Under the pieces are notes generated by a model, which saw only the letters and a program-made list of their open reading frames with translations, made no database searches and was not told the DNA's origin. This document shows positions 1 through 64,000 of a DNA stretch of 64,000 bases, piece by piece (position 1 is the stretch's first letter; the number at the start of each line of letters is the position of its first letter). This DNA is from Halioglobus sp. (GTDB lineage: Bacteria > Pseudomonadota > Gammaproteobacteria > Pseudomonadales > Halieaceae), in NCBI GenBank assembly GCA_029246385.1, contig JAQWNG010000037.1, positions 1-64,000 on the forward strand, read 5' to 3'. The position numbers were made by a program, and so were the translations under genes.

Positions 1-2019
1 CGCATTACTAAATTTATCCATTAGGGTCGCACAATGAGGCCCGGTTTGCTCATCCTGCCAGGCGCAAGTGAGGAAAACTGGCACCGTAATCTTGTCGACA
101 AATTTCGCCGGACTCAACGGATCAAGAATTTCAGGCTCATAATATTCGTAACTCAATGCTTTGCCGACAGCATCTACTGCTTGAGAGTGTAGCTGCTGAT
201 TCACTTCGCAGACGCTGCTCCCAAATGCTTCATATTCTGCAGACACCTGACTCCGCTCCCAGCCCTGACCGTAGGGCCGTGCTCCAGCCACTACCCTGTT
301 TGCCCATTCAAACGCGAAACCATTGTTGAAAATACCGCCCAGATTTAGCGTGGAAGCCGCGGTCTCTGCTATGACGGATAGTGGCGCAATGGCCGCCAGA
401 CTCGGCGGGCGCGCTTGAGCGACGAACAGTTGGCTAATACCAGAAAAAGAAAGACCTCCCATTCCAACTTTGTTGTCAAACACCCATGGCTGGGCCGCAA
501 CTGTTTCAATAATATCGTAACCATCCAAGACCTGCAGCGGCTCAAAATAGTCGTAGGCCCCTCCGGAGCAACCGGTGCCACGCATGTTAACCCCCACTGA
601 CGCATAGCCCATAAACCCAGCAATCAGCCCTGCAGGATGACTAGGCGCATCACATAGAACGGGCAGCAAACCACAAAAACCGGTTAAGCTGGCGTCCAGA
701 ACCGAGCCTGGCTTTGAGGGTTCATAACCGGAGTAATTGACAATCGTTGGATAGGGGCCGTCCTCAGGAGGCCCGGGTAAAAAAACATAGGCGGACAGTC
801 GAGTACCATCGCGCGTGGTAATGTAATTAAAGCCGGGCTGCAGCGACTGGCTCTGATAAAAATTTGCGTCCGGAAGGCTCCCCTCGGGTGACCATACTGC
901 GAGATTTTCCAGACCCCTCACCGGATTACTCTCGGTCTCTCGCACCGAGTAACCACTACCCGCTGGCAAGCTGCGGAAGATTAGGCTACCCATCTCATCG
1001 GTTTCGCCGCTAGAAATTTTATCACCCGCGACATTATAAACCGCGAGTTGCAAGCCCACTTGGGCATCCGTGACGTGAAGCTGGTTGACGCTTTCACGGA
1101 CCGAAAAATTAGCGGCCTGCAGCGAGTCGTCGGGACCGGCATCTATGACGCCTTCGTTGCCATCATCGGGATCCACCGCCATGCCTTTCTCGCGGCACAG
1201 AACATCACACTCATCTGGCGCACCGTCGCCGTCTGAGTCCAACAGGCCGTCCAAGCTGATCAGAGGATACGTGTCTATAGCATCTGCAATGCCGTCGTTG
1301 TCGTCGTCCAAATCCGCCGCCATGCCTTTATCGCGGCAGAACACATCACATTCATCTGGCGCACCGTCACCATCTGAGTCCAGCAGGCCGTCCAAGCTGA
1401 TCAAAGGATACGTATCCACAGCATCTGCAATACCGTCGTTGTCATCATCCAAATCCGCCGCCATGCCTTTATCGCGGCAGAGCACATCGCACTCATCTGG
1501 CGCACCGTCACCATCTGAGTCCAACAGGCCATCCAAGCTGATCAGAGGATATCTGTCTATAACATCCGCAACCCCGTCATTATCGTCATCCAAATCGGCC
1601 GTCATGCCTTTATCATTGCATAGCGGGTCACAGTCATTTGGCGCACCGTCACTATCTGAGTCCAACAGACCGCCCAAACTGATCAGCGGATATGTATCTA
1701 TAGCATCTGCAATACCGTCATTATCGTCGTCTGGATCAGCGACTAAGCCCTCACCAACACATGATGAGTCACAACTATTTGGAGCCCCGTCACCATCAGT
1801 ATCTAGGCGACTATCTAGCACGATTGGCAGAGGGCTATCTGAGTTGGCGTTGTTAGAGTCACTAGACGAGTCACATGCGGCAATACCCACAGCCATTAGT
1901 CCCACCAGTAATGCCTTGAGCCCCTGCTTGAGATGATGTTGGCTCACGCTAACGGCACAAAAACGCTGCGGTCGACACAAACACTGCTTCGCCGAATTCC
2001 CATTTTCTGAGTATTGCAT
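1..2019 (-). CDS. Secreted lipoprotein hydrolase, CocE/NonD (X-Pro dipeptidyl-peptidase S15) type, with thrombospondin type 3 repeats; 3' end cut by window
   Basis: Open for 673 codons from an ATG at 2019 and runs off the left edge. A hydrophobic leader ends in a lipobox (IAAC, Cys49), so it is probably a lipid-anchored envelope protein. Residues about 73-295 are four full and one partial 47-residue acidic repeats rich in DxDxDG calcium-binding loops and paired cysteines (thrombospondin type 3). From about residue 345 the sequence is an alpha/beta hydrolase of the CocE/NonD family, with RGTGCSGG at 480-487 and the nucleophile elbow GLSFSG (Ser524). The family cleaves esters or X-Pro peptides; the substrate cannot be told here. 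The acid and His of the triad lie beyond the window. GAGG lies 10 nt before the ATG; a GTG further in would give a shorter 25-residue signal but lacks a ribosome site. Confidence 0.85.
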   Translation of the reverse strand, partial: MQYSENGNSAKQCLCRPQRFCAVSVSQHHLKQGLKALLVGLMAVGIAACDSSSDSNNANSDSPLPIVLDSRLDTDGDGAPNSCDSSCVGEGLVADPDDDNDGIADAIDTYPLISLGGLLDSDSDGAPNDCDPLCNDKGMTADLDDDNDGVADVIDRYPLISLDGLLDSDGDGAPDECDVLCRDKGMAADLDDDNDGIADAVDTYPLISLDGLLDSDGDGAPDECDVFCRDKGMAADLDDDNDGIADAIDTYPLISLDGLLDSDGDGAPDECDVLCREKGMAVDPDDGNEGVIDAGPDDSLQAANFSVRESVNQLHVTDAQVGLQLAVYNVAGDKISSGETDEMGSLIFRSLPAGSGYSVRETESNPVRGLENLAVWSPEGSLPDANFYQSQSLQPGFNYITTRDGTRLSAYVFLPGPPEDGPYPTIVNYSGYEPSKPGSVLDASLTGFCGLLPVLCDAPSHPAGLIAGFMGYASVGVNMRGTGCSGGAYDYFEPLQVLDGYDIIETVAAQPWVFDNKVGMGGLSFSGISQLFVAQARPPSLAAIAPLSVIAETAASTLNLGGIFNNGFAFEWANRVVAGARPYGQGWERSQVSAEYEAFGSSVCEVNQQLHSQAVDAVGKALSYEYYEPEILDPLSPAKFVDKITVPVFLTCAWQDEQTGPHCATLMDKFSNA
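1135..1803 (-). repeat. 141-bp in-frame tandem repeat encoding TSP3 calcium-binding units
   Basis: Four complete 141-bp units plus one partial unit lie head to tail. The phrase coding YPLISL recurs exactly every 141 bp. Units 3, 4 and 5 are nearly identical in DNA; units 1 and 2 (nearest the lipobox) have diverged. Each unit encodes 47 residues with two Asp-rich loops and two Cys. The unit is a multiple of three, so copy-number change keeps the reading frame. Confidence 0.92.
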
Positions 2020-2187
2020 GAGTGTCTAACCTCACAATTTATTGAGCATACACACCGTGGCGTAAATCGCCGACCATATTCAGCCACAGCCAGTGAATCC
2101 TGCGCCTCCCCTGCAACAAAATCATAGCAAGGTTGACGACTAAATTTAAGCCCAAGGCATTGGCTTGGTGTAAGTGATTAGCACGTT

Positions 2188-2261
2188 TGGAGGCTCGGGC
2201 CGGAATCGAACCGGCGTACGCGGAGTTGCAGTCCACTACATGACCACTCTGCCACCGAGCC
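2188..2261 (-). tRNA. tRNA-Cys (GCA)
   Basis: 74 nt including an encoded CCA. The acceptor stem GGCTCGG pairs with CCGAGCC, the anticodon loop reads CTGCAAC (GCA), and the T-arm has GGTTCGATTCC. It lies 10 bp downstream of tRNA-Gly and is probably co-transcribed with it. The 168 bp between it and the hydrolase start show nothing recognisable beyond that gene's ribosome site. Confidence 0.95.
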
Positions 2262-2271
2262 TAATCGGGGA

Positions 2272-2347
2272 TGGAGCGGGAAACCGGGTTCGAACCGGCG
2301 ACCTCAACCTTGGCAAGGTTGCGCTCTACCAACTGAGCTATTCCCGC
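2272..2347 (-). tRNA. tRNA-Gly (GCC)
   Basis: 76 nt with encoded CCA. The acceptor GCGGGAA pairs with TTCCCGC, the D-arm is AGCTCAGTTGGTAGAGC, the anticodon is GCC and the T-loop is GTTCGAACC. The order pgsA, tRNA-Gly, tRNA-Cys is what I recall from pseudomonads. Confidence 0.96.
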
Positions 2348-2388
2348 ATACAACAGCCGCATAAAAGTCCGCGCCTAAGAGTGCCGTT

Positions 2389-2416
2389 ATTGTATGCACC
2401 GCATCTTTAGAGTCAA
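2389..2416 (-). promoter_or_regulatory. Sigma-70 promoter for tRNA-Gly/tRNA-Cys
   Basis: On the minus strand TTGACT (2416-2411), a 16-bp spacer, then TACAAT (2394-2389). A GC-rich stretch follows, and the tRNA-Gly 5' end is about 42 bp downstream of the -10 hexamer. Position and quality suit a stable-RNA promoter. It was read by eye only. Confidence 0.6.
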
Positions 2417-2449
2417 GGGAATTCCAAAAAAACCCTGCAACTAATTGAA

Positions 2450-3022
2450 TTAGATAGTTTTATCCTGTTCTTTAATCACTGTCCAGGCCGCTTTAAGGTA
2501 GACCACCATAGACCACAGGGTAAGAACCGCTGCGGTGTATAGCACAACGTAGCACAGTGCCAGTTGCCAGTCTTCATCCCCCCGCGGGCCAATCGCCAGT
2601 AACCCGGTGATCGCAGTCATCTGAAAACCGGTCTTAACCTTGCCTATATAGGAGACCGCAACAGATGTGCGCTCTCCAAGCTCTGCCATCCACTCGCGCA
2701 AAGCCGACACCACAATCTCACGCCCAATAATCACGCAGGCGGCCAACGTAAACAGCAGCGTATCATGGCGCTCAACGAGCAGCACCAGCGCAATAGTGAC
2801 CATTAATTTATCAGCAACCGGGTCGAGAAAGGCACCAAAAGCGGTCATCTGGCCAAGCCGTCTAGCAAGGTAACCATCAACCCAATCGGTTATCGCTGCA
2901 AAGGCGAAAATGCCCGCTGCAAACAGCAAATGATTTTTGAAAGGAAGATAGAACACCAGCACCAAAACGGGAATTAGAAAAATCCTGAAAATAGTCAGCG
3001 CATTGGGAATAGTAATAGGCAA
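2450..3022 (-). CDS. pgsA: CDP-diacylglycerol--glycerol-3-phosphate 3-phosphatidyltransferase
   Basis: 190-residue inner-membrane enzyme that makes phosphatidylglycerophosphate, the committed step to phosphatidylglycerol and cardiolipin. The CDP-alcohol phosphotransferase signature is complete near residues 46-72: DGYLARR, then G and the two Asp of FLDPVADKL. Several hydrophobic helices span the rest. The start is TTG (3022), giving MPITIPNALT, which aligns with the usual family start; AAGGA lies about 11 nt upstream. It follows uvrC on the same strand, separated by 281 bp holding a possible terminator and promoter, so it may be transcribed apart from uvrC. Confidence 0.95.
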   Translation of the reverse strand: MPITIPNALTIFRIFLIPVLVLVFYLPFKNHLLFAAGIFAFAAITDWVDGYLARRLGQMTAFGAFLDPVADKLMVTIALVLLVERHDTLLFTLAACVIIGREIVVSALREWMAELGERTSVAVSYIGKVKTGFQMTAITGLLAIGPRGDEDWQLALCYVVLYTAAVLTLWSMVVYLKAAWTVIKEQDKTI

Positions 3023-3087
3023 GTGCTTTGATATCCTTGAAAACTAACCATCGTGAGTGTCAAGTATGCATGACCAATCTATAGGGC

Positions 3088-3117
3088 ATACTAACCTATA
3101 GCCACATCCTTATTCAA
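3088..3117 (-). promoter_or_regulatory. Possible promoter of pgsA
   Basis: Minus strand TTGAAT (3117-3112), an 18-bp spacer and TAGTAT (3093-3088), about 65 bp before the pgsA start. Four of six -10 bases match consensus. Supported mainly by the terminator-like hairpin just upstream. Confidence 0.35.
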
Positions 3118-3186
3118 ACACCGCACCGAGGGAGTACCCCATCTGCCCCCGATGGAGATGCGTTAGCAGGCTCACAAGCGCAACCG

Positions 3187-3220
3187 AAAAAATGTGTCCA
3201 GCCACCCTCGCCCGCTGACA
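3187..3220 (-). terminator. Rho-independent terminator-like hairpin after uvrC
   Basis: Minus strand TGTCAGC, an 11-nt loop and GCTGGACA (one bulged G), followed by CA and six T residues. It lies about 85 bp past the uvrC stop. The bulge and long loop make it moderate rather than strong. Confidence 0.5.
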
Positions 3221-3303
3221 ACCGAGCTTATATGGCGATAGCGCTGTCACCTAAAATGTCAGATAAGAGCAGGTTATGTGAGCTTGCGTCTACAACAATA
3301 TTG

Positions 3304-5124
3304 TTATGTGTTATGCAAATGGTCATATATCTGCTGCGCAGTTGCCGCGCTAATGCCTGAAATCTTTTTTAATTCATCAATATTTGCATTCTGCACGCCT
3401 TGTGTACTCCCGAAGTGCCGCAGCAGTTCGCGGCGGCGCTTAGCACCGACACCGGGAATGTCCTGCAACGCTGAGCGCTGCCGAGCTTTATCGCGGCGGC
3501 CACGATGACCGGTAATGGCGAAGCGATGCGCCTCATCGCGTATATGCTGTATCAGGTGCAGGGCTGGATGGTCTGGTGGCAACTGAATCTGCTCACCGGT
3601 TTCGCCGTTGAGCAGCGTTTCAAATCCCGCCTTGCGGGTGACACCTTTTGCGACACCTACAACCTCAACGCCACAGACCTGCAGATCATTAAGTACCGAC
3701 ATGGCCTGAGAAACCTGACCTTTACCTCCGTCAATCAGAAGCACATCAGGCATTTTAGCCTCTGCTGTCTTAAGCCTTTTATAACGACGCTCCAGAGCCT
3801 GATGCATTGCACCGTAGTCATCGCCCGGTGTGACACCCTCAATATTAAATGTGCGATAGTCCACCTTGCACGGCCCATGCTGATCAAACACGACACATGA
3901 AGCAACTGTCGCCTCACCGGAACTGTGACTGATGTCAAAACACTCCATGCGCTCCGGCAGTTGCGGTAAACCCAACAAGTCCTGCAAGCCTTGCAGGCGT
4001 CCCAGCATAGTCTGGCGCCCGGCCAAGTGCGCGACGAGATTAGTTTCCGCTGTTTGCTGTGCCAGCATTAACCATTGCGCGCGTGACTCGCGTACTCGGA
4101 TACGCAACTTCACTCTTCGTTCAGCCTGCACCGAGAGTGCTTGGGAAATTATACCAGCACTGTCCGGCTCTGCATTGACGATAATTTCTGCGGGGATCGC
4201 TCTACCCAATCCGAGATAAAACTGGGGAATAAATGCCGCCAGCAGCTGCTCAACACCCTCCTGCAGCTTTAGCGGTGGGTAGTACGTTTTGCTGCCTAGT
4301 ACCCTTGCCTCTCTTACAAAGAGCACCTGCACACATGCTCGCCCGTGTGACGCGGCAGCCGCAATAATATCAAGATCTCCGCTCACACCCTCAATACCCT
4401 GACTCGCTTGCACATGCTGCAGATGACTAATCTGATCGCGATATACTGCCGCTTTTTCATAGCCCAGCTGTGCTGCAGCTTGCTCCATATCGTCTGCTAA
4501 TCGCACCATCAGCTCCTGAGATTTTCCACTCAAAAATAACTTCGTACTGTCAACCTGTTGAGCGTAGTCATCCTTCGTCACCATACCTACGCAAGGCCCG
4601 CTACAACGGTCTATTTGGTATTGTAGACAGGGGCGTGATCGATTCTTGAAGTAACTATCCTCGCACTGCCGCACTTTGAATACTTTTTGCAAGAAATGCA
4701 TAGATTCACGCACTGCCCCAGAACTGGGATAGGGGCCAAAGTACTGGCCTTTACGTCTCTTGGCGCCACGGTGCATTGCAATTCTCGGGAACTCATCGTC
4801 ATTCGAAAGAAAAATATAAGGATAAGATTTATCGTCACGTAATAGAACATTGTAAGGCGGCTGCTGTGTCTTGATCAGATTGTGTTCCAGCAGCAGCGCA
4901 TCAACTTCCGTCGTTGTCACAGTCACTTGTATATCCTGAATTTTAGCCACCAGAGCCATCGTTTTATCCGTGAGTCCGCTGGCTCGAAAATAACTTCCGA
5001 CACGATTCTTTAGATTTTTAGCCTTACCAACATACAACAGCCCACCCGCACCGTCATACATCTGATAGATACCCGGACGTGTCGTCAGCGTTTTAACAAA
5101 CGCTTTATGATCGAAATTAATCAC
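3304..5124 (-). CDS. uvrC: Excinuclease ABC subunit C
   Basis: 606 residues, the usual UvrC length. It is the dual-incision nuclease of nucleotide excision repair, acting on UvrB-DNA complexes. An N-terminal GIY-YIG nuclease is visible (GIYQMYD and LLYVGKAKNL, about residues 18-40), then a UvrB-binding UVR segment near 200-235, the C-terminal RNase H-like nuclease (ECFDISHSSG) and two helix-hairpin-helix motifs at the end (IPGVGAKRR, ISGISAATA). The start is GTG at 5124, whose last two bases begin the murB TGA stop (GTGA), so translation is probably coupled to murB. In pseudomonads uvrC follows gacA; here murB takes that place. Confidence 0.97.
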   Translation of the reverse strand: MINFDHKAFVKTLTTRPGIYQMYDGAGGLLYVGKAKNLKNRVGSYFRASGLTDKTMALVAKIQDIQVTVTTTEVDALLLEHNLIKTQQPPYNVLLRDDKSYPYIFLSNDDEFPRIAMHRGAKRRKGQYFGPYPSSGAVRESMHFLQKVFKVRQCEDSYFKNRSRPCLQYQIDRCSGPCVGMVTKDDYAQQVDSTKLFLSGKSQELMVRLADDMEQAAAQLGYEKAAVYRDQISHLQHVQASQGIEGVSGDLDIIAAAASHGRACVQVLFVREARVLGSKTYYPPLKLQEGVEQLLAAFIPQFYLGLGRAIPAEIIVNAEPDSAGIISQALSVQAERRVKLRIRVRESRAQWLMLAQQTAETNLVAHLAGRQTMLGRLQGLQDLLGLPQLPERMECFDISHSSGEATVASCVVFDQHGPCKVDYRTFNIEGVTPGDDYGAMHQALERRYKRLKTAEAKMPDVLLIDGGKGQVSQAMSVLNDLQVCGVEVVGVAKGVTRKAGFETLLNGETGEQIQLPPDHPALHLIQHIRDEAHRFAITGHRGRRDKARQRSALQDIPGVGAKRRRELLRHFGSTQGVQNANIDELKKISGISAATAQQIYDHLHNT

Positions 5125-6149
5125 AGATTAAAACCATATATGCGCGGCTCAATTTCTAGCGCTACACCAAATTTTTCATACACTGAGGCGACTATTTTAT
5201 TGGCCAGAGTCAATAGTTGTGCACCGCTGCCGCTGCCATAGTTGACCAGCACGAGTGCATGTTGTGGATGCACGCCTTGATCACCTGCTCGATGACCTTT
5301 CCATCCGCACTGCTCAATTAGCCATGCGGCAGACACTTTCACGCTACCGCTGCCCTGAGAGAAGCAGGGCAAATCGGGATGTTTGGCAAGCAACCTCGCC
5401 GCCGCCTCAGAGCGCAGTGATGGATTCTTAAAAAAACTGCCTGCATTGGGTTCAACCGAGGGGTCTGGTAGCTTACTACTGCGAATACCAACAACCGCGT
5501 CAAATACAGCCTGAGGCGTTGGCTCAATATGCGGGCGATCGGCAAAGAACGCCGCAAGAGCAGGATAGCCAATATTTACGCTGGGACGTCGTGACAGTTT
5601 AATGTCTATCGCAGTAATAACTAGCTGGTCTTTGCACTCACGCTTAAAAACACTATCTCGATAGCCAAACTGACATGCTGCGTTGTCTAGCGTCACCGGT
5701 TTATCATCCGCTATCCGTCTAGCGTGGACCCGCAATAGCAGCGAGTGTAATTCAACGCCGTAGGCGCCTATATTTTGAATCGGTGACGCTCCAACTGTGC
5801 CAGGAATCAGCGCAAGATTTTCAAGTCCGTAATAACCATTCTGTAACGTCCACTGCACCAACTTATGCCAGTTTTCGCCGGCAGCTACGCGTAAAATGAC
5901 ATCAGTATCAGAAGCGTCTAGTACTTCAATGCCGCGCACTGCCTGCTGCACCACTAGCGCCTGAACATCGCCGGCTAAAATGATATTACTCCCTTGCCCT
6001 AACACAACCACATCGACACCTGCAGTCCGTGCCCATGCAAGAGCCTCAAGCAGTTCAGCGTCATTGGTGACACAGGCAAAAGTGTCTGCTCGCGCGTGCA
6101 AGGCGAGCGTATTATGCTCGTACATGAGCTTATCGTGATAGAGCTTCAT
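5121..6149 (-). CDS. murB: UDP-N-acetylenolpyruvoylglucosamine reductase
   Basis: FAD enzyme of cytoplasmic peptidoglycan precursor synthesis; reduces UDP-GlcNAc-enolpyruvate to UDP-MurNAc with NADPH. 342 residues from the ATG at 6149 (MKLYHDK). Visible are the FAD-binding LGQGSNIIL, NLALIPGTVGASPIQNIGAYG, the catalytic-Ser region PNAGSFFKNP and a C-terminal QHALVLVN of the E. coli (type I) form. An upstream extension to 6212 is open but shows no homology. It sits between kdsB and uvrC, and its stop overlaps the uvrC start. Confidence 0.96.
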   Translation of the reverse strand: MKLYHDKLMYEHNTLALHARADTFACVTNDAELLEALAWARTAGVDVVVLGQGSNIILAGDVQALVVQQAVRGIEVLDASDTDVILRVAAGENWHKLVQWTLQNGYYGLENLALIPGTVGASPIQNIGAYGVELHSLLLRVHARRIADDKPVTLDNAACQFGYRDSVFKRECKDQLVITAIDIKLSRRPSVNIGYPALAAFFADRPHIEPTPQAVFDAVVGIRSSKLPDPSVEPNAGSFFKNPSLRSEAAARLLAKHPDLPCFSQGSGSVKVSAAWLIEQCGWKGHRAGDQGVHPQHALVLVNYGSGSGAQLLTLANKIVASVYEKFGVALEIEPRIYGFNL

Positions 6150-6278
6150 TGTCTCGTTTATACGGATAGTTAGACCTAGGCAACGAAGGCTCACAACATG
6201 TGCCGTGCGCACTCCTCGATAGGCACATATTGCCCACGCAATCGGATAGCGCGGCGGTGATCTGCTCGATAGCCACGT

Positions 6279-7043
6279 TCAACACTTTTCCTTTAATAAA
6301 GCACGCACCAGCAGCAAATCGTCATATGTATCGACGCCCGCAGGGACATTACAGGCTGCCCGATCGACATGAATGCCGACGCCATTATGCAAGGCACGTA
6401 ACTGCTCCAGGCTTTCTAATTGCTCCTCGGGTGCAGGGGACCAGCTAACAAACTGATGTAAAAACGCAACGCGGTAAGCATAAAGACCTATGTGACGGTA
6501 CCAACGTCCAACATTGGGCATTACATTCCGCGCTTGCATAAACGCATCCCTCGGCCATGGGATAGGTGCTCGGCTAAAATATAAAGCCATTCCCTGCGCG
6601 TCGCTGACCACTTTAACCACGTTAGGATTTATGAGGTCATCCACACCGTCAATATCCTCGCACAGCGTAGCGATACCAGCAGGCGGATGTTCATTTAGAT
6701 TTGCCGCGACCTGATCAATAACTTGCGGCGGAATAAGTGGTTCGTCGCCCTGCACATTTATCACAATATGATCGGCAGCCAAGCCCAGCTCTGCACTGAC
6801 TTCTTGCAGGCGGTCTGTGCCAGACGCATGTTCTACAGATGTCATACATACTTGCGCACCAAAAGCACGAGCGACCTCATATATACGTCTATCATCGGTT
6901 GCAATCACGACCTGATCGGCTCCGCTAAGACCCGCCTGCTCCCAGACTCTTTGCACCATCGTCTTGCCCTGTATCTCGAGCAAAGGTTTACCTGGCAATC
7001 GGGTCGACCCATAACGCGCCGGTATAACTACTGTGTATGCCAT
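6279..7043 (-). CDS. kdsB: 3-deoxy-manno-octulosonate cytidylyltransferase (CMP-KDO synthetase)
   Basis: 254 residues. Activates KDO with CTP for transfer to lipid A in the lipopolysaccharide inner core. The nucleotide-binding start [15 protein letters not shown] is at residues 7-21; [12 protein letters not shown] and a HIGLYAYR segment are also typical. The ATG at 7043 has GGAGG 5 nt upstream, which decides it over the earlier in-frame start at 7088. It lies 31 bp after exbD. Relatives often have lpxK and a small Trm112-like gene between exbD and kdsB, and a tyrosine phosphatase before murB; none fit here. Confidence 0.96.
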
Positions 7044-7074
7044 GCAAGCCTCCGTATAATACAGTAGGGTTAAG

Positions 7075-7524
7075 TCAGCGAGCGTCACGACTGTCAGACG
7101 ATGCTGACGAAGCAGATGGCTGCCTAGTGGTGATTGTCAAATGCACATGCCCCGTCTGACCCGCGGCATCCATTGCCTTAACAACATCCTCATGCGCGGC
7201 CTTTGCATCCGCTACGATGGACACAGGCAGAGTCGCGTCCCCAACGGATAGCCTGTAGATTGCCGCTTGCAAGGTCTGCTTTTGACTGTCAACCAACAAT
7301 TGGCCATTCACGCGATAGATGCCAGATTCATCGATCAATATCTCAATAGGTTTCTCTATAGCCTGTGTTGGCTGGCCCTGAGCTTCAGGTAAATTGATAC
7401 TCAGCTGGGTCTCACGAGTAAACGTGGTTGAAACCATGAAAAAAATTAACAGCAAAAAAACAACATCGATCAGCGGCGTCAGGTTAATCCCGACCTCTTC
7501 ACGCGTGTGCCGTCTGAACTTCAA
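7075..7524 (-). CDS. exbD: ExbD/TolR-family biopolymer transport protein
   Basis: 149 residues. Proton-channel partner of ExbB that energises outer-membrane or envelope processes. One N-terminal transmembrane helix carries the essential Asp in [15 protein letters not shown] (Asp20), followed by a periplasmic domain (SINLPEAQ). The start is TTG (7524) overlapping the exbB stop as TTGA, with AAGGA about 9 nt upstream, so it is probably translationally coupled. With comEC, exbB and kdsB it forms a conserved neighbourhood. The C-terminal Ser-rich tail is variable. Whether the pair serves TonB, Tol or a lipid system is not shown. Confidence 0.92.
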
Positions 7525-8144
7525 ACAGTCGCGTCCTTGTTTTCTTCACTGTGCAGCGCGTCAACCAATGTGATTGTCTCCCGCTCCAGTTCGACTACAA
7601 TCGCATCGATTTTACCAACAAAATAGCGGTGCATCACAATAGCAGGAATTGCTACGGTCAGTCCTGCAGCCGTCGTAATTAAAGCTTGGGAAATGCCTCC
7701 AGCGAGGGCGCTGGCATTACCGGTGCCTTGCATCATTATTTCAGAAAACACGTCAATCATACCCAGCACAGTGCCGAGCAACCCCAGCAGCGGTGCCACC
7801 GCGGCGATGGTGCCAAGCGTATTTAGATAGCGCTCTAAGTCGTGCACTACATGCGCAGCAGCTTCCTGAATGCTTTCCTTCATGACCTCCCGCCCGTGAT
7901 GTGCATTGACCAATCCCGCGGCTAAAATACGACCCAACGCAGAGGATTTTCGAAGTGTGCGAAGCTTAGATCCGTCTAGTTCACCTTGTTTCAGTTGTTG
8001 CCACACTGTTGCTAGCAAGTGCGGTGGTGCGATCTTCTTTGGATTGAGCGTATAGAGGCGGTCAATACAAATTGCCAGCACTAAAATAGAGCACAGCACT
8101 ATCAGTATCATCAGCCATCCGCCAGCCATTAACAGTTCAAGCAC
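7521..8144 (-). CDS. exbB: ExbB/TolQ/MotA-family proton channel protein
   Basis: About 207 residues from a GTG at 8144 (MLELLMAGGWLM), which matches the usual family start; the open frame extends to 8330 but that part overlaps comEC and shows no homology. Three transmembrane helices are visible: residues about 8-28, and the conserved pair around LGTIAAVAPLLGLLGTVLGM and SQALITTAAGLTVAIPAI. It works with ExbD as a proton-driven motor. The ribosome site before the GTG is weak, so the exact start is uncertain; an ATG at 8129 is the alternative. Confidence 0.88.
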   Translation of the reverse strand: MLELLMAGGWLMILIVLCSILVLAICIDRLYTLNPKKIAPPHLLATVWQQLKQGELDGSKLRTLRKSSALGRILAAGLVNAHHGREVMKESIQEAAAHVVHDLERYLNTLGTIAAVAPLLGLLGTVLGMIDVFSEIMMQGTGNASALAGGISQALITTAAGLTVAIPAIVMHRYFVGKIDAIVVELERETITLVDALHSEENKDATV

Positions 8145-8217
8145 AATTTCAACCAATAAACATTCAATACCCGAATAGTATACGACACCATAGGTTGAGC
8201 GTGAAGCGAGACGAAGG

Positions 8218-10518
8218 CTACAGCCAGTAGCGGCGGTAAAATTCGCGAAAAACGCTGACTTCCATTGCCTTCCCTGGAACGATTGTAAATTCCACAGCGC
8301 CATCCGAGGCTGTGAGATACAGCGAAGCATCGATATCTTGTAGCCGTCGCGTCACACTTAGATGTGGATGCCCAAAGCGATTAGCATAACCGCTACTGAT
8401 CACTACAGCCTGCGGTCGCGTATGTTTAAGAAAAGTCAAAGAAGACGATGTTTTGCTGCCGTGGTGGGCAGCCAGAAGCCATTCGCTGTTTAGCAGCTTG
8501 CCCCAGTAACGGACAAGTGTCCGCTCCCGCTCGTTATCGATATCGCCCGGTAGTAAAAGACGATAATTCCCCACTTCAATCTGCAATACACAGGAACTGT
8601 TATTACGGCTAAGCGCTGTTTCTATCGCCGGAGACAGAAACTGAAAGATCTGTCCGCCGGGCCACCGCCAGGATTCGCCAGCAATACAGGATCTGCCCTT
8701 GCTATACTGCTCATCATCACCTCCGAACCGTACGCGGCCTATATGCAGCTCAGCCAACACATCCTCAGCGCCGGCGCTGTGATCAAGATCAGGATGACTA
8801 ATCACCAGCGTGTCGAGTGCGCTCACACCCTGCATCTGGAGAAAAGGTAACACGACCATTGTCCCCATATTCATCCCATCAGGATTCCCACCGCCGGTAT
8901 CATATACCAATACCTGCTCACCGGAGCTTACTACCACCGCAGTGCCCTGCCCCACATCCAATACAGTCACACGTGTATCGAGGGAAGGTATATTTGAGGG
9001 TGTCCGCAAAGGCAGCAGCAGAGGCAACGCCAATATCGGTATCAATAGCTTCAGTACGCTTCTGCCAGGCAGCATCAATAGAATGACAGCCACCATGCCT
9101 GCGATAGCCTGCGGCAGATTGGCTGTCAGAGGGAGATAAAACAAAGTACCACCCTTACTCGACAGGCCCCTAGCCCACGGCAGAATCTGTTCCAACGGCC
9201 ACCCTGCCAATTGCCAGAGTGCGGCTTCTACCGGCCATCCACTTAGAAATGTCACTAGGGCCAAAAGCGCCAGAGGGACCACCACCAAGCCGATGAGCGG
9301 GATCATCAGCAGGTTTGCCAGCATAGCAACCAAGCTGCCACCACCGAAGAACAACGCTCCAAGAGGCAGCATCACCAGCGCCATGAATCCATGCGTGCGC
9401 AACAACCGGGGGATCGCACGCATACCATGCTGCCATTTAGCCAGCCACAGCAGCGCCGCTACCGCACCGAAAGAGAGCCAAAATCCGCTTCCCACTGCCG
9501 CTAAAGGGTTAACTGTAAGCACCACGGTTGCGGCCATTAAAAGATTTCTGGATGCCCCGCTCTTGCGTGTCGCCAGCGCGGCTATCACAAAGCAATTCAG
9601 CATACATAAGGCACGCTGAGTGGGAAGCGAAAAGCCAGCCATAGCGCTGTAAAGCCAGGCCATAACTAGCGCAAAGGCGCCCGGCATGCAGCCGCTTAAG
9701 AACCCTGTGGTATTAATAAGTCGCTGCACTATGCCGCCGAGCAAGTAGCCTACGGCCGCAATCATTCCGACATGAAGACCAGAGATGACGAGCAAATGAT
9801 TAATGCCAAACTGCTGAAAAAGTTTCCACATTTGGTGATCAATACCGGCTTTGTCTGCCACCGTAATAGCCCGCAAGATACCGAGGACTTCGGGGTTTAG
9901 GTCAAGACGAGCAATACGCTCACTGATGATTTGGCGCAGACGATGGTGCTTAACAAAGAGACTCGAGACCTGATGCGCTTGACGCCGCTCGCTAGACTTT
10001 CGGATACTACCGATACCGTCAACAGCTCGCTGGGCGAACCAAATCTGCATATTGAATGATCCGGGGTTAGCGCGTCCCCATGGCTTGCGCAACTTTACCC
10101 CAAACTGCCACTCCTGTGCAGGACGAATCTTATCGTCACCATAATAAGACAGAATGAGCTTTGAGGGTCCGGCGCACCGCGATGGTGATATGTTCTGCAC
10201 AGAAAATTCAAATCGCTGCCGTAACCCATAGTTGAGCATACGACTTTCAGTAGGGAGCGACGATACGATTCCCGTAATAACTAACGGAACCCCAACGCAG
10301 TCATCGGCCAAGCGGTGCTGCAACAACACGGTACCGTGAGTCAGGCCTAAAAAACAGCCGCACGCCACTCCGCACGTCACACGCGCAGCCACTGTCTGCC
10401 AGCACAGTGCAACCGCGGCAATAACCGCAAACATCAGACATAGGGATATAGGCGGTAGACTCGGCCACAAGCCAACAAAAATAGTGCCAGACACCATGCC
10501 AATCATCCATGATTGCAT
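8218..10518 (-). CDS. comEC: DNA internalisation/competence protein ComEC/Rec2
   Basis: 766 residues. Inner-membrane channel thought to carry single-stranded DNA into the cytoplasm in natural transformation. Order: N-terminal DUF4131 part with several helices, the Competence domain (GINHLLVISGLHVGM and ALCMLNCF), then a C-terminal metallo-beta-lactamase domain starting at TVLDVGQG with the metal motif HPDLDH (His575-His580) and a later AAHHGSK. All three parts are intact, so uptake may be functional. It is divergent from the DUF2062 gene and 73 bp upstream of exbB. Confidence 0.94.
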   Translation of the reverse strand: MQSWMIGMVSGTIFVGLWPSLPPISLCLMFAVIAAVALCWQTVAARVTCGVACGCFLGLTHGTVLLQHRLADDCVGVPLVITGIVSSLPTESRMLNYGLRQRFEFSVQNISPSRCAGPSKLILSYYGDDKIRPAQEWQFGVKLRKPWGRANPGSFNMQIWFAQRAVDGIGSIRKSSERRQAHQVSSLFVKHHRLRQIISERIARLDLNPEVLGILRAITVADKAGIDHQMWKLFQQFGINHLLVISGLHVGMIAAVGYLLGGIVQRLINTTGFLSGCMPGAFALVMAWLYSAMAGFSLPTQRALCMLNCFVIAALATRKSGASRNLLMAATVVLTVNPLAAVGSGFWLSFGAVAALLWLAKWQHGMRAIPRLLRTHGFMALVMLPLGALFFGGGSLVAMLANLLMIPLIGLVVVPLALLALVTFLSGWPVEAALWQLAGWPLEQILPWARGLSSKGGTLFYLPLTANLPQAIAGMVAVILLMLPGRSVLKLLIPILALPLLLPLRTPSNIPSLDTRVTVLDVGQGTAVVVSSGEQVLVYDTGGGNPDGMNMGTMVVLPFLQMQGVSALDTLVISHPDLDHSAGAEDVLAELHIGRVRFGGDDEQYSKGRSCIAGESWRWPGGQIFQFLSPAIETALSRNNSSCVLQIEVGNYRLLLPGDIDNERERTLVRYWGKLLNSEWLLAAHHGSKTSSSLTFLKHTRPQAVVISSGYANRFGHPHLSVTRRLQDIDASLYLTASDGAVEFTIVPGKAMEVSVFREFYRRYWL

Positions 10519-10578
10519 AGAGCGATCCCCTGAAGGCAGAGCAGTCCCGCTTTGTCATTGGGTTTTGAAAGTCAGCGA

Positions 10579-10600
10579 TGATGGCGCATAATAGCCATCA
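10579..10600. repeat. 7-bp perfect inverted repeat between comEC and the DUF2062 gene
   Basis: TGATGGC, 8 nt, GCCATCA, in the 187-bp divergent region. It could be an operator for either gene or chance; no T-run follows on either strand, so it is not a terminator. Confidence 0.35.
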
Positions 10601-10705
10601 AGCGGTTCATAATACTGGCCATGGCGATCCGGTTGCGCCACAGTATCTGACCCAGTCAAACACATACACAAGGTCAATAACAGCGCACTTGCGGTCACCT
10701 ATTTC

Positions 10706-11245
10706 ATGCCCAAAGAAGCTCTCCAAAAAATTGTCCCTAGTTTAGCGACCATTCGTAAGATTAAAGGGCTGAGTTTTCTCGGGGACTGGATTTATGCCAG
10801 CAATCTCTGGCATATCAATCGTTATTCAGCTGCCATGGCGTTTTTTGTTGGCCTGTTTGTCGCCTTTATGCCCATACCTGGCCAGACGATTGCAGCCGCA
10901 GTATTGGCCGTATTGTTGCGTTGCAATTTACCTTTGTCCGTCGGATTGGTATTCGTCAGTAATCCGATCACACTTGCGCCTCTGTTTTTTATGGCCTACA
11001 AAATTGGCGCGTTGATTATCGATGTCCCGCTGCAGCACGTCGAGTTTGAACTGAGTATTTTCTGGCTGAGCAACAGTCTCGCGGCAATCTGGAAGCCGTT
11101 TCTCATGGGGTGCTTAATTTGCGGACTGTTTTGCGGATGTGTCGGTTATTTTGTGATCAACCTGCTGTGGCGCTGGCGAGTCAGGCGTCTTTGGAGAGAG
11201 CGCAGACGCAAGCGAGAGGCCAGAATTTTCAACGGTCCTGACTAA
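10706..11245 (+). CDS. DUF2062 membrane protein
   Basis: 179 residues. Small inner-membrane protein family of unknown function that recurs beside comEC and lolCDE in pseudomonads. The typical core is NRYSAAMAFFVGLFVAFMPIPGQT, followed by a second helix with SNPITLAPLFFMAY; a third hydrophobic helix sits near residues 125-155. The tail is strongly basic (WRWRVRRLWRERRRKRE) and probably cytoplasmic. It converges on lolE with a 17-bp overlap of coding ends, so no terminator separates them. Confidence 0.88.
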   Translation: MPKEALQKIVPSLATIRKIKGLSFLGDWIYASNLWHINRYSAAMAFFVGLFVAFMPIPGQTIAAAVLAVLLRCNLPLSVGLVFVSNPITLAPLFFMAYKIGALIIDVPLQHVEFELSIFWLSNSLAAIWKPFLMGCLICGLFCGCVGYFVINLLWRWRVRRLWRERRRKREARIFNGPD

Positions 11246-12473
11246 GTATAACTGCCGGCGACAGTTTTGCAGCGCGCCTGGCCGGATAAATAGCCGCGAC
11301 GACACACATCGCTAGAGCAACCCCACCAACGGTCATGACATCTCGCAGCAGTAAATCTACAGGTAAAAACGACACTGGATAGACATCCGTATTGAGGAAC
11401 CGCATACCTAGTATTTGTTCAAGCCAGCTGACAAGGCTGGGCACTGCCTGACTACCCATGGCTCCGACAGCACTGCCCAGAATCACGCCTACTACACCAA
11501 TCATCGCGCCCTGCAACACGAAAATCCAGGCGATATCTGCGCCCGTGGCTCCCAAGGTCCGCAGAATCGCAATGTTGCCCTGTTTATCCAGCACCACCAG
11601 CACTAAGGAGGATACGACGTTAAATGCAGCCACTGCAATTATGGAAAATAGTAATATAGATATTAGATCACGTGACAGCTGTATCGCCGAGTACAGGTTG
11701 CCGTGTGTCATCATCCAGTTTGTGCTGTAAAAACCAGGAGGCAGGATTCGTTGTAAATCCCAAGCTGTAGTTTGAACATCAAACAACCCATGTGTCGTAA
11801 TACGGAAGCCACTGACTTCCCCACTAAGACCGGCTAAATCAGAGGCGAGCGCCAAATGTACCAAAGCGACAGACTGATCGAGCTCAGTTCCAGTGCTGAG
11901 TATCGCGCTCAGCTGAACCGTTTTGAAGCGAGTGGGCCCGACTTCATCTGCACGCCCCGCACCAGGTACAACTAAGTTAACCCGCTCCCCCACTTTGACG
12001 CCCAAATGCCGGGCCAGACCGGCACCCAACATGAGTCCGTTTTCCTGTTGTCGAAAATCGCTCGCTTGCTGCGCGTCCAAATACGGTAAAAGCGGGGCGA
12101 AAGCGCCGCTTTGCGCTGAATCTAGGCCAATTCCGCGCACAGTCTCGATATCGGTGCCACGCATAATAAGCGCGTCAAATTGAGAGAAAGGGGCTACTTC
12201 TTCCACCTCGGCATGCGCTTTTAGCAACTCGACATCTTGCTGCCAGTCAACAATAGGCCGGTCAGAGTAAATCGTAATATGCGGCACCAGCGACAGTATC
12301 CGCTCGCGCATTTCCTTATCGAAACCGTTCATAACAGAAAGTACGATTATCAGAAGACTAATTGCCAGCACCAGCCCTAATATCGAAAGCGTTGACAGAA
12401 AGGTGGATAAATGTCCGTGTCCAAATGCAAAGGTATACCGCGCAGCAATGCGCAGTCGCTCCGTGCCGGTCAC
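11229..12473 (-). CDS. lolE: Lipoprotein-releasing ABC transporter permease LolE (LolC/E family)
   Basis: 414 residues. Permease of LolCDE, which extracts lipoproteins from the inner membrane and passes them to LolA. An N-terminal helix (STLSILGLVLAISLLIIVLS), a large periplasmic domain, then three helices in the C-terminal third. FILRTLGA-type coupling sequence is present as IAILRTLGATG. The start is GTG (12473) overlapping the lolD stop as GTGA. Assignment to LolE rather than LolC rests on order (lolC-lolD-lolE); the two are paralogues. Confidence 0.9.
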   Translation of the reverse strand: MTGTERLRIAARYTFAFGHGHLSTFLSTLSILGLVLAISLLIIVLSVMNGFDKEMRERILSLVPHITIYSDRPIVDWQQDVELLKAHAEVEEVAPFSQFDALIMRGTDIETVRGIGLDSAQSGAFAPLLPYLDAQQASDFRQQENGLMLGAGLARHLGVKVGERVNLVVPGAGRADEVGPTRFKTVQLSAILSTGTELDQSVALVHLALASDLAGLSGEVSGFRITTHGLFDVQTTAWDLQRILPPGFYSTNWMMTHGNLYSAIQLSRDLISILLFSIIAVAAFNVVSSLVLVVLDKQGNIAILRTLGATGADIAWIFVLQGAMIGVVGVILGSAVGAMGSQAVPSLVSWLEQILGMRFLNTDVYPVSFLPVDLLLRDVMTVGGVALAMCVVAAIYPARRAAKLSPAVILSQDR

Positions 12474-13150
12474 ATCAGCCCCTGCAAAATACCATCACGC
12501 AGCTCCAACGTACGATTCATCTTATCGGCGATGGCGGGGTCATGTGTTACTACAACAAAAGATGCCTCATCCTGCCCGAGCTCGTCTATCAACTCCAGCA
12601 CCTGCGCCGCAGAAGTCGGGTCTAAGTTTCCAGTAGGCTCATCCAGCAGTACGCAATCTGGACGGGCCACCAGCGCCCGGGCAATTGCCACGCGCTGCCG
12701 CTCACCCCCAGACAGATGCGCAGCCCTATGCGCCAAGCGGTGCGCCAGGCCGACACGCTCCAACATCGACTCTGCAATGAGCCAAGCATCTTTACGCTGC
12801 GTTCCTGCGATCAACAACGGCATGGCCACATTTTCCCGCGCATCAAACTCTGGCAACAAATGATGAAACTGATAAACAAAACCCAATTGCTTATTACGCA
12901 GCTCGCACAATGCCCCTTCATCAAGTTTGGATAAATCTTTGCCGTTCATCACAACTCGGCCGCTACTTGGATCATCCAATCCCCCGAGCAGGTTTAATAG
13001 CGTAGATTTGCCTGAGCCGGAACCACCCACTATTGCTATTTTTTCGCCGGCAAGTAGCCTCAAATCAACACCGCGTAAGACGGTAACGGAACGATCACCA
13101 TCCTGATAAATACGCGATAACCCCTCGCATTGCAGTACTACTTTACTCAT
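12470..13150 (-). CDS. lolD: Lipoprotein-releasing ABC transporter ATP-binding protein
   Basis: 226 residues from the ATG at 13150 (MSKVVLQC), inside the last codons of lolC (8-bp overlap). Drives lipoprotein release by LolC/LolE. Walker A GGSGSGKST, signature LSGGERQR and Walker B CVLLDEPTGNLD are all intact, as is the LolD-type QFHHLLPEFDA. The longer open frame to 13186 adds a leader with no homology. Confidence 0.95.
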   Translation of the reverse strand: MSKVVLQCEGLSRIYQDGDRSVTVLRGVDLRLLAGEKIAIVGGSGSGKSTLLNLLGGLDDPSSGRVVMNGKDLSKLDEGALCELRNKQLGFVYQFHHLLPEFDARENVAMPLLIAGTQRKDAWLIAESMLERVGLAHRLAHRAAHLSGGERQRVAIARALVARPDCVLLDEPTGNLDPTSAAQVLELIDELGQDEASFVVVTHDPAIADKMNRTLELRDGILQGLM

Positions 13151-14384
13151 AACGCAACACCTCTGCAGGCGCAATACAGGCTGCACGCCAAGCGGGATAG
13201 AGAGTGGCCAGTAGACTCAAAAAAACTGAGGCTGCCACCACAACAGCAACATCAGAGCTTTGCAACTCAGCGGGCAATTCACTGATAAAATATACGGAGG
13301 GATCAAAAAGTTTCATACCTAGTGTACGCTCTAGGGCAGCGATAAGGTTGGCAATATTGGTCGCTATAAGTATGCCCACTAACGCACCGATTGTAATTCC
13401 AACGCCAGACAGCGCGAGCCCATGGGCGACAAAAATAGCCATAATGCCACCTGCTCTAGCACCCATCGTACGCAGCACTGCTATGTCTCTGCGCTTCTCC
13501 GCTACCGACATAACCAATGTTGAAATAATGTTAAATGCGGCCACCGCCACGACACTCAGCAGCAACAAGCTGACCATGAGCTTTTCCAGTTTTACCGCGC
13601 TAAACAACGAACCTTGCGTCTGGCTCCAATCTTTTACCGCGTAAGTATTGGGCAGTTTCTTAGCTATATTGCGCATGATTTCAGGCGCTGCGAAAAGGTC
13701 TCGAGTTTTTACCTGCAATCCATCTACTTGACCTTTGCTACCGAGTAATTTCTGCCCCGTCACAAGTGACACATAGGCCTGAAAGGCGTCAGGTTGCGCA
13801 CCGATCTCAAACAGACCAGTAACCTGCAGCCGCTTATTGCGAGGGAACACCCCTAGGGGCGTAATAGTCAATCGGGGAACAGTCACGTCTACGAAGTCCC
13901 CGATGCCAACTCTTAAAATATTCGCAAGTGAAACACCGAGCACAACGCTGAAAGCGCTATCCTCAAGACTTTCAAGGTTACCGGCAATCATTGCGTCGGC
14001 GATGCCGGAAACATCACTTTCACGCTGCGGATCAATGGCAGTAATCACTGCACCTCGCTGTATATACGTGGTGCCAAGGATCGCTTTTTCCGTAATATAC
14101 GGTGACACCGCTACCACGCCCTCCATGCCTTCAATATCCCTCAGCAGGTCACGCCACTGCTCAACCCCAACCCCTGAGCTCTCCACAAAACCGTGCGGCA
14201 CAAGCGACAGAATTCGGCCACGCAACTCTCCTGCAAAGCCATTCATGACAGCTAACACCACAATAAGACTCGCAACGCCGAGGACCATCCCGAGCATCGA
14301 AACCGTAGCAATAACAGACGTGAACCGATTACGTTTGCGACTAAAGCTATAGCGCACACCAATAAAGGGGGCGTAATTTAACAT
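13143..14384 (-). CDS. lolC: Lipoprotein-releasing ABC transporter permease LolC (LolC/E family)
   Basis: 413 residues from the ATG at 14384 (MLNYAPFIGVRYSFSRKR); a TTG seven codons upstream is also possible and neither has a clear ribosome site. N-terminal helix with ATVSMLGMVLGVASLIVVLAV, periplasmic domain, three C-terminal helices, and IAVLRTMGARAG as the ATPase contact. First gene of the lolC-lolD-lolE set. It is paralogous to the lolE product and aligns with it along the whole length. Confidence 0.9.
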   Translation of the reverse strand: MLNYAPFIGVRYSFSRKRNRFTSVIATVSMLGMVLGVASLIVVLAVMNGFAGELRGRILSLVPHGFVESSGVGVEQWRDLLRDIEGMEGVVAVSPYITEKAILGTTYIQRGAVITAIDPQRESDVSGIADAMIAGNLESLEDSAFSVVLGVSLANILRVGIGDFVDVTVPRLTITPLGVFPRNKRLQVTGLFEIGAQPDAFQAYVSLVTGQKLLGSKGQVDGLQVKTRDLFAAPEIMRNIAKKLPNTYAVKDWSQTQGSLFSAVKLEKLMVSLLLLSVVAVAAFNIISTLVMSVAEKRRDIAVLRTMGARAGGIMAIFVAHGLALSGVGITIGALVGILIATNIANLIAALERTLGMKLFDPSVYFISELPAELQSSDVAVVVAASVFLSLLATLYPAWRAACIAPAEVLRYE

Positions 14385-14422
14385 CGGGTTACGAGGAAAT
14401 CTCAACCGAGAATCATCCGAGT

Positions 14423-14656
14423 CTAACTGTCCGCTCGGTAATACGTCGAGGAATTATCTTTGCCCGTTTCCGTATTGCGGGTCTCCTCTCTGCAGCGCTG
14501 CGGGTTGCCGCCACAAAGCTCACAAGCTGTATCGACACCCAACGCGCCCATGCCACCGCATGAACCTTTAATGGGCGCCCGTCCCGCGAGCACGCCAACA
14601 GCCATGCCCGCCATAACCAGACCCATTACTAATGTACTGATCAAAAATAATGCCAT
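14423..14656 (-). CDS. nqrM: Na+-NQR maturation protein NqrM
   Basis: 77 residues: one hydrophobic N-terminal helix, then a Cys-rich tail (GSCGGMG, CELCGGNPQRC). NqrM is needed to assemble Na+-translocating NADH:quinone reductase, probably by delivering iron. It lies 29 bp past apbE at the end of the nqr operon, as in other bacteria. The short size and the Cys pattern are characteristic. Confidence 0.93.
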   Translation of the reverse strand: MALFLISTLVMGLVMAGMAVGVLAGRAPIKGSCGGMGALGVDTACELCGGNPQRCREETRNTETGKDNSSTYYRADS

Positions 14657-14685
14657 ATAGCGACTCTTCTATTTACAGGTACACA

Positions 14686-15747
14686 TTAGCCCTTTAATGA
14701 CGGCAGGTAGGCCCCAAATAACGGTGTTTGACTGTGCACAAACTTATCATCTAATCTCCGGATGAAATATACCGCCAATCCATGGGCTTGCGCTACTGCC
14801 ATTGCTTTCTCTACCCCAAGGACAATGAGGGCGGTAGCCCACGCATCTGCCATCATACAGCTTTGATGCACCACAGTAACAGACACTAAATCATGCGCAA
14901 CGGGGTACCCGGTTCTAGGGTCGAGGCTATGCGAGTAGCGACGCCCATCCGCTTCAAAATAATTACGATAGTCACCCGAAGTCGCAATTGCCACATCAGT
15001 TAAGTTCAATGTGAGCGCGATAGAACGCTCGCTGATCTTTGGCTGCTCGATCGCTATACGCCAGGGATCGCCTCGACCACTGAACCCAGACAGGCGTATT
15101 TCCCCACCGACCTCTACCATGTAGCGTGTGACTCCCTGCGCCGACAACCACTGGGCGACTTGATCCACCGCATAGCCTTTAGCCAGCGAAGACACATCAA
15201 CCGACAAATCGGTCTGTTTCAGAATACGCCGCTTGTGCGCGTCTAAGCGAAGATTCGCCTGCCCTACTCGACTTAATAAATCCACTATTTCGTCTTCTGC
15301 TGGAGGCACTTCTATTACATCGCCAGGACCAAAACCCCACAGCTCAACAAGTGCACCCACGGTTATATCGTAAGCACCACCGCTCTTTTGGCCAACGTCG
15401 AGTGCGGCCTTAAGAACCGTGAAGAGTTCATCTGAGGATGAAAACCATTTCTTCGCATCATACGCATTGAATGCACTAATCTCAGAGTCAATGCGGTAGG
15501 TAGACATACTCAGATTCACTTCCGCCAACAATGCCTCAACTTCCTCCTGTACTTGACGAGGGCTGAACTCATGTGACCCTTCGATATAGCTGACACTCCA
15601 CGTGGTGCCCATAATATCACCGCCGAACTGCACAGGCGGTACTTGACGATCGCAGCCGGCAAGAGAGAATAGTGTAAACAAACAAAAAAGCCACTGGCGA
15701 GAGTGGCTTTGCAACGACGCTGAAGCGGATTTAACCACCGAAATCAT
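14686..15747 (-). CDS. apbE: FAD:protein FMN transferase (flavin transferase) lipoprotein
   Basis: 353 residues. Attaches FMN covalently to Thr residues of NqrB and NqrC on the periplasmic side. Signal peptide with lipobox LAGC near residues 29-32, then the ApbE fold: [62 protein letters not shown], and [12 protein letters not shown]. The ATG at 15747 overlaps the end of nqrF by 17 bp. Its place in the operon fits its role. Confidence 0.95.
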
Positions 15748-16954
15748 CGAGCATAATATTTTCTGGCTCTACTCCTAAAGACGTTAACATCTGTATGACC
15801 GCCGCATTCATCATAGGCGGACCACACATGTAGTACTCACAATCTTCAGGTGCCGGGTGATTCTTCAGGTATTCCTCAAACAAGACATTATGGATAAACC
15901 CAGTGGAACCTTGCCAGTCGTCTTCAGGCTGTGGATCGGACAATGCAACCGTCCATTCGAAATTTTCATTTTCCTCAGCAAGCTGATCATACTCTTCAAC
16001 GTAAAACATCTCTCGCAGCGATCGGGCACCATACCAAAAAGAAATTTTTCGATCGCTATTCAGTCGTCTCAACTGATCAAACAGCAATGACCGCATCGGC
16101 GCCATACCCGCGCCTCCACCAATAAACACCATCTCTGCTTTCGTCTCCCTGGCAAAAAACTCACCAAATGGGCCGTATACCCTTACTTTGTCGCCTGGCT
16201 TAAGATTAAAAGCCCATGAAGACATCAGACCGCAGGGAATACCTTGACTTCCCGGCGGAGGACTGGCGATACGGATATTGAATTTCACCACTCCTTCCTC
16301 TTCCGGATAATTAGCCATAGAGTAGGCTCGAATGACCGTTTCGTCGACAATTGACTCTAGTTTGAAAAAACCGAAACGATCCCAATCACCGCGATATTCC
16401 TCGTCTACATCGAATTCAGAATACTTAACATGATGAGGCGGGCACTCCAACTGCACATAGCCACCGGCACGAAAATTAACATTTTCTCCTTCCGGCAGCC
16501 GCAGCGTCAACTCTTTGATAAATGTGGCCACATTAGGATTAGACTCAACGGTGCACTCCCACTGCTTAACGCCAAATACCTCATCCGGAACTAGAATCTC
16601 CATATCTTGCTTAACGGCGGTCTGACAGCTCAGCCGCCAACCCTCTGCTGCTTCACGCCGGTTAAAATGGCCTTCCTCTGTTGGCAACATCGATCCACCT
16701 CCGTCGGTGATGATGCATTTACACTGGGCACAAGTCCCCCCACCACCGCAAGCAGAGGGTAAGAACAGATCAGCCTCAGACAACGTCTGCAGTAGCTTTC
16801 CACCGGCGGGGACCGTAATACGTTTCTCACCGTTGATCAGGATATTAACCTCACCCGTGCTCACCAGATAGGAGCGCGCATAAAGAATGAACGCCACTAG
16901 TGAAAGTACAATCGCAGTGAACATGCCGACGCCAAAAATAATTGTCATATCCAT
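15731..16954 (-). CDS. nqrF: Na+-translocating NADH:ubiquinone reductase subunit F
   Basis: 407 residues; electron entry subunit. An N-terminal membrane helix, a 2Fe-2S ferredoxin domain with [12 protein letters not shown] and a fourth Cys in LSCQTAV, an FAD-binding segment ([11 protein letters not shown]) and an NADH-binding domain ([19 protein letters not shown] near the end). Oxidises NADH and passes electrons to the other Nqr subunits, driving sodium export. Confidence 0.97.
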
Positions 16955-16970
16955 ATCAGTTTAATCTCAC

Positions 16971-17579
16971 CTAGATATCGATACCGCCAAAAGCCATAAA
17001 GCCCATCGCCATTAAGCCAGCGGTAATAAAAGTAATGCCCAGACCCTGCAAACCGTCCGGCACGTCAGAGTATTTTAGCTTTTCGCGAATACCCGCCAGT
17101 GCAATGACGGCAAGTGCCCACCCCAGCCCCGAGCCGAGACCAAAAACCACACTTTCGGCGAATCCATAATCTCGCTCTACCATAAATAGTGCAGCACCGA
17201 GAATCGCGCAGTTAACGGTTATCAACGGCAAAAATACGCCCAGCGCGTTGTAAAGTGCTGGCATAAATTTATCGAGAAACATTTCCATTATTTGCACGAT
17301 GGCCGCGATAACACCGATGTAGGACAGCAGACCCAAAAAGCTCAGATCCATATCGGGCAGTCCGGCCCAGGCTAGCGCCCCATCAGCCAGCAAGTAGTGA
17401 TATATCAAATTGTTGACCGGCACGGTGATTGTCAACACCACCGTCACCGCTATCCCCAAACCGATGGCCGCCTGCACCTTCTTAGAGATTGCTAAAAAAG
17501 TACACATGCCCAGAAAGAACGCGAGCGCCATATTTTCAATAAATATAGCGCGAACGAACAGGCTAAGCAGAGCCTCCAT
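16971..17579 (-). CDS. nqrE: Na+-translocating NADH:ubiquinone reductase subunit E
   Basis: 202 residues, six predicted helices, with CTFLAISKK and [11 protein letters not shown] carrying the conserved Cys pair proposed to bind an iron centre shared with NqrD. The ATG shares one base with the nqrD stop (TAATG), a sign of coupled translation. Confidence 0.96.
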
Positions 17580-18241
17580 TATGTGCCCTCCCTAACCGCT
17601 GAATGGTTTGCAAGTTTAAATTCATTCGCTTCCACTTGGTCCTTGCGCACACTGCGCAATACCCAAATAAAGCCACCAATCAAGAAAAACGCACTAGGTG
17701 GCAACAGCAGCAGACCGTTTGGGACATACCAACCACCGTCGGTGACCAGCGGCAAAACCTCAACCCCCATCAGCTTGCCAGACCCAAATACCTCACGCAC
17801 GAAAGCCACGGATATCAATACTACACTGTACCCAATACCGTTCCCTATGCCATCCACAAAGCTGGCCATCGGCGGGTTTTTCATCGCGAACGCCTCGGCG
17901 CGACCCATGACAATACAGTTGGTAATGATTAGTCCGACAAATACAGAGAGCTGCTTGCTAATACCAAACGCATAGGCCTTTAGGAACTGATCCACGACAA
18001 TCACCAGCGAAGCAATAATAACCATCTGCACAATAATGCGGATGCTACTTGGAATGTGTGAGCGGATGCTCGAAATAAACATACCGGAAAATGCAGTGAC
18101 AACGGTCAATGCTACGCACATCACCAATGTCACCTTCAATGACGAGGTAACGGCTAAAGCAGAGCAAACGCCCAAAATCTGCAAGGCGATTGGGTTATTC
18201 TTAAAAATTGGACCGGTAAGCGTCTCTTTGATGACTTGCAT
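17579..18241 (-). CDS. nqrD: Na+-translocating NADH:ubiquinone reductase subunit D
   Basis: 220 residues, six predicted helices. Homologous to NqrE and RnfA/E proteins. Conserved Cys-containing segments [10 protein letters not shown] and [16 protein letters not shown] are present. It follows nqrC with a 2-bp gap and precedes nqrE with a 1-bp overlap. Confidence 0.96.
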
Positions 18242-18243
18242 AA

Positions 18244-19029
18244 TTAGGCCTTGCCTGCTCGTAGGTTGTTAAGAAAGGGCTCGAAGCCATTTTTACCCAG
18301 CCAGAAATGCACAAGATTAGTTACCCCCTTACTGGTCAAGGTTGCCCCCGCGAGGCCGTCGACCTCCCACGGAGCATCGACCGCAGCAGGATCGACAGCG
18401 CCTTTTACAAGGCCAATCTCTACCTCACCATTGCGATAGACCTGCTTGCCCGGCCAGAAGGCTTTCCAACGTGGGTTATCGATCTCACCACCAAGGCCTG
18501 GCGTTTCCCCGTGCTCATAGAAGCCCAATCCGGCTATCGTATTGCCGTCAGACTCCAGTGCGATAAAACCATACAGAGTAGACCACAGACCAAAGCCACG
18601 AATTGGCAAAATAAGCTTTTCGACATCACCCTGCGGGTTCTCGACGAGATAAACGATGGCATATTGCTCGCGCCGTGAAATCTTGGCCAAATCCTGCTCT
18701 GCCGTAAGCGCTTCAGACAAATCTGGATCCTTAGCCGCTTTCAGTGGATCGTAACGTGCTAGGTCTACTGCATCATCGGCAAACTTACCTGTGCTCAGAT
18801 CGACAACCCGCGTATTGATGTCCACGAACTGCTGATTGATGTCCTCTGCAGTCGAATTGGGCTCCAGCATGCCGGCGGCAGCAAGAATATTGCGCTTACG
18901 ATCGAGCGTTTTATTGACTTCTTGGACAGGTTGAAGAATCACCACCGCAGCAGATACGATCACTGAACACACAATACAAAGCGCAAGTGCTACCACTAAT
19001 GTTTTTGAGGTGCTGTCGTTACTGGACAC
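18244..19029 (-). CDS. nqrC: Na+-translocating NADH:ubiquinone reductase subunit C
   Basis: 261 residues from a GTG at 19029 ([17 protein letters not shown]); GGAGGG lies 6 nt upstream and the protein then starts like other NqrC. One N-terminal helix, then a periplasmic FMN-binding domain with the attachment motif GATLTSKGV near residues 228-236, where FMN is linked to Thr by ApbE. The start overlaps the nqrB end by 11 bp. Confidence 0.96.
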
Positions 19030-20215
19030 GGGCAACCCTCCGCTTAATGTTGGCCTGAACCACAAAATGATCAATCAGCGGCGCAAACAAGTTGGCAAAT
19101 AAGATGGCCAACATAATGCCCTCCGGGAATGCCGGATTAACGACGCGTATCAATACTGTCATTACGCCGATTAATACCCCATAGGCCCATTTGCCGCTAT
19201 TCGTCATGGCTCCAGAGACGGGCTCAGTCGCCATAAACACCATGCCAAAGGCAAACCCACCAGCCACCAAGTGCCAGTACCAGGGCGTCGCAAATGCGGG
19301 ATTGCTGTCTGACCCGATCGCGTTCAACAGCCCCGAAAAAACCACCATGCCAAGAAATACTCCAAGAATAATTCTGTAAGAAGCAATGCGCGTCACCAGC
19401 AGCAACGCCATGCCCAGGAATACTGCAAGGGTAGACGTCTCACCTATGGAGCCCGGTATCGCACCGACAAAAGCCTGCGTCCATGTCCACTGTTGCTGCA
19501 GCATCTCAATGCCGCCGGAAGCGATAAGGGCTAATGGCGTGGCGGCTGTTACACCATCGACTGCAACCCACACGTCATCTCCTGACAACTGAACTGGATA
19601 AGCGAAATACAAGAACGCGCGCGCAGCCAAAGCGGGATTAAGGAAGTTCTTTCCAGTTCCACCGAAAATTTCTTTAGCCACGACTACGCCGAAGCTGATA
19701 CCAAGCGCGACTTGCCACAGAGGCACGTCAGGCGGGCAGATCAGCGCAAATAACACCGACGTAACGAAAAAACCTTCGTTCACTTCATGTCCGCGTTTAA
19801 CTGCGAACAAGAATTCCCAGCTAATGCCAACCAGAAAGGTAACTGCGTAAATGGGCACGAAGAACAACGCGCCATACCAGAGGCAATTCCAAATACTACT
19901 GCTGTCATAGCCCCCGAACATCTCAACCATTGAGCCACGCCAACCTTCAAGGGCAAAACCGTCAGGCATATATTCCATCGCCTGAAATCCAACGTTGTAC
20001 ATCCCATAAAACATAGCAGGAAACGTAGCCAACCATACCGTAATCATAATCCTCTTGAGGTCGATCCCGTCGCGGACGTGAGCGGTAGATTTGGTGACAG
20101 AATTGGGCGCATACAGAAACGTATCAAACACTTCGAATACCGCAAACCACTTTTGAAAACGTCCACCTTCCTGAAAGTGACGTTCCATGTTATCGAGCAT
20201 TCGTCTCAGCCCCAC
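19019..20215 (-). CDS. nqrB: Na+-translocating NADH:ubiquinone reductase subunit B
   Basis: 398 residues. Main membrane subunit, holding riboflavin and covalent FMN and forming the sodium path. N-terminal segment [14 protein letters not shown], about ten helices, [15 protein letters not shown], and DGVTAATPL as the likely FMN-Thr site. The start is GTG at 20215 with a near-perfect ribosome site AAGGAGGG 7 nt upstream, inside the end of nqrA. Confidence 0.96.
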
Positions 20216-20218
20216 GAT

Positions 20219-21556
20219 CTAACCCTCCTTCTCGATGCGTGTCAGGTTATCCCGCAGGATGGGACCATACTCGTATTTGCCGGGGCAAACATAGGTGCAC
20301 AGCGCAAGATCTTCTTCTTCCAACTCCAAACAGCCCAGCGCCTGAGCCATCTCTGTATCACCGACGATCAGCGCACGCAGTAATTGGGTGGGCAAAATAT
20401 CAAGCGGCATGATTTTTTCATAGCTGCCCACAGGCACCATTGCACGATCACTACCATGTGTGTTGGTTGTCATAGCAAAGCGCTTAGAGCCGAAAAAATT
20501 AGTGACATAGATGCCAAGGTTGGAGTGTTTTTCAAGACCCGGCGACGCCCAACCCATAAATTCTCGGTCGCGCCCCTCTAACAACACAGCAACTTGGTTG
20601 TGATAACGACCCAAATAGGAGGAACCCGCATGCACCGCCCTACCGCCAAGGACAGAGCCCGATACAATCCGATTCTCGCCATTTTTCAATTGGCCCGCGC
20701 ACAGCGCACGAAGATCGACACCGGTTCTAGTTCGCAGCAAACGAGGATGCTCTACCTGCGGGCCGCATAACGCGACGACCCGCTCTGTATAGATACGCCC
20801 ATCTAAAAAAAGACGACCTATGGCGATAACATCTTGGTACCCGATAGTCCAAACCGTTTTACTGGCACCAACAGCCTGCAGATGGTGCACATGCGTTCCA
20901 GCCAAGCCCGACGGGTGTGGCCCTTCAAACTCGGCGACCTCGATATTCGATGCATTACCCTCTGGCACTTGAGCGCCGGCGGCCTTGCACACGTATAGCG
21001 TACCAGCGGTGAGCGCCGCAAGGAGGTCCTGTCCCAGGCAGAAAGCCTCGGCCTGTTCGGAAATAAACAAGGTGGGGTCCGCCGCCAATGGGTGGGAATC
21101 CATGGCGGTAACAAAGATAGCGGCGGCCTCTGACTGTGGTGATGGCACCTTGCTGTAAGGTCGGGTTCTCAGAGCGGTCCATTGACCGCTGAGCACTAGC
21201 TGATCACGAATGGCGTGTGGCTCAGGCAAATCGTGTGCGGAGCAGGTCTGAAACACCACGGAATCGTCACCATCGATGTCGATAACCACAGACTGCAGCA
21301 CTCGCTTAGCCCCGCGGTTAATAGCCGCCACCACACCTGCTCCTGGTGAGGTATAGCAAACCCCTTCGGTCTTCTTGTCCGTAAACAGAAGCTGTCCAAG
21401 CTTGACGCGCTCACCTTCCTGCACCGCCATAGTTGGCTTCATTCCGACGTAGTCGAAACCGACCAAGGCCGCGGCTCGCGCCAAGGGCGCATCTTCGATT
21501 ACCTGCCGGGGGGCACCCAGAATAGGAATGTCCAGACCCCGTTTAATCTTGATCAT
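20219..21556 (-). CDS. nqrA: Na+-translocating NADH:ubiquinone reductase subunit A
   Basis: 445 residues; first gene of nqrABCDEF-apbE-nqrM. Soluble cytoplasmic subunit linked to quinone binding. Typical start MIKIKRGLDIPI, a biotinyl-lipoyl-like N-terminal part (GMKPTMAVQEGERVKLGQ) and GSYEKIMPLDILPTQLLRALI. It is preceded by a 277-bp gap with a perfect hairpin and a candidate promoter. Confidence 0.97.
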   Translation of the reverse strand: MIKIKRGLDIPILGAPRQVIEDAPLARAAALVGFDYVGMKPTMAVQEGERVKLGQLLFTDKKTEGVCYTSPGAGVVAAINRGAKRVLQSVVIDIDGDDSVVFQTCSAHDLPEPHAIRDQLVLSGQWTALRTRPYSKVPSPQSEAAAIFVTAMDSHPLAADPTLFISEQAEAFCLGQDLLAALTAGTLYVCKAAGAQVPEGNASNIEVAEFEGPHPSGLAGTHVHHLQAVGASKTVWTIGYQDVIAIGRLFLDGRIYTERVVALCGPQVEHPRLLRTRTGVDLRALCAGQLKNGENRIVSGSVLGGRAVHAGSSYLGRYHNQVAVLLEGRDREFMGWASPGLEKHSNLGIYVTNFFGSKRFAMTTNTHGSDRAMVPVGSYEKIMPLDILPTQLLRALIVGDTEMAQALGCLELEEEDLALCTYVCPGKYEYGPILRDNLTRIEKEG

Positions 21557-21596
21557 GCGATCTGCCTACAGCATCCAAAAATGTGATTATATCGAC

Positions 21597-21624
21597 GTTA
21601 CCTCGGAGCACTCTCCGAGGTAAC
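21597..21624. repeat. Perfect 12-bp inverted repeat in the nqrA leader
   Basis: GTTACCTCGGAG, loop CACT, CTCCGAGGTAAC, about 40 bp before the nqrA start and 210 bp after gap. No clean T-run follows on either strand. It could be an mRNA 5' structure, an operator, or a weak attenuator between gap and nqrA. Confidence 0.8.
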
Positions 21625-21706
21625 CAGAGCAGATAATACTGACTACTGCTACCGCAACGATGGTCATGACTGCGTTACTTTTGACCCGCAAATCTAAACC
21701 GCGCGC

Positions 21707-21735
21707 ATTATAGCGGAATGGCCACCTAAAACACC
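21707..21735 (-). promoter_or_regulatory. Candidate nqr operon promoter
   Basis: Minus strand consensus TATAAT (21712-21707) with a weak -35 (GGTGTT, 21735-21730) at 17-bp spacing. Transcription would start near 21700 and carry the 12-bp hairpin in the nqrA leader. The surrounding 120 bp are AT-rich. Confidence 0.45.
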
Positions 21736-21833
21736 ATATCGGCGAGGTGTTTGTGTGATTTTGAGCAAAATTAGCGCACGGAGTGCTAAAGAACCAAAAC
21801 ACTGCAAATTTAACGGCAAATACTAACGGCGTC

Positions 21834-23306
21834 TTAGGCTTTTTTCGGGTATACGGCGTAGTTGATCCCAGCCATCTGTTCCAATATCCGTTGGACCTGA
21901 CAACTGTAACCAAACTCATTGTCGTACCACAGATAAAGAACAGCATGCTTGTCGTTTACTATCGTGGCCTTGGCATCAAAAATACACGCGTGCCTAGAAC
22001 CCACAAAATCGCTAGAGACCACTTCCGGCGAGGCGGAATAATCAATCTGCCGATGTAACGGCGAATGCAGCGCCTGATCGCGCATAAACTCGTTGACCTC
22101 ATCGGTTGTTGTCTCTCGAGCCAGGGTCAGATTGAGGATTGCCATCGAAACATTAGGCGTCGGAACTCGAATGGCGTTTCCGGTCAGCTTTCCCGCCAGT
22201 TGCGGCAGCACTTTACCCACTGCCACTGCCGCGCCAGTTTCCGTAATCACCATATTAAGCGGCGCACTCCGGCCGCGACGCGACGCATCGTGGTAATTAT
22301 CGATCAAGTTTTGATCATTTGTATAAGCATGCACCGTCTCGACATGGCCGGCGACAATCCCAAATTCGTCATCCATTGCTTTCAAAGGTGGCACTATTGC
22401 ATTAGTGGTACAGGATGCGGCAGAAATAATATTGTCAGTGGGCTCGATCATGTCGCTGTTGATGCCCGCCACAATATTTTTCAGCGTGCCCTTGCCGGGG
22501 GCAGTTAAAATAACCTTGCTGACGCCTTTACTTCGGAGGTGTCTCGAAAGCCCGGCTTCATCGCGCCATACGCCGGTGTTATCGATAATAATCGCGTTGT
22601 CGATGCCGTATTCGGTGTAATCAACCGCATCAGGGGCGTCCGAATATATAACCTTAATTTCATTGCCATTGGCGACAAAGGACTGACGCTCATCATCAAC
22701 GCGTATAGTACCTTCAAAAGACCCATGCACCGAATCGCGGCGCAGCAGGCTTGCGCGTTTTTCTAGATCGTTGAGGGCTTTACCCTTTCGCACCACAATG
22801 GCGCGCAATCGAAGACAATCTCCGCCATCAGTCTTGTCGATCAAGATACGGGCCAAAAGACGACCAATGCGGCCAAAACCATATAACACGACGTCTTGCG
22901 GTTCGCTCAGTGGCTTGCCGGTGGCACCTATCAGAGAGTCCAGCTCTCGATCGATGTATTGCTCAAGACTCAAGCCTTCAGCTGGGTCCTGCGACGAATA
23001 GCCCACCGCCAAACGACCTACATCGATATGCGCCGGCCCCAAATCGAGCTGGCTCAGTCGATCAAACACGGGGAAGGTTTCCTTCTCGGATAACTCATTC
23101 CCTGCCACTTGCCGCACATAGCGGTGATCTTTCATTATTTGGTAGACCGATCGGTTGACCAGAGGCTTACCATAGATATAGCACTTGACATTCTTTTCGC
23201 GGGACAGCTGCCCTACCAAGGGGATCATGCCCTCGGCCATTGCCTCGCGCTGCTTCCAATCTTTGAAGTAGTCGTCGGGACGCGCTCGCTTGGTCTGGTC
23301 TGTCAT
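21834..23306 (-). CDS. gap: Glyceraldehyde-3-phosphate dehydrogenase, long form
   Basis: 490 residues from the ATG at 23306 (MTDQTKRARPDDYFKDW); a GTG seven codons upstream is possible. It has a roughly 130-residue N-terminal extension ahead of the normal GAPDH fold, as in the long gammaproteobacterial form found beside mfd in pseudomonads. The NAD fold YGFGRIGR, catalytic SAASCTTNAIVPPLKAM (Cys299) and YDNEFGYSCQVQR are intact. Converts glyceraldehyde-3-phosphate and 1,3-bisphosphoglycerate; the physiological direction is not shown. Divergent from mfd. Confidence 0.94.
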   Translation of the reverse strand: MTDQTKRARPDDYFKDWKQREAMAEGMIPLVGQLSREKNVKCYIYGKPLVNRSVYQIMKDHRYVRQVAGNELSEKETFPVFDRLSQLDLGPAHIDVGRLAVGYSSQDPAEGLSLEQYIDRELDSLIGATGKPLSEPQDVVLYGFGRIGRLLARILIDKTDGGDCLRLRAIVVRKGKALNDLEKRASLLRRDSVHGSFEGTIRVDDERQSFVANGNEIKVIYSDAPDAVDYTEYGIDNAIIIDNTGVWRDEAGLSRHLRSKGVSKVILTAPGKGTLKNIVAGINSDMIEPTDNIISAASCTTNAIVPPLKAMDDEFGIVAGHVETVHAYTNDQNLIDNYHDASRRGRSAPLNMVITETGAAVAVGKVLPQLAGKLTGNAIRVPTPNVSMAILNLTLARETTTDEVNEFMRDQALHSPLHRQIDYSASPEVVSSDFVGSRHACIFDAKATIVNDKHAVLYLWYDNEFGYSCQVQRILEQMAGINYAVYPKKA

Positions 23307-23414
23307 CTTATACCCGTGATTTTCCACTCACATTAAGGAAGCGTATTATCGTCCGCGGACTAGCGGGGCGCAAGCCGCTATGCGTCATATTCACGGTCTC
23401 TGCAGGCAGCCCCT

Positions 23415-23443
23415 ATGACGATCGCTGGCACCTCCGTTATAAT
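23415..23443 (+). promoter_or_regulatory. Candidate mfd promoter
   Basis: ATGACG (23415-23420), a 17-bp spacer and TATAAT (23438-23443), 51 bp before the mfd start. Four of six -35 bases and all six -10 bases match sigma-70 consensus. Confidence 0.5.
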
Positions 23444-23494
23444 GACTCGGTTAAACACTCAGCATGACCTCACCGCATAAGCGACTGATATTCT

Positions 23495-26400
23495 ATGTTC
23501 ACCAAGCTGGTTGAAAAAACGCCGTGGCCACAAAATCGTGGCTCACGGTCCGCTCTGGGGCCTTTTAGCGGTTGTGCCGACGCACGCTGTATCGCAGAGC
23601 TCGCTGTTGCCGGGCGCCTGCTGGTTGTTGTCACTTCCGATACTAGTTCTGCGCTCGCGCTAGAACGTGAACTGCCTTTTTTTCTCAATGGCCCCAACGA
23701 AATTCTAGCTTTCCCAGACTGGGAAACCCTCCCCTACGACAATTTTTCACCCCACCAGGACATCATTTCGGAGCGGCTCCATACATTGCATCGATTGCCT
23801 AGCCTAACCGAAGGCATCATGATTGTGCCGGTGCCAACACTGATGCATCGGCTGGCCCCGACAGAATACATCGCCGGTGCAAGCTTAGTGCTGCAAACCG
23901 GACAAACATTAGATGTCGCGACGTTCCGTCACAATCTCCAGCGCAACGGCTATTTAAACGTTGAAACCGTCTACGAGCATGGCGAATTCGCTTTACGCGG
24001 CTCACTGATCGATGTCTATCCAATGGGTACTGACTTGCCATTTCGTATTGACCTACTCGATAGCGAGATTGATTCGGTGCGTACGTTCGACCCCGAGACT
24101 CAGCGCACTGTCGCCAAGGTGGACGGCATAAACCTCCTCCCCGCTCGGGAATATCCGCTGGAGCCCGCAGCGGTTCGTCGATTTCAGATGAATTGGTATG
24201 ATAGCTTCGAGGTTGACCACGACCTCTGTCCGACCTACACGGACGTGAGCGCGGGCCGCAGCCCGGGCGGTTGCGAGTATTATCTGCCACTTTTCTTTGA
24301 GCAGTGCGCTACGCTATTTGATTACTTTCCAGATAATACCGCGATTATCACCACAGGAGATCATCACGGCGTCGCGCAACATTTTTGGAAAGAAGTGGGC
24401 ATTCGGTTCGAAGAATATGGCGTCGACCCTCGGCGGCCCTTATTGCCGCCACAACGTTGCTTCACTTCGGTTGAAGAACTGTATGCCCAATTCAAGCGGT
24501 TTCCGGTCTTAGAGTTGCGCCACAATCCCGACGCATCCGTGCACCAACAGACAGAGGTTCAACCACCCCCTGACCTAGCCAGCAATCATCACGGCCACTC
24601 TCCCACTGACAATCTGGCAAGGTTCCTTCGGCAACATACTGGCCCTGTGCTTCTGTGCGCTGAATCTGCCGGGCGGCGAGAAGTATTGCTAGAATCTCTG
24701 CGTGAGCTGCAGCTGAACCCGCCTGTCACAGAAGACTGGCGGCGCTTCATTGACTCAGGCTTAGACTTTGCTATTGCCACAGCTCCACTTGATCGCGGAC
24801 TGTATTTTGGCCCCGACCATCCCACGCTAGTGTGCGAGGCGCAATTATTCGGCAACCGTGTTGCGCAACGCCGACGCCGCAAAAAAAGCGACGAAACTCT
24901 TCAGGCCAACGCCTTTAAAGCACTTAACGAACTGCGCGAAGGGGTTGCTGTTGTCCATTTGGAACACGGCGTAGGACGCTATGTAGGTTTGCAAAAACTG
25001 TCAGTAGATGGTCAGGAGTTTGAGTTTTTAGCACTCGAGTACGCTCTGGGTGCTCGCCTGTATGTCCCCGTCGCTTCACTACACCTCATCAGCCGATACT
25101 CTGGCTCCGACCCCGAAACCGCTCCGCTGCACAAGTTAGGATCTGATCAATGGGAAAAAGCACGACGCAAAGCCAGCGAAAAGGTCAACGATATCGCGGC
25201 GCAATTACTAGAAGTCTATGCCCGACGTGAGGCACGCGAAGGCTATATTTTTGAATCACAGGAACAAGCCTATGCACTATTCTGTGCCGCCTTCCCTTTT
25301 GAGGAAACCCCAGACCAAGAAGCAACTATCCGCGCTGTTATGGAGGACATGTGCAGTCCTCGTGTCATGGACCGACTCGTCTGCGGTGATGTCGGATTCG
25401 GAAAAACGGAAGTGGCATTGCGCGCAGCCTTCGTCGCAACCAACAACCGCAAACAGGTCGCGATACTGGCTCCCACTACGTTATTAGCGCAGCAACATTA
25501 CAGCACCTTTAGCGACCGGTTTGCCGACTGGCCAGTAACGGTAGAAGTCGTATCTCGCTTCAAATCGACAAAACAGGTGACAGACATCATGCACAGAGCC
25601 GCGTCCGGCGGCATTGATATTTTAATTGGTACGCATAAGTTGCTGCAGAATGATTTTCGTTTTAACGATCTAGGGCTTCTGATTATCGATGAAGAACACC
25701 GGTTCGGCGTGAAGCAGAAGGAAGTGATTAAGGCTTTGCGCTCAGAAGTCGACATTCTAACGCTGACCGCAACACCGATTCCGAGAACCCTGAATATGGC
25801 GCTGGGCGGCATGCGTGATCTCTCTATCATTGCGACTCCGCCAGCCCGACGCTTGTCGATCAAAACCTTTGTGCGCGAACATAATATCGCATTGATCAAG
25901 GAGGCGGTACTGCGCGAAACACTACGCGGGGGCCAAGTTTACTATCTACACAATGAAGTAAAAACGATAGAAGAAACTGCACGCAAACTGCGCGAGTTAC
26001 TCCCGAATATCAATATTGCGGTTGCTCATGGGCAAATGCCCGAAAGCCAACTGGAGCAAATGATGTCGAGTTTTTATCACCGACACCAGCATGTACTCCT
26101 GTGCACCACAATCATCGAAACGGGTATTGATATCCCCAATGCCAATACCATTATTATTGAGCGTGCCGACAAGCTGGGCCTAGCGCAGTTGCATCAGTTA
26201 CGCGGACGGGTTGGTCGATCTCACCATCAGGCCTACGCTTATCTTCTTACTCCTCCACGTTCAGTGATGACCAGAGATGCGGGCAAACGACTAGACGCAG
26301 TTGAGGCCGCTGGGGACTTAGGATCAGGCTACCTTTTAGCTACTCAAGACCTTGAAATCCGTGGCGCTGGAGAATTACTAGGCGATGAACAGAGTGGCCA

Positions 26401-26965
26401 AATCCACAGCGTTGGCTTTTCTATGTATATGGACATGTTGCAGAGGGCAGTTGAATCGCTTCAACGTGGCGAGATACCCAATGTTGATGCGCCGCTAGAC
26501 CAAGGGACGGAGGTAAATCTGCACGCACCCGCGCTTATTCCCGATGACTATTTACCAGACGTCAACGGACGGTTAATTTTGTACAAACGGATTGCTGCAG
26601 CCACTAGCGATATCGAGCTGCGCAGCCTGCAGGTAGAAATGATTGACCGATTTGGCCTGTTGCCACTGCCTGTTAACAATCTGTTTCAGGTTTCGCGATT
26701 GCGCCTCAAAGCGCAAGATCTGGGCATCCGCGCTATTGAAGCCGGGCCTGAGGGTGGTAGTATCGATTTCAAGGTGACAACGCCTGTCGACCCTATGAGT
26801 CTGGTTAAGTTGGTGCAATCTGACCCCCGCTCGTTTAAGTTGGCGGGAGCCACTAGGCTGCGTTTCGAGCAGCATTTGTCTGACATCGACGAACGTCAGC
26901 GCTACCTTGAGCAGCTAATGGACACCTTTATGACACAACCCACTGAGAGCACCGATGATGCCTGA
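23495..26965 (+). CDS. mfd: Transcription-repair coupling factor
   Basis: 1156 residues, normal for Mfd. Removes RNA polymerase stalled at DNA damage and recruits UvrA. An N-terminal UvrB-like module (PDWETLPYDNFSPHQD), the RNA-polymerase-interacting domain near residues 475-540, then the RecG-like translocase with Walker A GDVGFGKTE (Lys637), DEEH box at 732-735, TATPIPRTLNMAL and QLRGRVGRS, and the C-terminal TRCF domain. No frameshift. Its stop overlaps csiV by 11 bp. With uvrC and lexA in the window it adds to the repair gene content. Confidence 0.97.
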   Translation: MFTKLVEKTPWPQNRGSRSALGPFSGCADARCIAELAVAGRLLVVVTSDTSSALALERELPFFLNGPNEILAFPDWETLPYDNFSPHQDIISERLHTLHRLPSLTEGIMIVPVPTLMHRLAPTEYIAGASLVLQTGQTLDVATFRHNLQRNGYLNVETVYEHGEFALRGSLIDVYPMGTDLPFRIDLLDSEIDSVRTFDPETQRTVAKVDGINLLPAREYPLEPAAVRRFQMNWYDSFEVDHDLCPTYTDVSAGRSPGGCEYYLPLFFEQCATLFDYFPDNTAIITTGDHHGVAQHFWKEVGIRFEEYGVDPRRPLLPPQRCFTSVEELYAQFKRFPVLELRHNPDASVHQQTEVQPPPDLASNHHGHSPTDNLARFLRQHTGPVLLCAESAGRREVLLESLRELQLNPPVTEDWRRFIDSGLDFAIATAPLDRGLYFGPDHPTLVCEAQLFGNRVAQRRRRKKSDETLQANAFKALNELREGVAVVHLEHGVGRYVGLQKLSVDGQEFEFLALEYALGARLYVPVASLHLISRYSGSDPETAPLHKLGSDQWEKARRKASEKVNDIAAQLLEVYARREAREGYIFESQEQAYALFCAAFPFEETPDQEATIRAVMEDMCSPRVMDRLVCGDVGFGKTEVALRAAFVATNNRKQVAILAPTTLLAQQHYSTFSDRFADWPVTVEVVSRFKSTKQVTDIMHRAASGGIDILIGTHKLLQNDFRFNDLGLLIIDEEHRFGVKQKEVIKALRSEVDILTLTATPIPRTLNMALGGMRDLSIIATPPARRLSIKTFVREHNIALIKEAVLRETLRGGQVYYLHNEVKTIEETARKLRELLPNINIAVAHGQMPESQLEQMMSSFYHRHQHVLLCTTIIETGIDIPNANTIIIERADKLGLAQLHQLRGRVGRSHHQAYAYLLTPPRSVMTRDAGKRLDAVEAAGDLGSGYLLATQDLEIRGAGELLGDEQSGQIHSVGFSMYMDMLQRAVESLQRGEIPNVDAPLDQGTEVNLHAPALIPDDYLPDVNGRLILYKRIAAATSDIELRSLQVEMIDRFGLLPLPVNNLFQVSRLRLKAQDLGIRAIEAGPEGGSIDFKVTTPVDPMSLVKLVQSDPRSFKLAGATRLRFEQHLSDIDERQRYLEQLMDTFMTQPTESTDDA

Positions 26966-27896
26966 CCGACTCCGCGCGCAATTTATCCTGCCCTTCTTGA
27001 TCTGTGCGGCACTGCTATGCTCACGGTATAGCGAGGCTCAGACGGATACGTGGTATCAAGTGGAGCTGATAGTATTTAGTCATTCTGCAGGGAGCGCCGC
27101 GGAGCAATGGGACGCAACGCCAGACCTTACCTACCCTGAGACATCACGCCTGCTAGCAGACGAACTCAGTCTGCCAGCAGTGTCGACTTCGCGCGAGCAA
27201 GCGGCGCCAACAACCCCATCGCAACCAACAGCGTTCACCCTCCTCCCCTCTAACCAGCGTGCACTGCGCAACAAGGCCGCGGCGATACAGCGCAGCAGCC
27301 GCTATCAGGTCCTTTTCCACGAAGCCTGGAATCAACAGATAACCGATCGGGCCAACGCATTACCCATAATACTGGACCGGTCGGGGGATGGAGGCGCATG
27401 GCCTGCGTTACAAGGAACAATCAAGCTCTATGTCGCCCGCTACCTCTATTTAGAAACGAACCTGTGGCTCAACACCCGTGGCGAATACCTATCTGGCTCT
27501 TGGCGTATGCCAGCGCCGCCAGTGGGACCCTCTTCGCGCAGTTTCGAGGAGTCGGAGTTTGAGTTGCTATTGACGCCGGAGCCAGAAGCAGAGTTGGCGT
27601 TGCGAAGGAATTCAGAGCAGCCCCAGAATCAAAACCTCAGCGCAGACCCGACAATGAGCCTTGAGCCTGAGCTAGCACCATCAGCCTTCATCACAATCAC
27701 CGACAACATAGAGACACTTGAGCCAATCTACCCCTTCCGCCACGCCGTCCTGTTGCAGCAAACGCGCCGCATGCGCAGTGGCGAAGTGCACTATATCGAT
27801 CATCCAATGCTCGGCGTTGTCGTGACAATAACACCGTTGCCTGAGCCGAGGTCGCAGACTGTGTCGCAAGCCACGTCGCAGTCGCCGGGTACCTAA
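26955..27896 (+). CDS. csiV: CsiV-like envelope (peptidoglycan-binding) protein
   Basis: 313 residues. Cleavable signal peptide (ILPFLICAALLCSRYSEA), then WYQVELIVFSH, the hallmark start of the CsiV family found downstream of mfd in gammaproteobacteria. In Vibrio cholerae CsiV works with the muropeptide transglycosylase LpoA-type machinery and cell-wall stress; that role is carried over by family only. The centre is Pro/Ser/Glu-rich and low in complexity; the end has LYVARYLYLE and HPMLGVVVTI typical of the family. Coupled to mfd by an 11-bp overlap. Confidence 0.85.
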   Translation: MMPDRLRAQFILPFLICAALLCSRYSEAQTDTWYQVELIVFSHSAGSAAEQWDATPDLTYPETSRLLADELSLPAVSTSREQAAPTTPSQPTAFTLLPSNQRALRNKAAAIQRSSRYQVLFHEAWNQQITDRANALPIILDRSGDGGAWPALQGTIKLYVARYLYLETNLWLNTRGEYLSGSWRMPAPPVGPSSRSFEESEFELLLTPEPEAELALRRNSEQPQNQNLSADPTMSLEPELAPSAFITITDNIETLEPIYPFRHAVLLQQTRRMRSGEVHYIDHPMLGVVVTITPLPEPRSQTVSQATSQSPGT

Positions 27897-27905
27897 GCTA
27901 GCGAC

Positions 27906-28646
27906 TCAACGATTGCGTAGTAGCTGACTGAGTAGTTGCTGCACGGCCGCAGCCTCCCGTACCAGAGTGTCTCGCATCATAGCCAATGTGAGAGGCAAGG
28001 TGCCAAGGCCGGCGGCAGGGTTCACAACCATACACACCGAGGCATACGGCAGCCCAAGCTCGCAGGCTAGGGCAGCTTCAGGCATGCCGGTCATACCAAC
28101 CACATCGCACCCATCCCGCGCCAAGCGCTGCACCTCCGCCGAAGTTTCAAGGCGTGGCCCCTGAGTGGCAGCATAAACGCCTGCGGCTTCATGCGGAATA
28201 TTGGCAGCCTCCGCGGCCGCTAACAGTTCCATGCGCAGCCCCCGCGCATAAGGCTCAGTGAAGTCGATATGCATCAATTTACCATCCTTCCCGTCATCAA
28301 AAGTATGCTCACGTCCCCACGTGTAATCAACGACCTGATGCGGAATCACTAATCGTCCCGGTCGCATCGATTCTGTAATCCCGCCCACCGCGTTTATAGC
28401 GACCACAGCGCCAACCTCCATGAACTGCAGCGCCCACAGATTAGCCCGATAGTTAATCATATGGGGTGGAATCGCTCTATGGCTGCCGTGACGCTGCAGG
28501 AAAAACAGCGAGTGCTCACCCAGTTGGCCCTCCTGTATCGGCTCGGAAGGCTCTCCATAGGGGGTCTGCACAGAGTGCTCCTTAAGCACTTCAAGATCCT
28601 CCAGATCATCAATTCCGGTCCCCCCGATAATGGCAAGCGGTCTCAT
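27906..28646 (-). CDS. S-methyl-5'-thioinosine phosphorylase (MTA phosphorylase family)
   Basis: 246 residues. Family PNP/MTAP-2, which cleaves methylthioinosine or methylthioadenosine with phosphate in methionine and purine salvage. Start IIGGTGIDDL, phosphate site RHG (FLQRHGSHRAIPPHMINYRANL), AINAVGGI, ATQGPRLETSAEV and DVVGMTGMPEAALA. In Pseudomonas the neighbour of csiV is the thioinosine-specific enzyme, which favours that activity; sequence alone does not fix substrate choice. It converges on csiV with a 9-bp gap. Confidence 0.87.
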   Translation of the reverse strand: MRPLAIIGGTGIDDLEDLEVLKEHSVQTPYGEPSEPIQEGQLGEHSLFFLQRHGSHRAIPPHMINYRANLWALQFMEVGAVVAINAVGGITESMRPGRLVIPHQVVDYTWGREHTFDDGKDGKLMHIDFTEPYARGLRMELLAAAEAANIPHEAAGVYAATQGPRLETSAEVQRLARDGCDVVGMTGMPEAALACELGLPYASVCMVVNPAAGLGTLPLTLAMMRDTLVREAAAVQQLLSQLLRNR

Positions 28647-28863
28647 GCTGTATGCACCTGCGTTGTCCTCTGACTACTGACGACACCCAACTCTAGGGCA
28701 TCATTTGCAGCGCTATGGTAACACTTGATCGGCATGCTAACAGTTCCTTGCTGGCATCTCCGGCTTCAGCCGGAACGAGTACAAATAGCGCCGCATTATC
28801 GCGGTTGGCAAAAGCAAAGGTATGCGGCTATGCAGATTAATACTAGAAGCACCTGAGCCCGTA

Positions 28864-28917
28864 TTGTTTTTCTCCGTTATTACTGTATATAATCACAGCA
28901 CCTGTATAAATACACAT
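28864..28917 (+). promoter_or_regulatory. lexA promoter with two LexA (SOS) operators
   Basis: Promoter TTGTTT (28864-28869), 18 bp, TATAAT (28888-28893). Operator 1 is CTG-N10-CAG at 28883-28898 covering the -10; operator 2 is CTG-N10-CAT at 28902-28917, 19 bp downstream. The double site gives tight autorepression, as in E. coli lexA. The upstream 28647-28860 holds only a short GC hairpin near 28760. Confidence 0.85.
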
Positions 28918-28929
28918 AAGGTGTTTGAC

Positions 28930-29532
28930 ATGGAAAAACTTACGCAGCGGCAGCAGCAGGTACTGGATATTGTGCGCCATCACATCGAAAGCACCGGTTA
29001 TCCGCCCACCAGAGCTGACATCGCGCGAGCGCTGGGGTTTAAGTCAGCCAACGCGGCAGAGGAGCACCTCAAAGCGCTTGCTCGCAAGGGGGCGATTGAA
29101 ATGATCGCGGGCGCTTCGCGTGGTATCCGACTGCCCGAAAGCGCAGGCATTCCCATCGTTGGTCGAGTTGCCGCAGGGCATCCAATAATGGCTCAAGAGC
29201 ACGTGGAAGACTACTGTTCCCTGCCTTCAAATTTTTTCAAACCACATGCAGACTTCCTCCTAACAGTACAGGGAGACAGCATGATTGACGTTGGGATTCT
29301 CGACGGCGATCTGCTTGCGGTGCACAGCACCCAGGTGGCAAAAAATGGCGACATTGTTGTGGCCCGCATAGATGACGACGTCACGGTAAAACGCCTTCAG
29401 TTCACTGACAAAAAACATCTGCTGCAATTGTTACCAGAAAACCGTGACTATCAAGCTATAAGTGTGGATATGCGAGAACAAGCTTTCAACATCGAAGGCC
29501 TTAGTGTCGGTATATTGCGCCGGGGGAACTAA
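28930..29532 (+). CDS. lexA: SOS response repressor and autoprotease LexA
   Basis: 200 residues from the ATG at 28930 ([10 protein letters not shown]); the open frame begins at 28822 but the earlier part lies over the operator. Winged-helix DNA-binding domain ([26 protein letters not shown] split over residues 25-50), cleavage bond Ala82-Gly83 in VAAGHP, catalytic Ser117 (GDSM) and Lys154 (VTVKR). Represses its own gene and DNA-damage genes until RecA filaments trigger self-cleavage. The sulA gene that follows lexA in Pseudomonas is absent here. Confidence 0.97.
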
Positions 29533-29535
29533 CGC

Positions 29536-29784
29536 TTAGTGCAGTATTCGCGGAGAATTTTGTGCGGCTTCTGCGTCATCGTTGCCAGATTCAGAAATCG
29601 CTGCGGCAGCTTGAATACCGGCCTGGATCATCACTCTCGCAACTTCAAGACCGTTGTCCATCATGTACGCACGAGCTTCGTCAGAGAACTGGATTGTCAA
29701 CAGCGGCTCAGACTCATCATCAGCACGCTGCACGACAATCTCTCCATCTCCACGATCGACTATTTCAAGCAATGATGCTGGCAT
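29536..29784 (-). CDS. Conserved small acidic protein of unknown function
   Basis: 82 residues starting MPASLLEIVDRGDGEIVVQRADDE. No signal or membrane segment. A short beta-rich first half (EIVVQR, PLLTIQF) is followed by an amphipathic helix (GLEVARVMIQAGIQAAAAI) and an acidic tail. I do not recognise a named family. A similar small gene occurs between lexA and topA in pseudomonads as far as I recall, which supports it being real. It converges on lexA with a 3-bp gap. Confidence 0.7.
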   Translation of the reverse strand: MPASLLEIVDRGDGEIVVQRADDESEPLLTIQFSDEARAYMMDNGLEVARVMIQAGIQAAAAISESGNDDAEAAQNSPRILH

Positions 29785-29882
29785 TCAACAAACCCCAATC
29801 AATTAGCGACATGTCATAGTCTAACAGCAGCGCAACAGAACTGCCTGCAAAATTTCTACTTTTTAGAACTTCCTCGGCGCAT

Positions 29883-32546
29883 TTAGGTCTTTTTCGCCGC
29901 CCGCTTTGGGCCCGTCGGCGCCGCTTCCTCAACCCACTTACCCTTTTGATATAGTGCCTTCCAACCCGTTGGCTTGCCGCCAGTTTCAGTCATCACATAT
30001 TGCTCCTTAGACTTCCGGCTAAAACGCACCTGAGCAGGATTTCCATCTTTGTCTGCAGTTGGCGCGCTGAAGAGAAACGTGTATTTAGGATCTATTTCAG
30101 ACTGATGCGCCAGTAATTCTGTCACTAGCGGGGCACGCGTCTCCCGATTACGAGGAAATTGACTGGCCGCCAAAAACAGACCTGCCGCACCGTCGCGGAG
30201 GATATAATGGTCCTCAACTTTTTGGCACTCCAGCTCTGGCATCGGAACAGGGTCCATCTTGGGTGGCGCTGCCTCCCCATTTCGTAAAAGTTTCCGAGTA
30301 TTTTTACAGCTTTCATTCGTACATCCAAAATATTTTCCAAAGCGGCCGTTCTTAAGCTGCATTTGCGAACCGCACTTATCGCAATCCAGAGTCGGACCCT
30401 CGTAGCCTCTTATTTTAAACTTACCTTTCTCAACCTCGAACCCTGGACAATCGGGGTTATTACCACATACATGCAATTTACGGCCCTCGTCGATAAGATA
30501 GCTATCCATCGCCGAATTACACAACACGCACCGGTGCTTGGCGCGCAGCAGTCTCGACTCCGCCTCGTCGTCAGCATCCTCCATGATTGCTTCATCGCCC
30601 GAGGTCAGGTTTAGCGTGGTCTTGCAACGCTCCTTGGGTGGCAGCGCGTAACCAGAGCAGCCAAGAAATACGCCTGTGCTGGCAGTACGAACCTGCATTG
30701 GTCGGCCGCAGGTACTGCAGGCGATATCCGTCATGGTCGGCGCATTCAGTTGCATACCAACAGGCTCGTCCTCCCCAGCCTTTTCCAGCAAAGCGCTAAA
30801 TTCGGCGTAAAAGCTGTTCAACAGTTCGTGCCATTGCAGTTTGCCCTGAGCAACTTCGTCGAGCCTCTCTTCCATCGAGGCGGTAAATCCATAATCGAGT
30901 AATTCAGTGAAACTGGCCTGCAAACGCTGGGTAACAATGTCGCCCATCTTTTCAGCATAGAATCGCTTATTCTCTAGTCTTACGTAGCCTCGGTCCTGGA
31001 TAGTGGAAATAATGGACGCGTAAGTTGACGGCCGCCCAATACCGCGCTTTTCCATTTCACGCACCAGACTTGCCTCACCATAACGCGAAGACGGTTTGGT
31101 AAAGTGTTGAGCCGGGTCGAGCTTGAGTAGCTTTAAAGTCTGCCCCTCTGCGAGATCCGGCAGCACTGCATCATCCGTTTTGCGGCTTGCAGGCGCCAGC
31201 ACGCGAGTGTAACCGTCAAATCGGACAATGCGTCCCTTGACATTCATCTCATAATTACCGGCTCTGCAGGTCACCAATGTTGACGTATACTCGGCGTCGC
31301 ACATCTGTCCAGCGACAAATTGACGCCAAATTAATTCATAGAGACGCTCAGCATCTCTTTCCATACCCTTAAGTGATGCCTGCAGTATATTTACATCCGA
31401 TGGGCGTATCGCTTCATGAGCCTCCTGTGCCCCGTCTTTAGAGGAGAAAATTTTTGCCGCCTCAGGAAGGTAACGCGGTTCAAAGTTCGCACTAATGTAG
31501 GCGCGACACGCCCCCACGGCTTCAGCACTTAAATTCGTCGAGTCTGTCCGCATATAGGTGATGTAGCCCGCCTCATAGAGTCGCTGTGCCATCGTCATGG
31601 TCTTCTTGACACTGAAACCGAGACGCGTGCTGGCAGATTGTTGCAGTGTAGAGGTAATAAAAGGCGCTGGAGCTTTGGAGCGAGTAGCCTTGTCCTCCCG
31701 TTTGCTTACGATATACGGCAGTGCCTTCAACTCAGCACACGCCGCTTTCGCTGTCACTTCGTCTCCGGGCCTGAAGTCCTCACCATTGTGCTTACGCACC
31801 TGAAAGCGCACTTCTTCGCCTTTAGCCCCCTCCATATCGGCATGAATCTCCCAATATTCGTCTGGCACAAAAGCGCGTATTTCGCGCTCACGCTCAACGA
31901 TCAACCGCGCTGCCACAGACTGTACTCGACCAGCAGATAAGCCTCGGGCAACCTTGGACCAAAGCAGTGGCGACACCATAAAGCCCACAACTCTGTCCAA
32001 AAATCGGCGCGCCTGCTGAGCATGGACACGGTCCATATCCAAAATCGAGGGCTGCTCAAACGCTTGAGTCACCGCCTTCTTAGTAATTTCATTGAACACC
32101 ACGCGCTGATATCTCGAGGCGTCTCCCCCTATTGCCTCTTTCAAATGCCAGGCTATCGCCTCACCTTCACGATCAAGGTCAGTCGCGAGATAAATAGTAT
32201 CGGCCTTGGCAGCGAGCTTCGTTAGCTCGCTAACGACTTTTTCTTTGCCGGGAAGTATCTGATAGCTGGCAGACCATTGATCATCGGGGTCAATACCCAT
32301 GCGCCTTACAAGCTGCTGCCTCGCATTCTTCTTCTTGTAAGCCGCCTTCTGCTTCGGTGCCATCTTGCGGGTACGAGCAGCTTGTGCAGCCCGCGCTTTG
32401 GGGTCAGCTTGCTTGATACTGCTGCCAGAAGTCGGCAAATCTCGAATGTGGCCGACGCTTGATTTTACGATAAAGTCCGGCCCGAGATACTTATTAATGG
32501 TTTTTGCTTTAGCCGGCGACTCTACGATAACAAGTGATTTACCCAT
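29883..32546 (-). CDS. topA: DNA topoisomerase I
   Basis: 887 residues; type IA topoisomerase that relaxes negative supercoils. Toprim domain at the start ([30 protein letters not shown]), catalytic Tyr331 in [20 protein letters not shown], and three C-terminal zinc ribbons (CSTC, CVLC, CDKC pairs). After these lies a lysine-rich tail ending RAAKKT, which binds DNA in relatives. Complete, with a normal ATG start. Confidence 0.97.
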
Positions 32547-32651
32547 AAACTCCTTTCATGCACAAAAATCAGTCAACGTCATGTGACTAGGCGTAAAAAA
32601 GCAGCATATATAAGTCGGTAAGTCGCTCGGGTCAAGTGAAAACAGCAACTC

Positions 32652-33110
32652 TCAACGTATTAATTGCTCACTCCACCCTTCGAGAACCTGTCTTATTTGC
32701 TCCACCGCTCCCTCCCCAGATGATTCTGTCCAGTAAATACCGCAGCTGAATTGGTCTACTGACGCCACGCTGATATCTTTCGATAGCGCCAGCAATGGGG
32801 AGGGCACGGGCAGGCGCCTCCCCAAGCTCCGCCAGCCCTCTGCGGAATGTATCCAGGTACCAGAATCTATCTGACCCGCTCGCTTATTTGGCAATCGCCG
32901 TCCGTAATAAATAGCCTGCCCGCTTGAAATCCCGGTTGCTAATTGCATGCCGCCGACATCGGGCAAAGCACGGAACTCCACAAATAGACCATGCACGGCA
33001 GCGTACTCGCGCATACTCGCGACTTTGCGCTGTCGCTTAGAGGGAAGAAAATGGCTCAGTGGCGCCAGCGCCAGCGCGATAACAAATACGATAAGAAAAT
33101 ATTCCAACAT
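32652..33110 (-). CDS. Membrane-anchored protein of unknown function
   Basis: 152 residues. One N-terminal transmembrane helix (residues about 2-22, MLEYFLIVFVIALALAPLSHF) then a short basic segment and a soluble domain with a YYGRRLPNKR motif and several Trp. No family recognised. Probably held in the inner membrane with the rest in the cytoplasm because of the positive KRQRK after the helix. Upstream of topA on the same strand, 105 bp apart. Confidence 0.65.
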   Translation of the reverse strand: MLEYFLIVFVIALALAPLSHFLPSKRQRKVASMREYAAVHGLFVEFRALPDVGGMQLATGISSGQAIYYGRRLPNKRAGQIDSGTWIHSAEGWRSLGRRLPVPSPLLALSKDISVASVDQFSCGIYWTESSGEGAVEQIRQVLEGWSEQLIR

Positions 33111-33228
33111 TTACGCGTCTACCTAAAATTAACGCCGAGTGACGGCGGCCTATATAAATCCTTGGGGGGTTGCTCGGCATACATTGTATGCTATAAATGA
33201 TAGAACTTTGTTATTTTGGAGCTCAGCC

Positions 33229-33669
33229 ATGTCTCAATACAAAAATATCTTAGTGGCCATCGACCTTAGTGAAGACACTACGCCAATACTGCGGCGTGGG
33301 CTTGCGATTGCGCATCCCGGCAACGCTGAATTACATTTGATTCATGTCATCGAGCCGCTCAGTTTCGCCTATGGCGGCGATATTCCTATGGATTTCTCTG
33401 GCATACAAGAAGAGATACATCAGCAGGCCAGCCAACAAATGTTGCGACTGGCTAACGCCCATAATGTCGATGCGCAACATCAACATATCGTCTTGGGCAA
33501 ACCTGAAGTAGAGATACACACTAAGGCAGAAGAACTTGAAGCCGATTTGATTGTCGTAGGCAGCCATGGGCGGCATGGACTGGCCTTGCTCATGGGCTCC
33601 ACCGCAAATGGCGTACTGCATGGCGCCAGCTGCGATATGCTTGCCGTGAGAGTCGGTCAGGACAAGTAG
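33229..33669 (+). CDS. Universal stress protein (UspA family)
   Basis: 146 residues from the ATG at 33229 (MSQYKNILVAIDLSED), with GGAG 7 nt upstream; the open frame runs back to 33139 without homology. Single Usp domain with the ATP-binding pattern ending GSHGRHGLALLMGSTANGVLH (read in two parts: GSHGRHG and GSTANGVL). Cytoplasmic stress-survival protein; the particular stress is unknown. Confidence 0.93.
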   Translation: MSQYKNILVAIDLSEDTTPILRRGLAIAHPGNAELHLIHVIEPLSFAYGGDIPMDFSGIQEEIHQQASQQMLRLANAHNVDAQHQHIVLGKPEVEIHTKAEELEADLIVVGSHGRHGLALLMGSTANGVLHGASCDMLAVRVGQDK

Positions 33670-33686
33670 CAGTGTGATTGTTCCGC

Positions 33687-33965
33687 TTAGGATTCAAGAA
33701 ACTCTTGCAGCTCGAGTTGTGAAAAAGGCCAGTCCAATTCCCTTTGATCCGGATGCTGTAACACCGGAATACGAACTCCATAGCGGTCAAACAACCCGTT
33801 GCAGTAGCTGATATCGAGCTCTTCGATATCAAACCCGCCCATCCTTGATTGTTGCACTTTCAACATATTATATGCCAATTCACAAAGATGGCAGGCGCTG
33901 GTCCCGTAGAGCTTGAATACTCTCAAATATATCTCCGTGCTGCGACGCTCGCACATTTTTGCCAA
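33687..33965 (-). CDS. Glutaredoxin-like (DUF836) thiol protein
   Basis: 92 residues. Thioredoxin-fold start VFKLYGTSACHLCE with a CHLC redox pair and a later cis-Pro segment VRIPVLQ. Typical of the DUF836 glutaredoxin-like family, which probably handles disulfides in the cytoplasm. It converges with the universal stress gene, 17 bp apart. The true start could be one of several Met before residue 16. Confidence 0.85.
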   Translation of the reverse strand: MAKMCERRSTEIYLRVFKLYGTSACHLCELAYNMLKVQQSRMGGFDIEELDISYCNGLFDRYGVRIPVLQHPDQRELDWPFSQLELQEFLES

Positions 33966-34129
33966 TGCTGTGCACCAGCCTCAGCAAGAGGAGGTGCCGT
34001 AAAAGCTTGAAATACTATAGTGGCAGACTGTAATATTCTAGATAGAGTCGCAAAATTCACACGGCACACCATAGTCTTTATTTAGGCTACAGCAGGCCTG
34101 ATTTAAGATTATACCCTCGGAGGAACACA

Positions 34130-35035
34130 GTGGCGCTTTTTTCCCAGCCTACCGCGAGAGCACTGGCCATACTCGATTTACTAATGGCTAACCCGCATCA
34201 GGCTTTTGGACTTACCGAGATGACTCGGCGGCTGAATCTGAACAAGGCTACCTGCCACGCAATTCTCACCACTATGGCGAACTACGGTTTTTTGGTGCAG
34301 CATCCCAAAACGAAAGCTTATCGACTCGGGCCATCGATTATCGCCGCTGGAAACGCAGCCTTTTCCCAGTTTCCTGTATTGGAATATGCCAGACCAGAAC
34401 TGGAGGCGCTTCAAAATGATCTTGGAATTGGCTTTGCTGTTACTGGGCGTTCCAAATTACATCAGGTATTACTTGCCCTTTACGGTCAAGCCACACTGCT
34501 AATTGATTCATTCCAGCTGGGATTGCGCTTGCCCAATACAGCACCGGTGGCAGCCTGCTTTACCGCATTCTCCGACGCAAAATATCTTGAAGCGTGGTTG
34601 ACCAGGGCACATGACTCACGCGGCGAATACAACGAGAAGTTGGATCAAAAGCTGCGCGTATCACTGATCGCGATCCGCGCACGAGGCTATGAGATTGCAC
34701 TTAGAACGGAGGCTGAAACGCAGTTGCGAGCGGAACTGGGACGGATTCATAACTCTTGGAGCCTCACAGAGCTTGAAGACGCCGCAAACAAGTACCAGCA
34801 CGACCTCTGCGACGAGCATTACCATCTGGACCGGATAGACACAAAGGCACGCTATGATATCAGTACTATCACTGTGCCTGTTTTTGTTTATACCGGACTA
34901 CCGGTTATGTGCTTTGTCGCCGGATCCTTCGATAAACCCATTACGGGCGCTCAAATTGAAGATATCGCCGCACGAATTAAAGAATCTGCCGATCGCGTCA
35001 CCGCCCTCGCCAGTAGCCAAGAAGGCGCGCACTGA
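34130..35035 (+). CDS. IclR-family transcriptional regulator
   Basis: 301 residues. Start GTG at 34130 with a strong GGAGGAA site. N-terminal winged helix (about residues 8-65: LAILDLLMANP, MTRRLNLNKATCHAILTTM, YRLGPSII), then a ligand-binding IclR effector domain, with a C-terminal AARIKESADRVTAL. The effector part is divergent and its ligand cannot be named. No neighbouring catabolic operon suggests a target; the next gene is an RNA methyltransferase. Confidence 0.85.
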   Translation: MALFSQPTARALAILDLLMANPHQAFGLTEMTRRLNLNKATCHAILTTMANYGFLVQHPKTKAYRLGPSIIAAGNAAFSQFPVLEYARPELEALQNDLGIGFAVTGRSKLHQVLLALYGQATLLIDSFQLGLRLPNTAPVAACFTAFSDAKYLEAWLTRAHDSRGEYNEKLDQKLRVSLIAIRARGYEIALRTEAETQLRAELGRIHNSWSLTELEDAANKYQHDLCDEHYHLDRIDTKARYDISTITVPVFVYTGLPVMCFVAGSFDKPITGAQIEDIAARIKESADRVTALASSQEGAH

Positions 35036-35092
35036 GCGTTATAAAGCGGTACCACACATTTGTTGTGGTGCTGCTTAGCGCATTAACCACCC

Positions 35093-35869
35093 ATGGCTGA
35101 CCCGTCCCTCTACGCTGATAAAAAATCCTTCTTCGATCGAATGCTCACTATTTATGGGCGCAAGCCAGTACTAGAAACACTCGAGGACAGATCTTTAGCA
35201 TGTCACGCATTGCATCTGGCTGAAAGTAATCGCGAAGCAGGCATCGTCGCAGACATCCGCCAGTGCGCGCAGAATCTTGGCATACCAATCAAACTACACA
35301 CTAGAGAGGCACTAGCGCGTATTTCAAAGAATGGCAAACAGGATCAGGGAGTGGCCCTTGACGTACTATGTCCCTCCTTTCAGCAGCTGCCACATTACCT
35401 TAGCGAGCGAACAGAAACGGCTCGGCGACTGTTGGCATTGGATGGCATCAACAACCCACAAAATCTGGGAATGATTATCCGGTCTGCAGCAGCCGGACAG
35501 ATCGACGGCATTATTTTGCCGCAAAAAGGGACAGCAGCGCTTGGCCCACTGGTCATAAAGGCCAGTGCTGGCACGCTCTACCGCGCCCCTTTGCTAATGC
35601 ATCCTGCTCTGCCAGAAGCACTAAAACTTTGCCAGAACCAAGGTGCGCAGGTATGTCTATTGGAAGCCGGCGCGCCACTTTCGCTGTTTCATCATCACGC
35701 AGAAGAATTTTGTGTTTATGTGCTGGGGAATGAGACAGAGGGCGTAAGTGCTCAGGTCAGGGCACTGGCAGATGCGCGGCTATCCATACCAATGCGCAAC
35801 GGCGTTGAATCTCTCAATGTTGCGGTGACGGCAAGCCTGATCGCCTACGCACCTCACTTAGAGAGGTAA
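35093..35869 (+). CDS. TrmH/SpoU-family RNA 2'-O-methyltransferase
   Basis: 258 residues. N-terminal RNA-binding domain (IYGRKPVLETLED) and a knotted SPOUT domain with motif 1 NPQNLGMIIRSA, motif 2 VLGNETEGVS and motif 3 IPMRNGVESLNVAVTAS. Probably methylates a ribose in rRNA or tRNA with SAM. The start pattern resembles RlmB, but overall it is a distant relative, so the target is left open. An alternative start is the Met at 35141. It overlaps the VWA gene end by 16 bp, converging. Confidence 0.88.
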   Translation: MADPSLYADKKSFFDRMLTIYGRKPVLETLEDRSLACHALHLAESNREAGIVADIRQCAQNLGIPIKLHTREALARISKNGKQDQGVALDVLCPSFQQLPHYLSERTETARRLLALDGINNPQNLGMIIRSAAAGQIDGIILPQKGTAALGPLVIKASAGTLYRAPLLMHPALPEALKLCQNQGAQVCLLEAGAPLSLFHHHAEEFCVYVLGNETEGVSAQVRALADARLSIPMRNGVESLNVAVTASLIAYAPHLER

Positions 35870-37029
35870 GACATCCCCTCTTCGAGTCCTTTGAGTGTAA
35901 GTGGGTACATCTTCCCGTCTAAAAGCTGGTGCGTAATAGCCACGGACTGGGTAAACTGCCAATCCTCTTCAGGGGTAGGATTGATCCAGATAATCTTGTC
36001 ATACACATCCTGCAGTCGGCGCATCCATATTTCCCCTGACTCTTCGTTCCAGTGCTCTACCGAACCGCCAGGCTGAACAATTTCGTAGGGCGACATGGAT
36101 GCGTCGCCCACAAATATTACCTTATAGTCTCGGCTATACTTGTGCAGGATATCCAGCATTTGGGTACGCTCATTATGACGCCGAATATTGTTGGCCCATA
36201 CGCTCTCATAAACAAAATTATGAAAGTAAAAATTTTCCATATGCTTGAATTCGGTGCGTGCAGCAGAGAATAACTCTTCGCAAACTTTTACATGTGGGTC
36301 CATTGACCCGCCAACATCAAAAAACAGCAGAACCTTTACTGCATTGTGTCTCTCGGGCACCATTTTAATATCAAGCATCCCCGCATTGCGGGCGGTAGAA
36401 CTGATGGTGTCACCCAGATCTAACTCATCCGCTGCTCCTGTACGGGCAAACTTCCGCAGCCGTCGCATCGCTACCTTGATATTACGTGTCCCAAGCTGAA
36501 CATTGTCATCTAGGTTTTTAAAGTCTCGCTTGTCCCAGACCTTAACCGCTTTTTTGTTACCTCCATTGGGACCAACTCGGATACCCTCAGGATGATAGCC
36601 TTCCTGACCGAAGGGCGATGTCCCACCTGTTCCAACCCACTTATCACCACCTTCGTGCCGCTCTTTCTGCTCCTCTAAGCGGTTTTTAAATTCCTCTATT
36701 AGCTTCTCTAACCCACCTAGCGACTCAATTTTTTCTTTTTCTTCATCAGTCAGGTTTTTCATGAACTCAGAGCGCAGCCAATCATCCGGAATCAAAGCTT
36801 CAATAATATCATCCAGCCCTTCTAGCTCCTTGAAGTGTGCTCCGAACGCACTATCAAAACGATCGAAATACTTCTCATCCTTGACCATACAGGTCCGACT
36901 GAAATAATAGAAATCATCTATATCACTAAAAGCGACATGTCGTTTGAGCCCCTCCATAAGGTCGAGCAGTTCCCGTGTCGTAACGGGGATACCCGCTTCT
37001 TTGAGGCCGTGAAAAAAATTGATCAGCAT
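35854..37029 (-). CDS. von Willebrand factor A (CoxE-like) domain protein
   Basis: 391 residues. N-terminal helical part, a charged Glu/Lys-rich linker (about 95-130), a Gly-rich segment, then a VWA domain with metal-site motif FFDVGGSMD. Partner of the MoxR ATPase upstream; such pairs act as chaperones that insert metals or assemble complexes, but the client is unknown. No membrane segments, so cytoplasmic. Confidence 0.9.
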   Translation of the reverse strand: MLINFFHGLKEAGIPVTTRELLDLMEGLKRHVAFSDIDDFYYFSRTCMVKDEKYFDRFDSAFGAHFKELEGLDDIIEALIPDDWLRSEFMKNLTDEEKEKIESLGGLEKLIEEFKNRLEEQKERHEGGDKWVGTGGTSPFGQEGYHPEGIRVGPNGGNKKAVKVWDKRDFKNLDDNVQLGTRNIKVAMRRLRKFARTGAADELDLGDTISSTARNAGMLDIKMVPERHNAVKVLLFFDVGGSMDPHVKVCEELFSAARTEFKHMENFYFHNFVYESVWANNIRRHNERTQMLDILHKYSRDYKVIFVGDASMSPYEIVQPGGSVEHWNEESGEIWMRRLQDVYDKIIWINPTPEEDWQFTQSVAITHQLLDGKMYPLTLKGLEEGMSYLSK

Positions 37030-37059
37030 GTAAGCTCCAACGTCGCGCCGCTGCGCGCT

Positions 37060-37905
37060 CTAGCGCGTCTCTCTCCGGTGCATGAAAGCCAGACGCTCAA
37101 GAAGGTGCACATCCTGCTCGTTCTTCAGTAGCGCACCATAAAGCGGGGGAATAGCCTTAGTGTGATCCCTATCCTTGAGAATCTCATCCGGGATATCGTC
37201 TGCCATTAACAGTTTCAGCCAGTCAATCAGTTCCGACGTCGATGGCTTTTTCTTAAGGCCTGGAATGGAGCGGACATCAAAGAAAACTTCCATTGCTTCC
37301 TGCACGAGCTCTGCCGCAATATTGGGATAATGAACGTCCACAATTTCTCGCATCGTGTCGCGATCTGGAAAATTGATAAAGTGAAAAAAGCACCGGCGCA
37401 GAAAGGCATCCGGAAGCTCCTTTTCGTTATTACTAGTTATGATGATAATAGGTCGATGCTTGGTCTTGATCGTCTCTCCGGTTTCATAAACAAAGAATTC
37501 CATGCGATCCAGTTCCACCAAAAGATCATTGGGAAATTCGATATCAGCCTTGTCCACCTCATCAATCAGCAACACCACCTGCTCGTCAGAGTCAAAGGCC
37601 TCCCACAACTTTCCGCGCCTGATATAGTTAGCAATATCTTGTACCTTTTCGTCGCCGAGTTGCGAATCTCTAAGTCGCGATACGGCATCGTATTCGTATA
37701 GGCCCTGCTGCGCTTTTGTCGTCGACTTAATGTGCCATTGGATCAATCGCTTACCGAGACCTAGTGCCACCTCCTCGGCCAGCATTGTCTTACCTGTGCC
37801 GGGCTCGCCCTTGATAAGTAATGGCCGCTCTAGCGCCACAGCAGCGTTGACCGCCATGCGCAAATCATCTGTAGCGACATACCGCTCTGTTCCTTCAAAT
37901 TTCAT
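37060..37905 (-). CDS. MoxR-family AAA+ ATPase
   Basis: 281 residues from the ATG at 37905 (MKFEGTERYVATDDL); the open frame starts further up at 37965. Walker A GEPGTGKT, Walker B VVLLIDEVDKAD, sensor 1 ITSNNEKELPDAFLRRCFFHF. It lies 30 bp before the VWA gene and probably remodels the same client with it. Confidence 0.92.
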   Translation of the reverse strand: MKFEGTERYVATDDLRMAVNAAVALERPLLIKGEPGTGKTMLAEEVALGLGKRLIQWHIKSTTKAQQGLYEYDAVSRLRDSQLGDEKVQDIANYIRRGKLWEAFDSDEQVVLLIDEVDKADIEFPNDLLVELDRMEFFVYETGETIKTKHRPIIIITSNNEKELPDAFLRRCFFHFINFPDRDTMREIVDVHYPNIAAELVQEAMEVFFDVRSIPGLKKKPSTSELIDWLKLLMADDIPDEILKDRDHTKAIPPLYGALLKNEQDVHLLERLAFMHRRETR

Positions 37906-38076
37906 ATTTTTCATCACTCGTTCGTATATCGAAAGTCCGACAGGGTACAGATTGAGGCCCAGCATATCAACACAGAAGCTGCGCCAGCTGTCATCCGGAA
38001 TATACAGTTTTTAGTCTCATGCGAGAACTGTATCAGTGCCCCGCGTTCAAATTGGTTAGCTTGACTACCAAAAGCT

Positions 38077-38415
38077 TTACTTCTTATGCCGCCGAAAAAC
38101 TGTGATGCGAAGTAACAGCGCCAGCACAACAGCCACACCCGCCATAAAAATTATTGGACGTAAAGCCTCACTAGTCCCTTCAGCCCCCACTGTAAGCAGT
38201 TCAAAAACCGCCACTATCAATGCTGGCGCCATCGTGTCGACTGCCGCTTTGGGGTAGGCAGGCGTCAGCAATAGCGAGGCCAGTAACAACACCACAAGAG
38301 AAACCCAACTCGACGAACAATGTTTGCGCAGCCACCATGCGAGATAAATCAGCAAAACAACGGCAGATCCGACATAGAGATAGATTGCCGTAACATAGGA
38401 ACTTTCGTCTAACAT
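38077..38415 (-). CDS. Small membrane protein of unknown function
   Basis: 112 residues from an ATG at 38415 with GGAGA 6 nt upstream; the longer open frame to 38541 overlaps ycgN and is not used. Three hydrophobic helices: YLYVGSAVVLLIYLAWW, WVSLVVLLLASLLL, and PIIFMAGVAVVLALLL. The tail is basic (RRHKK), probably cytoplasmic. Follows ycgN by 10 bp, likely the same transcript. No family recognised. Confidence 0.72.
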   Translation of the reverse strand: MLDESSYVTAIYLYVGSAVVLLIYLAWWLRKHCSSSWVSLVVLLLASLLLTPAYPKAAVDTMAPALIVAVFELLTVGAEGTSEALRPIIFMAGVAVVLALLLRITVFRRHKK

Positions 38416-38425
38416 CTTGTATCTC

Positions 38426-38863
38426 CTATTCAATCCAGTGAACAATATGCTCATCGTATCCGTCAGAGTGCACGTATTCATCAGAAACGGCACGACCACG
38501 TACCGATATGCCTGCTCTATGCACAGAATCACGATTGCCACTCACGAGGGGATGCCACTCCGGCAACGGCAGATCTTGCGCACGCAGACGGTAGGCGCAA
38601 GTACTGGGAAGCCAGTTTAATGTGTCTAAGTTCGCAAGACGCAAATCAATACAATTTGGCACCAGCATCGAACGGTTTTGGTAGTCAGAGCATTGACAAG
38701 TATTCTCCTCAAGATAGCGGCACCGGACCTTGGTGTAGACAATTTCGCCAGTGTCCTCGTCCTCCAACTTGTGCAAGCAGCACTTGGCACAACCATCGCA
38801 CAAGGCTTCCCACTGCACCGCGCTAAGTTCTTTCAGTGATTTTTCATGCCACCAGTCAGCCAC
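38426..38863 (-). CDS. ycgN: YcgN/UPF0260 cysteine-cluster protein
   Basis: About 145 residues from a GTG at 38863 (VADWWHEKSLKELS), which aligns with E. coli YcgN; the open frame extends to 38968 over ycgL. The Cys clusters CDGCAKCCLHKL and NTCQCSDY plus WLPSTCAYRL are typical of the CxxCxxCC metal-binding family. Function unknown. It overlaps the ycgL end by 8 bp. Start is uncertain by a few codons. Confidence 0.88.
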   Translation of the reverse strand: MADWWHEKSLKELSAVQWEALCDGCAKCCLHKLEDEDTGEIVYTKVRCRYLEENTCQCSDYQNRSMLVPNCIDLRLANLDTLNWLPSTCAYRLRAQDLPLPEWHPLVSGNRDSVHRAGISVRGRAVSDEYVHSDGYDEHIVHWIE

Positions 38864-39128
38864 GGCCAGTATCTCGCGCAAACAACTCTGCCGCAGTGGG
38901 AGGCATCTGCAGATAAAAACCCTGCGCCTTAATCTCGGCGAGGACCACGGCAACATCCGCTCTGGCAAGCGTTTTTTCAGGAGTAAGTAGCAAAGTCATG
39001 ACAGGCAAAGGCTCTCCAAACTGAGCCATCAGTATGTCTGGCACGTCTTGTAATCCGCGAGATTTGTCTACATACAGATACATTTCCTGTTTTCGCGAGC
39101 TTTTGAACACCTGACACACCAGCCTCAT
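38856..39128 (-). CDS. ycgL: YcgL-domain protein
   Basis: 90 residues. MRLVCQVFKSSRKQEMYLYV and QGFYLQMPP are the family marks. Small cytoplasmic protein of unknown role, usually next to rnd. Its ATG overlaps the rnd stop (ATGA), so it is coupled to rnd. Confidence 0.92.
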   Translation of the reverse strand: MRLVCQVFKSSRKQEMYLYVDKSRGLQDVPDILMAQFGEPLPVMTLLLTPEKTLARADVAVVLAEIKAQGFYLQMPPTAAELFARDTGRG

Positions 39129-40258
39129 TCCGAGGCACTCGCTAAAAACTGTCTTAATGCAACAAGCACCGCATCCTCACGCCACCCCAGCCAGTGGACC
39201 GGCAATTCAAAAACGTCTCCTTGAGCCTCGCGTAACAAAAGTTCGTAGTCCTTACTATAAACGAGCACCTCCGGAGCAACAGCCAATGTAATGGCAATTT
39301 CACGCACTTTGGCTTTTAACTTTTTGACCAGATCACGCTGAGCTGCATCCAGTGGCGGTGGCAGCTTCGCAGGCAAATCTAGATCAGAAACCTCCCGCTG
39401 AACTGCTAGCAGTTCCAGCAATTGCTCTCCATGGCGACGCACTACAGACGACGGCAGTCCGATATTGTCCTTGAGGGCATTCAAGGTTCGAGGATCTTCG
39501 ACGGCTAACTTTAAACAGGCCTGATCATCAACAATCCATGCACGGGGCTTATTCCTGTCTCTGGCAGTTTTTTCGCGCCATCGACAAACTGCAGTTAAAA
39601 CACCAAGCTCCCTCGAATTTAATTTCCAGGCAGTCTTTATGCGGGCATGTAGTTTGTAGATATCTGCGCCTACAGCACTAATTGCATCACTACCATCTGC
39701 CAGCACCCAGTGCAGCTTTCCCTGTCGCATACATTGCTCGTTAAGCTCGCGCCAGACTAGCGACAGCCATGTCACATCCAACCCCGCATAATCACACTGG
39801 GACTCCGTGAGCGGTCGCTGCAGCCAGTCAGAGCGAGTCTCGCCCTTAGGTAAATCTACAGCGCAGACATCCTGAACAAGTGCACGATAGCCCAGACCAA
39901 ATCCTCGATCTAATAACGCCGCAGCACGCTGCGTATCGAACAAAGGCTGGGGCAGAACACCCAGCCAACGCTGAAACACTTCGAGGTCTTCACTCGCAGA
40001 GTGAAACACTTTGAGTACGTCGGAATTGGCCAGAAGCACCGCAAGGGGCTCTGGATCATCAATTTTGAGAGGGTCTATCAACCACGCCATGTCACTGACG
40101 GCATCACCAGCGACAAAACATAATTGCACCAACGCGGCTTCGGGGTAAAAGGTGTTACGCCGCATAAATTCGGTGTCAACGATTACCGTCTCGCAGCCTG
40201 AATTCTGGGCTATTAGTAATCGAAGAGCTTCACTTGATTCTATTAACCGCCACTGCAT
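39125..40258 (-). CDS. rnd: Ribonuclease D
   Basis: 377 residues. 3' to 5' exoribonuclease maturing tRNA and other small RNAs. DEDD nuclease domain with VDTEF (Asp28, Glu30), HSASEDLEVF, and the last pair in CDYAGLDV, followed by two HRDC domains (first with LTAVCRWREKTARDRNKPR). It lies 3 bp after recR and is fused by ATGA to ycgL. Confidence 0.96.
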   Translation of the reverse strand: MQWRLIESSEALRLLIAQNSGCETVIVDTEFMRRNTFYPEAALVQLCFVAGDAVSDMAWLIDPLKIDDPEPLAVLLANSDVLKVFHSASEDLEVFQRWLGVLPQPLFDTQRAAALLDRGFGLGYRALVQDVCAVDLPKGETRSDWLQRPLTESQCDYAGLDVTWLSLVWRELNEQCMRQGKLHWVLADGSDAISAVGADIYKLHARIKTAWKLNSRELGVLTAVCRWREKTARDRNKPRAWIVDDQACLKLAVEDPRTLNALKDNIGLPSSVVRRHGEQLLELLAVQREVSDLDLPAKLPPPLDAAQRDLVKKLKAKVREIAITLAVAPEVLVYSKDYELLLREAQGDVFELPVHWLGWREDAVLVALRQFLASASE

Positions 40259-40261
40259 AAA

Positions 40262-40861
40262 CTAGTCCACCAGTCGCCGCCCAGACAGGGCATGCGCCAA
40301 TGTCGAGCCGTCAACATATTCCAATTCACCTCCAAGCGGCACTCCATGTGCGATCCGAGACACACCAACACCTAACGGCTGCAGCATGTCAGCGACATAG
40401 TAGGCTGTAGCCTCCCCCTCTACCGTTGGATTAGTCGCCAGAATCACCTCTGCAACACCCTCGTCAATGACACGCTGCTGCAAATCTTCTAGGCCAATCT
40501 CTGCTGGACCAACGCCATCTATGGGCGAAAGATGACCCATCAGCACGAAGTAAAGACCGCGAAAACTACCGCTTTGCTCTATAGCAAGTACGTCAGCAGG
40601 CGTCTCCACCACACACATAACAGTCGCATCACGCTTTGGATCGGAACACAGCTCACAAATTTCAAGCTCGGTGAAGTTACGGCACAGACGACAGTGACCG
40701 ACCTTCTCAACAGCGTGACGCAATGCCGTAGCCAGTGCCAGTGCACCATCGCGATCTCGCTCCAGAAGATGCAGCGTCATGCGCTGCGCAGACTTGGGGC
40801 CAACGCTAGGGAGACAGCGCAGGGCATCTATCAAATCTTGCAGAGAAGGACTAAATTTCAT
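40262..40861 (-). CDS. recR: Recombination mediator RecR
   Basis: 199 residues. With RecO and RecF loads RecA at gaps. Helix-hairpin-helix ([12 protein letters not shown]), zinc finger ([16 protein letters not shown]), Toprim ([12 protein letters not shown]) and a Walker-B-like C-terminus ([11 protein letters not shown]). In the usual dnaX-ybaB-recR order. Confidence 0.97.
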
Positions 40862-40879
40862 TATGCCGGCTGCAGGTTG

Positions 40880-41203
40880 TCACAGAGGGAGCTTAAAACC
40901 CGCGGGAAGGTTTAATCCCGAGGCCAAACCTGACATTGCGTCACGATTACTGGCTTCCACCTTGCGTACCGCATCGTTGACGGCCGCAGCCAATAAGTCT
41001 TCCAACACCTCCTTATCTTCTAAAAATACTGAATCATCGATGGATACGCGTTTAATGTCATGGCGCCCGGTCATTACGATAGAGACGAGACCTGCCCCAG
41101 CTTCGCCACGTACTTCGGCCGCTGCCAATTCATCTTGTGCTTTTTTGAACTCCGCTTGCATGCTCTGCGCCTGCTGCATCAGCTCCGAAATATCACCCTT
41201 CAT
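40880..41203 (-). CDS. ybaB: YbaB/EbfC nucleoid-associated protein
   Basis: 107 residues. Small dimeric DNA-binding protein: long amphipathic first helix ([19 protein letters not shown]), beta strands with [17 protein letters not shown], and a C-terminal [12 protein letters not shown]. Between dnaX and recR with about 20-bp gaps on both sides, likely one transcript. Confidence 0.95.
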
Positions 41204-41223
41204 CTCTTGTCCTCATGATTTTC

Positions 41224-42912
41224 TCAAACATCTATAGGGTGAATGGACGAGCGGTCCAGTTCACCATCGAATCTAGTGATCAATGCCTGCAACTGCGAGT
41301 CGCTCTCGATAGATAGAACCGCCTCTGCTTGTCTGCGCTCGGCCAGACGCGTAAGCCGCATGGCAGGGGTTTCTCCATGCAATGCGCCGGGGCCAATAGA
41401 CACTGAAATCGAATGCCCAAAATAATTTCCCAGTGCAAGCCTCAGTTTATCCCTATGGCCTGCGTTAAACAGCGCCGCATGTGCCTCATCTAATATGAAC
41501 TGCAGCGCATCTCCGGTGCGGTCGCGCAGCTCACAATGCGAGGCAATGTTATACACAATGCCGGCCAAGCCAAGCAATTCGAGCAGTTCAAACCAATTGT
41601 CGGAAGAAAGCGACTCCAGCCTGAAATCGCCTGCAGATACATTGTCCGAGAGAATAGCAGAATCTTTTCCACATTGGTCTAACGAAGTACCGCCATTGTC
41701 GCCCTTTACGGACGACACAACCGGTACATCAGGGAACTTTTTTACGGGAGCGCCGCCCTCCCCAGCGACGACCCGGGGTGGCAGCGCGTCCTGTAAATCC
41801 TCAGGCCCCAACTTCTCATCGATAACTGCGGCCGGACGAAAAGCCAGCATGCGCAACAGGATCATCTCGAAACCCCTACGCGAATCTGGAGACAACGCAA
41901 TATCACGCTTCCCATTGAGCGCCATCTGATAAAACAGCTGCGCGTCTTCGGCGCTGACGGCGCGGGCAATCTGTGTCACTCTATCGGCATTTCCCCAACT
42001 ATTGTCGATGGCATCCGGAACGACTTGGGCCGTCGCCACCTGATGAATCAAGGACAATAGCTCATCTAGACTGCCTTCAAAGTCTGGAGCATACTCCGAC
42101 ATTCGCTGCACGATACCCAGCACTTTCGCCGGCTCTCCTTCGCTGACGGCTTCAAGCAGCTCGAAGACATAGCCCTGATCCACGCTACCGAGCATCCTGC
42201 GCACATCTTCTTCTACGACCTTACCAGAACCGAACGCGATTGCCTGATCAGTAAGACTAAGTGCATCGCGCATACTGCCGGAGGCGGCACGACCCAATAG
42301 CCACAGCGCTGCGTCTTCATAGGCCGCCATTTCCTTCTCCAAAACCATGCTCAAATGTCCAACAATCTGCTGGGGAGGCATATTTTTGAGATTGAACTGC
42401 AGACAACGTGATAACACTGTAGCTGGTAGTTTTTGAGGGTCCGTGGTCGCCAGCAAGAACTTTACATGAGGCGGCGGCTCCTCCAGCGTTTTTAGCAGCG
42501 CATTAAAGCTGTGGTTAGACAACATGTGGACTTCGTCGATTAGGTAGATTTTATAGCGCGAGCGGGTAGGAGCATACTGGACGTTATCCAGCAGCTCACG
42601 CGTATCTTCTACCTTAGTACGCGAGGCAGCATCGACCTCCAACAGGTCTACACTGCGACCTTCAGCAATTTCTAAGCAAGAGGGACAGGTTCCGCATGGA
42701 ACAGAACTGACGCCAGCCTCGCAGTTTAGACACTTGGCGAGAATGCGAGCGATGGTAGTCTTGCCGACCCCTCGAGTACCCGTGAAGAGATACGCATGAT
42801 GCAGTCGGTCATGGTCTAGCGCATTTATCAGCGCCTGCAGGACATGCTCTTGACCCACCATTTCTCGAAAGCTCTTCGGCCGCCACTTGCGTGCTAGTAC
42901 CTGATATGACAT
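41224..42912 (-). CDS. dnaX: DNA polymerase III tau subunit (and predicted gamma by frameshift)
   Basis: 562 residues as tau. AAA+ clamp-loader ATPase: start MSYQVLARKWRP, Walker A GTRGVGKTTIA, zinc module (CLNCEAG, PCGTCPSC), DEVHML, and sensor arginine SRCLQF. The C-terminal part (after about 400) is shorter than in E. coli and holds the domains that bind polymerase and helicase. At codons 390-392 a slippery A AAA AAG lies in frame with other recoding signals; a -1 shift reaches a TGA two codons on and would give a 394-residue gamma. Confidence 0.96.
   Translation of the reverse strand: MSYQVLARKWRPKSFREMVGQEHVLQALINALDHDRLHHAYLFTGTRGVGKTTIARILAKCLNCEAGVSSVPCGTCPSCLEIAEGRSVDLLEVDAASRTKVEDTRELLDNVQYAPTRSRYKIYLIDEVHMLSNHSFNALLKTLEEPPPHVKFLLATTDPQKLPATVLSRCLQFNLKNMPPQQIVGHLSMVLEKEMAAYEDAALWLLGRAASGSMRDALSLTDQAIAFGSGKVVEEDVRRMLGSVDQGYVFELLEAVSEGEPAKVLGIVQRMSEYAPDFEGSLDELLSLIHQVATAQVVPDAIDNSWGNADRVTQIARAVSAEDAQLFYQMALNGKRDIALSPDSRRGFEMILLRMLAFRPAAVIDEKLGPEDLQDALPPRVVAGEGGAPVKKFPDVPVVSSVKGDNGGTSLDQCGKDSAILSDNVSAGDFRLESLSSDNWFELLELLGLAGIVYNIASHCELRDRTGDALQFILDEAHAALFNAGHRDKLRLALGNYFGHSISVSIGPGALHGETPAMRLTRLAERRQAEAVLSIESDSQLQALITRFDGELDRSSIHPIDV
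41687..41763 (-). promoter_or_regulatory. Programmed -1 ribosomal frameshift element in dnaX
   Basis: Minus strand, in order: a Shine-Dalgarno-like GGGGAGGG (41763-41756), 12 nt, slippery A AAA AAG in the zero frame (41743-41737), a 9-nt spacer, then a stem whose outer arms GTACCG (41727-41722) and CGGTAC (41692-41687) pair, with an inner stem GTCGTCC/GGGCGAC closed by loop GTAAA (one T-G pair). Minus-one reading gives Val, Pro, TGA. This is the same plan as E. coli dnaX: stimulator, A AAA AAG, hairpin, near stop. Confidence 0.82.
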
Positions 42913-43206
42913 TCCTAGAATGACCTTATCTACTTGAAAGAGACAAAGGATACACCAGCACAGAGATGACAGAAACAGACAGCGCCTAAAGAAGTTGTCA
43001 TTACTGTGGCCCTAGACCTCTAAACAGACGCTACTAGGGCCGCCGCGTTCGCGACCTCGTGGTGGGTACCGCGGGAATAAATTGAATAAAATATGATCAA
43101 CACTGAATGCAAGCCCCTATGGAGCCCATAATAACTCCTCTGAGTGGGCTGACGGCGTGCTTTACTCCAAGCGGCTAGGTTTTGAATGGCTAGGAGACTG
43201 TATGGA

Positions 43207-43316
43207 GGCAACCCAGACAGCCACACCCCGGCACACGAATCGGCAACTACCGTTGCTCCCTTCCGGGCCTGGCGGATTTCACTGCCTATCATTGCGGAAG
43301 GACCGCCTGGATTACC
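43207..43316 (-). ncRNA. ffs: 4.5S RNA (signal recognition particle RNA)
   Basis: About 110 nt on the minus strand. The conserved Ffh-binding tip is present: CAGGCCCGGAAGGGAGCA with GGAA tetraloop, and the opposite strand GTGTGCCGGGGTGTGG. The outer stem closes over 10 pairs (GGTAATCCAG with CTGGGTTGCC, two G-T pairs); exact ends may differ by a few nt. Upstream of dnaX as in other gammaproteobacteria. The 42913-43206 gap shows nothing else, and an apparent 134-codon frame across 43020-43424 is not real. Confidence 0.92.
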
Positions 43317-43557
43317 AAGGCACCTAAGCTGAATGCATTCAACCCAGATTGGCCTTAGTTTGCGGGAATCCATGGGCGGCTGCAAGCAATGTCGTAAAAT
43401 TCGAATGACGTCGGAACTAAACATCGCCGCTGAGTACTCATGTGTGGATCGAAAAATCCGCGGACTGCGAAGATTTTAACGTGATAATGATTAATCTATG
43501 AGGGCATCCACAATAGATCGAGGCTATACTCACATCACTGGGATGAAGGAACGGATT

Positions 43558-44187
43558 ATGCTAACCGAGCCAACGGTATACGTTATCGACGACGAGCCCG
43601 CAATCTGCGAGATCCTCAACGATATACTTGAAGCAGCCAATATCAAAGTGAAAACCTACACGTCTCCCCGCGAATTCATGCTGTCCTACAGCCCAGAGAA
43701 TCCGGGATGTCTGCTGCTTGATATCGGCATGCCGGAACTCAATGGCCTAGAATTGATGGAGGCTCTCATTGCGAAGGGAAACAGAACTCCCGTAATCTTT
43801 CTCACCGGAAGCGCAACCATTGCAAATGCAGTCGACATGCTAAAGGCCGGCGCTATCGACTTCATAGAAAAGCCGCCGCAAGTAGATTTACTGTTAAATT
43901 GTGTCAGGAAGGCCCTGGAGTTGGACTCCCAGCGCCGCTGCGAGCAACAGGAGTTCTCAAGCATCAATGAACGTCTCAAGCTGTTAACCGCGCGCGAACG
44001 TGAGGTTCTGACCTGGATCACGGAAGGCAAGTCAAACAAAAAGATCGCTTCGATTCTCGATATCAGCAGCAGGACTGTTGAGATTCATCGTGCAAATATT
44101 CTCAATAAGATGCAGACGCACTCCGTCGCCGAATTAGTAAAAATGGACCTGACCGCAAGGGAATATTTGAATACACGTGGCCACTAA
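43558..44187 (+). CDS. FixJ/NarL-type response regulator (receiver plus LuxR-type HTH)
   Basis: 209 residues from the ATG at 43558 (MLTEPTVYVIDDEP) with AAGGA 7 nt upstream; the frame extends back to 43498. Receiver domain: acidic Asp11/Asp12, phospho-acceptor Asp55 in CLLLDIGMP, Thr in FLTGSA, and EKPPQ Lys. After a linker comes the helix-turn-helix LTAREREVLTWI, KKIASILDISSRTVEIHRANI. It is the only DNA-binding protein of the cluster and the likely endpoint of its kinases. The 237 bp upstream to ffs show no other gene. Confidence 0.92.
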   Translation: MLTEPTVYVIDDEPAICEILNDILEAANIKVKTYTSPREFMLSYSPENPGCLLLDIGMPELNGLELMEALIAKGNRTPVIFLTGSATIANAVDMLKAGAIDFIEKPPQVDLLLNCVRKALELDSQRRCEQQEFSSINERLKLLTAREREVLTWITEGKSNKKIASILDISSRTVEIHRANILNKMQTHSVAELVKMDLTAREYLNTRGH

Positions 44188-44209
44188 AACGTCTGCTACC
44201 GCGTTTAAG

Positions 44210-45436
44210 CTAGGCTTGCGACTTCAACTGGCGTGCAAGCCAGAATCTGAAATCATCGGCAGACATCGGCTTTGCAACAAAATAACCCTGTACGGCCTGA
44301 CACCCTAGTTCAGCAAGAAGCTGTTTTGTCGCAAAATCCTCAACCCCCTCTGCGACCACGCGCATGTTAAATTGCTCACCGAGCAGGATACAAGCCTTGA
44401 CGATGGCGAGGGCTTCCGTATCGACGACCATCTTACTTACAAAACTTTGATCAATCTTTAGCTCCGAAAACGGCATTCGATATAATTGCAACAGCGAGGA
44501 ATAGCCGGTACCAAAATCATCAATAGACAAACGTACGCCCTTCAGACGCAGTCGCGTTAGAACATCCAGCGACGTAGTGAGTTCTCCCATCAATTCACTC
44601 TCTGTCACCTCAAGTGTGATTGTTGCAGTATCAAGTTCATTATCAGCTAACAGCCTTGAAATAACCTCGGGGAGAATTAAACTGGTAATATCGCTAGCCG
44701 ATACGTTGATTGATAAATTTATCCGCAGGCCCTCTTTCTTCCACTCACGTTGCTGATTAGCAACTTTTTTGAGCACGATAGCTGTCAAATCTGGCATCCA
44801 GCCCTGTGTCTCAACTAGTTCTATAAATCGATTTGGATAAATAAGCCCCTGTATCGGATGCTGCCATCGCACCAAACACTCGGCAGAGTACTTTGTCGAG
44901 TCAGTTAACGCGAACTCCTCTTTAGCCTGATAATGCAAAACAAATTGATCTTGGTCTAAGGCCTCGCGCAATTCCTCTACACCCACTATATTACTAGGTG
45001 TGGTCTTTCCCCCCCACTTCTTGCTGCGTCTCAATGTCTGAGGTTCAAGCAAACCGCGAAGAAGCCTAACCGACAGGGGCTTTACAAGCGTCCCACGAAC
45101 AACTAACTCGTGCGCAACGGCGAGATTCTCGGCACCGCTAAGCACCGCGGAGTCTTGCCCGCTCATGAGAATCAGTTCGGGCGCATTTTCCATCTTGGCC
45201 AGGTAGCGAATAACTTCGATACCATCGATTCCGGGCATCTGTAAATCTAATATCAGAATATTGTCGCCCTCAAAGCAATGAACTTCATTAATGAAATTAT
45301 CTGCTTGGGAAAAACAATGTGCCTCGAGACCGGCAAGCGCGACGACGTCGCTAAGTATCTTCAAAATATCGGGTTCATCGTCTATCAAATAAACCTGTGT
45401 CGAAGAAAATGGCGGCAAAACTAGCTCGCTACTCAT
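44210..45436 (-). CDS. Response regulator with EAL c-di-GMP phosphodiesterase output
   Basis: 408 residues from the ATG at 45436 (MSSELVLPP); a GTG at 45469 is possible. Receiver first: VYLIDDEPD, phospho-acceptor Asp64 in ILDLQMPG, GTLVKP. Then an EAL domain from about residue 150: the signature reads AECLVRW (usual EALLRW), and metal/catalytic segments NVSASD, EVTESELM, DDFGTGYSS, LKIDQSFV, VVAEGVED and QGYFVAKPM are intact, so c-di-GMP breakdown is likely. Resembles RocR/PvrR-type regulators. Tail to tail with the FixJ-type gene, 22 bp apart. Confidence 0.92.
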   Translation of the reverse strand: MSSELVLPPFSSTQVYLIDDEPDILKILSDVVALAGLEAHCFSQADNFINEVHCFEGDNILILDLQMPGIDGIEVIRYLAKMENAPELILMSGQDSAVLSGAENLAVAHELVVRGTLVKPLSVRLLRGLLEPQTLRRSKKWGGKTTPSNIVGVEELREALDQDQFVLHYQAKEEFALTDSTKYSAECLVRWQHPIQGLIYPNRFIELVETQGWMPDLTAIVLKKVANQQREWKKEGLRINLSINVSASDITSLILPEVISRLLADNELDTATITLEVTESELMGELTTSLDVLTRLRLKGVRLSIDDFGTGYSSLLQLYRMPFSELKIDQSFVSKMVVDTEALAIVKACILLGEQFNMRVVAEGVEDFATKQLLAELGCQAVQGYFVAKPMSADDFRFWLARQLKSQA

Positions 45437-45646
45437 GTTATCTAGGATCCCCATGTGCAGGGTAGACACACATAAAAACTATCATTAACACTCCTCGCTA
45501 TCGCACGGACTGACATATACAAAAGAATAAATCAGTTTCATGAATAAATATAGCAGATGATGGCGACTGCGAGTAACGCAGCCACCACCATAAAATTGCC
45601 AACAAGGTCTAGGCATATCGTTTCCCGAGCAATTAAAGGGCGCGCT

Positions 45647-48286
45647 TTATTTAACCCCATCCAGTAATATTCGTACGCGCTTAGATAGCTCCACACCTCT
45701 ATACGGCTTCCTCAGCACCTCAAATTCTGATTCAGTTACTGAAATTGGGCCATCAGCTTGGACAGAAAAGCCCGTTGTAAGTAGTATTTTGAGCTGCGGA
45801 TACTGAAGGGAAATGATGGAAGCCAGTTCAAGACCACTCATTCCTCCTGGCATTACAACGTCAGAAAACACTAAATCAATGTTCATATTCTCTTCAAGAA
45901 TCTGCAGAGCATCTGGTCCGGTATTGGCACAAATGACTCTGTATCCCAGACCCTCTAAAATAGCTTGTGCAATGACAGCCAGCTCTACTTCATCGTCGAC
46001 AATAAGAATCGTTTCCACGCCCGAAAGCATCTTCGACGCAATGGGAGTCGGAGGTTCCGGCAGCTCAGCTAAAGATCTAGAGCGAGGGAGATAAATCTTA
46101 AATGTGGTGCCTTGCCCTATTTCTGAAAACACGAATATATATCCCTTCGTACGCTTCACAAACCCATAGACCATTGCCAACCCTAGGCCGGTGCCTTCGG
46201 CTTTTCCTTTAGTCGTAAAAAATGGATCAAAAATTCTTTCGCGAAGTTCACTGCTGATACCACCTCCAGTGTCACTAATCGACAATTCTAAGTATTCGCC
46301 CGGTACCATTTCAACCTCGTCACCAGCGTAAGCGCTTCCTATTATTGATTCTTGTATCGCTATTTTTAGGCTGCCGCCCTTGGGCATAGCATCACGCGCA
46401 TTGAGGCTTAAGTTAATTAGGGCGTCTTCCAGATCATCAGGATTCAACTCCACACTAAACAGACCCAAAGGCAGAGATGTCTCAAGAAATATACTAGCAG
46501 TAATAGACTTCCGTATTAACTCCTCAAACCCACTGATGACTTTTCCAAGATCCAAAGGGCTATAATCTTCCTCTGAACGGCGTGAAAAATCGAGTAAACT
46601 TCGCGTCAGAATCGACCCCCTAAGCGCGGCAGTCTGCGCGACATCAAGCTGATGGCGTAATACTTTGTTAAGATTACCCTGAGCGTTCATTAGATCGAGA
46701 TTACCAATGATAATACCCAAAAGATTATTAAAATCGTGTGCCAATCCGCCCGCCAACTCACCGACAGACTCCATCTTCTGCGATCGACGCAGCATCGACT
46801 CGGCGGTTTTGACCGCAGTAATATCAGTGGCAATAATAATGTAACTCTCCAGCTCGCCTGCGGCATTAAGCGAGGGCACAACGGTAGCCGATACCCAGTA
46901 AATATCGCCATTTTTTTTCACATTCTCCATATCGCCCGACCAGGTTTTACCCTGCAGTGTTGCCAACCGTATCTCATGAAGTGATTCCAACGGATAAGTA
47001 TCACTTATAACCAGTCGAGTATTTTCCCCAACTAGCTCGGCACGCGAGTAGCCGCTGCAGACGCAAAATTTATCATTAGCATATAGGATCTCACCTCGAG
47101 GGGTTGCTATGCTGACTATAGCGTGCTCATCAAGAGCATACTTTTGAAATGATAATTCAGTATTAGCAAGATTGGCCTGATCTAATCTTTCCTGAGATAA
47201 CCTCTCGGCCTCTTTTAATGCTGCTTGGGCAAGTTCGCGTTTCGTATCATCACGGCAAATGCCTATCATACGTACCACAACACCATCAGCATCGCGCACC
47301 AGTTTTGCATGCGTGATCACATATTTCACTAGGCTAGACGTTAACAGCAGGCGAAAAGAGCAAAACAAGTCTTCATTATGCTCTACAACACTAGCGTAAC
47401 TATTAACCACTTGGTCGTAATCATCTGGGTGAATTCGATCAATCCATACAGTTGAGATATGTCCCGCATGCTTGTGCTCAATACCAAAGATGTCAGACAT
47501 CCTTTTATCACCCAAAAGATTATTTCCTAACAAATCATAGTCCCACACACCGAGTCCTGCTGCGGAGGTCGCTAGTAGTAACCGCTGCTCTTTATTGCGC
47601 AACACTATCTGCGACTCTTGCAAAGAAGAATTTTGAATTTGTATGTGATCCAACATGGCATTGAATGCTTTGGTTACACTCCCCACTTCATCTCCTGTAC
47701 GCATACTCATAGCGCGCAAGCTATAATCACTGTCGCTAACAATCTTTTCGGCAACGCCACTTAAATGCCTAAAAGGACTGGTTGCTCGATGAACCATGAG
47801 GTACACGCCAAGCCCCGCAGCAAGCACTGACATCGACGCCAGTATAAGAGCAAACCAAATTTGTCGAAATAGCTTAGAATTCAGACCGGAAACATCTAGG
47901 TGTATCACGAGCGTCCCTAGCTCCTGTCCCTTCCAGAGCACCGGGGTCATGAATTGTTCGATCTCTACCGCCCCAAGCTTCGAGGTACGCCGATACTCAG
48001 CTAAAGGTCTTTCGTCCAGAGCATTTAATTGTGCAGAAATAACAGCCGGATTGACACGCAGAGCCTCTAAAACTTTAGACGCAGCGGCACGGTCGCCAAA
48101 CATTGCAGGTGCCGCAATACTAAATGCGGTAACGTCAGCCAATATTTGGATACGCTCTTTGGACTCCTCGATAGCATCGAAGTAATGAATATATTCGTCG
48201 ACTCCAATGAAAGCAAGAACCACCAGCATCGTAATTGCCATAGAAAACAGACTAATTTTATGAGACAACTTTAAATTAATCTTCAT
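45647..48286 (-). CDS. Hybrid histidine kinase with YfiN-like periplasmic sensor (CHASE8), HAMP, two PAS and a receiver
   Basis: 879 residues. Helix about 12-30; periplasmic segment 33-125 resembling the YfiN/DgcN sensor ([29 protein letters not shown], read in parts); second helix about 140-163; HAMP about 165-220; PAS at 240-350 and 372-490 (the second with [21 protein letters not shown]); H-box [10 protein letters not shown] with His517; ATPase N-box [10 protein letters not shown] and G-boxes [20 protein letters not shown]; receiver with phospho-acceptor Asp809 (FSDVVMPGG). All catalytic parts are intact. Here a sensor normally fused to a diguanylate cyclase is fused to a kinase. A periplasmic YfiR-like protein is encoded at 51296. 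Confidence 0.9.
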
Positions 48287-48586
48287 ATGATCTTGTTCTG
48301 CAATACTTTGGCGAAGCTGTCATCTCAGTGTCCTGCAAGCGATATCGCACCCCAGAGTAATAGCACCGATGCTTGAAACCGTTTAAAATATTTTTTGATG
48401 CAGTGAAGAAACGGCGTCAACGCTGCACTAGAATAGCTTTGCTCATCGTGCGCAGGCACACGCGGTCTTTACCCATGACTAAAGTTTTAACGCCGAGCTT
48501 TCCAGCAAAAAATTCTTATAAGAGTATTTGATACATTTATGTAATAACAAACCAGGCCTCTACTGCCTGAACGTAACATATCGATC
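48287..48586. other. 300-bp gap between two kinase genes
   Basis: No gene seen. It should hold the promoter of the hybrid kinase to the left; no clear -35/-10 pair was found. A weak hairpin CAGGC-7 nt-GCCTG at 48553-48569 followed by GTTTGTTATT on the minus strand may end the 48587 gene's transcript. AT-rich compared with the housekeeping flanks. Confidence 0.4.
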
Positions 48587-49894
48587 TTAAGCTACAGTTC
48601 TTGGTAAATAGAGATGAGCGGCGGTACCAACATCGGAATCTGAGCACAGCCAAACATATCCTTTTGAACGCCGACAAAATCCATAGACATGGGACAACCC
48701 CATTCCTTTGATTCCGGTCTTAACTTTAGTGGAAAAAAAAGGGTCGAATACAAATGGTTTACTATCTGCCGAAATACCATGTCCGCTATCAGTCACTGAT
48801 AGCTCTACGTATTCACCATGATCCACACCGGAGCTGACATCGCAACAGTCTTGATCTAAAACTACATTAGTTGTTTCTATTACCAGTTGACCGCCAGCAG
48901 GCATGGCTTCACTCGCATTACGAATCAGCTCCAGCACCGTCCTCTGGAAATCGTCGGTTTCAATATTGACAAGCCAAACTCGCTCACTAAGGTTTAAGGT
49001 GAGCGTCACGGACGCGTTTAGTTCAGCTAGGATAAGAGGCTTTATCCCTTCAAGCACCTGATTAACATTTGAAATCATTTGTTTTTGGGGTAACGGCCTA
49101 TATAAGCGGCTCAGTTGATTTGTGATGGCGCAGGCCCGTTCAGCTGCGCTCTGAATGGGGCTCAGTCGCCCCTGAATCTTTAAATCCTCTATGTCCTCAT
49201 ACTCCAGCAACTCAAGATTGCCTAAAACAATAGCCAGTATGTTATTGAAGTCGTGAGCTACGATCGCAGAAAGCTTTATTATTCCGTCCATACGGCCTGA
49301 ACAAGAAATCAAATCACTTATGATATTTGCTGGAACCCTAATTATGTCGCGCGAGAGAGGCTCAGTTTCTCCATGATCAATTTCTGTTGCAATCTGTACT
49401 TCGAGATTGCGACCTAAGTCTATGTTTTTCTCCATGTGCGCTATGACTAGGCGCTGCATTTGCAGCGCGAGAAACACGTCCACTTTGGCAACAATCAGAT
49501 GCGGATCGGCAGCGCGTGAAACGTAGTCTACAGGCGCCGATTTATAGCGACTAAAATTCAACTGATCTAATTCAGAAACAGGATTAACAAAAATAATCGG
49601 AACATCTCGAGTCAGTTCACTCAGGACCATCAATTTTGCAGCTTTTAGTGCTTCTTCAGAATCCATTTCTGCATAGTGCAGGATTACAGAAAACGTATTT
49701 TCAACGCATACATCCATCGCCTCTAAGGCGCTTTTGACTATGACCAATTCGGCATTTATCTCACGCAGCACATTTTCAATGAGGCTGTCTTTTAGTTCAT
49801 CATCCATGATCACTAAAATATTTGGCGCAGGTAAACGCCGCAGCACAAATTCCGCATCTCGCGAAAGACTGACCCACGCAAGTAGATCACTCAT
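48587..49894 (-). CDS. Histidine kinase with degenerate N-terminal receiver-like domain
   Basis: 435 residues from the ATG at 49894 (MSDLLAWV), with GGA about 7 nt upstream; a TTG four codons earlier is possible. The first about 140 residues fold like a receiver (ILVIMDDELKDSLIENVL, then VPIIFVNP, APVDYVSRAAD) but the phospho-acceptor site reads ILHYAEM, without Asp. Then a linker, H-box VAHDFNNILAIVLGN (His214) and an HPK4-type ATPase (ELIRNASEAMPAGG, DSGHGI, GMGLSHVYGF). No membrane helix or C-terminal receiver. It probably gives its phosphate to the FixJ-type or EAL regulator. Divergent from the barrel-yfiR pair. Confidence 0.88.
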   Translation of the reverse strand: MSDLLAWVSLSRDAEFVLRRLPAPNILVIMDDELKDSLIENVLREINAELVIVKSALEAMDVCVENTFSVILHYAEMDSEEALKAAKLMVLSELTRDVPIIFVNPVSELDQLNFSRYKSAPVDYVSRAADPHLIVAKVDVFLALQMQRLVIAHMEKNIDLGRNLEVQIATEIDHGETEPLSRDIIRVPANIISDLISCSGRMDGIIKLSAIVAHDFNNILAIVLGNLELLEYEDIEDLKIQGRLSPIQSAAERACAITNQLSRLYRPLPQKQMISNVNQVLEGIKPLILAELNASVTLTLNLSERVWLVNIETDDFQRTVLELIRNASEAMPAGGQLVIETTNVVLDQDCCDVSSGVDHGEYVELSVTDSGHGISADSKPFVFDPFFSTKVKTGIKGMGLSHVYGFCRRSKGYVWLCSDSDVGTAAHLYLPRTVA

Positions 49895-50014
49895 GGTCTT
49901 TTCCAAAACGCCATATTTTCAACATTTTAATAACGCCCTCTTCCACGTAACACCTCGCTTCTTTGAAAAACTTTGAAGCGCCCATCTAGATCACTCTTAT
50001 TCACTTTCACAATT

Positions 50015-50065
50015 GTAAGTACAAGTACTTAATCCTTAAATACGTGGTAGTACGTAAAACTACGT
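50015..50065. promoter_or_regulatory. Candidate operator: three TACGT motifs at 10-bp steps plus AAGTAC repeats
   Basis: TACGT occurs at 50041, 50051 and 50061, exactly 10 bp apart and so on one helix face. Just left, AAGTAC and AAGTACTT are joined (50017-50030). It lies in the 315-bp region between the 49894 kinase start and the 50210 barrel start; nothing else but the barrel's ribosome site is seen there. From memory, FixJ-type regulators bind TACGTAG/GTACGTAG-like sites. It could serve either divergent gene. Confidence 0.55.
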
Positions 50066-50209
50066 GACCAAATCGATGCAAAGATAGTGTATATTTTTAT
50101 TGTGATTGTAAATTAGGCTTGCAAAGCACCAATGCATCATTGGCAAATAATTCCTAATGTCTAATCATTCCCGGACCAGCAACACTGACTATCCATTGGG
50201 AGCAAAGAT

Positions 50210-51289
50210 ATGCTAGCACGCAGAATTGCTCCCTTAGGCTGGACTTTCACCGCAGTGAGTATCATGTACAGCGGCGACAGCCTATCCCAAAGCACGCCAT
50301 CCGAATTTGCCGAAATGAGCTTGGTCGATCTGCTTGATCAGTCAATTGATGAGTCCGAACTATCTCATCGCGATCAATCGTCGTGGAGTTTTGTATTTCA
50401 GCGCCAGTCGGCAGAGTTCAAAGATTTCCTTGATGGCGACAACCGGGTTAGCGAAGACGATGTGCTCTGGAGCGGACCCAATAGTGGTGAAGCTAGGACA
50501 GACAAAAATTTTCCGGTCGTTCCAGGTAAGATAACACAAACCGCTTACTTAATCTCAATAGGGTATGCTTTTGACGATCGCTGGCGCGGGCATATCACCG
50601 TTCCATATCTCGAGCAGAGCACAGATCACATCAGTATCGTCCCCAATTACAGCACCTTTAAACTCGACAGTTCCGGAGTTGGGGACACTATGGTCTCCGC
50701 CAGCTATAGGCTGTCTGACACGAACCGAGGGCATTGGTGGTTGACCGTTGGACTGAGTATTCCGACAGGTTCGATCGATGCGGAAGGAGATACACCAAGA
50801 GCTCCCGGAGACCAGCGGCTTCCCTACACAATGCAGCTAGGCTCAGGGACATACGATTTCCCAGTAGAAATTAGTTATCATAACAGGGGTCAACATGATA
50901 TCAGCGTTGCGCTCGCGGCACTGATCCGAACCGGAACCAACGACAACGACTACCGGCTAGGCAACAGCTACTCGCTGACCAGTCGTTATGATTTTCATTT
51001 TTCCGAAATCTTACAACCCTATATCAGTCTAAACATTGACTATAGTGACTCCATTCACGGTGCCGACACCTCACTAATGACTGCGCCACCCTACCCCTAT
51101 CCAGCACCCATTACTAACCCGGATCTGTTCGGTGGCATAAAAATTGGTGCCCGGGCCGGCATTTCATGGCAAGTTTCTGACCACTATCGACTGGCGATTG
51201 AAGTAGGGAAACCTATTTATCAAAACCTAAATGGCCCCCAGACAGAGGAAGACTGGCGCTCCTCTCTACAAATTTCCCGGTCTTTTTAG
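50210..51289 (+). CDS. Outer-membrane beta-barrel protein, transporter-like
   Basis: 359 residues; ATG with GGGAG 7 nt upstream. N-terminal hydrophobic signal peptide ending near SLSQS, then a short SLVDLLDQSIDES segment like the N-terminus of some TonB-linked receptors, then alternating beta strands to a C-terminal Phe (ISRSF), the usual BAM recognition end. Strand pairs such as LISIGYAFDDRWRGHITVPY resemble the phenol-degradation MetA-type barrel family. Ligand unknown. Stop is 6 bp before the yfiR-like gene, so they form one operon. Confidence 0.82.
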   Translation: MLARRIAPLGWTFTAVSIMYSGDSLSQSTPSEFAEMSLVDLLDQSIDESELSHRDQSSWSFVFQRQSAEFKDFLDGDNRVSEDDVLWSGPNSGEARTDKNFPVVPGKITQTAYLISIGYAFDDRWRGHITVPYLEQSTDHISIVPNYSTFKLDSSGVGDTMVSASYRLSDTNRGHWWLTVGLSIPTGSIDAEGDTPRAPGDQRLPYTMQLGSGTYDFPVEISYHNRGQHDISVALAALIRTGTNDNDYRLGNSYSLTSRYDFHFSEILQPYISLNIDYSDSIHGADTSLMTAPPYPYPAPITNPDLFGGIKIGARAGISWQVSDHYRLAIEVGKPIYQNLNGPQTEEDWRSSLQISRSF

Positions 51290-51295
51290 CGCTTA

Positions 51296-51835
51296 ATGTC
51301 ATGGGTTCCTCGAATTAGCGTCTCCGCACTAGCGATACTGATTTTTGCGCAGCTCATATCAATTGAGGCTGCATATTCAGACTCAGATGAAGTTTTGCTC
51401 AGCAAGGAGAACAAATTAAAGGCCGCCTATTTTTTTAATTTTATAAAATTTATTGACTGGCCACATCATTCGTCGAACTCCCCTCTCACGCCGCTTCATA
51501 TATGCCTGCAAGACGGCACGTCATTTGAAAATTTTTTTCGTGATTTAGTAGAAAAAAAGTCAACTGCCAACAGTGAACCCAAGTTAAAAATCCAACGCTT
51601 ATCAGAAGCGGATTACTGCGATTACACCTATTTGCACAAAACATTTCTCGGAGAAAGTTTAAACATGGAAGGCAATGTTATAGTGCTCGAATCAAAACAG
51701 ATTTCACAAAAGGGAGCTTCGATTGTTTTTTTTATAACCGATCGCAAGGTGCGCTTTGAAATAGACCTTAACAACATCCATAAAAATCAGGTAGCGGTCA
51801 GTTCAGAGTTGTTAAAGCTTGCAAAAATCAAGTAG
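51296..51835 (+). CDS. YfiR/DUF4154 periplasmic regulator
   Basis: 179 residues. Signal peptide (SALAILIFAQLISIEAAYS), then the DUF4154 signature KLKAAYFFNFIKFIDWP (residues 40-56) and VAVSSELLKLAKIK at the end. Two cysteines only (Cys70, Cys108), which match the position of one of the two disulfides I recall in P. aeruginosa YfiR. YfiR holds back the diguanylate cyclase YfiN through its periplasmic sensor; here the matching sensor domain sits on a histidine kinase (45647-48286). Coding sequence is notably AT-rich. Confidence 0.88.
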   Translation: MSWVPRISVSALAILIFAQLISIEAAYSDSDEVLLSKENKLKAAYFFNFIKFIDWPHHSSNSPLTPLHICLQDGTSFENFFRDLVEKKSTANSEPKLKIQRLSEADYCDYTYLHKTFLGESLNMEGNVIVLESKQISQKGASIVFFITDRKVRFEIDLNNIHKNQVAVSSELLKLAKIK

Positions 51836-51922
51836 CCTCGATATGACTCCTATTGCAAGCGACCTCCTAGTATTTGTTATGCAGATTACGCGTCACTAAT
51901 TGATGCTAAAAAAGCATCTAGC

Positions 51923-53920
51923 TCACAATCGACTAATAGCGTTAATTAAATCTATCTTACGATAAGGCTTACTAATCAACTCACCGGGCAATTCTTCATC
52001 TTCAGCCAATCGGTCAGCATATCCAGACGTCATTAGCACTTTTAAGTGCGCTTGAAGCAGCAAGGCTTTTTTTGCCAACTCTACTCCATCCATACCTCCA
52101 GGCATAACGATATCAGTGAACAAAATAGCATAGCGTTTATGCGCAAGATGTTCGAGTGCTTCAGCAGCGCTGTGCGCTATTGTGACCTTACACCCAAGCG
52201 ATGTTAGCCATATTGCAGATAGCTCGCACAGCGCAACCTCGTCGTCTACAACCAAAACACTTGATATATCAGTTTTTCTCTGAGCCGAAGTGGCAATGCC
52301 GGTCACTGTATCTGCAGCGTGTTTCGTACGCACTGATTCAGAGCGCCTACTGCGTATAAAAATACTCATGGCCGCCTCGGCTAAAGTCTGAAGCCCTTCT
52401 ACTTGCCAATTGATAAGCGTATTCGGCGCATGATCGACAACACAAAGTGCACCCACTGTATGTCCACTCGCGTCAACTATGGGAGCCTCTGCATAAAAGT
52501 ACGCAGGCGGCTCAGCAATCAACAATGGGCTCTGCGAGAATCGCGGATCGAGTCGGATATCAGGAACCACTAACACCTGCTCAGTATTTTTATTGGTCGG
52601 GAAAAATGATCTTGCGTGCTGCAGCACCGAACTATCATATGATTCTGCACCCACACTAGCCTTTAACAACTGCCGGTTTTCATCAGCCATAAACATTAAG
52701 GCCGCTGGTACCCTCGAGATTCTCGCTGCATCCGATGCTAGGGAGTCAAGGCCAGCGTCCCAGACGTCAGCGACAGATAACTGATACGGAGACAATCCCA
52801 CATGGCGCGCCACCTCTGGCCCTGACGCATCGCTGTTGACTTTATCCAATGGCAGATATAAACGCACAGAGGTGCCCGCTCCCTCAGTGCTTTTAACGTG
52901 GACCACCCCACCGGCTTCCTCGACATAACGAGAGACCATAGATAGCCCTAGACCTGTGCCCTCACGCTCATCTTTTGTAGTGAAAAAGGGCTTGAAGATC
53001 TGCTCTAATAGCGCTTCATCCATTCCAACGCCAGTGTCAGAGACTTCTATCAGTGCGTGCAAGCCAGAAACAAGTTTATTATCGAAACCGCTTTGAACAT
53101 TGACCGCCTTCGTCCGCAACGTAAGGAATCGATTCCCGACAACACTCCGCATCGCGTCACGCGCATTAATGACAAGATTAAGCATAATATTATCAAGACC
53201 AGAGCCTCTCATATTACAGATTAGCTTGGGGACAGATAGCTGCGAGCGAACGATAACATTTGAACCAGCCGCGCTTTTAATCATCGGCATTATGTCATCG
53301 ATGAGTGTATTCACATCACAAGCTTGGACGTCATTTTTTTCCCGGCGAGCTACGGCAAGCAGCCCTCTACTCACTTCTACGCCAGCCAATGCAGCGGCTA
53401 AAGCTGAGTCTATTTGAGACTGTATTTTATCAAACCCCGGTGGCAGTGACTCCTGCACCTCGTCAAGGTTTCCAACCACGATGCCTAATATGTTATTAAA
53501 GTCGTGCGCTAACCCTCCCGTAAGCTGACCTACTGCAGCAAGCTTTTGTGATTCTGTCGCTTCACGCTGATGCTGCCGTGACTGCATGGCGACCTCGCCC
53601 TTCGCAACACCGGCTTCGGTGATCTTAATAAGAGATTTACGCGACAATCTCGCTATCTGAAGTACAAATGACGCCCCGAGCAGAAATACAATACCCGTAA
53701 GAAGCATAAAACCGTTAGTATAGTTGGCCGTTATTAGAAAAATCTGTATCAGATAGCAGACTAAAAATAGACAACTAAACAAGTTGGGATATTTCCAATT
53801 TCTACGGGATAACGCCTTGGTCGCAGGGGGCAAAGAATGACCTTGGACCACAAAGCTAGCGAGCAGAAGTACTATGCCCAAACACAATATTACGATTGTT
53901 ATGAGTTCACTAGCAGACAA
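51923..53920 (-). CDS. Hybrid histidine kinase, order kinase-GAF-receiver
   Basis: 665 residues. About three N-terminal membrane helices (5-27, 47-65, 70-90), a short linker, H-box [16 protein letters not shown] (His139), ATPase (NLVINARDAM, DTGVGMDE, GTGLGLSMVSRY), then a GAF domain (about 370-515: SRVPAALMFMADENRQLLKAS, FYAEAPIVDASGHTVGALCVVD), then a receiver with phospho-acceptor Asp603 (FTDIVMPGG) and the end ISKPYRKIDL. A GAF after rather than before the kinase core is unusual. It diverges from the MASE1 kinase with 155 bp between. Confidence 0.9.
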   Translation of the reverse strand: MSASELITIVILCLGIVLLLASFVVQGHSLPPATKALSRRNWKYPNLFSCLFLVCYLIQIFLITANYTNGFMLLTGIVFLLGASFVLQIARLSRKSLIKITEAGVAKGEVAMQSRQHQREATESQKLAAVGQLTGGLAHDFNNILGIVVGNLDEVQESLPPGFDKIQSQIDSALAAALAGVEVSRGLLAVARREKNDVQACDVNTLIDDIMPMIKSAAGSNVIVRSQLSVPKLICNMRGSGLDNIMLNLVINARDAMRSVVGNRFLTLRTKAVNVQSGFDNKLVSGLHALIEVSDTGVGMDEALLEQIFKPFFTTKDEREGTGLGLSMVSRYVEEAGGVVHVKSTEGAGTSVRLYLPLDKVNSDASGPEVARHVGLSPYQLSVADVWDAGLDSLASDAARISRVPAALMFMADENRQLLKASVGAESYDSSVLQHARSFFPTNKNTEQVLVVPDIRLDPRFSQSPLLIAEPPAYFYAEAPIVDASGHTVGALCVVDHAPNTLINWQVEGLQTLAEAAMSIFIRSRRSESVRTKHAADTVTGIATSAQRKTDISSVLVVDDEVALCELSAIWLTSLGCKVTIAHSAAEALEHLAHKRYAILFTDIVMPGGMDGVELAKKALLLQAHLKVLMTSGYADRLAEDEELPGELISKPYRKIDLINAISRL

Positions 53921-54075
53921 CGCGGCGGTCTCTTAGAATAAAATTGGTGATATCATAACACGATACAAAATGGAAAGGCCCACTGGATAGCCGCTCCAAT
54001 CGCTCGGCAGGAGCTGCCCACAGTATTTCTGAACGTGCAGTGTGGACTTTGTAAACAATTAGGACTTACTAAACT

Positions 54076-56964
54076 ATGGTTAAGCATACTCAGGGGCTAG
54101 AGAATACAATACTTAGCACCCTAAGCATTAGTCTCCTATACTTTTCGGCAGCTCAAGTTGGACTATTATTGGAGTTAGCTCCCCATCAAATTATTCTTTA
54201 CTGGCCAGCGTCAGGCGTTGCTCTAGCAGCAGCACTCATTTTTGACAAGCGCGCGTTACTTGGTCTCATGCTGGGCGCGTTTGCGACAGCAGGCGCCCTT
54301 GTATTTCAACAGCCGTTCAAGCCTCGACCAGACGTGCTATTCGCCCTCTTCGTCGCCGCAGCCATGATGATAATGCAGCCGCTCATTGCATTAACGTTAC
54401 TGAAGCGACTCGTATCTTCAATGCCATTTTGGATGCACATTAGGACCCTCTATCAAGGATTAGCTGTATTACTGCTGGCCTCAGTGATTCCCGCTGGCGC
54501 TGGCGCTGGCGCGCTCTTCATCACGGGCATAGTAGATGGCAATAATATAATCGACATATGGATGTTTTGGACCATGGCTGGACTCTTAGGCATGATCACT
54601 GTTGCGCCAATTTTGTATCAAATAGCGCGACGTTTTAACGTAGCGCCCACACCCTCTTATCAAGCACCACTCTATACGATGGTAACGTTCAGCCTTGCTT
54701 GCTTAGCAGTCGTTGTTATATTTATAACAGTGTCTAACGCAGAGCATAACGCTTCGGATCGACCACTTGATCAGAATACAAAAATCTTTGCCGAACGATT
54801 TCAAAACTCAACTGACCAAAAAAATAGCAGCGTGATAACCCCGCACGATAACAACTTAAATAAATTAGACACCAATTGGAAGAAGGGACGCACAACCACG
54901 GAAACAAAAAGCATGGCAACAAATCAAATTGTGGCTGCTATAACTCAATCTGTAAATCTGTCAAAGCCACTCTTTGCCTCTATAATCACCCTAGTTATTG
55001 GTCTACTTTTTACGCACATTGTTTATGCGCATGAAAAACACCAAAAAGAAAGTCTGCGCACGCGCGCATTTCACGATGCTATTGTTGTTAGCGCACTACA
55101 GCCTTTTGTTCACCTTGACGAAAATGGCTTCGTCCTCGAATGGAACAAGGCTGCTCACGAAGTATTTGGCTGGACGCTGGAGCAGATCCAGTACAAAAAA
55201 CTCGCAGAAACCCTCGTTCCAGCTCGATTTAGAGAGGCACACGAAAATGGCATGGAACGTTTTCGCAAAACTGGTGAAGGGCTTGTCATAGGCAACATTG
55301 TAGAACTTGAAGGCTCGTGCGCTGATGGCACAGAATTGCCGATTGAACTACTGATTAACGCCATACAAACTGAAGACGGCTGGCATTTTTTTGCTTTCAT
55401 TCATGACATTAGCGAACGAAAGCGAGGTGAAGACGCTCTACAAGCTGCGCATAAAAAATATACAGGACTTTTCGAGGCAAGCCCTGACGCGATAGTCACC
55501 TATAATCAAGAAGGCAATATCGAGGACGTCAATATTGCTGCAATAGCCCTGTTTGGTTGGTCGCGAGAAGAAATGCTGAGCATGAAATACGAGGCAATTA
55601 TCGCCGACCGCTCAAAAACCTATTTCTTTTCTAAATATAATAACCCAGATTACGTTAATCCTTTGGAATTGTCTCAGGCAAACCAGTCAGTCTTTGCAAA
55701 CCGGCGAGACGGATCAGAGTTCCCATTTGAAGTCGTCATTAATGCACAGGAAACTGAGACGGGGACTAAACATATAAGCGTAATTCGTGACATTACAGAG
55801 CAGGTGGAAGCAGCTAAGATAAAGGAATCGAATCAAAAACTTGAAACACTTGGCGAACTAACAGGAGTACTCGCGCATGAGTTTAACAACCTACTTACAA
55901 TTATAATTGGCAACCTTGACTTGGTTATTGCGCGTCAGTCAGAAACGCCGCTGAATGAAACCATACAAAATAGATTGAAGGCAGCGCAAAATGCAGCAAC
56001 GCGCGGAACCGATGTGGTGAGGTCACTACTTGCGGCGGGTACCGATCAGCCAATATCTCAAGATTATTTCAATGTGGCGCCAATGATAGCAGATATGTTG
56101 CCCAAGCTTCAGGTTGCGGCTGGAGAAAATATTACACTGTCTGTAGAGACCAAACATGAGTCATTGCCAGTCAAGTCAAACCGCAAATGGCTCTCAGAAG
56201 CTGTTCAAAACTTGGTCATAAATGCACGCGAAGCGATTGTAGGTAAAGGCCAAATTGAAATATGTTTAAACCGCGTTCAAAGTTCAAACATAGTCGATAA
56301 AACATTAGCGTTATCAGACGGCGATTACATAGTTGTTAGCGTCTCTGATACAGGATCAGGGATGAGTGATAGCGATATGCAAAAATCAATTGATCCATTT
56401 TTCACAACAAAAAAAGCCAGCGGCCACAAAGGCATTGGCTTATCAGTCGTGTCGCGCATGGCGAAACAGTTAGGCGGGGCAGCCACTGTAGCCTCGAGAC
56501 CTAAAAAGGGAACAGTGGTGCAAGTTTTCTTACCCGCGACAGATTCTAGCAACATACTGAGTGATTCCTCGGATCTAAATTCAGATGCCGCTGGCAAAAA
56601 TGTGTTGGTGGTAGATGATCAGACCGAGATTTTAACGTTAACGGTCTCGTGGCTGGAAAAATCAGGTTATCGTGTAAAAAGCGCTGACAATGCAGATAGC
56701 GCTTTAGGTATTATTGACTCTAGCGTTCCGCCTATCGACCTTTTAATTACTGATATGGTGATGCCGTCTATAGATGGGGATTCGCTGACGCGGTTTGCGC
56801 GCAGGTGTAATCCAAGTATTAAAATACTTTATATGACCGGCTTTTTGGCCCCTTCACGGGGAAATTCCGATGACACCGCAGACATCCCTATACTTGAGAA
56901 ACCATTTCGCAAGAACAAATTCTTAGCCACGGTGCGTTCAATATTTGATTCTGTCGACATCTAA
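54076..56964 (+). CDS. MASE1-PAS-PAS hybrid histidine kinase
   Basis: 962 residues. N-terminal MASE1 membrane domain (about 10-215: YWPASGVALAAALIFD, GAFATAGAL), a polar Asn/Thr-rich stretch (about 222-290) where MASE1 proteins often carry a CHASE1 domain, a further helix (293-313), PAS at about 330-440 and 450-570 (FVLEWNKAAHEVFGW, IEDVNIAAIALFGW), H-box VLAHEFNNLL (His601), ATPase (NLVINAREAI, DTGSGMSD, GIGLSVVSRM) and a receiver with Asp893 (ITDMVMP). All catalytic parts intact. ATG start at 54076, no strong ribosome site. Last gene of the cluster. Confidence 0.92.
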   Translation: MVKHTQGLENTILSTLSISLLYFSAAQVGLLLELAPHQIILYWPASGVALAAALIFDKRALLGLMLGAFATAGALVFQQPFKPRPDVLFALFVAAAMMIMQPLIALTLLKRLVSSMPFWMHIRTLYQGLAVLLLASVIPAGAGAGALFITGIVDGNNIIDIWMFWTMAGLLGMITVAPILYQIARRFNVAPTPSYQAPLYTMVTFSLACLAVVVIFITVSNAEHNASDRPLDQNTKIFAERFQNSTDQKNSSVITPHDNNLNKLDTNWKKGRTTTETKSMATNQIVAAITQSVNLSKPLFASIITLVIGLLFTHIVYAHEKHQKESLRTRAFHDAIVVSALQPFVHLDENGFVLEWNKAAHEVFGWTLEQIQYKKLAETLVPARFREAHENGMERFRKTGEGLVIGNIVELEGSCADGTELPIELLINAIQTEDGWHFFAFIHDISERKRGEDALQAAHKKYTGLFEASPDAIVTYNQEGNIEDVNIAAIALFGWSREEMLSMKYEAIIADRSKTYFFSKYNNPDYVNPLELSQANQSVFANRRDGSEFPFEVVINAQETETGTKHISVIRDITEQVEAAKIKESNQKLETLGELTGVLAHEFNNLLTIIIGNLDLVIARQSETPLNETIQNRLKAAQNAATRGTDVVRSLLAAGTDQPISQDYFNVAPMIADMLPKLQVAAGENITLSVETKHESLPVKSNRKWLSEAVQNLVINAREAIVGKGQIEICLNRVQSSNIVDKTLALSDGDYIVVSVSDTGSGMSDSDMQKSIDPFFTTKKASGHKGIGLSVVSRMAKQLGGAATVASRPKKGTVVQVFLPATDSSNILSDSSDLNSDAAGKNVLVVDDQTEILTLTVSWLEKSGYRVKSADNADSALGIIDSSVPPIDLLITDMVMPSIDGDSLTRFARRCNPSIKILYMTGFLAPSRGNSDDTADIPILEKPFRKNKFLATVRSIFDSVDI

Positions 56965-57093
56965 ACTTTTTGACAGTATTCAGTTTTGCAACGATGAAAG
57001 GCCGAAAATCTGAACAACTTGGCGGAGCGTTACCCCGACATCGCCCCACGCAAGGCGAAAAATGTATACGCTGTGGATTCAGCATTAGAAGAT

Positions 57094-57170
57094 TGGGGTG
57101 GCCGACGGGTCTTGAACCCGCTACCTCCGGAGTCACAATCCGGTGCTCTACCTGGTGAGCTACGGCCACC
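57094..57170 (-). tRNA. tRNA-His (GTG)
   Basis: 77 nt with encoded CCA. The extra 5' G (G-1) pairs with C73, as in all tRNA-His. Acceptor GGTGGCCG, D-arm AGCTCACCAGGTAGAGC, anticodon GTG in GATTGTGACTC, T-loop GGTTCAAGACC. Its 3' end faces the signalling cluster. Confidence 0.96.
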
Positions 57171-57259
57171 ATAATGCCTCAGTGGCGCGACTGGCGTCTA
57201 ATTTATTGGCGCATAATGCCATATTACTATAATCTGAAATCAGGAGTCACGCGGCGCGC

Positions 57260-57289
57260 ATGGTAGCTTTAGCAGTCGATCAGTGTCAA
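57260..57289 (-). promoter_or_regulatory. Possible tRNA-His promoter
   Basis: Minus strand consensus -35 TTGACA (57289-57284), 18-bp spacer, TACCAT (57265-57260), about 90 bp before the tRNA. The rest of the 246-bp gap to the ThuA-like gene shows nothing firm. Confidence 0.35.
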
Positions 57290-57416
57290 GTTGTCCCTGG
57301 TGGGCGCAACGCGCAGTAGCCCTAATGGGACAAGCGTCAGCGCAATCCACTGCGGTTTATTGCGCACTTGACGGCTTAACATTAGCCTTTGCCTCTGTCA
57401 TAAAAATAGATCGTTT

Positions 57417-58265
57417 ATGAACACATACAATATCTGCGTGCTACTGGGCCTATGCATTGCTGTGTTGCTTGCGGGGTGCGAGCGAGGGACTGCAGTGCAA
57501 GTGCACCCTGCCGCCCTCAGCAAGCCAACAGGGGCAAAAGTTATCTTTCTCGCGGGTCCAGACAGTCATCTGCCAGGGACACATGAGCACAGGGCAGGGG
57601 CCGAGTTGCTATCCAATGCACTCCGTCAGCGTCAGCCCACATTTGAGACCGTAAATATATACGGCGGTTGGCCGGCAGACGAATCACTGCTTGATGGGGC
57701 TGACGCTTTGGTGATGTATTGCGACGGCGGTGACTCACATCTAATCATCGGCCACCTAGAGGCCTTCGACCGTCTGCTAGCAGCGGGCACCGGTATCGTC
57801 GCATTACACTATTGCTTAGAAGTCCCCAAAGACAGCCCAGCGTCTGCGTCCATGCTGAATGCTATCGGTGGCTACTTCGAAACATGGTGGTCAGTGAATC
57901 CGCACTGGATCGCCGACTATACCGACCTGCCTAATCACCCCATCACACAGCAGATACCGCCGTTTAGACTGCTAGACGAATGGTACTTTAATATGCGCTT
58001 TGTTGACCGCGGCGTCACACCCATCCTTAGGGCCATTGCCCCGGCATCGACGATGGAGCGCTGGAATGGCCCCCATAGCGGTAACGATGCGACGCGCAGA
58101 AGCGTAGCGAAGGGTGAAGCGCAAGTCACAGCTTGGGCCTATGAACGTCCCGCAGGCGGGCGTGGCTTCGGCTATACCGGTGGTCATTTCCACGCTAACT
58201 GGCAGCATTCGAGCGCCCGCGAACTGGTTCTTAACGCCATCGAGTGGGTCGCCATCAAGCCCTAG
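57417..58265 (+). CDS. ThuA-like domain lipoprotein
   Basis: 282 residues. Signal peptide with lipobox LLAGC (Cys20), so probably a membrane-anchored lipoprotein outside the cytoplasm. ThuA/class-I glutamine amidotransferase-like fold: KVIFLAGPDSH, ADALVMYCDGGDSH, GTGIVALHYCLE, HPITQQIPPFRLLDEWYFNMR, GRGFGYTGGHFHANW, and NAIEWVA near the end. The family is tied to sugar metabolism (trehalose and others) but its reaction is not settled. Converges on nagA with an 11-bp overlap. No clear ribosome site. Confidence 0.88.
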   Translation: MNTYNICVLLGLCIAVLLAGCERGTAVQVHPAALSKPTGAKVIFLAGPDSHLPGTHEHRAGAELLSNALRQRQPTFETVNIYGGWPADESLLDGADALVMYCDGGDSHLIIGHLEAFDRLLAAGTGIVALHYCLEVPKDSPASASMLNAIGGYFETWWSVNPHWIADYTDLPNHPITQQIPPFRLLDEWYFNMRFVDRGVTPILRAIAPASTMERWNGPHSGNDATRRSVAKGEAQVTAWAYERPAGGRGFGYTGGHFHANWQHSSARELVLNAIEWVAIKP

Positions 58266-59394
58266 CGCCATTTATCCAACTGCAACGAATACGACGCTCA
58301 GCATCTAATGCCAGCATATTGGCGCGAAAGCCTGGTCTTATTGCACCTAATTCCTGCCCCAAGCCTAGGGCTCGAGCGGGATACAGCGATGCCATGCGGA
58401 CCGCCTCAAACCACTCGAGTTGTGCAAATTGCGCGGCGTTGTTCACTGCCGACAGCATGTCTAGATCAGAGCCGGCTAGCGTCCCAGCGGCATTAGTAAC
58501 TCGCCCTTGGGCGGCGACAATTGGTTTGCCGTCAAGTAAAAAAACCTTATCCGACGACCCAACTGTTGGCATAGCGTCAGTAACCAGCAGCGCGCCACCT
58601 CTATTCTTGGCCGCCAGTGCAATACTAAACGCGGCAGGGTGTACGTGTTGCCCGTCGGCGATAATGCCAAACCAACTATCCTTGTCCTCTAGAGCGGCAC
58701 CTACCATTCCTGGCTCACGGCTCTGCAGTGAAGTCATGGCATTATAGAGGTGCGTAAAACCACTTAGGCCCTGCTTAAGGGCGTCTCGGGTCTGGGCATA
58801 GCTGGCGTCGCTGTGGCCACCGCAGACAATGACGCCCTTTGCCACTAGCTTTCGTATCATCTCTACAGAGGCCAGCTCAGGCGCGAGGGTTACCAGTGTG
58901 ACCCCACTGCCTAACGACGTAAGAATATCGAAACCTTCCTGATCGAGCTGACAGAATTGTGCGGCATCATGCACCCCACTGCGATCCGGGCTTAAGAAAG
59001 GACCCTCAAGATGAAGACCCAATACACCTGGAACTCCCTGTGAAATCGCCTGCGCAACCGCAGAGATAGCCTCACGCATAACATCAAAACTGGTGGTAAT
59101 CAGTGTCGGCAGAAAACCGGTAGTGCCGTATTGACGATGCGCCATGCCGATATGTCGAAGACTACCGACCGTTGGTGCTGCTGTGAATAGCACGCCTCCT
59201 CCGCCGTTTACCTGTAGGTCAATGAACCCGGGAATAAGTGTGCCACCTTGCAGGTCGTATGTGTCGCCTACCGCAGCCGGGATATTCGCACGATCAACTA
59301 TCGCGACGATAAACTCGTCTTCAATCAGTACTGCCTTGTGCTTATGCAGGGATTCACCATCAAACACGTGACCGTTGAGTATCGCCTGTAACAT
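58255..59394 (-). CDS. nagA: N-acetylglucosamine-6-phosphate deacetylase
   Basis: 379 residues from the ATG at 59394 (MLQAILNGHVFDGES). Cytoplasmic amidohydrolase that removes acetate from GlcNAc-6-P in amino-sugar and cell-wall recycling. PGFIDLQVNGGGG, HLEGPFLSPDRSGVH, VCGGHSDAS, THLYNAMTSLQSREPG, DGQHVHP and the catalytic Asp in LVTDAMPTVG are intact. No nagB, nagE or nagK nearby, so it is a lone gene here. The frame is open back to 59448. Confidence 0.95.
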   Translation of the reverse strand: MLQAILNGHVFDGESLHKHKAVLIEDEFIVAIVDRANIPAAVGDTYDLQGGTLIPGFIDLQVNGGGGVLFTAAPTVGSLRHIGMAHRQYGTTGFLPTLITTSFDVMREAISAVAQAISQGVPGVLGLHLEGPFLSPDRSGVHDAAQFCQLDQEGFDILTSLGSGVTLVTLAPELASVEMIRKLVAKGVIVCGGHSDASYAQTRDALKQGLSGFTHLYNAMTSLQSREPGMVGAALEDKDSWFGIIADGQHVHPAAFSIALAAKNRGGALLVTDAMPTVGSSDKVFLLDGKPIVAAQGRVTNAAGTLAGSDLDMLSAVNNAAQFAQLEWFEAVRMASLYPARALGLGQELGAIRPGFRANMLALDAERRIRCSWINGARA

Positions 59395-59579
59395 TAATGC
59401 CAACCCCCGACATCCGGTAACGGTGCAGGCTACCGCTGCACTCCACACTTTACCTCAGTCATAGTAGCATGATGCGAAACAGGGCTAACAGCGCGCCCAA
59501 AGTTACGCTCCGATACACTATTGCGTGGCGGAAGAAGAAAAGCTAAATGGCAAAGGAGGAAATTGCTATGGAGAATGTG

Positions 59580-59656
59580 TGGTCGGGGTAGAGAGATTCG
59601 AACTCCCGACATCCTGCTCCCAAAGCAGGCGCGCTACCAGACTGCGCTATACCCCG
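59580..59656 (-). tRNA. tRNA-Pro (TGG)
   Basis: 77 nt with encoded CCA. Acceptor CGGGGTA/TACCCCG, anticodon loop CTTTGGGAG (TGG), T-loop GTTCGAATC. Lies in the region that a long folD frame would otherwise cover. Confidence 0.96.
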
Positions 59657-59704
59657 ATGTCATCATTTTGGCGCCAGCGCCAGACCCTGTTTTCAGGAAC
59701 CAGC

Positions 59705-59733
59705 ATAATACTCATCCGCATCCTAAGCGTCAA
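59705..59733 (-). promoter_or_regulatory. Sigma-70 promoter for tRNA-Pro
   Basis: Minus strand TTGACG (59733-59728), 17-bp spacer, TATTAT (59710-59705), about 50 bp before the tRNA 5' end. Near-consensus. Confidence 0.65.
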
Positions 59734-59887
59734 CGGCAAAAATACTACACGGTCTTTCGCTGCCCCTCATTCCCATGTGACAATGCGACTCAATCCACTT
59801 AAACTCTGTGCGCTGGTATTGACTAGCTACGTCCAAATGGCGACACACAGCGCCGTACAGGCATATAACACTCAAGGAATAGATAAA

Positions 59888-60733
59888 ATGCCAACACTTG
59901 TCCTCGACGGTAAATTACTGGCTGCCCAGAGCGAGGCTCAATTGTTGGCTCGTGTGGAGCGCCTCAGGGTCAATTCTGCAGGGAAAACCCCGATCCTCGC
60001 CACGATTCTGGTCGGAGATGATCCAGCTTCTGCAACCTATGTCAAAATGAAAGGGAATGCGTGTCGCCGAGTCGGCATGGAGTCGCTGGCTGTAGAGCTG
60101 CCCGCAGCGACAACGACCGAGCACCTTCTAGCAAAAATCGCTGAGCTAAACGCCGACCCCGACGTGCATGGCATCCTGCTACAACATCCTGCGCCAGAGC
60201 ATATCGATGAGCGTGCCTGCTTCGACGCCATCGCTCTGCACAAGGACGTAGACGGCGTGACCTGTTTGGGTTTTGGCCGCATGGCAATGGGGGAGAATGC
60301 TTACGGCTGCGCAACGCCACAAGGCATCATGCGCATATTGAAACACTACGACATTGAGATCGAAGGTCAGCATGCAGTGGTGGTTGGGCGCAGCGCCATT
60401 CTCGGTAAGCCAATGGCGATGATGCTGCTGCAAAAAAATGCGACGGTAACTATCTGTCACTCTCGCACCAAAAACCTTCCAAACATTATTGCCCAGGCAG
60501 ATATCCTAGTCGGCGCTGTAGGCAAGCCGGAATTTATTAAAGCTGACTGGGTGAAGAAAGGCGCCGTAGTCATCGACGCCGGCTATCACCCCGGCGGCGT
60601 GGGCGACATTGAGATCTCAGCTCTGGCCGACAAAGCATCAGCCTACACTCCAGTTCCCGGTGGTGTTGGTCCAATGACCATTAATACCCTGATCATGCAG
60701 AGTGTTGTCTCTGCTGAGACAAGTCTGGCCTAG
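59888..60733 (+). CDS. folD: Bifunctional methylenetetrahydrofolate dehydrogenase/cyclohydrolase
   Basis: 281 residues from the ATG at 59888 ([14 protein letters not shown]). Interconverts 5,10-methylene- and 10-formyl-tetrahydrofolate with NADP. Catalytic Lys in [18 protein letters not shown]-binding [14 protein letters not shown], and C-terminal [14 protein letters not shown]. The frame is open back to 59525, but that part crosses tRNA-Pro and its promoter and has no homology, so the later start with AAGGA 9 nt upstream is used. Converges on cysS, 86 bp apart. Confidence 0.96.
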
Positions 60734-60819
60734 AGCCGATATTCTACAGGTCCGTTGCAAGAGGCAAGCGAGCGCTAGCATGCAATCTCTAAAGCACAGC
60801 CGTCAACTCGAAGCGGCTA

Positions 60820-62202
60820 TCAATCAGACTTGCGCTTCCATTGGGTGCCCTCGCGGGAATCCTCAAGCACTACGCCCTGAGCAAGTAACACCTTACGCAC
60901 TTCATCGGCACGGTTATAGTCTTTCGCGAGTTTGGCTTGCTGCCGCTCGACAATCAACGCTTCTATGTCCTCAGAGCAAATAGCATCATCAGATTCTGCG
61001 CCCTGCAGCCACTGCGCGGCATCCTGTTGCAGAATGCCCAACAGATTGCCGGCCGCAAGAATGCGTGCCTTCAAACGCCCTCTGGCGACTCCTTCTGCCT
61101 TGTGTAACTGCTTCGCTAATGCATGAATCTCAGCGATCGCAATCGGCGTATTAAGGTCGTCGTTCAGTGCATGGTAGAACGGCTCATCCGCAAGGCAAAC
61201 CTCTATCTCGATACCCACATCCTGCACCTCACGCAACGTGCTGTAGAGACTGTCGAGCGTTGCCTGAGCCTGTTCCAAAAGTTCTGCAGAGAAGTTTAAA
61301 GGGCTGCGATAGTGGGCAGACAATAACGCAAAGCGAAGTACTTCACCGCGATAGCTTTGCAGCAGATCACGCACCGTTCGGAAGTTCCCTAGTGACTTCG
61401 ACATCTTCTCACCATCAATGTCTAGATATGCGTTATGCATCCAGTACCTTACATAATCGCCACCATGGGCGCAGCGACTCTGAGCGATCTCATTCTCATG
61501 ATGTGGAAAAATCAGGTCGCGCCCACCACCGTGAATATCTATCGTATCCCCTAAGTGTTTATGGATCATTGCAGAGCACTCGAGGTGCCAGCCTGGACGC
61601 CCTCGCCCCCAAGGGCTGTCCCAACCGAGCTCTTCCTCGGCAGCCGGCTTCCACAGGACAAAGTCGCCAGGGTGGCGCTTATAATCGGCGACCTCAACTC
61701 TGGCGCCGGCCAACATGTCATCCAGCGCACGGTTTGACAGTTTTCCATAGTCTTCCATCGACTCAACCGCGAACAACACATGAGCCTGCGACTCATACGC
61801 ATGTCCTTTTTCTAATAGGGTGCTGGTGAGTTCAATCATAGCGTCAATATTATGTGTGGCTCGAGGCTCGAGGGTCGGCAGCAGGGCATTGAGCTGTGCC
61901 ATATCTTCGCGGTACTTAACCGTAAACTCCTCTGTGACGGATTCGATGGTGCGACCGCCTTCACCGGCGGCGACAATAATCTTGTCATCTACATCAGTAA
62001 TATTGCGCGCATAGATCACCGTGTCGTAATGTGTCTGCAGCAGGCGAAACAATGTGTCAAACACCACTACCGGGCGAGCATTACCAATGTGCGCCAAGTT
62101 GTATACTGTGGGGCCACAGACGTACATCGTGACGGTGTCTGGCAGCAGGGGCTCAAACACCTCCTTGTTAGCCGTCATGGTATTATACAACGTGAAATTC
62201 AT
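60820..62202 (-). CDS. cysS: Cysteinyl-tRNA synthetase
   Basis: 460 residues; class I synthetase. HIGH motif as HIGN ([10 protein letters not shown]), KMSKS in [11 protein letters not shown], zinc ligands in [15 protein letters not shown] and [11 protein letters not shown]. Charges tRNA-Cys, whose gene is also in this window. 10 bp downstream of glnS, so probably co-transcribed. Confidence 0.97.
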
Positions 62203-62212
62203 CTGCTGACCC

Positions 62213-63874
62213 TCACTGATTACTCCAAGTATCGCGCAGGCCTATAGTCCGATTAAATACTGGCTTGTCAGCACTGTAGTCATAACGATCCGCCACGAAA
62301 TAACCCTCCCTTTCAAACTGGAAACTTTGCTCAGGCAAGGCGCTCGCCAGAGAAGGCTCGACCCAAGCATTATCGATCACTGCCAGCGAGTCCGGGTTGA
62401 TATGCTCCATAAACGCATTATCACCCTTGTCGGGTGCCTCGTGATTGAACAGACGCTCGTACAAGCGCACTTGAGCATTCTTCCCATGCGATGCGCTTAC
62501 CCAGTGAATAACGCCTTTGGGCTTAATGCCATCTTCTGGGTTTTCCCCCAGTGTGCCAGGGATAGTGTGTGCGCGAACTTCACACACGTTGCCCAGTGCA
62601 TCCTTAACCACCTCGTCCGCCTCAATCACGTAAGCATTGCGAAGCCGCACGCGCTTACCCAATACCAGACGTTTAAATTTCTTATTGGCCTCCTCTCTAA
62701 AGTCGTCTGCATCGATATACACTTCTCGAGTAAAAGGTATAACTCTCTCACCCAGGTCATCCCGACTTGGATGTCCAGGCGCGCGTAGAGCCTCAACCTG
62801 GCCACTCGGGTAATCGGTGAGCACCACTTTGAGTGGCCTTAGCACACACATGCCGCGCGCTGCATTCTCATTAAGGTCCTCGCGGATAGCGAATTCCAGC
62901 ATGGCAACATCCACCACGCCATCACTGCGGGTGGTGCCGATCATGTCGCAGAATTTACGAATCGCCGCGGCCGTATAGCCACGCCGACGCATGCCCGATA
63001 CTGTCGGCATACGAGGATCGTCCCAGCCGGCTACCACGCCCTCCTCTACCAGCTGCTTAAGCTTGCGCTTACTGGTCACGGTGTAACTAGGATTCAGCCT
63101 GCCAAACTCATATTGTTGGGGCCGAGTCGGAACCGGAAGGTGTTCAATCAACCAGTTGTATAGCGGTCGATGATCTTCAAATTCCAGCGTGCAGATAGAG
63201 TGCGTTACGCCTTCGATAGCATCCTCCTGACCGTGAGCAAAGTCATAAGTCGGATAAATCACCCAATCAGAGCCGGTTTGATGATGAGGCACCTTGCGAA
63301 TACGATATAGAATTGGGTCGCGCATATTCATATTAGGCGCGGTCATGTCGATCTTCGCCCGAAGCACCTTGGCACCCTCGTCAAACTCGCCCGCCTTCAT
63401 CCTCGCGAGCAGGTCAAGATTATCCGCGATGCTGCGCTCCCGAGACGGACTATTGCGTCCGGGCTCGGTCAGCGTGCCACGGTATTCGCGCGCCTGATCT
63501 GGGCTTAGATCACAGACATACGCATTGCCCTCCGTCACCAGATGGATAGCCCAATTATAGAACTGCTCAAAATAAGAGGACGCATACTTCACCTCAGCGT
63601 CCCACGCATAGCCGAGCCATCGCACGTCAGCCTGAATAGCCTCTATGTATTCTTGGCTTTCCTTCTCGGGGTTGGTGTCATCAAAGCGCAAGTTACATCG
63701 CCCGTGATTGGCCTCAGCCAAGCCAAAGTTCACACTAATCGCTTTGGCATGTCCGATATGCAAATACCCATTGGGCTCCGGTGGAAAGCGCGTGACAACT
63801 TGTACAACTCGACCGCTGGCGATATCGTCACTAACAATGGACTGCAGAAAATTACTGACCGGAGTGTCTTCCAT
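62213..63874 (-). CDS. glnS: Glutaminyl-tRNA synthetase
   Basis: 553 residues from the ATG at 63874 ([11 protein letters not shown]); an upstream start at 63907 is possible. Class I synthetase with [17 protein letters not shown] (HIGH), FDDTNPEKE, and the KMSKS counterpart VTSKRKL (usually VMSKR). The C-terminal anticodon-binding beta-barrels are complete. The order glnS-cysS-folD matches pseudomonads. The 93 bp after 63907 to the window end show no feature. Confidence 0.97.
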
Positions 63875-64000
63875 AATACTATGCGCTGAGCTCTGTAAAA
63901 GACGCACAGTATAACCAGTCAGACGCAGAGCTTACAGCCAATTCAAAGCCGTTTGTCAGACATTAGAACATTCTGGAGAGGTTTACTTGCCTTAATGTTT

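Follow-up and report, generated by a model that had tools for sequence, protein, structure and literature searches.

Our analysis points to three genes of Halioglobus sp., coding for an outer-membrane barrel, a YfiR-like periplasmic protein and a hybrid histidine kinase with a CHASE8 sensor, as a functional unit that probably works as an analogue of the YfiBNR system of Pseudomonas aeruginosa, a reading by analogy to which we give a probability of roughly 60%. The genes lie in one cluster of the window, that is, the whole 64,000-nucleotide stretch of DNA that was analysed. The features that matter for the argument are the following.

43498..44187, plus strand: FixJ-type REC-LuxR response regulator, a possible transcriptional output (Pfam, NCBIfam, comparison with genome G352)
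44210..45469, minus strand: REC-EAL response regulator of 419 aa, a possible output (Pfam)
45647..48286, minus strand: CHASE8 hybrid histidine kinase of 879 aa (Pfam; sensor model; orthologs at 69-77% in G350, G359 and G366)
47945..48160, minus strand: CHASE8 domain, residues 43-114 of this kinase, with APAMFGD at 59-65 (Pfam)
48587..49906, minus strand: 439-aa kinase whose N-terminal receiver is weak, situated between the genes of the CHASE8 kinase and the barrel-YfiR pair (Pfam; kept in G352 without the trio)
50210..51289, plus strand: 359-aa outer-membrane barrel, candidate substitute for YfiB (Pfam, alignment, 41 relatives)
51296..51835, plus strand: YfiR-like periplasmic protein (DUF4154) of 179 aa (Pfam, profile, predicted structure)
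51923..53920, minus strand: HATPase-GAF-REC hybrid kinase (Pfam; neighbour also kept in G352)
54076..56964, plus strand: MASE1-PAS-PAS-HK-REC kinase (Pfam; neighbour also kept in G352)

A first-pass annotation had described the 879-residue hybrid kinase as carrying a periplasmic part similar to the YfiN (CHASE8) sensor and had placed a DUF4154 YfiR-like protein 3 kb away beside a barrel, and the domain searches bear out both descriptions. The profile comparison that it had suggested for the periplasmic part of the kinase gave a Pfam match to CHASE8 (PF17152) at residues 43-114, with 41.2 bits against a cut-off of 27, within the domain order TM, CHASE8, TM, HAMP, PAS, PAS, HisKA, HATPase_c, REC. 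The YfiR-like protein matches DUF4154 with 87.6 bits (cut-off 24.9); 3,094 bases separate its domain from the kinase frame, which is on the opposite strand, and its gene follows the barrel gene after 6 bases. The barrel itself matches Phenol_MetA_deg (PF13557) with 23.5 bits against a cut-off of 22, with a further OMP_b-brl match below cut-off, and has a conserved N-terminal tail, QSTPSEFAEMSL, at residues 27-38. It stands in the place of the OmpA-family protein of YfiB type, a family absent among the Pfam matches of the 8 cluster proteins scanned. In the source genome, of 3.3 Mb and 99.99% completeness, DUF4154 (E up to 0.001) and CHASE8 (E up to 1) each occur in a single gene, both in this cluster. 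That YfiR serves a CHASE8 cyclase elsewhere is ruled out by the absence of a second CHASE8 from the whole-genome search at E up to 1.

Both profile and model comparisons support a YfiR fold for the window DUF4154 protein. A profile of 39 YfiR-like relatives reached the P. aeruginosa YfiR chains with a best E-value of 1e-15; when individual window proteins were compared with the PDB by phmmer, only chance matches came up, and YfiR was found by the profile search instead. The 15 best Foldseek matches of the predicted structure (pLDDT 86.9) were YfiR entries with TM scores of 0.53-0.57 by query length. The residues named for contact with YfiN in the available text of PMC3375315 and PMC4887326 are F151, E163, I169 and Q187 with a central F162. 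Aligned by eye, the window protein retains equivalents of F162, E163, L166, I169, V176 and L181, and has a lysine for Q187 and no placed equivalent of F151. Its two cysteines (70 and 108) keep the Cys71/Cys110 pair, and Cys145/Cys152 are absent; the four cysteines of YfiR are described as strictly conserved in complete Yfi systems (PMC3375315, in the portion available).

On the sensor side, the YfiN stretch named for YfiR contact is AAVVF (the accessible parts of PMC3375315 and PMC4887326). The window sensor has APAMFGD in its place, so that the phenylalanine is retained and the exact stretch is not. This F63 is invariant and D65 is present in at least 90% of 37 sequences. By pattern search, 51 of 64 kinase partners have an F-x-D stretch at this place, as do 44 of 45 partners with GGDEF or GGDEF-EAL and all 9 chemoreceptors. 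The predicted sensor structure (pLDDT 89.9) resembles PAS/PDC-like periplasmic domains (WalK, a LapD ortholog, CitA) with weak scores, only 3 matches being better than E 0.001, and a profile search from the sensor alignment gave weak HAMP and WalK matches only. Over 123 pairs YfiR and CHASE8 co-diverge with a rho of 0.345, a value attained by 6 of 500 within-genome partner swaps.

One could also suppose that the barrel and YfiR make up an envelope system of their own, with the CHASE8 kinase nearby by coincidence. The genes are on opposite strands with another gene in between; the window pair taken by itself shows no significant co-divergence (rho 0.07); and the window CHASE8, which the CHASE8 tree does not place firmly, does not group with the CHASE8s of its YfiR clade, although such a grouping is not rejected either (AU p 0.45). 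Against this stands the joint presence and absence of the genes in genus and family, together with the occurrence of all three in 36 of 41 barrel loci, and we regard coincidence as very improbable.

Among 18 genomes of the genus, DUF4154 is present in 5 and CHASE8 in 4, with neither in 13. The single discordant genome, G365, has DUF4154 without CHASE8; the contig, 3,656 bases long, ends at its YfiR gene. Orthologs of the barrel (at least 74%) and of the kinase (at least 69%) occur in the same four genomes, those of the window, G350, G359 and G366, and the proximity of a YfiR-like gene to a CHASE8 histidine kinase in the window is conserved in the other three. The trio also comes and goes as a whole. 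G352 keeps recR, ybaB, dnaX, the FixJ-type and REC-EAL genes and the 439-aa, GAF and MASE1 kinases in window order but has none of the trio genes; the window has these on both sides of the 439-aa kinase. In G350 the trio is found at another site where the window neighbours are missing, and the 7 flanking genes scanned with Pfam include 0 response regulators.

The same pattern is seen across 140 genomes of the family Halieaceae, in which DUF4154 is present in 47 and CHASE8 in 43: both occur in 40, DUF4154 only in 7, CHASE8 only in 3 and neither in 90. CHASE8 is present in 40 of the 41 family genomes with a free-standing YfiR. The DUF4154-only genomes comprise six that have DUF4154 only in frames of 1,019-1,064 aa (4 are kinase fusions by sequence, while G269 and G273 were judged by frame length) and G365 with its contig end; of the CHASE8-only genomes, two (G282 and G290) score below the Pfam cut-off, and the third, G341, has its CHASE8 at a contig start. 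These genome comparisons support YfiR, the barrel and the CHASE8 kinase being one unit whose pairing exceeds chance, and the coupling of YfiR to the kinase is well supported. The proposal in the first-pass annotation that YfiR and the barrel are tied to the kinase is supported by joint conservation and the kept contact residues; a novelty it is not, as kinase output was reported in 2012.

What appears new is a barrel of about 350 residues in the place of YfiB as a conserved third partner. In 41 barrel loci, from one scan of genome contigs that used six barrels as queries, YfiR is present in 38, CHASE8 in 37 and all three in 36 (40, 39 and 38 of 43 when the window and L261 are added), counts that favour YfiR-linked relatives since the scan began from YfiR-linked barrels. 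The output in the 37 loci with CHASE8 is a kinase in 29 and GGDEF-EAL in 8, with two kinase labels set by hand: L312, whose frame is truncated and aligns to the window kinase at 49% as far as residue 461, a point that precedes the kinase core, and L341, from an adjoining kinase frame. The marine relative HTCC2148 has the kinase form of the locus (L321). The loci without CHASE8 are L315 and L345 (contig ends), L350 (a far relative) and L344, where the full stretch is present and none was seen. Distant homologs of the barrel (33-39%) in G354, G357, G362 and G364, all without YfiR, and a second copy in G350 show that the barrel family is not bound to YfiR alone. A search of the literature by title and start of abstract, with subscription journals mostly outside its coverage, found no paper in which YfiR is partnered by a barrel or by a TonB receptor.

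In the barrel tree the divergent arrangement of the window forms a 7-row group (100/100), and the kinase and cyclase labels require 3 changes. In the YfiR tree the window belongs to a group of 11 rows (SH-aLRT 91, not starred), of which 5 have kinase partners, 5 have GGDEF-EAL partners and 1 is cut by a contig end, and thus related barrel-YfiR pairs use different outputs.

This variety of outputs is general in the order, from which we evenly drew 244 genomes. DUF4154 is present in 85 of them, at 139 places; among the matches listed, CHASE8 is present in at least 119 genomes and within 1 kb of at least 87 of the 139 places. Leaving out one contig-edge fragment, we classified 138 places including the window, using profiles built for this analysis and, in the case of chemoreceptors, a motif rule. 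The partner met most often is a kinase, with CHASE8-HK at 49 of the 138 places, followed by CHASE8-GGDEF-EAL at 33, CHASE8-GGDEF at 10, CHASE8-chemoreceptor at 9 and CHASE8-HK-GGDEF-EAL at 3; the rest are 13 DUF4154-kinase fusions, 2 short-frame CHASE8s alone and 19 places where no partner was found. Samples confirmed with Pfam include chemoreceptor outputs (L068, L117), and TonB receptors (L067, L087, L134) and a TpsB (L077) beside YfiR. Switching between kinase and cyclase takes at least 13 changes on the YfiR tree, where 5 changes of the kinase label are required even if only the well-supported branches are counted, and 10 changes on the CHASE8 tree. From these counts and switches, YfiR-type control of kinases would be common in the order and not an exception. 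A kinase pairing unique to the window is ruled out by the 49 places with kinase partners, the window included.

For the trio we propose the following mechanism by analogy to YfiBNR. YfiR would bind the PAS-like CHASE8 sensor of the kinase and lock the kinase in one state, the repressive direction of this control being carried over from P. aeruginosa. When it senses a ligand or a cue at the outer membrane, the barrel, acting for the lipoprotein YfiB, would draw YfiR off; the conserved N-terminal tail on its periplasmic side may serve for this. The freed kinase may then feed a phosphorelay to regulators of the cluster, either or both of the REC-EAL and FixJ-type proteins.

The first-pass annotation had gone further, with YfiR restraining the kinase, the kinase phosphorylating the REC-EAL protein and release of YfiR lowering c-di-GMP, opposite to YfiBNR. 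Past the kinase, REC-EAL is indeed the next gene in three genomes: that of the window, G366 and G359, where 82 aa of it remain before the contig ends. L311, which belongs to a different lineage, has REC-EAL (72%), the CHASE8 kinase (57%), the short kinase (54%), the barrel (70%) and YfiR (46%) together, with other genes beyond, which indicates that the REC-EAL neighbour is old. The protein has EAL-type motifs, with ECLVR replacing EAL; the catalytic motif patterns are each matched once, and NF052596 scores 250.8 against a cut-off of 580. However, G350 keeps the trio with REC-EAL relatives of 37% identity at best (E 1e-60 or better), and G352 keeps REC-EAL and the other cluster kinases without the trio, so neither needs the other and an obligate part for REC-EAL in the system is ruled out. 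Three further kinases of the same cluster also weigh against this route. In the order draw, 12 of the 49 kinase partners, window included, have a REC-GGDEF/EAL protein within 6 kb and 37 do not, and, the window aside, the regulator in all 11 remaining cases has a GGDEF domain as well, so the sign there is not predictable. Of REC-EAL as the route to c-di-GMP, then, the neighbourhood in two lineages stands and the fixed link does not. A reversal of the c-di-GMP sign via REC-EAL is possible; the full chain of events seems to us rather doubtful.

We are similarly hesitant about a reading in which the cluster's multi-kinase network receives the signal of the trio, with transcription through the FixJ-type regulator as main output and c-di-GMP as a secondary one. 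The FixJ-type gene adjoins REC-EAL in the window, G352, G366 and G365, but it is not beside the trio in G350, and none is seen in L311, L312 and L315, whose contigs end at or before that place.

Our preferred reading of the trio as a YfiBNR analogue can be widened into a more speculative one, to which we would give somewhat less credence than to either of these outputs. YfiR may be a general periplasmic messenger from swappable outer-membrane proteins to swappable CHASE8 outputs, with an N-terminal LSLEEL-like tail on the barrel and receptor types as the docking site; the window would then be the form that combines kinase and barrel, and c-di-GMP may fall there rather than rise when YfiR is released. 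The outer-membrane partners concerned are the 350-residue barrel, a TonB-dependent receptor, a TpsB transporter and the OmpA lipoprotein, and the inner-membrane outputs are a cyclase, GGDEF-EAL, a kinase and a chemoreceptor. With a broad pattern the tail is present in 38 of 40 barrels and in 33 of 39 TonB receptors beside YfiR, with a background of 29 in 294 other frames of 320-420 aa. A tail specific to neighbours of YfiR is ruled out by the 17 of 24 TonB receptors elsewhere that also have it. Signalling from the outer membrane to an inner-membrane regulator is known for few systems. The conserved barrel-YfiR-CHASE8 trio with its swappable outputs would offer a simple genetic test system in marine bacteria, and it could explain what YfiR-CHASE8 pairs without YfiB sense.

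YfiR control of kinases is already known, from Malone 2012 (PMC3375315, in the text available) and from a pair of NCBIfam models, and a kinase output by itself is not news. Within NCBIfam the window YfiR scores best with NF053591 (TOL_0243 family YfiR-like), but at 75.7 against a cut-off of 125, and NF053592 (sensor kinase, YfiR-like protein-associated) matches kinase residues 8-216, but at 89.3 against 194. The accessible sections of Malone 2012 describe divergent Yfi systems in which GGDEF is often swapped for GGDEF-EAL pairs, HPT domains or kinases, one example being a hybrid kinase with a YfiN-type sensor in Thauera, with chemoreceptor (MCP) outputs added; they propose a modular YfiR-YfiN core and report almost all of these systems to be without yfiB. 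The window shares with them a YfiR and a YfiN-type sensor on a kinase, hybrid kinases included, and differs in its barrel, as those sections mention no barrel as third partner.

With YfiBNR itself (we also drew on the parts available of PMC2837407 and PMC4887326) the window shares the YfiR fold, an inner-membrane CHASE8/PAS-like sensor with HAMP, an outer-membrane protein beside YfiR and several contact residues. It differs in its HisKA-HATPase-REC output in place of GGDEF, its barrel in place of the OmpA/Pal lipoprotein YfiB, two YfiR cysteines instead of four, and two divergent transcription units where YfiBNR is one operon. Loci combining the barrel, YfiR and CHASE8-GGDEF-EAL are found in HTCC2143, Haliea alexandrii, Paraglaciecola, Alteromonas and Colwellia (L313, L314, L316, L318, L320, L322, L323, L348). 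They have the barrel family, YfiR and CHASE8 in common with the window, and differ in having a c-di-GMP enzyme as output and in their layout, with the genes for barrel, YfiR and CHASE8 protein following one another in this order on a single strand.

A chemoreceptor (MCP) carrying CHASE8 adjoins YfiR at nine places in the neighbourhoods fetched from other genomes, and Pfam confirmed the chemoreceptor in L068 and L117. A TpsB-like (FhaC/ShlB) transporter adjoins YfiR in nine further loci, where the CHASE8 partner is a CHASE8-GGDEF protein in seven and a CHASE8 kinase in one, with no CHASE8 in reach in the last; here the Pfam check covered L077 only and confirmed the transporter there. Directly 5' of YfiR in L076, L083 and L120 there is a very long ORF (1908, 2139 and 1354 aa, respectively), and TpsB-like frames lie farther upstream of this pair in L076 and L120.

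Neighbourhoods with each YfiR (DUF4154) arrangement
YfiR with CHASE8 chemoreceptor: L068, L075, L117, L127, L130, L131, L132, L151, L152
YfiR with TpsB-like transporter: L077, L080, L082, L086, L090, L091, L092, L095, L099
DUF4154 fused to hybrid kinase: L160, L167, L185, L186, L188, L190, L191, L192, L193, L194, L195, L197, L279, L280

Direct fusion of DUF4154 to a hybrid kinase was seen in 15 frames, and the tree of YfiR sequences has a starred branch that separates them from the rest. None of the 15 has a cysteine in its DUF4154 domain, and CHASE8 was called in none of them. The L188 fusion was confirmed with Pfam and has an additional Hpt domain. Five YfiR-like genes (L157, L163, L164, L165 and L166) form one clade of the same tree, for which a CHASE8 neighbour was sought and none found; in L165 the gene next to the YfiR-like one encodes the carbamoyl-phosphate synthase small chain.

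Three genes of the window are considered here:
48587-49906 (-), 439-aa kinase
50210-51289 (+), outer-membrane barrel
51296-51835, YfiR-like gene

The N-terminal receiver of the kinase scores 15.2 bits against a Pfam cut-off of 30.2 and, judged by eye from its sequence (HYAEMD), seems to have no phospho-acceptor aspartate. The YfiR-like gene has a G+C of 0.391, compared with 0.505 in the window, and within its trio with the barrel and the CHASE8 hybrid kinase it shows the lowest conservation (54-61% in G350, G359 and G366, genomes of the same genus). The N-terminal tail of the barrel (50288-50347) is similar to the LSLEEL tail of TonB receptors, and a broad LSLEEL-like pattern occurs in 38 of 40 barrels versus 29 of 294 other frames.
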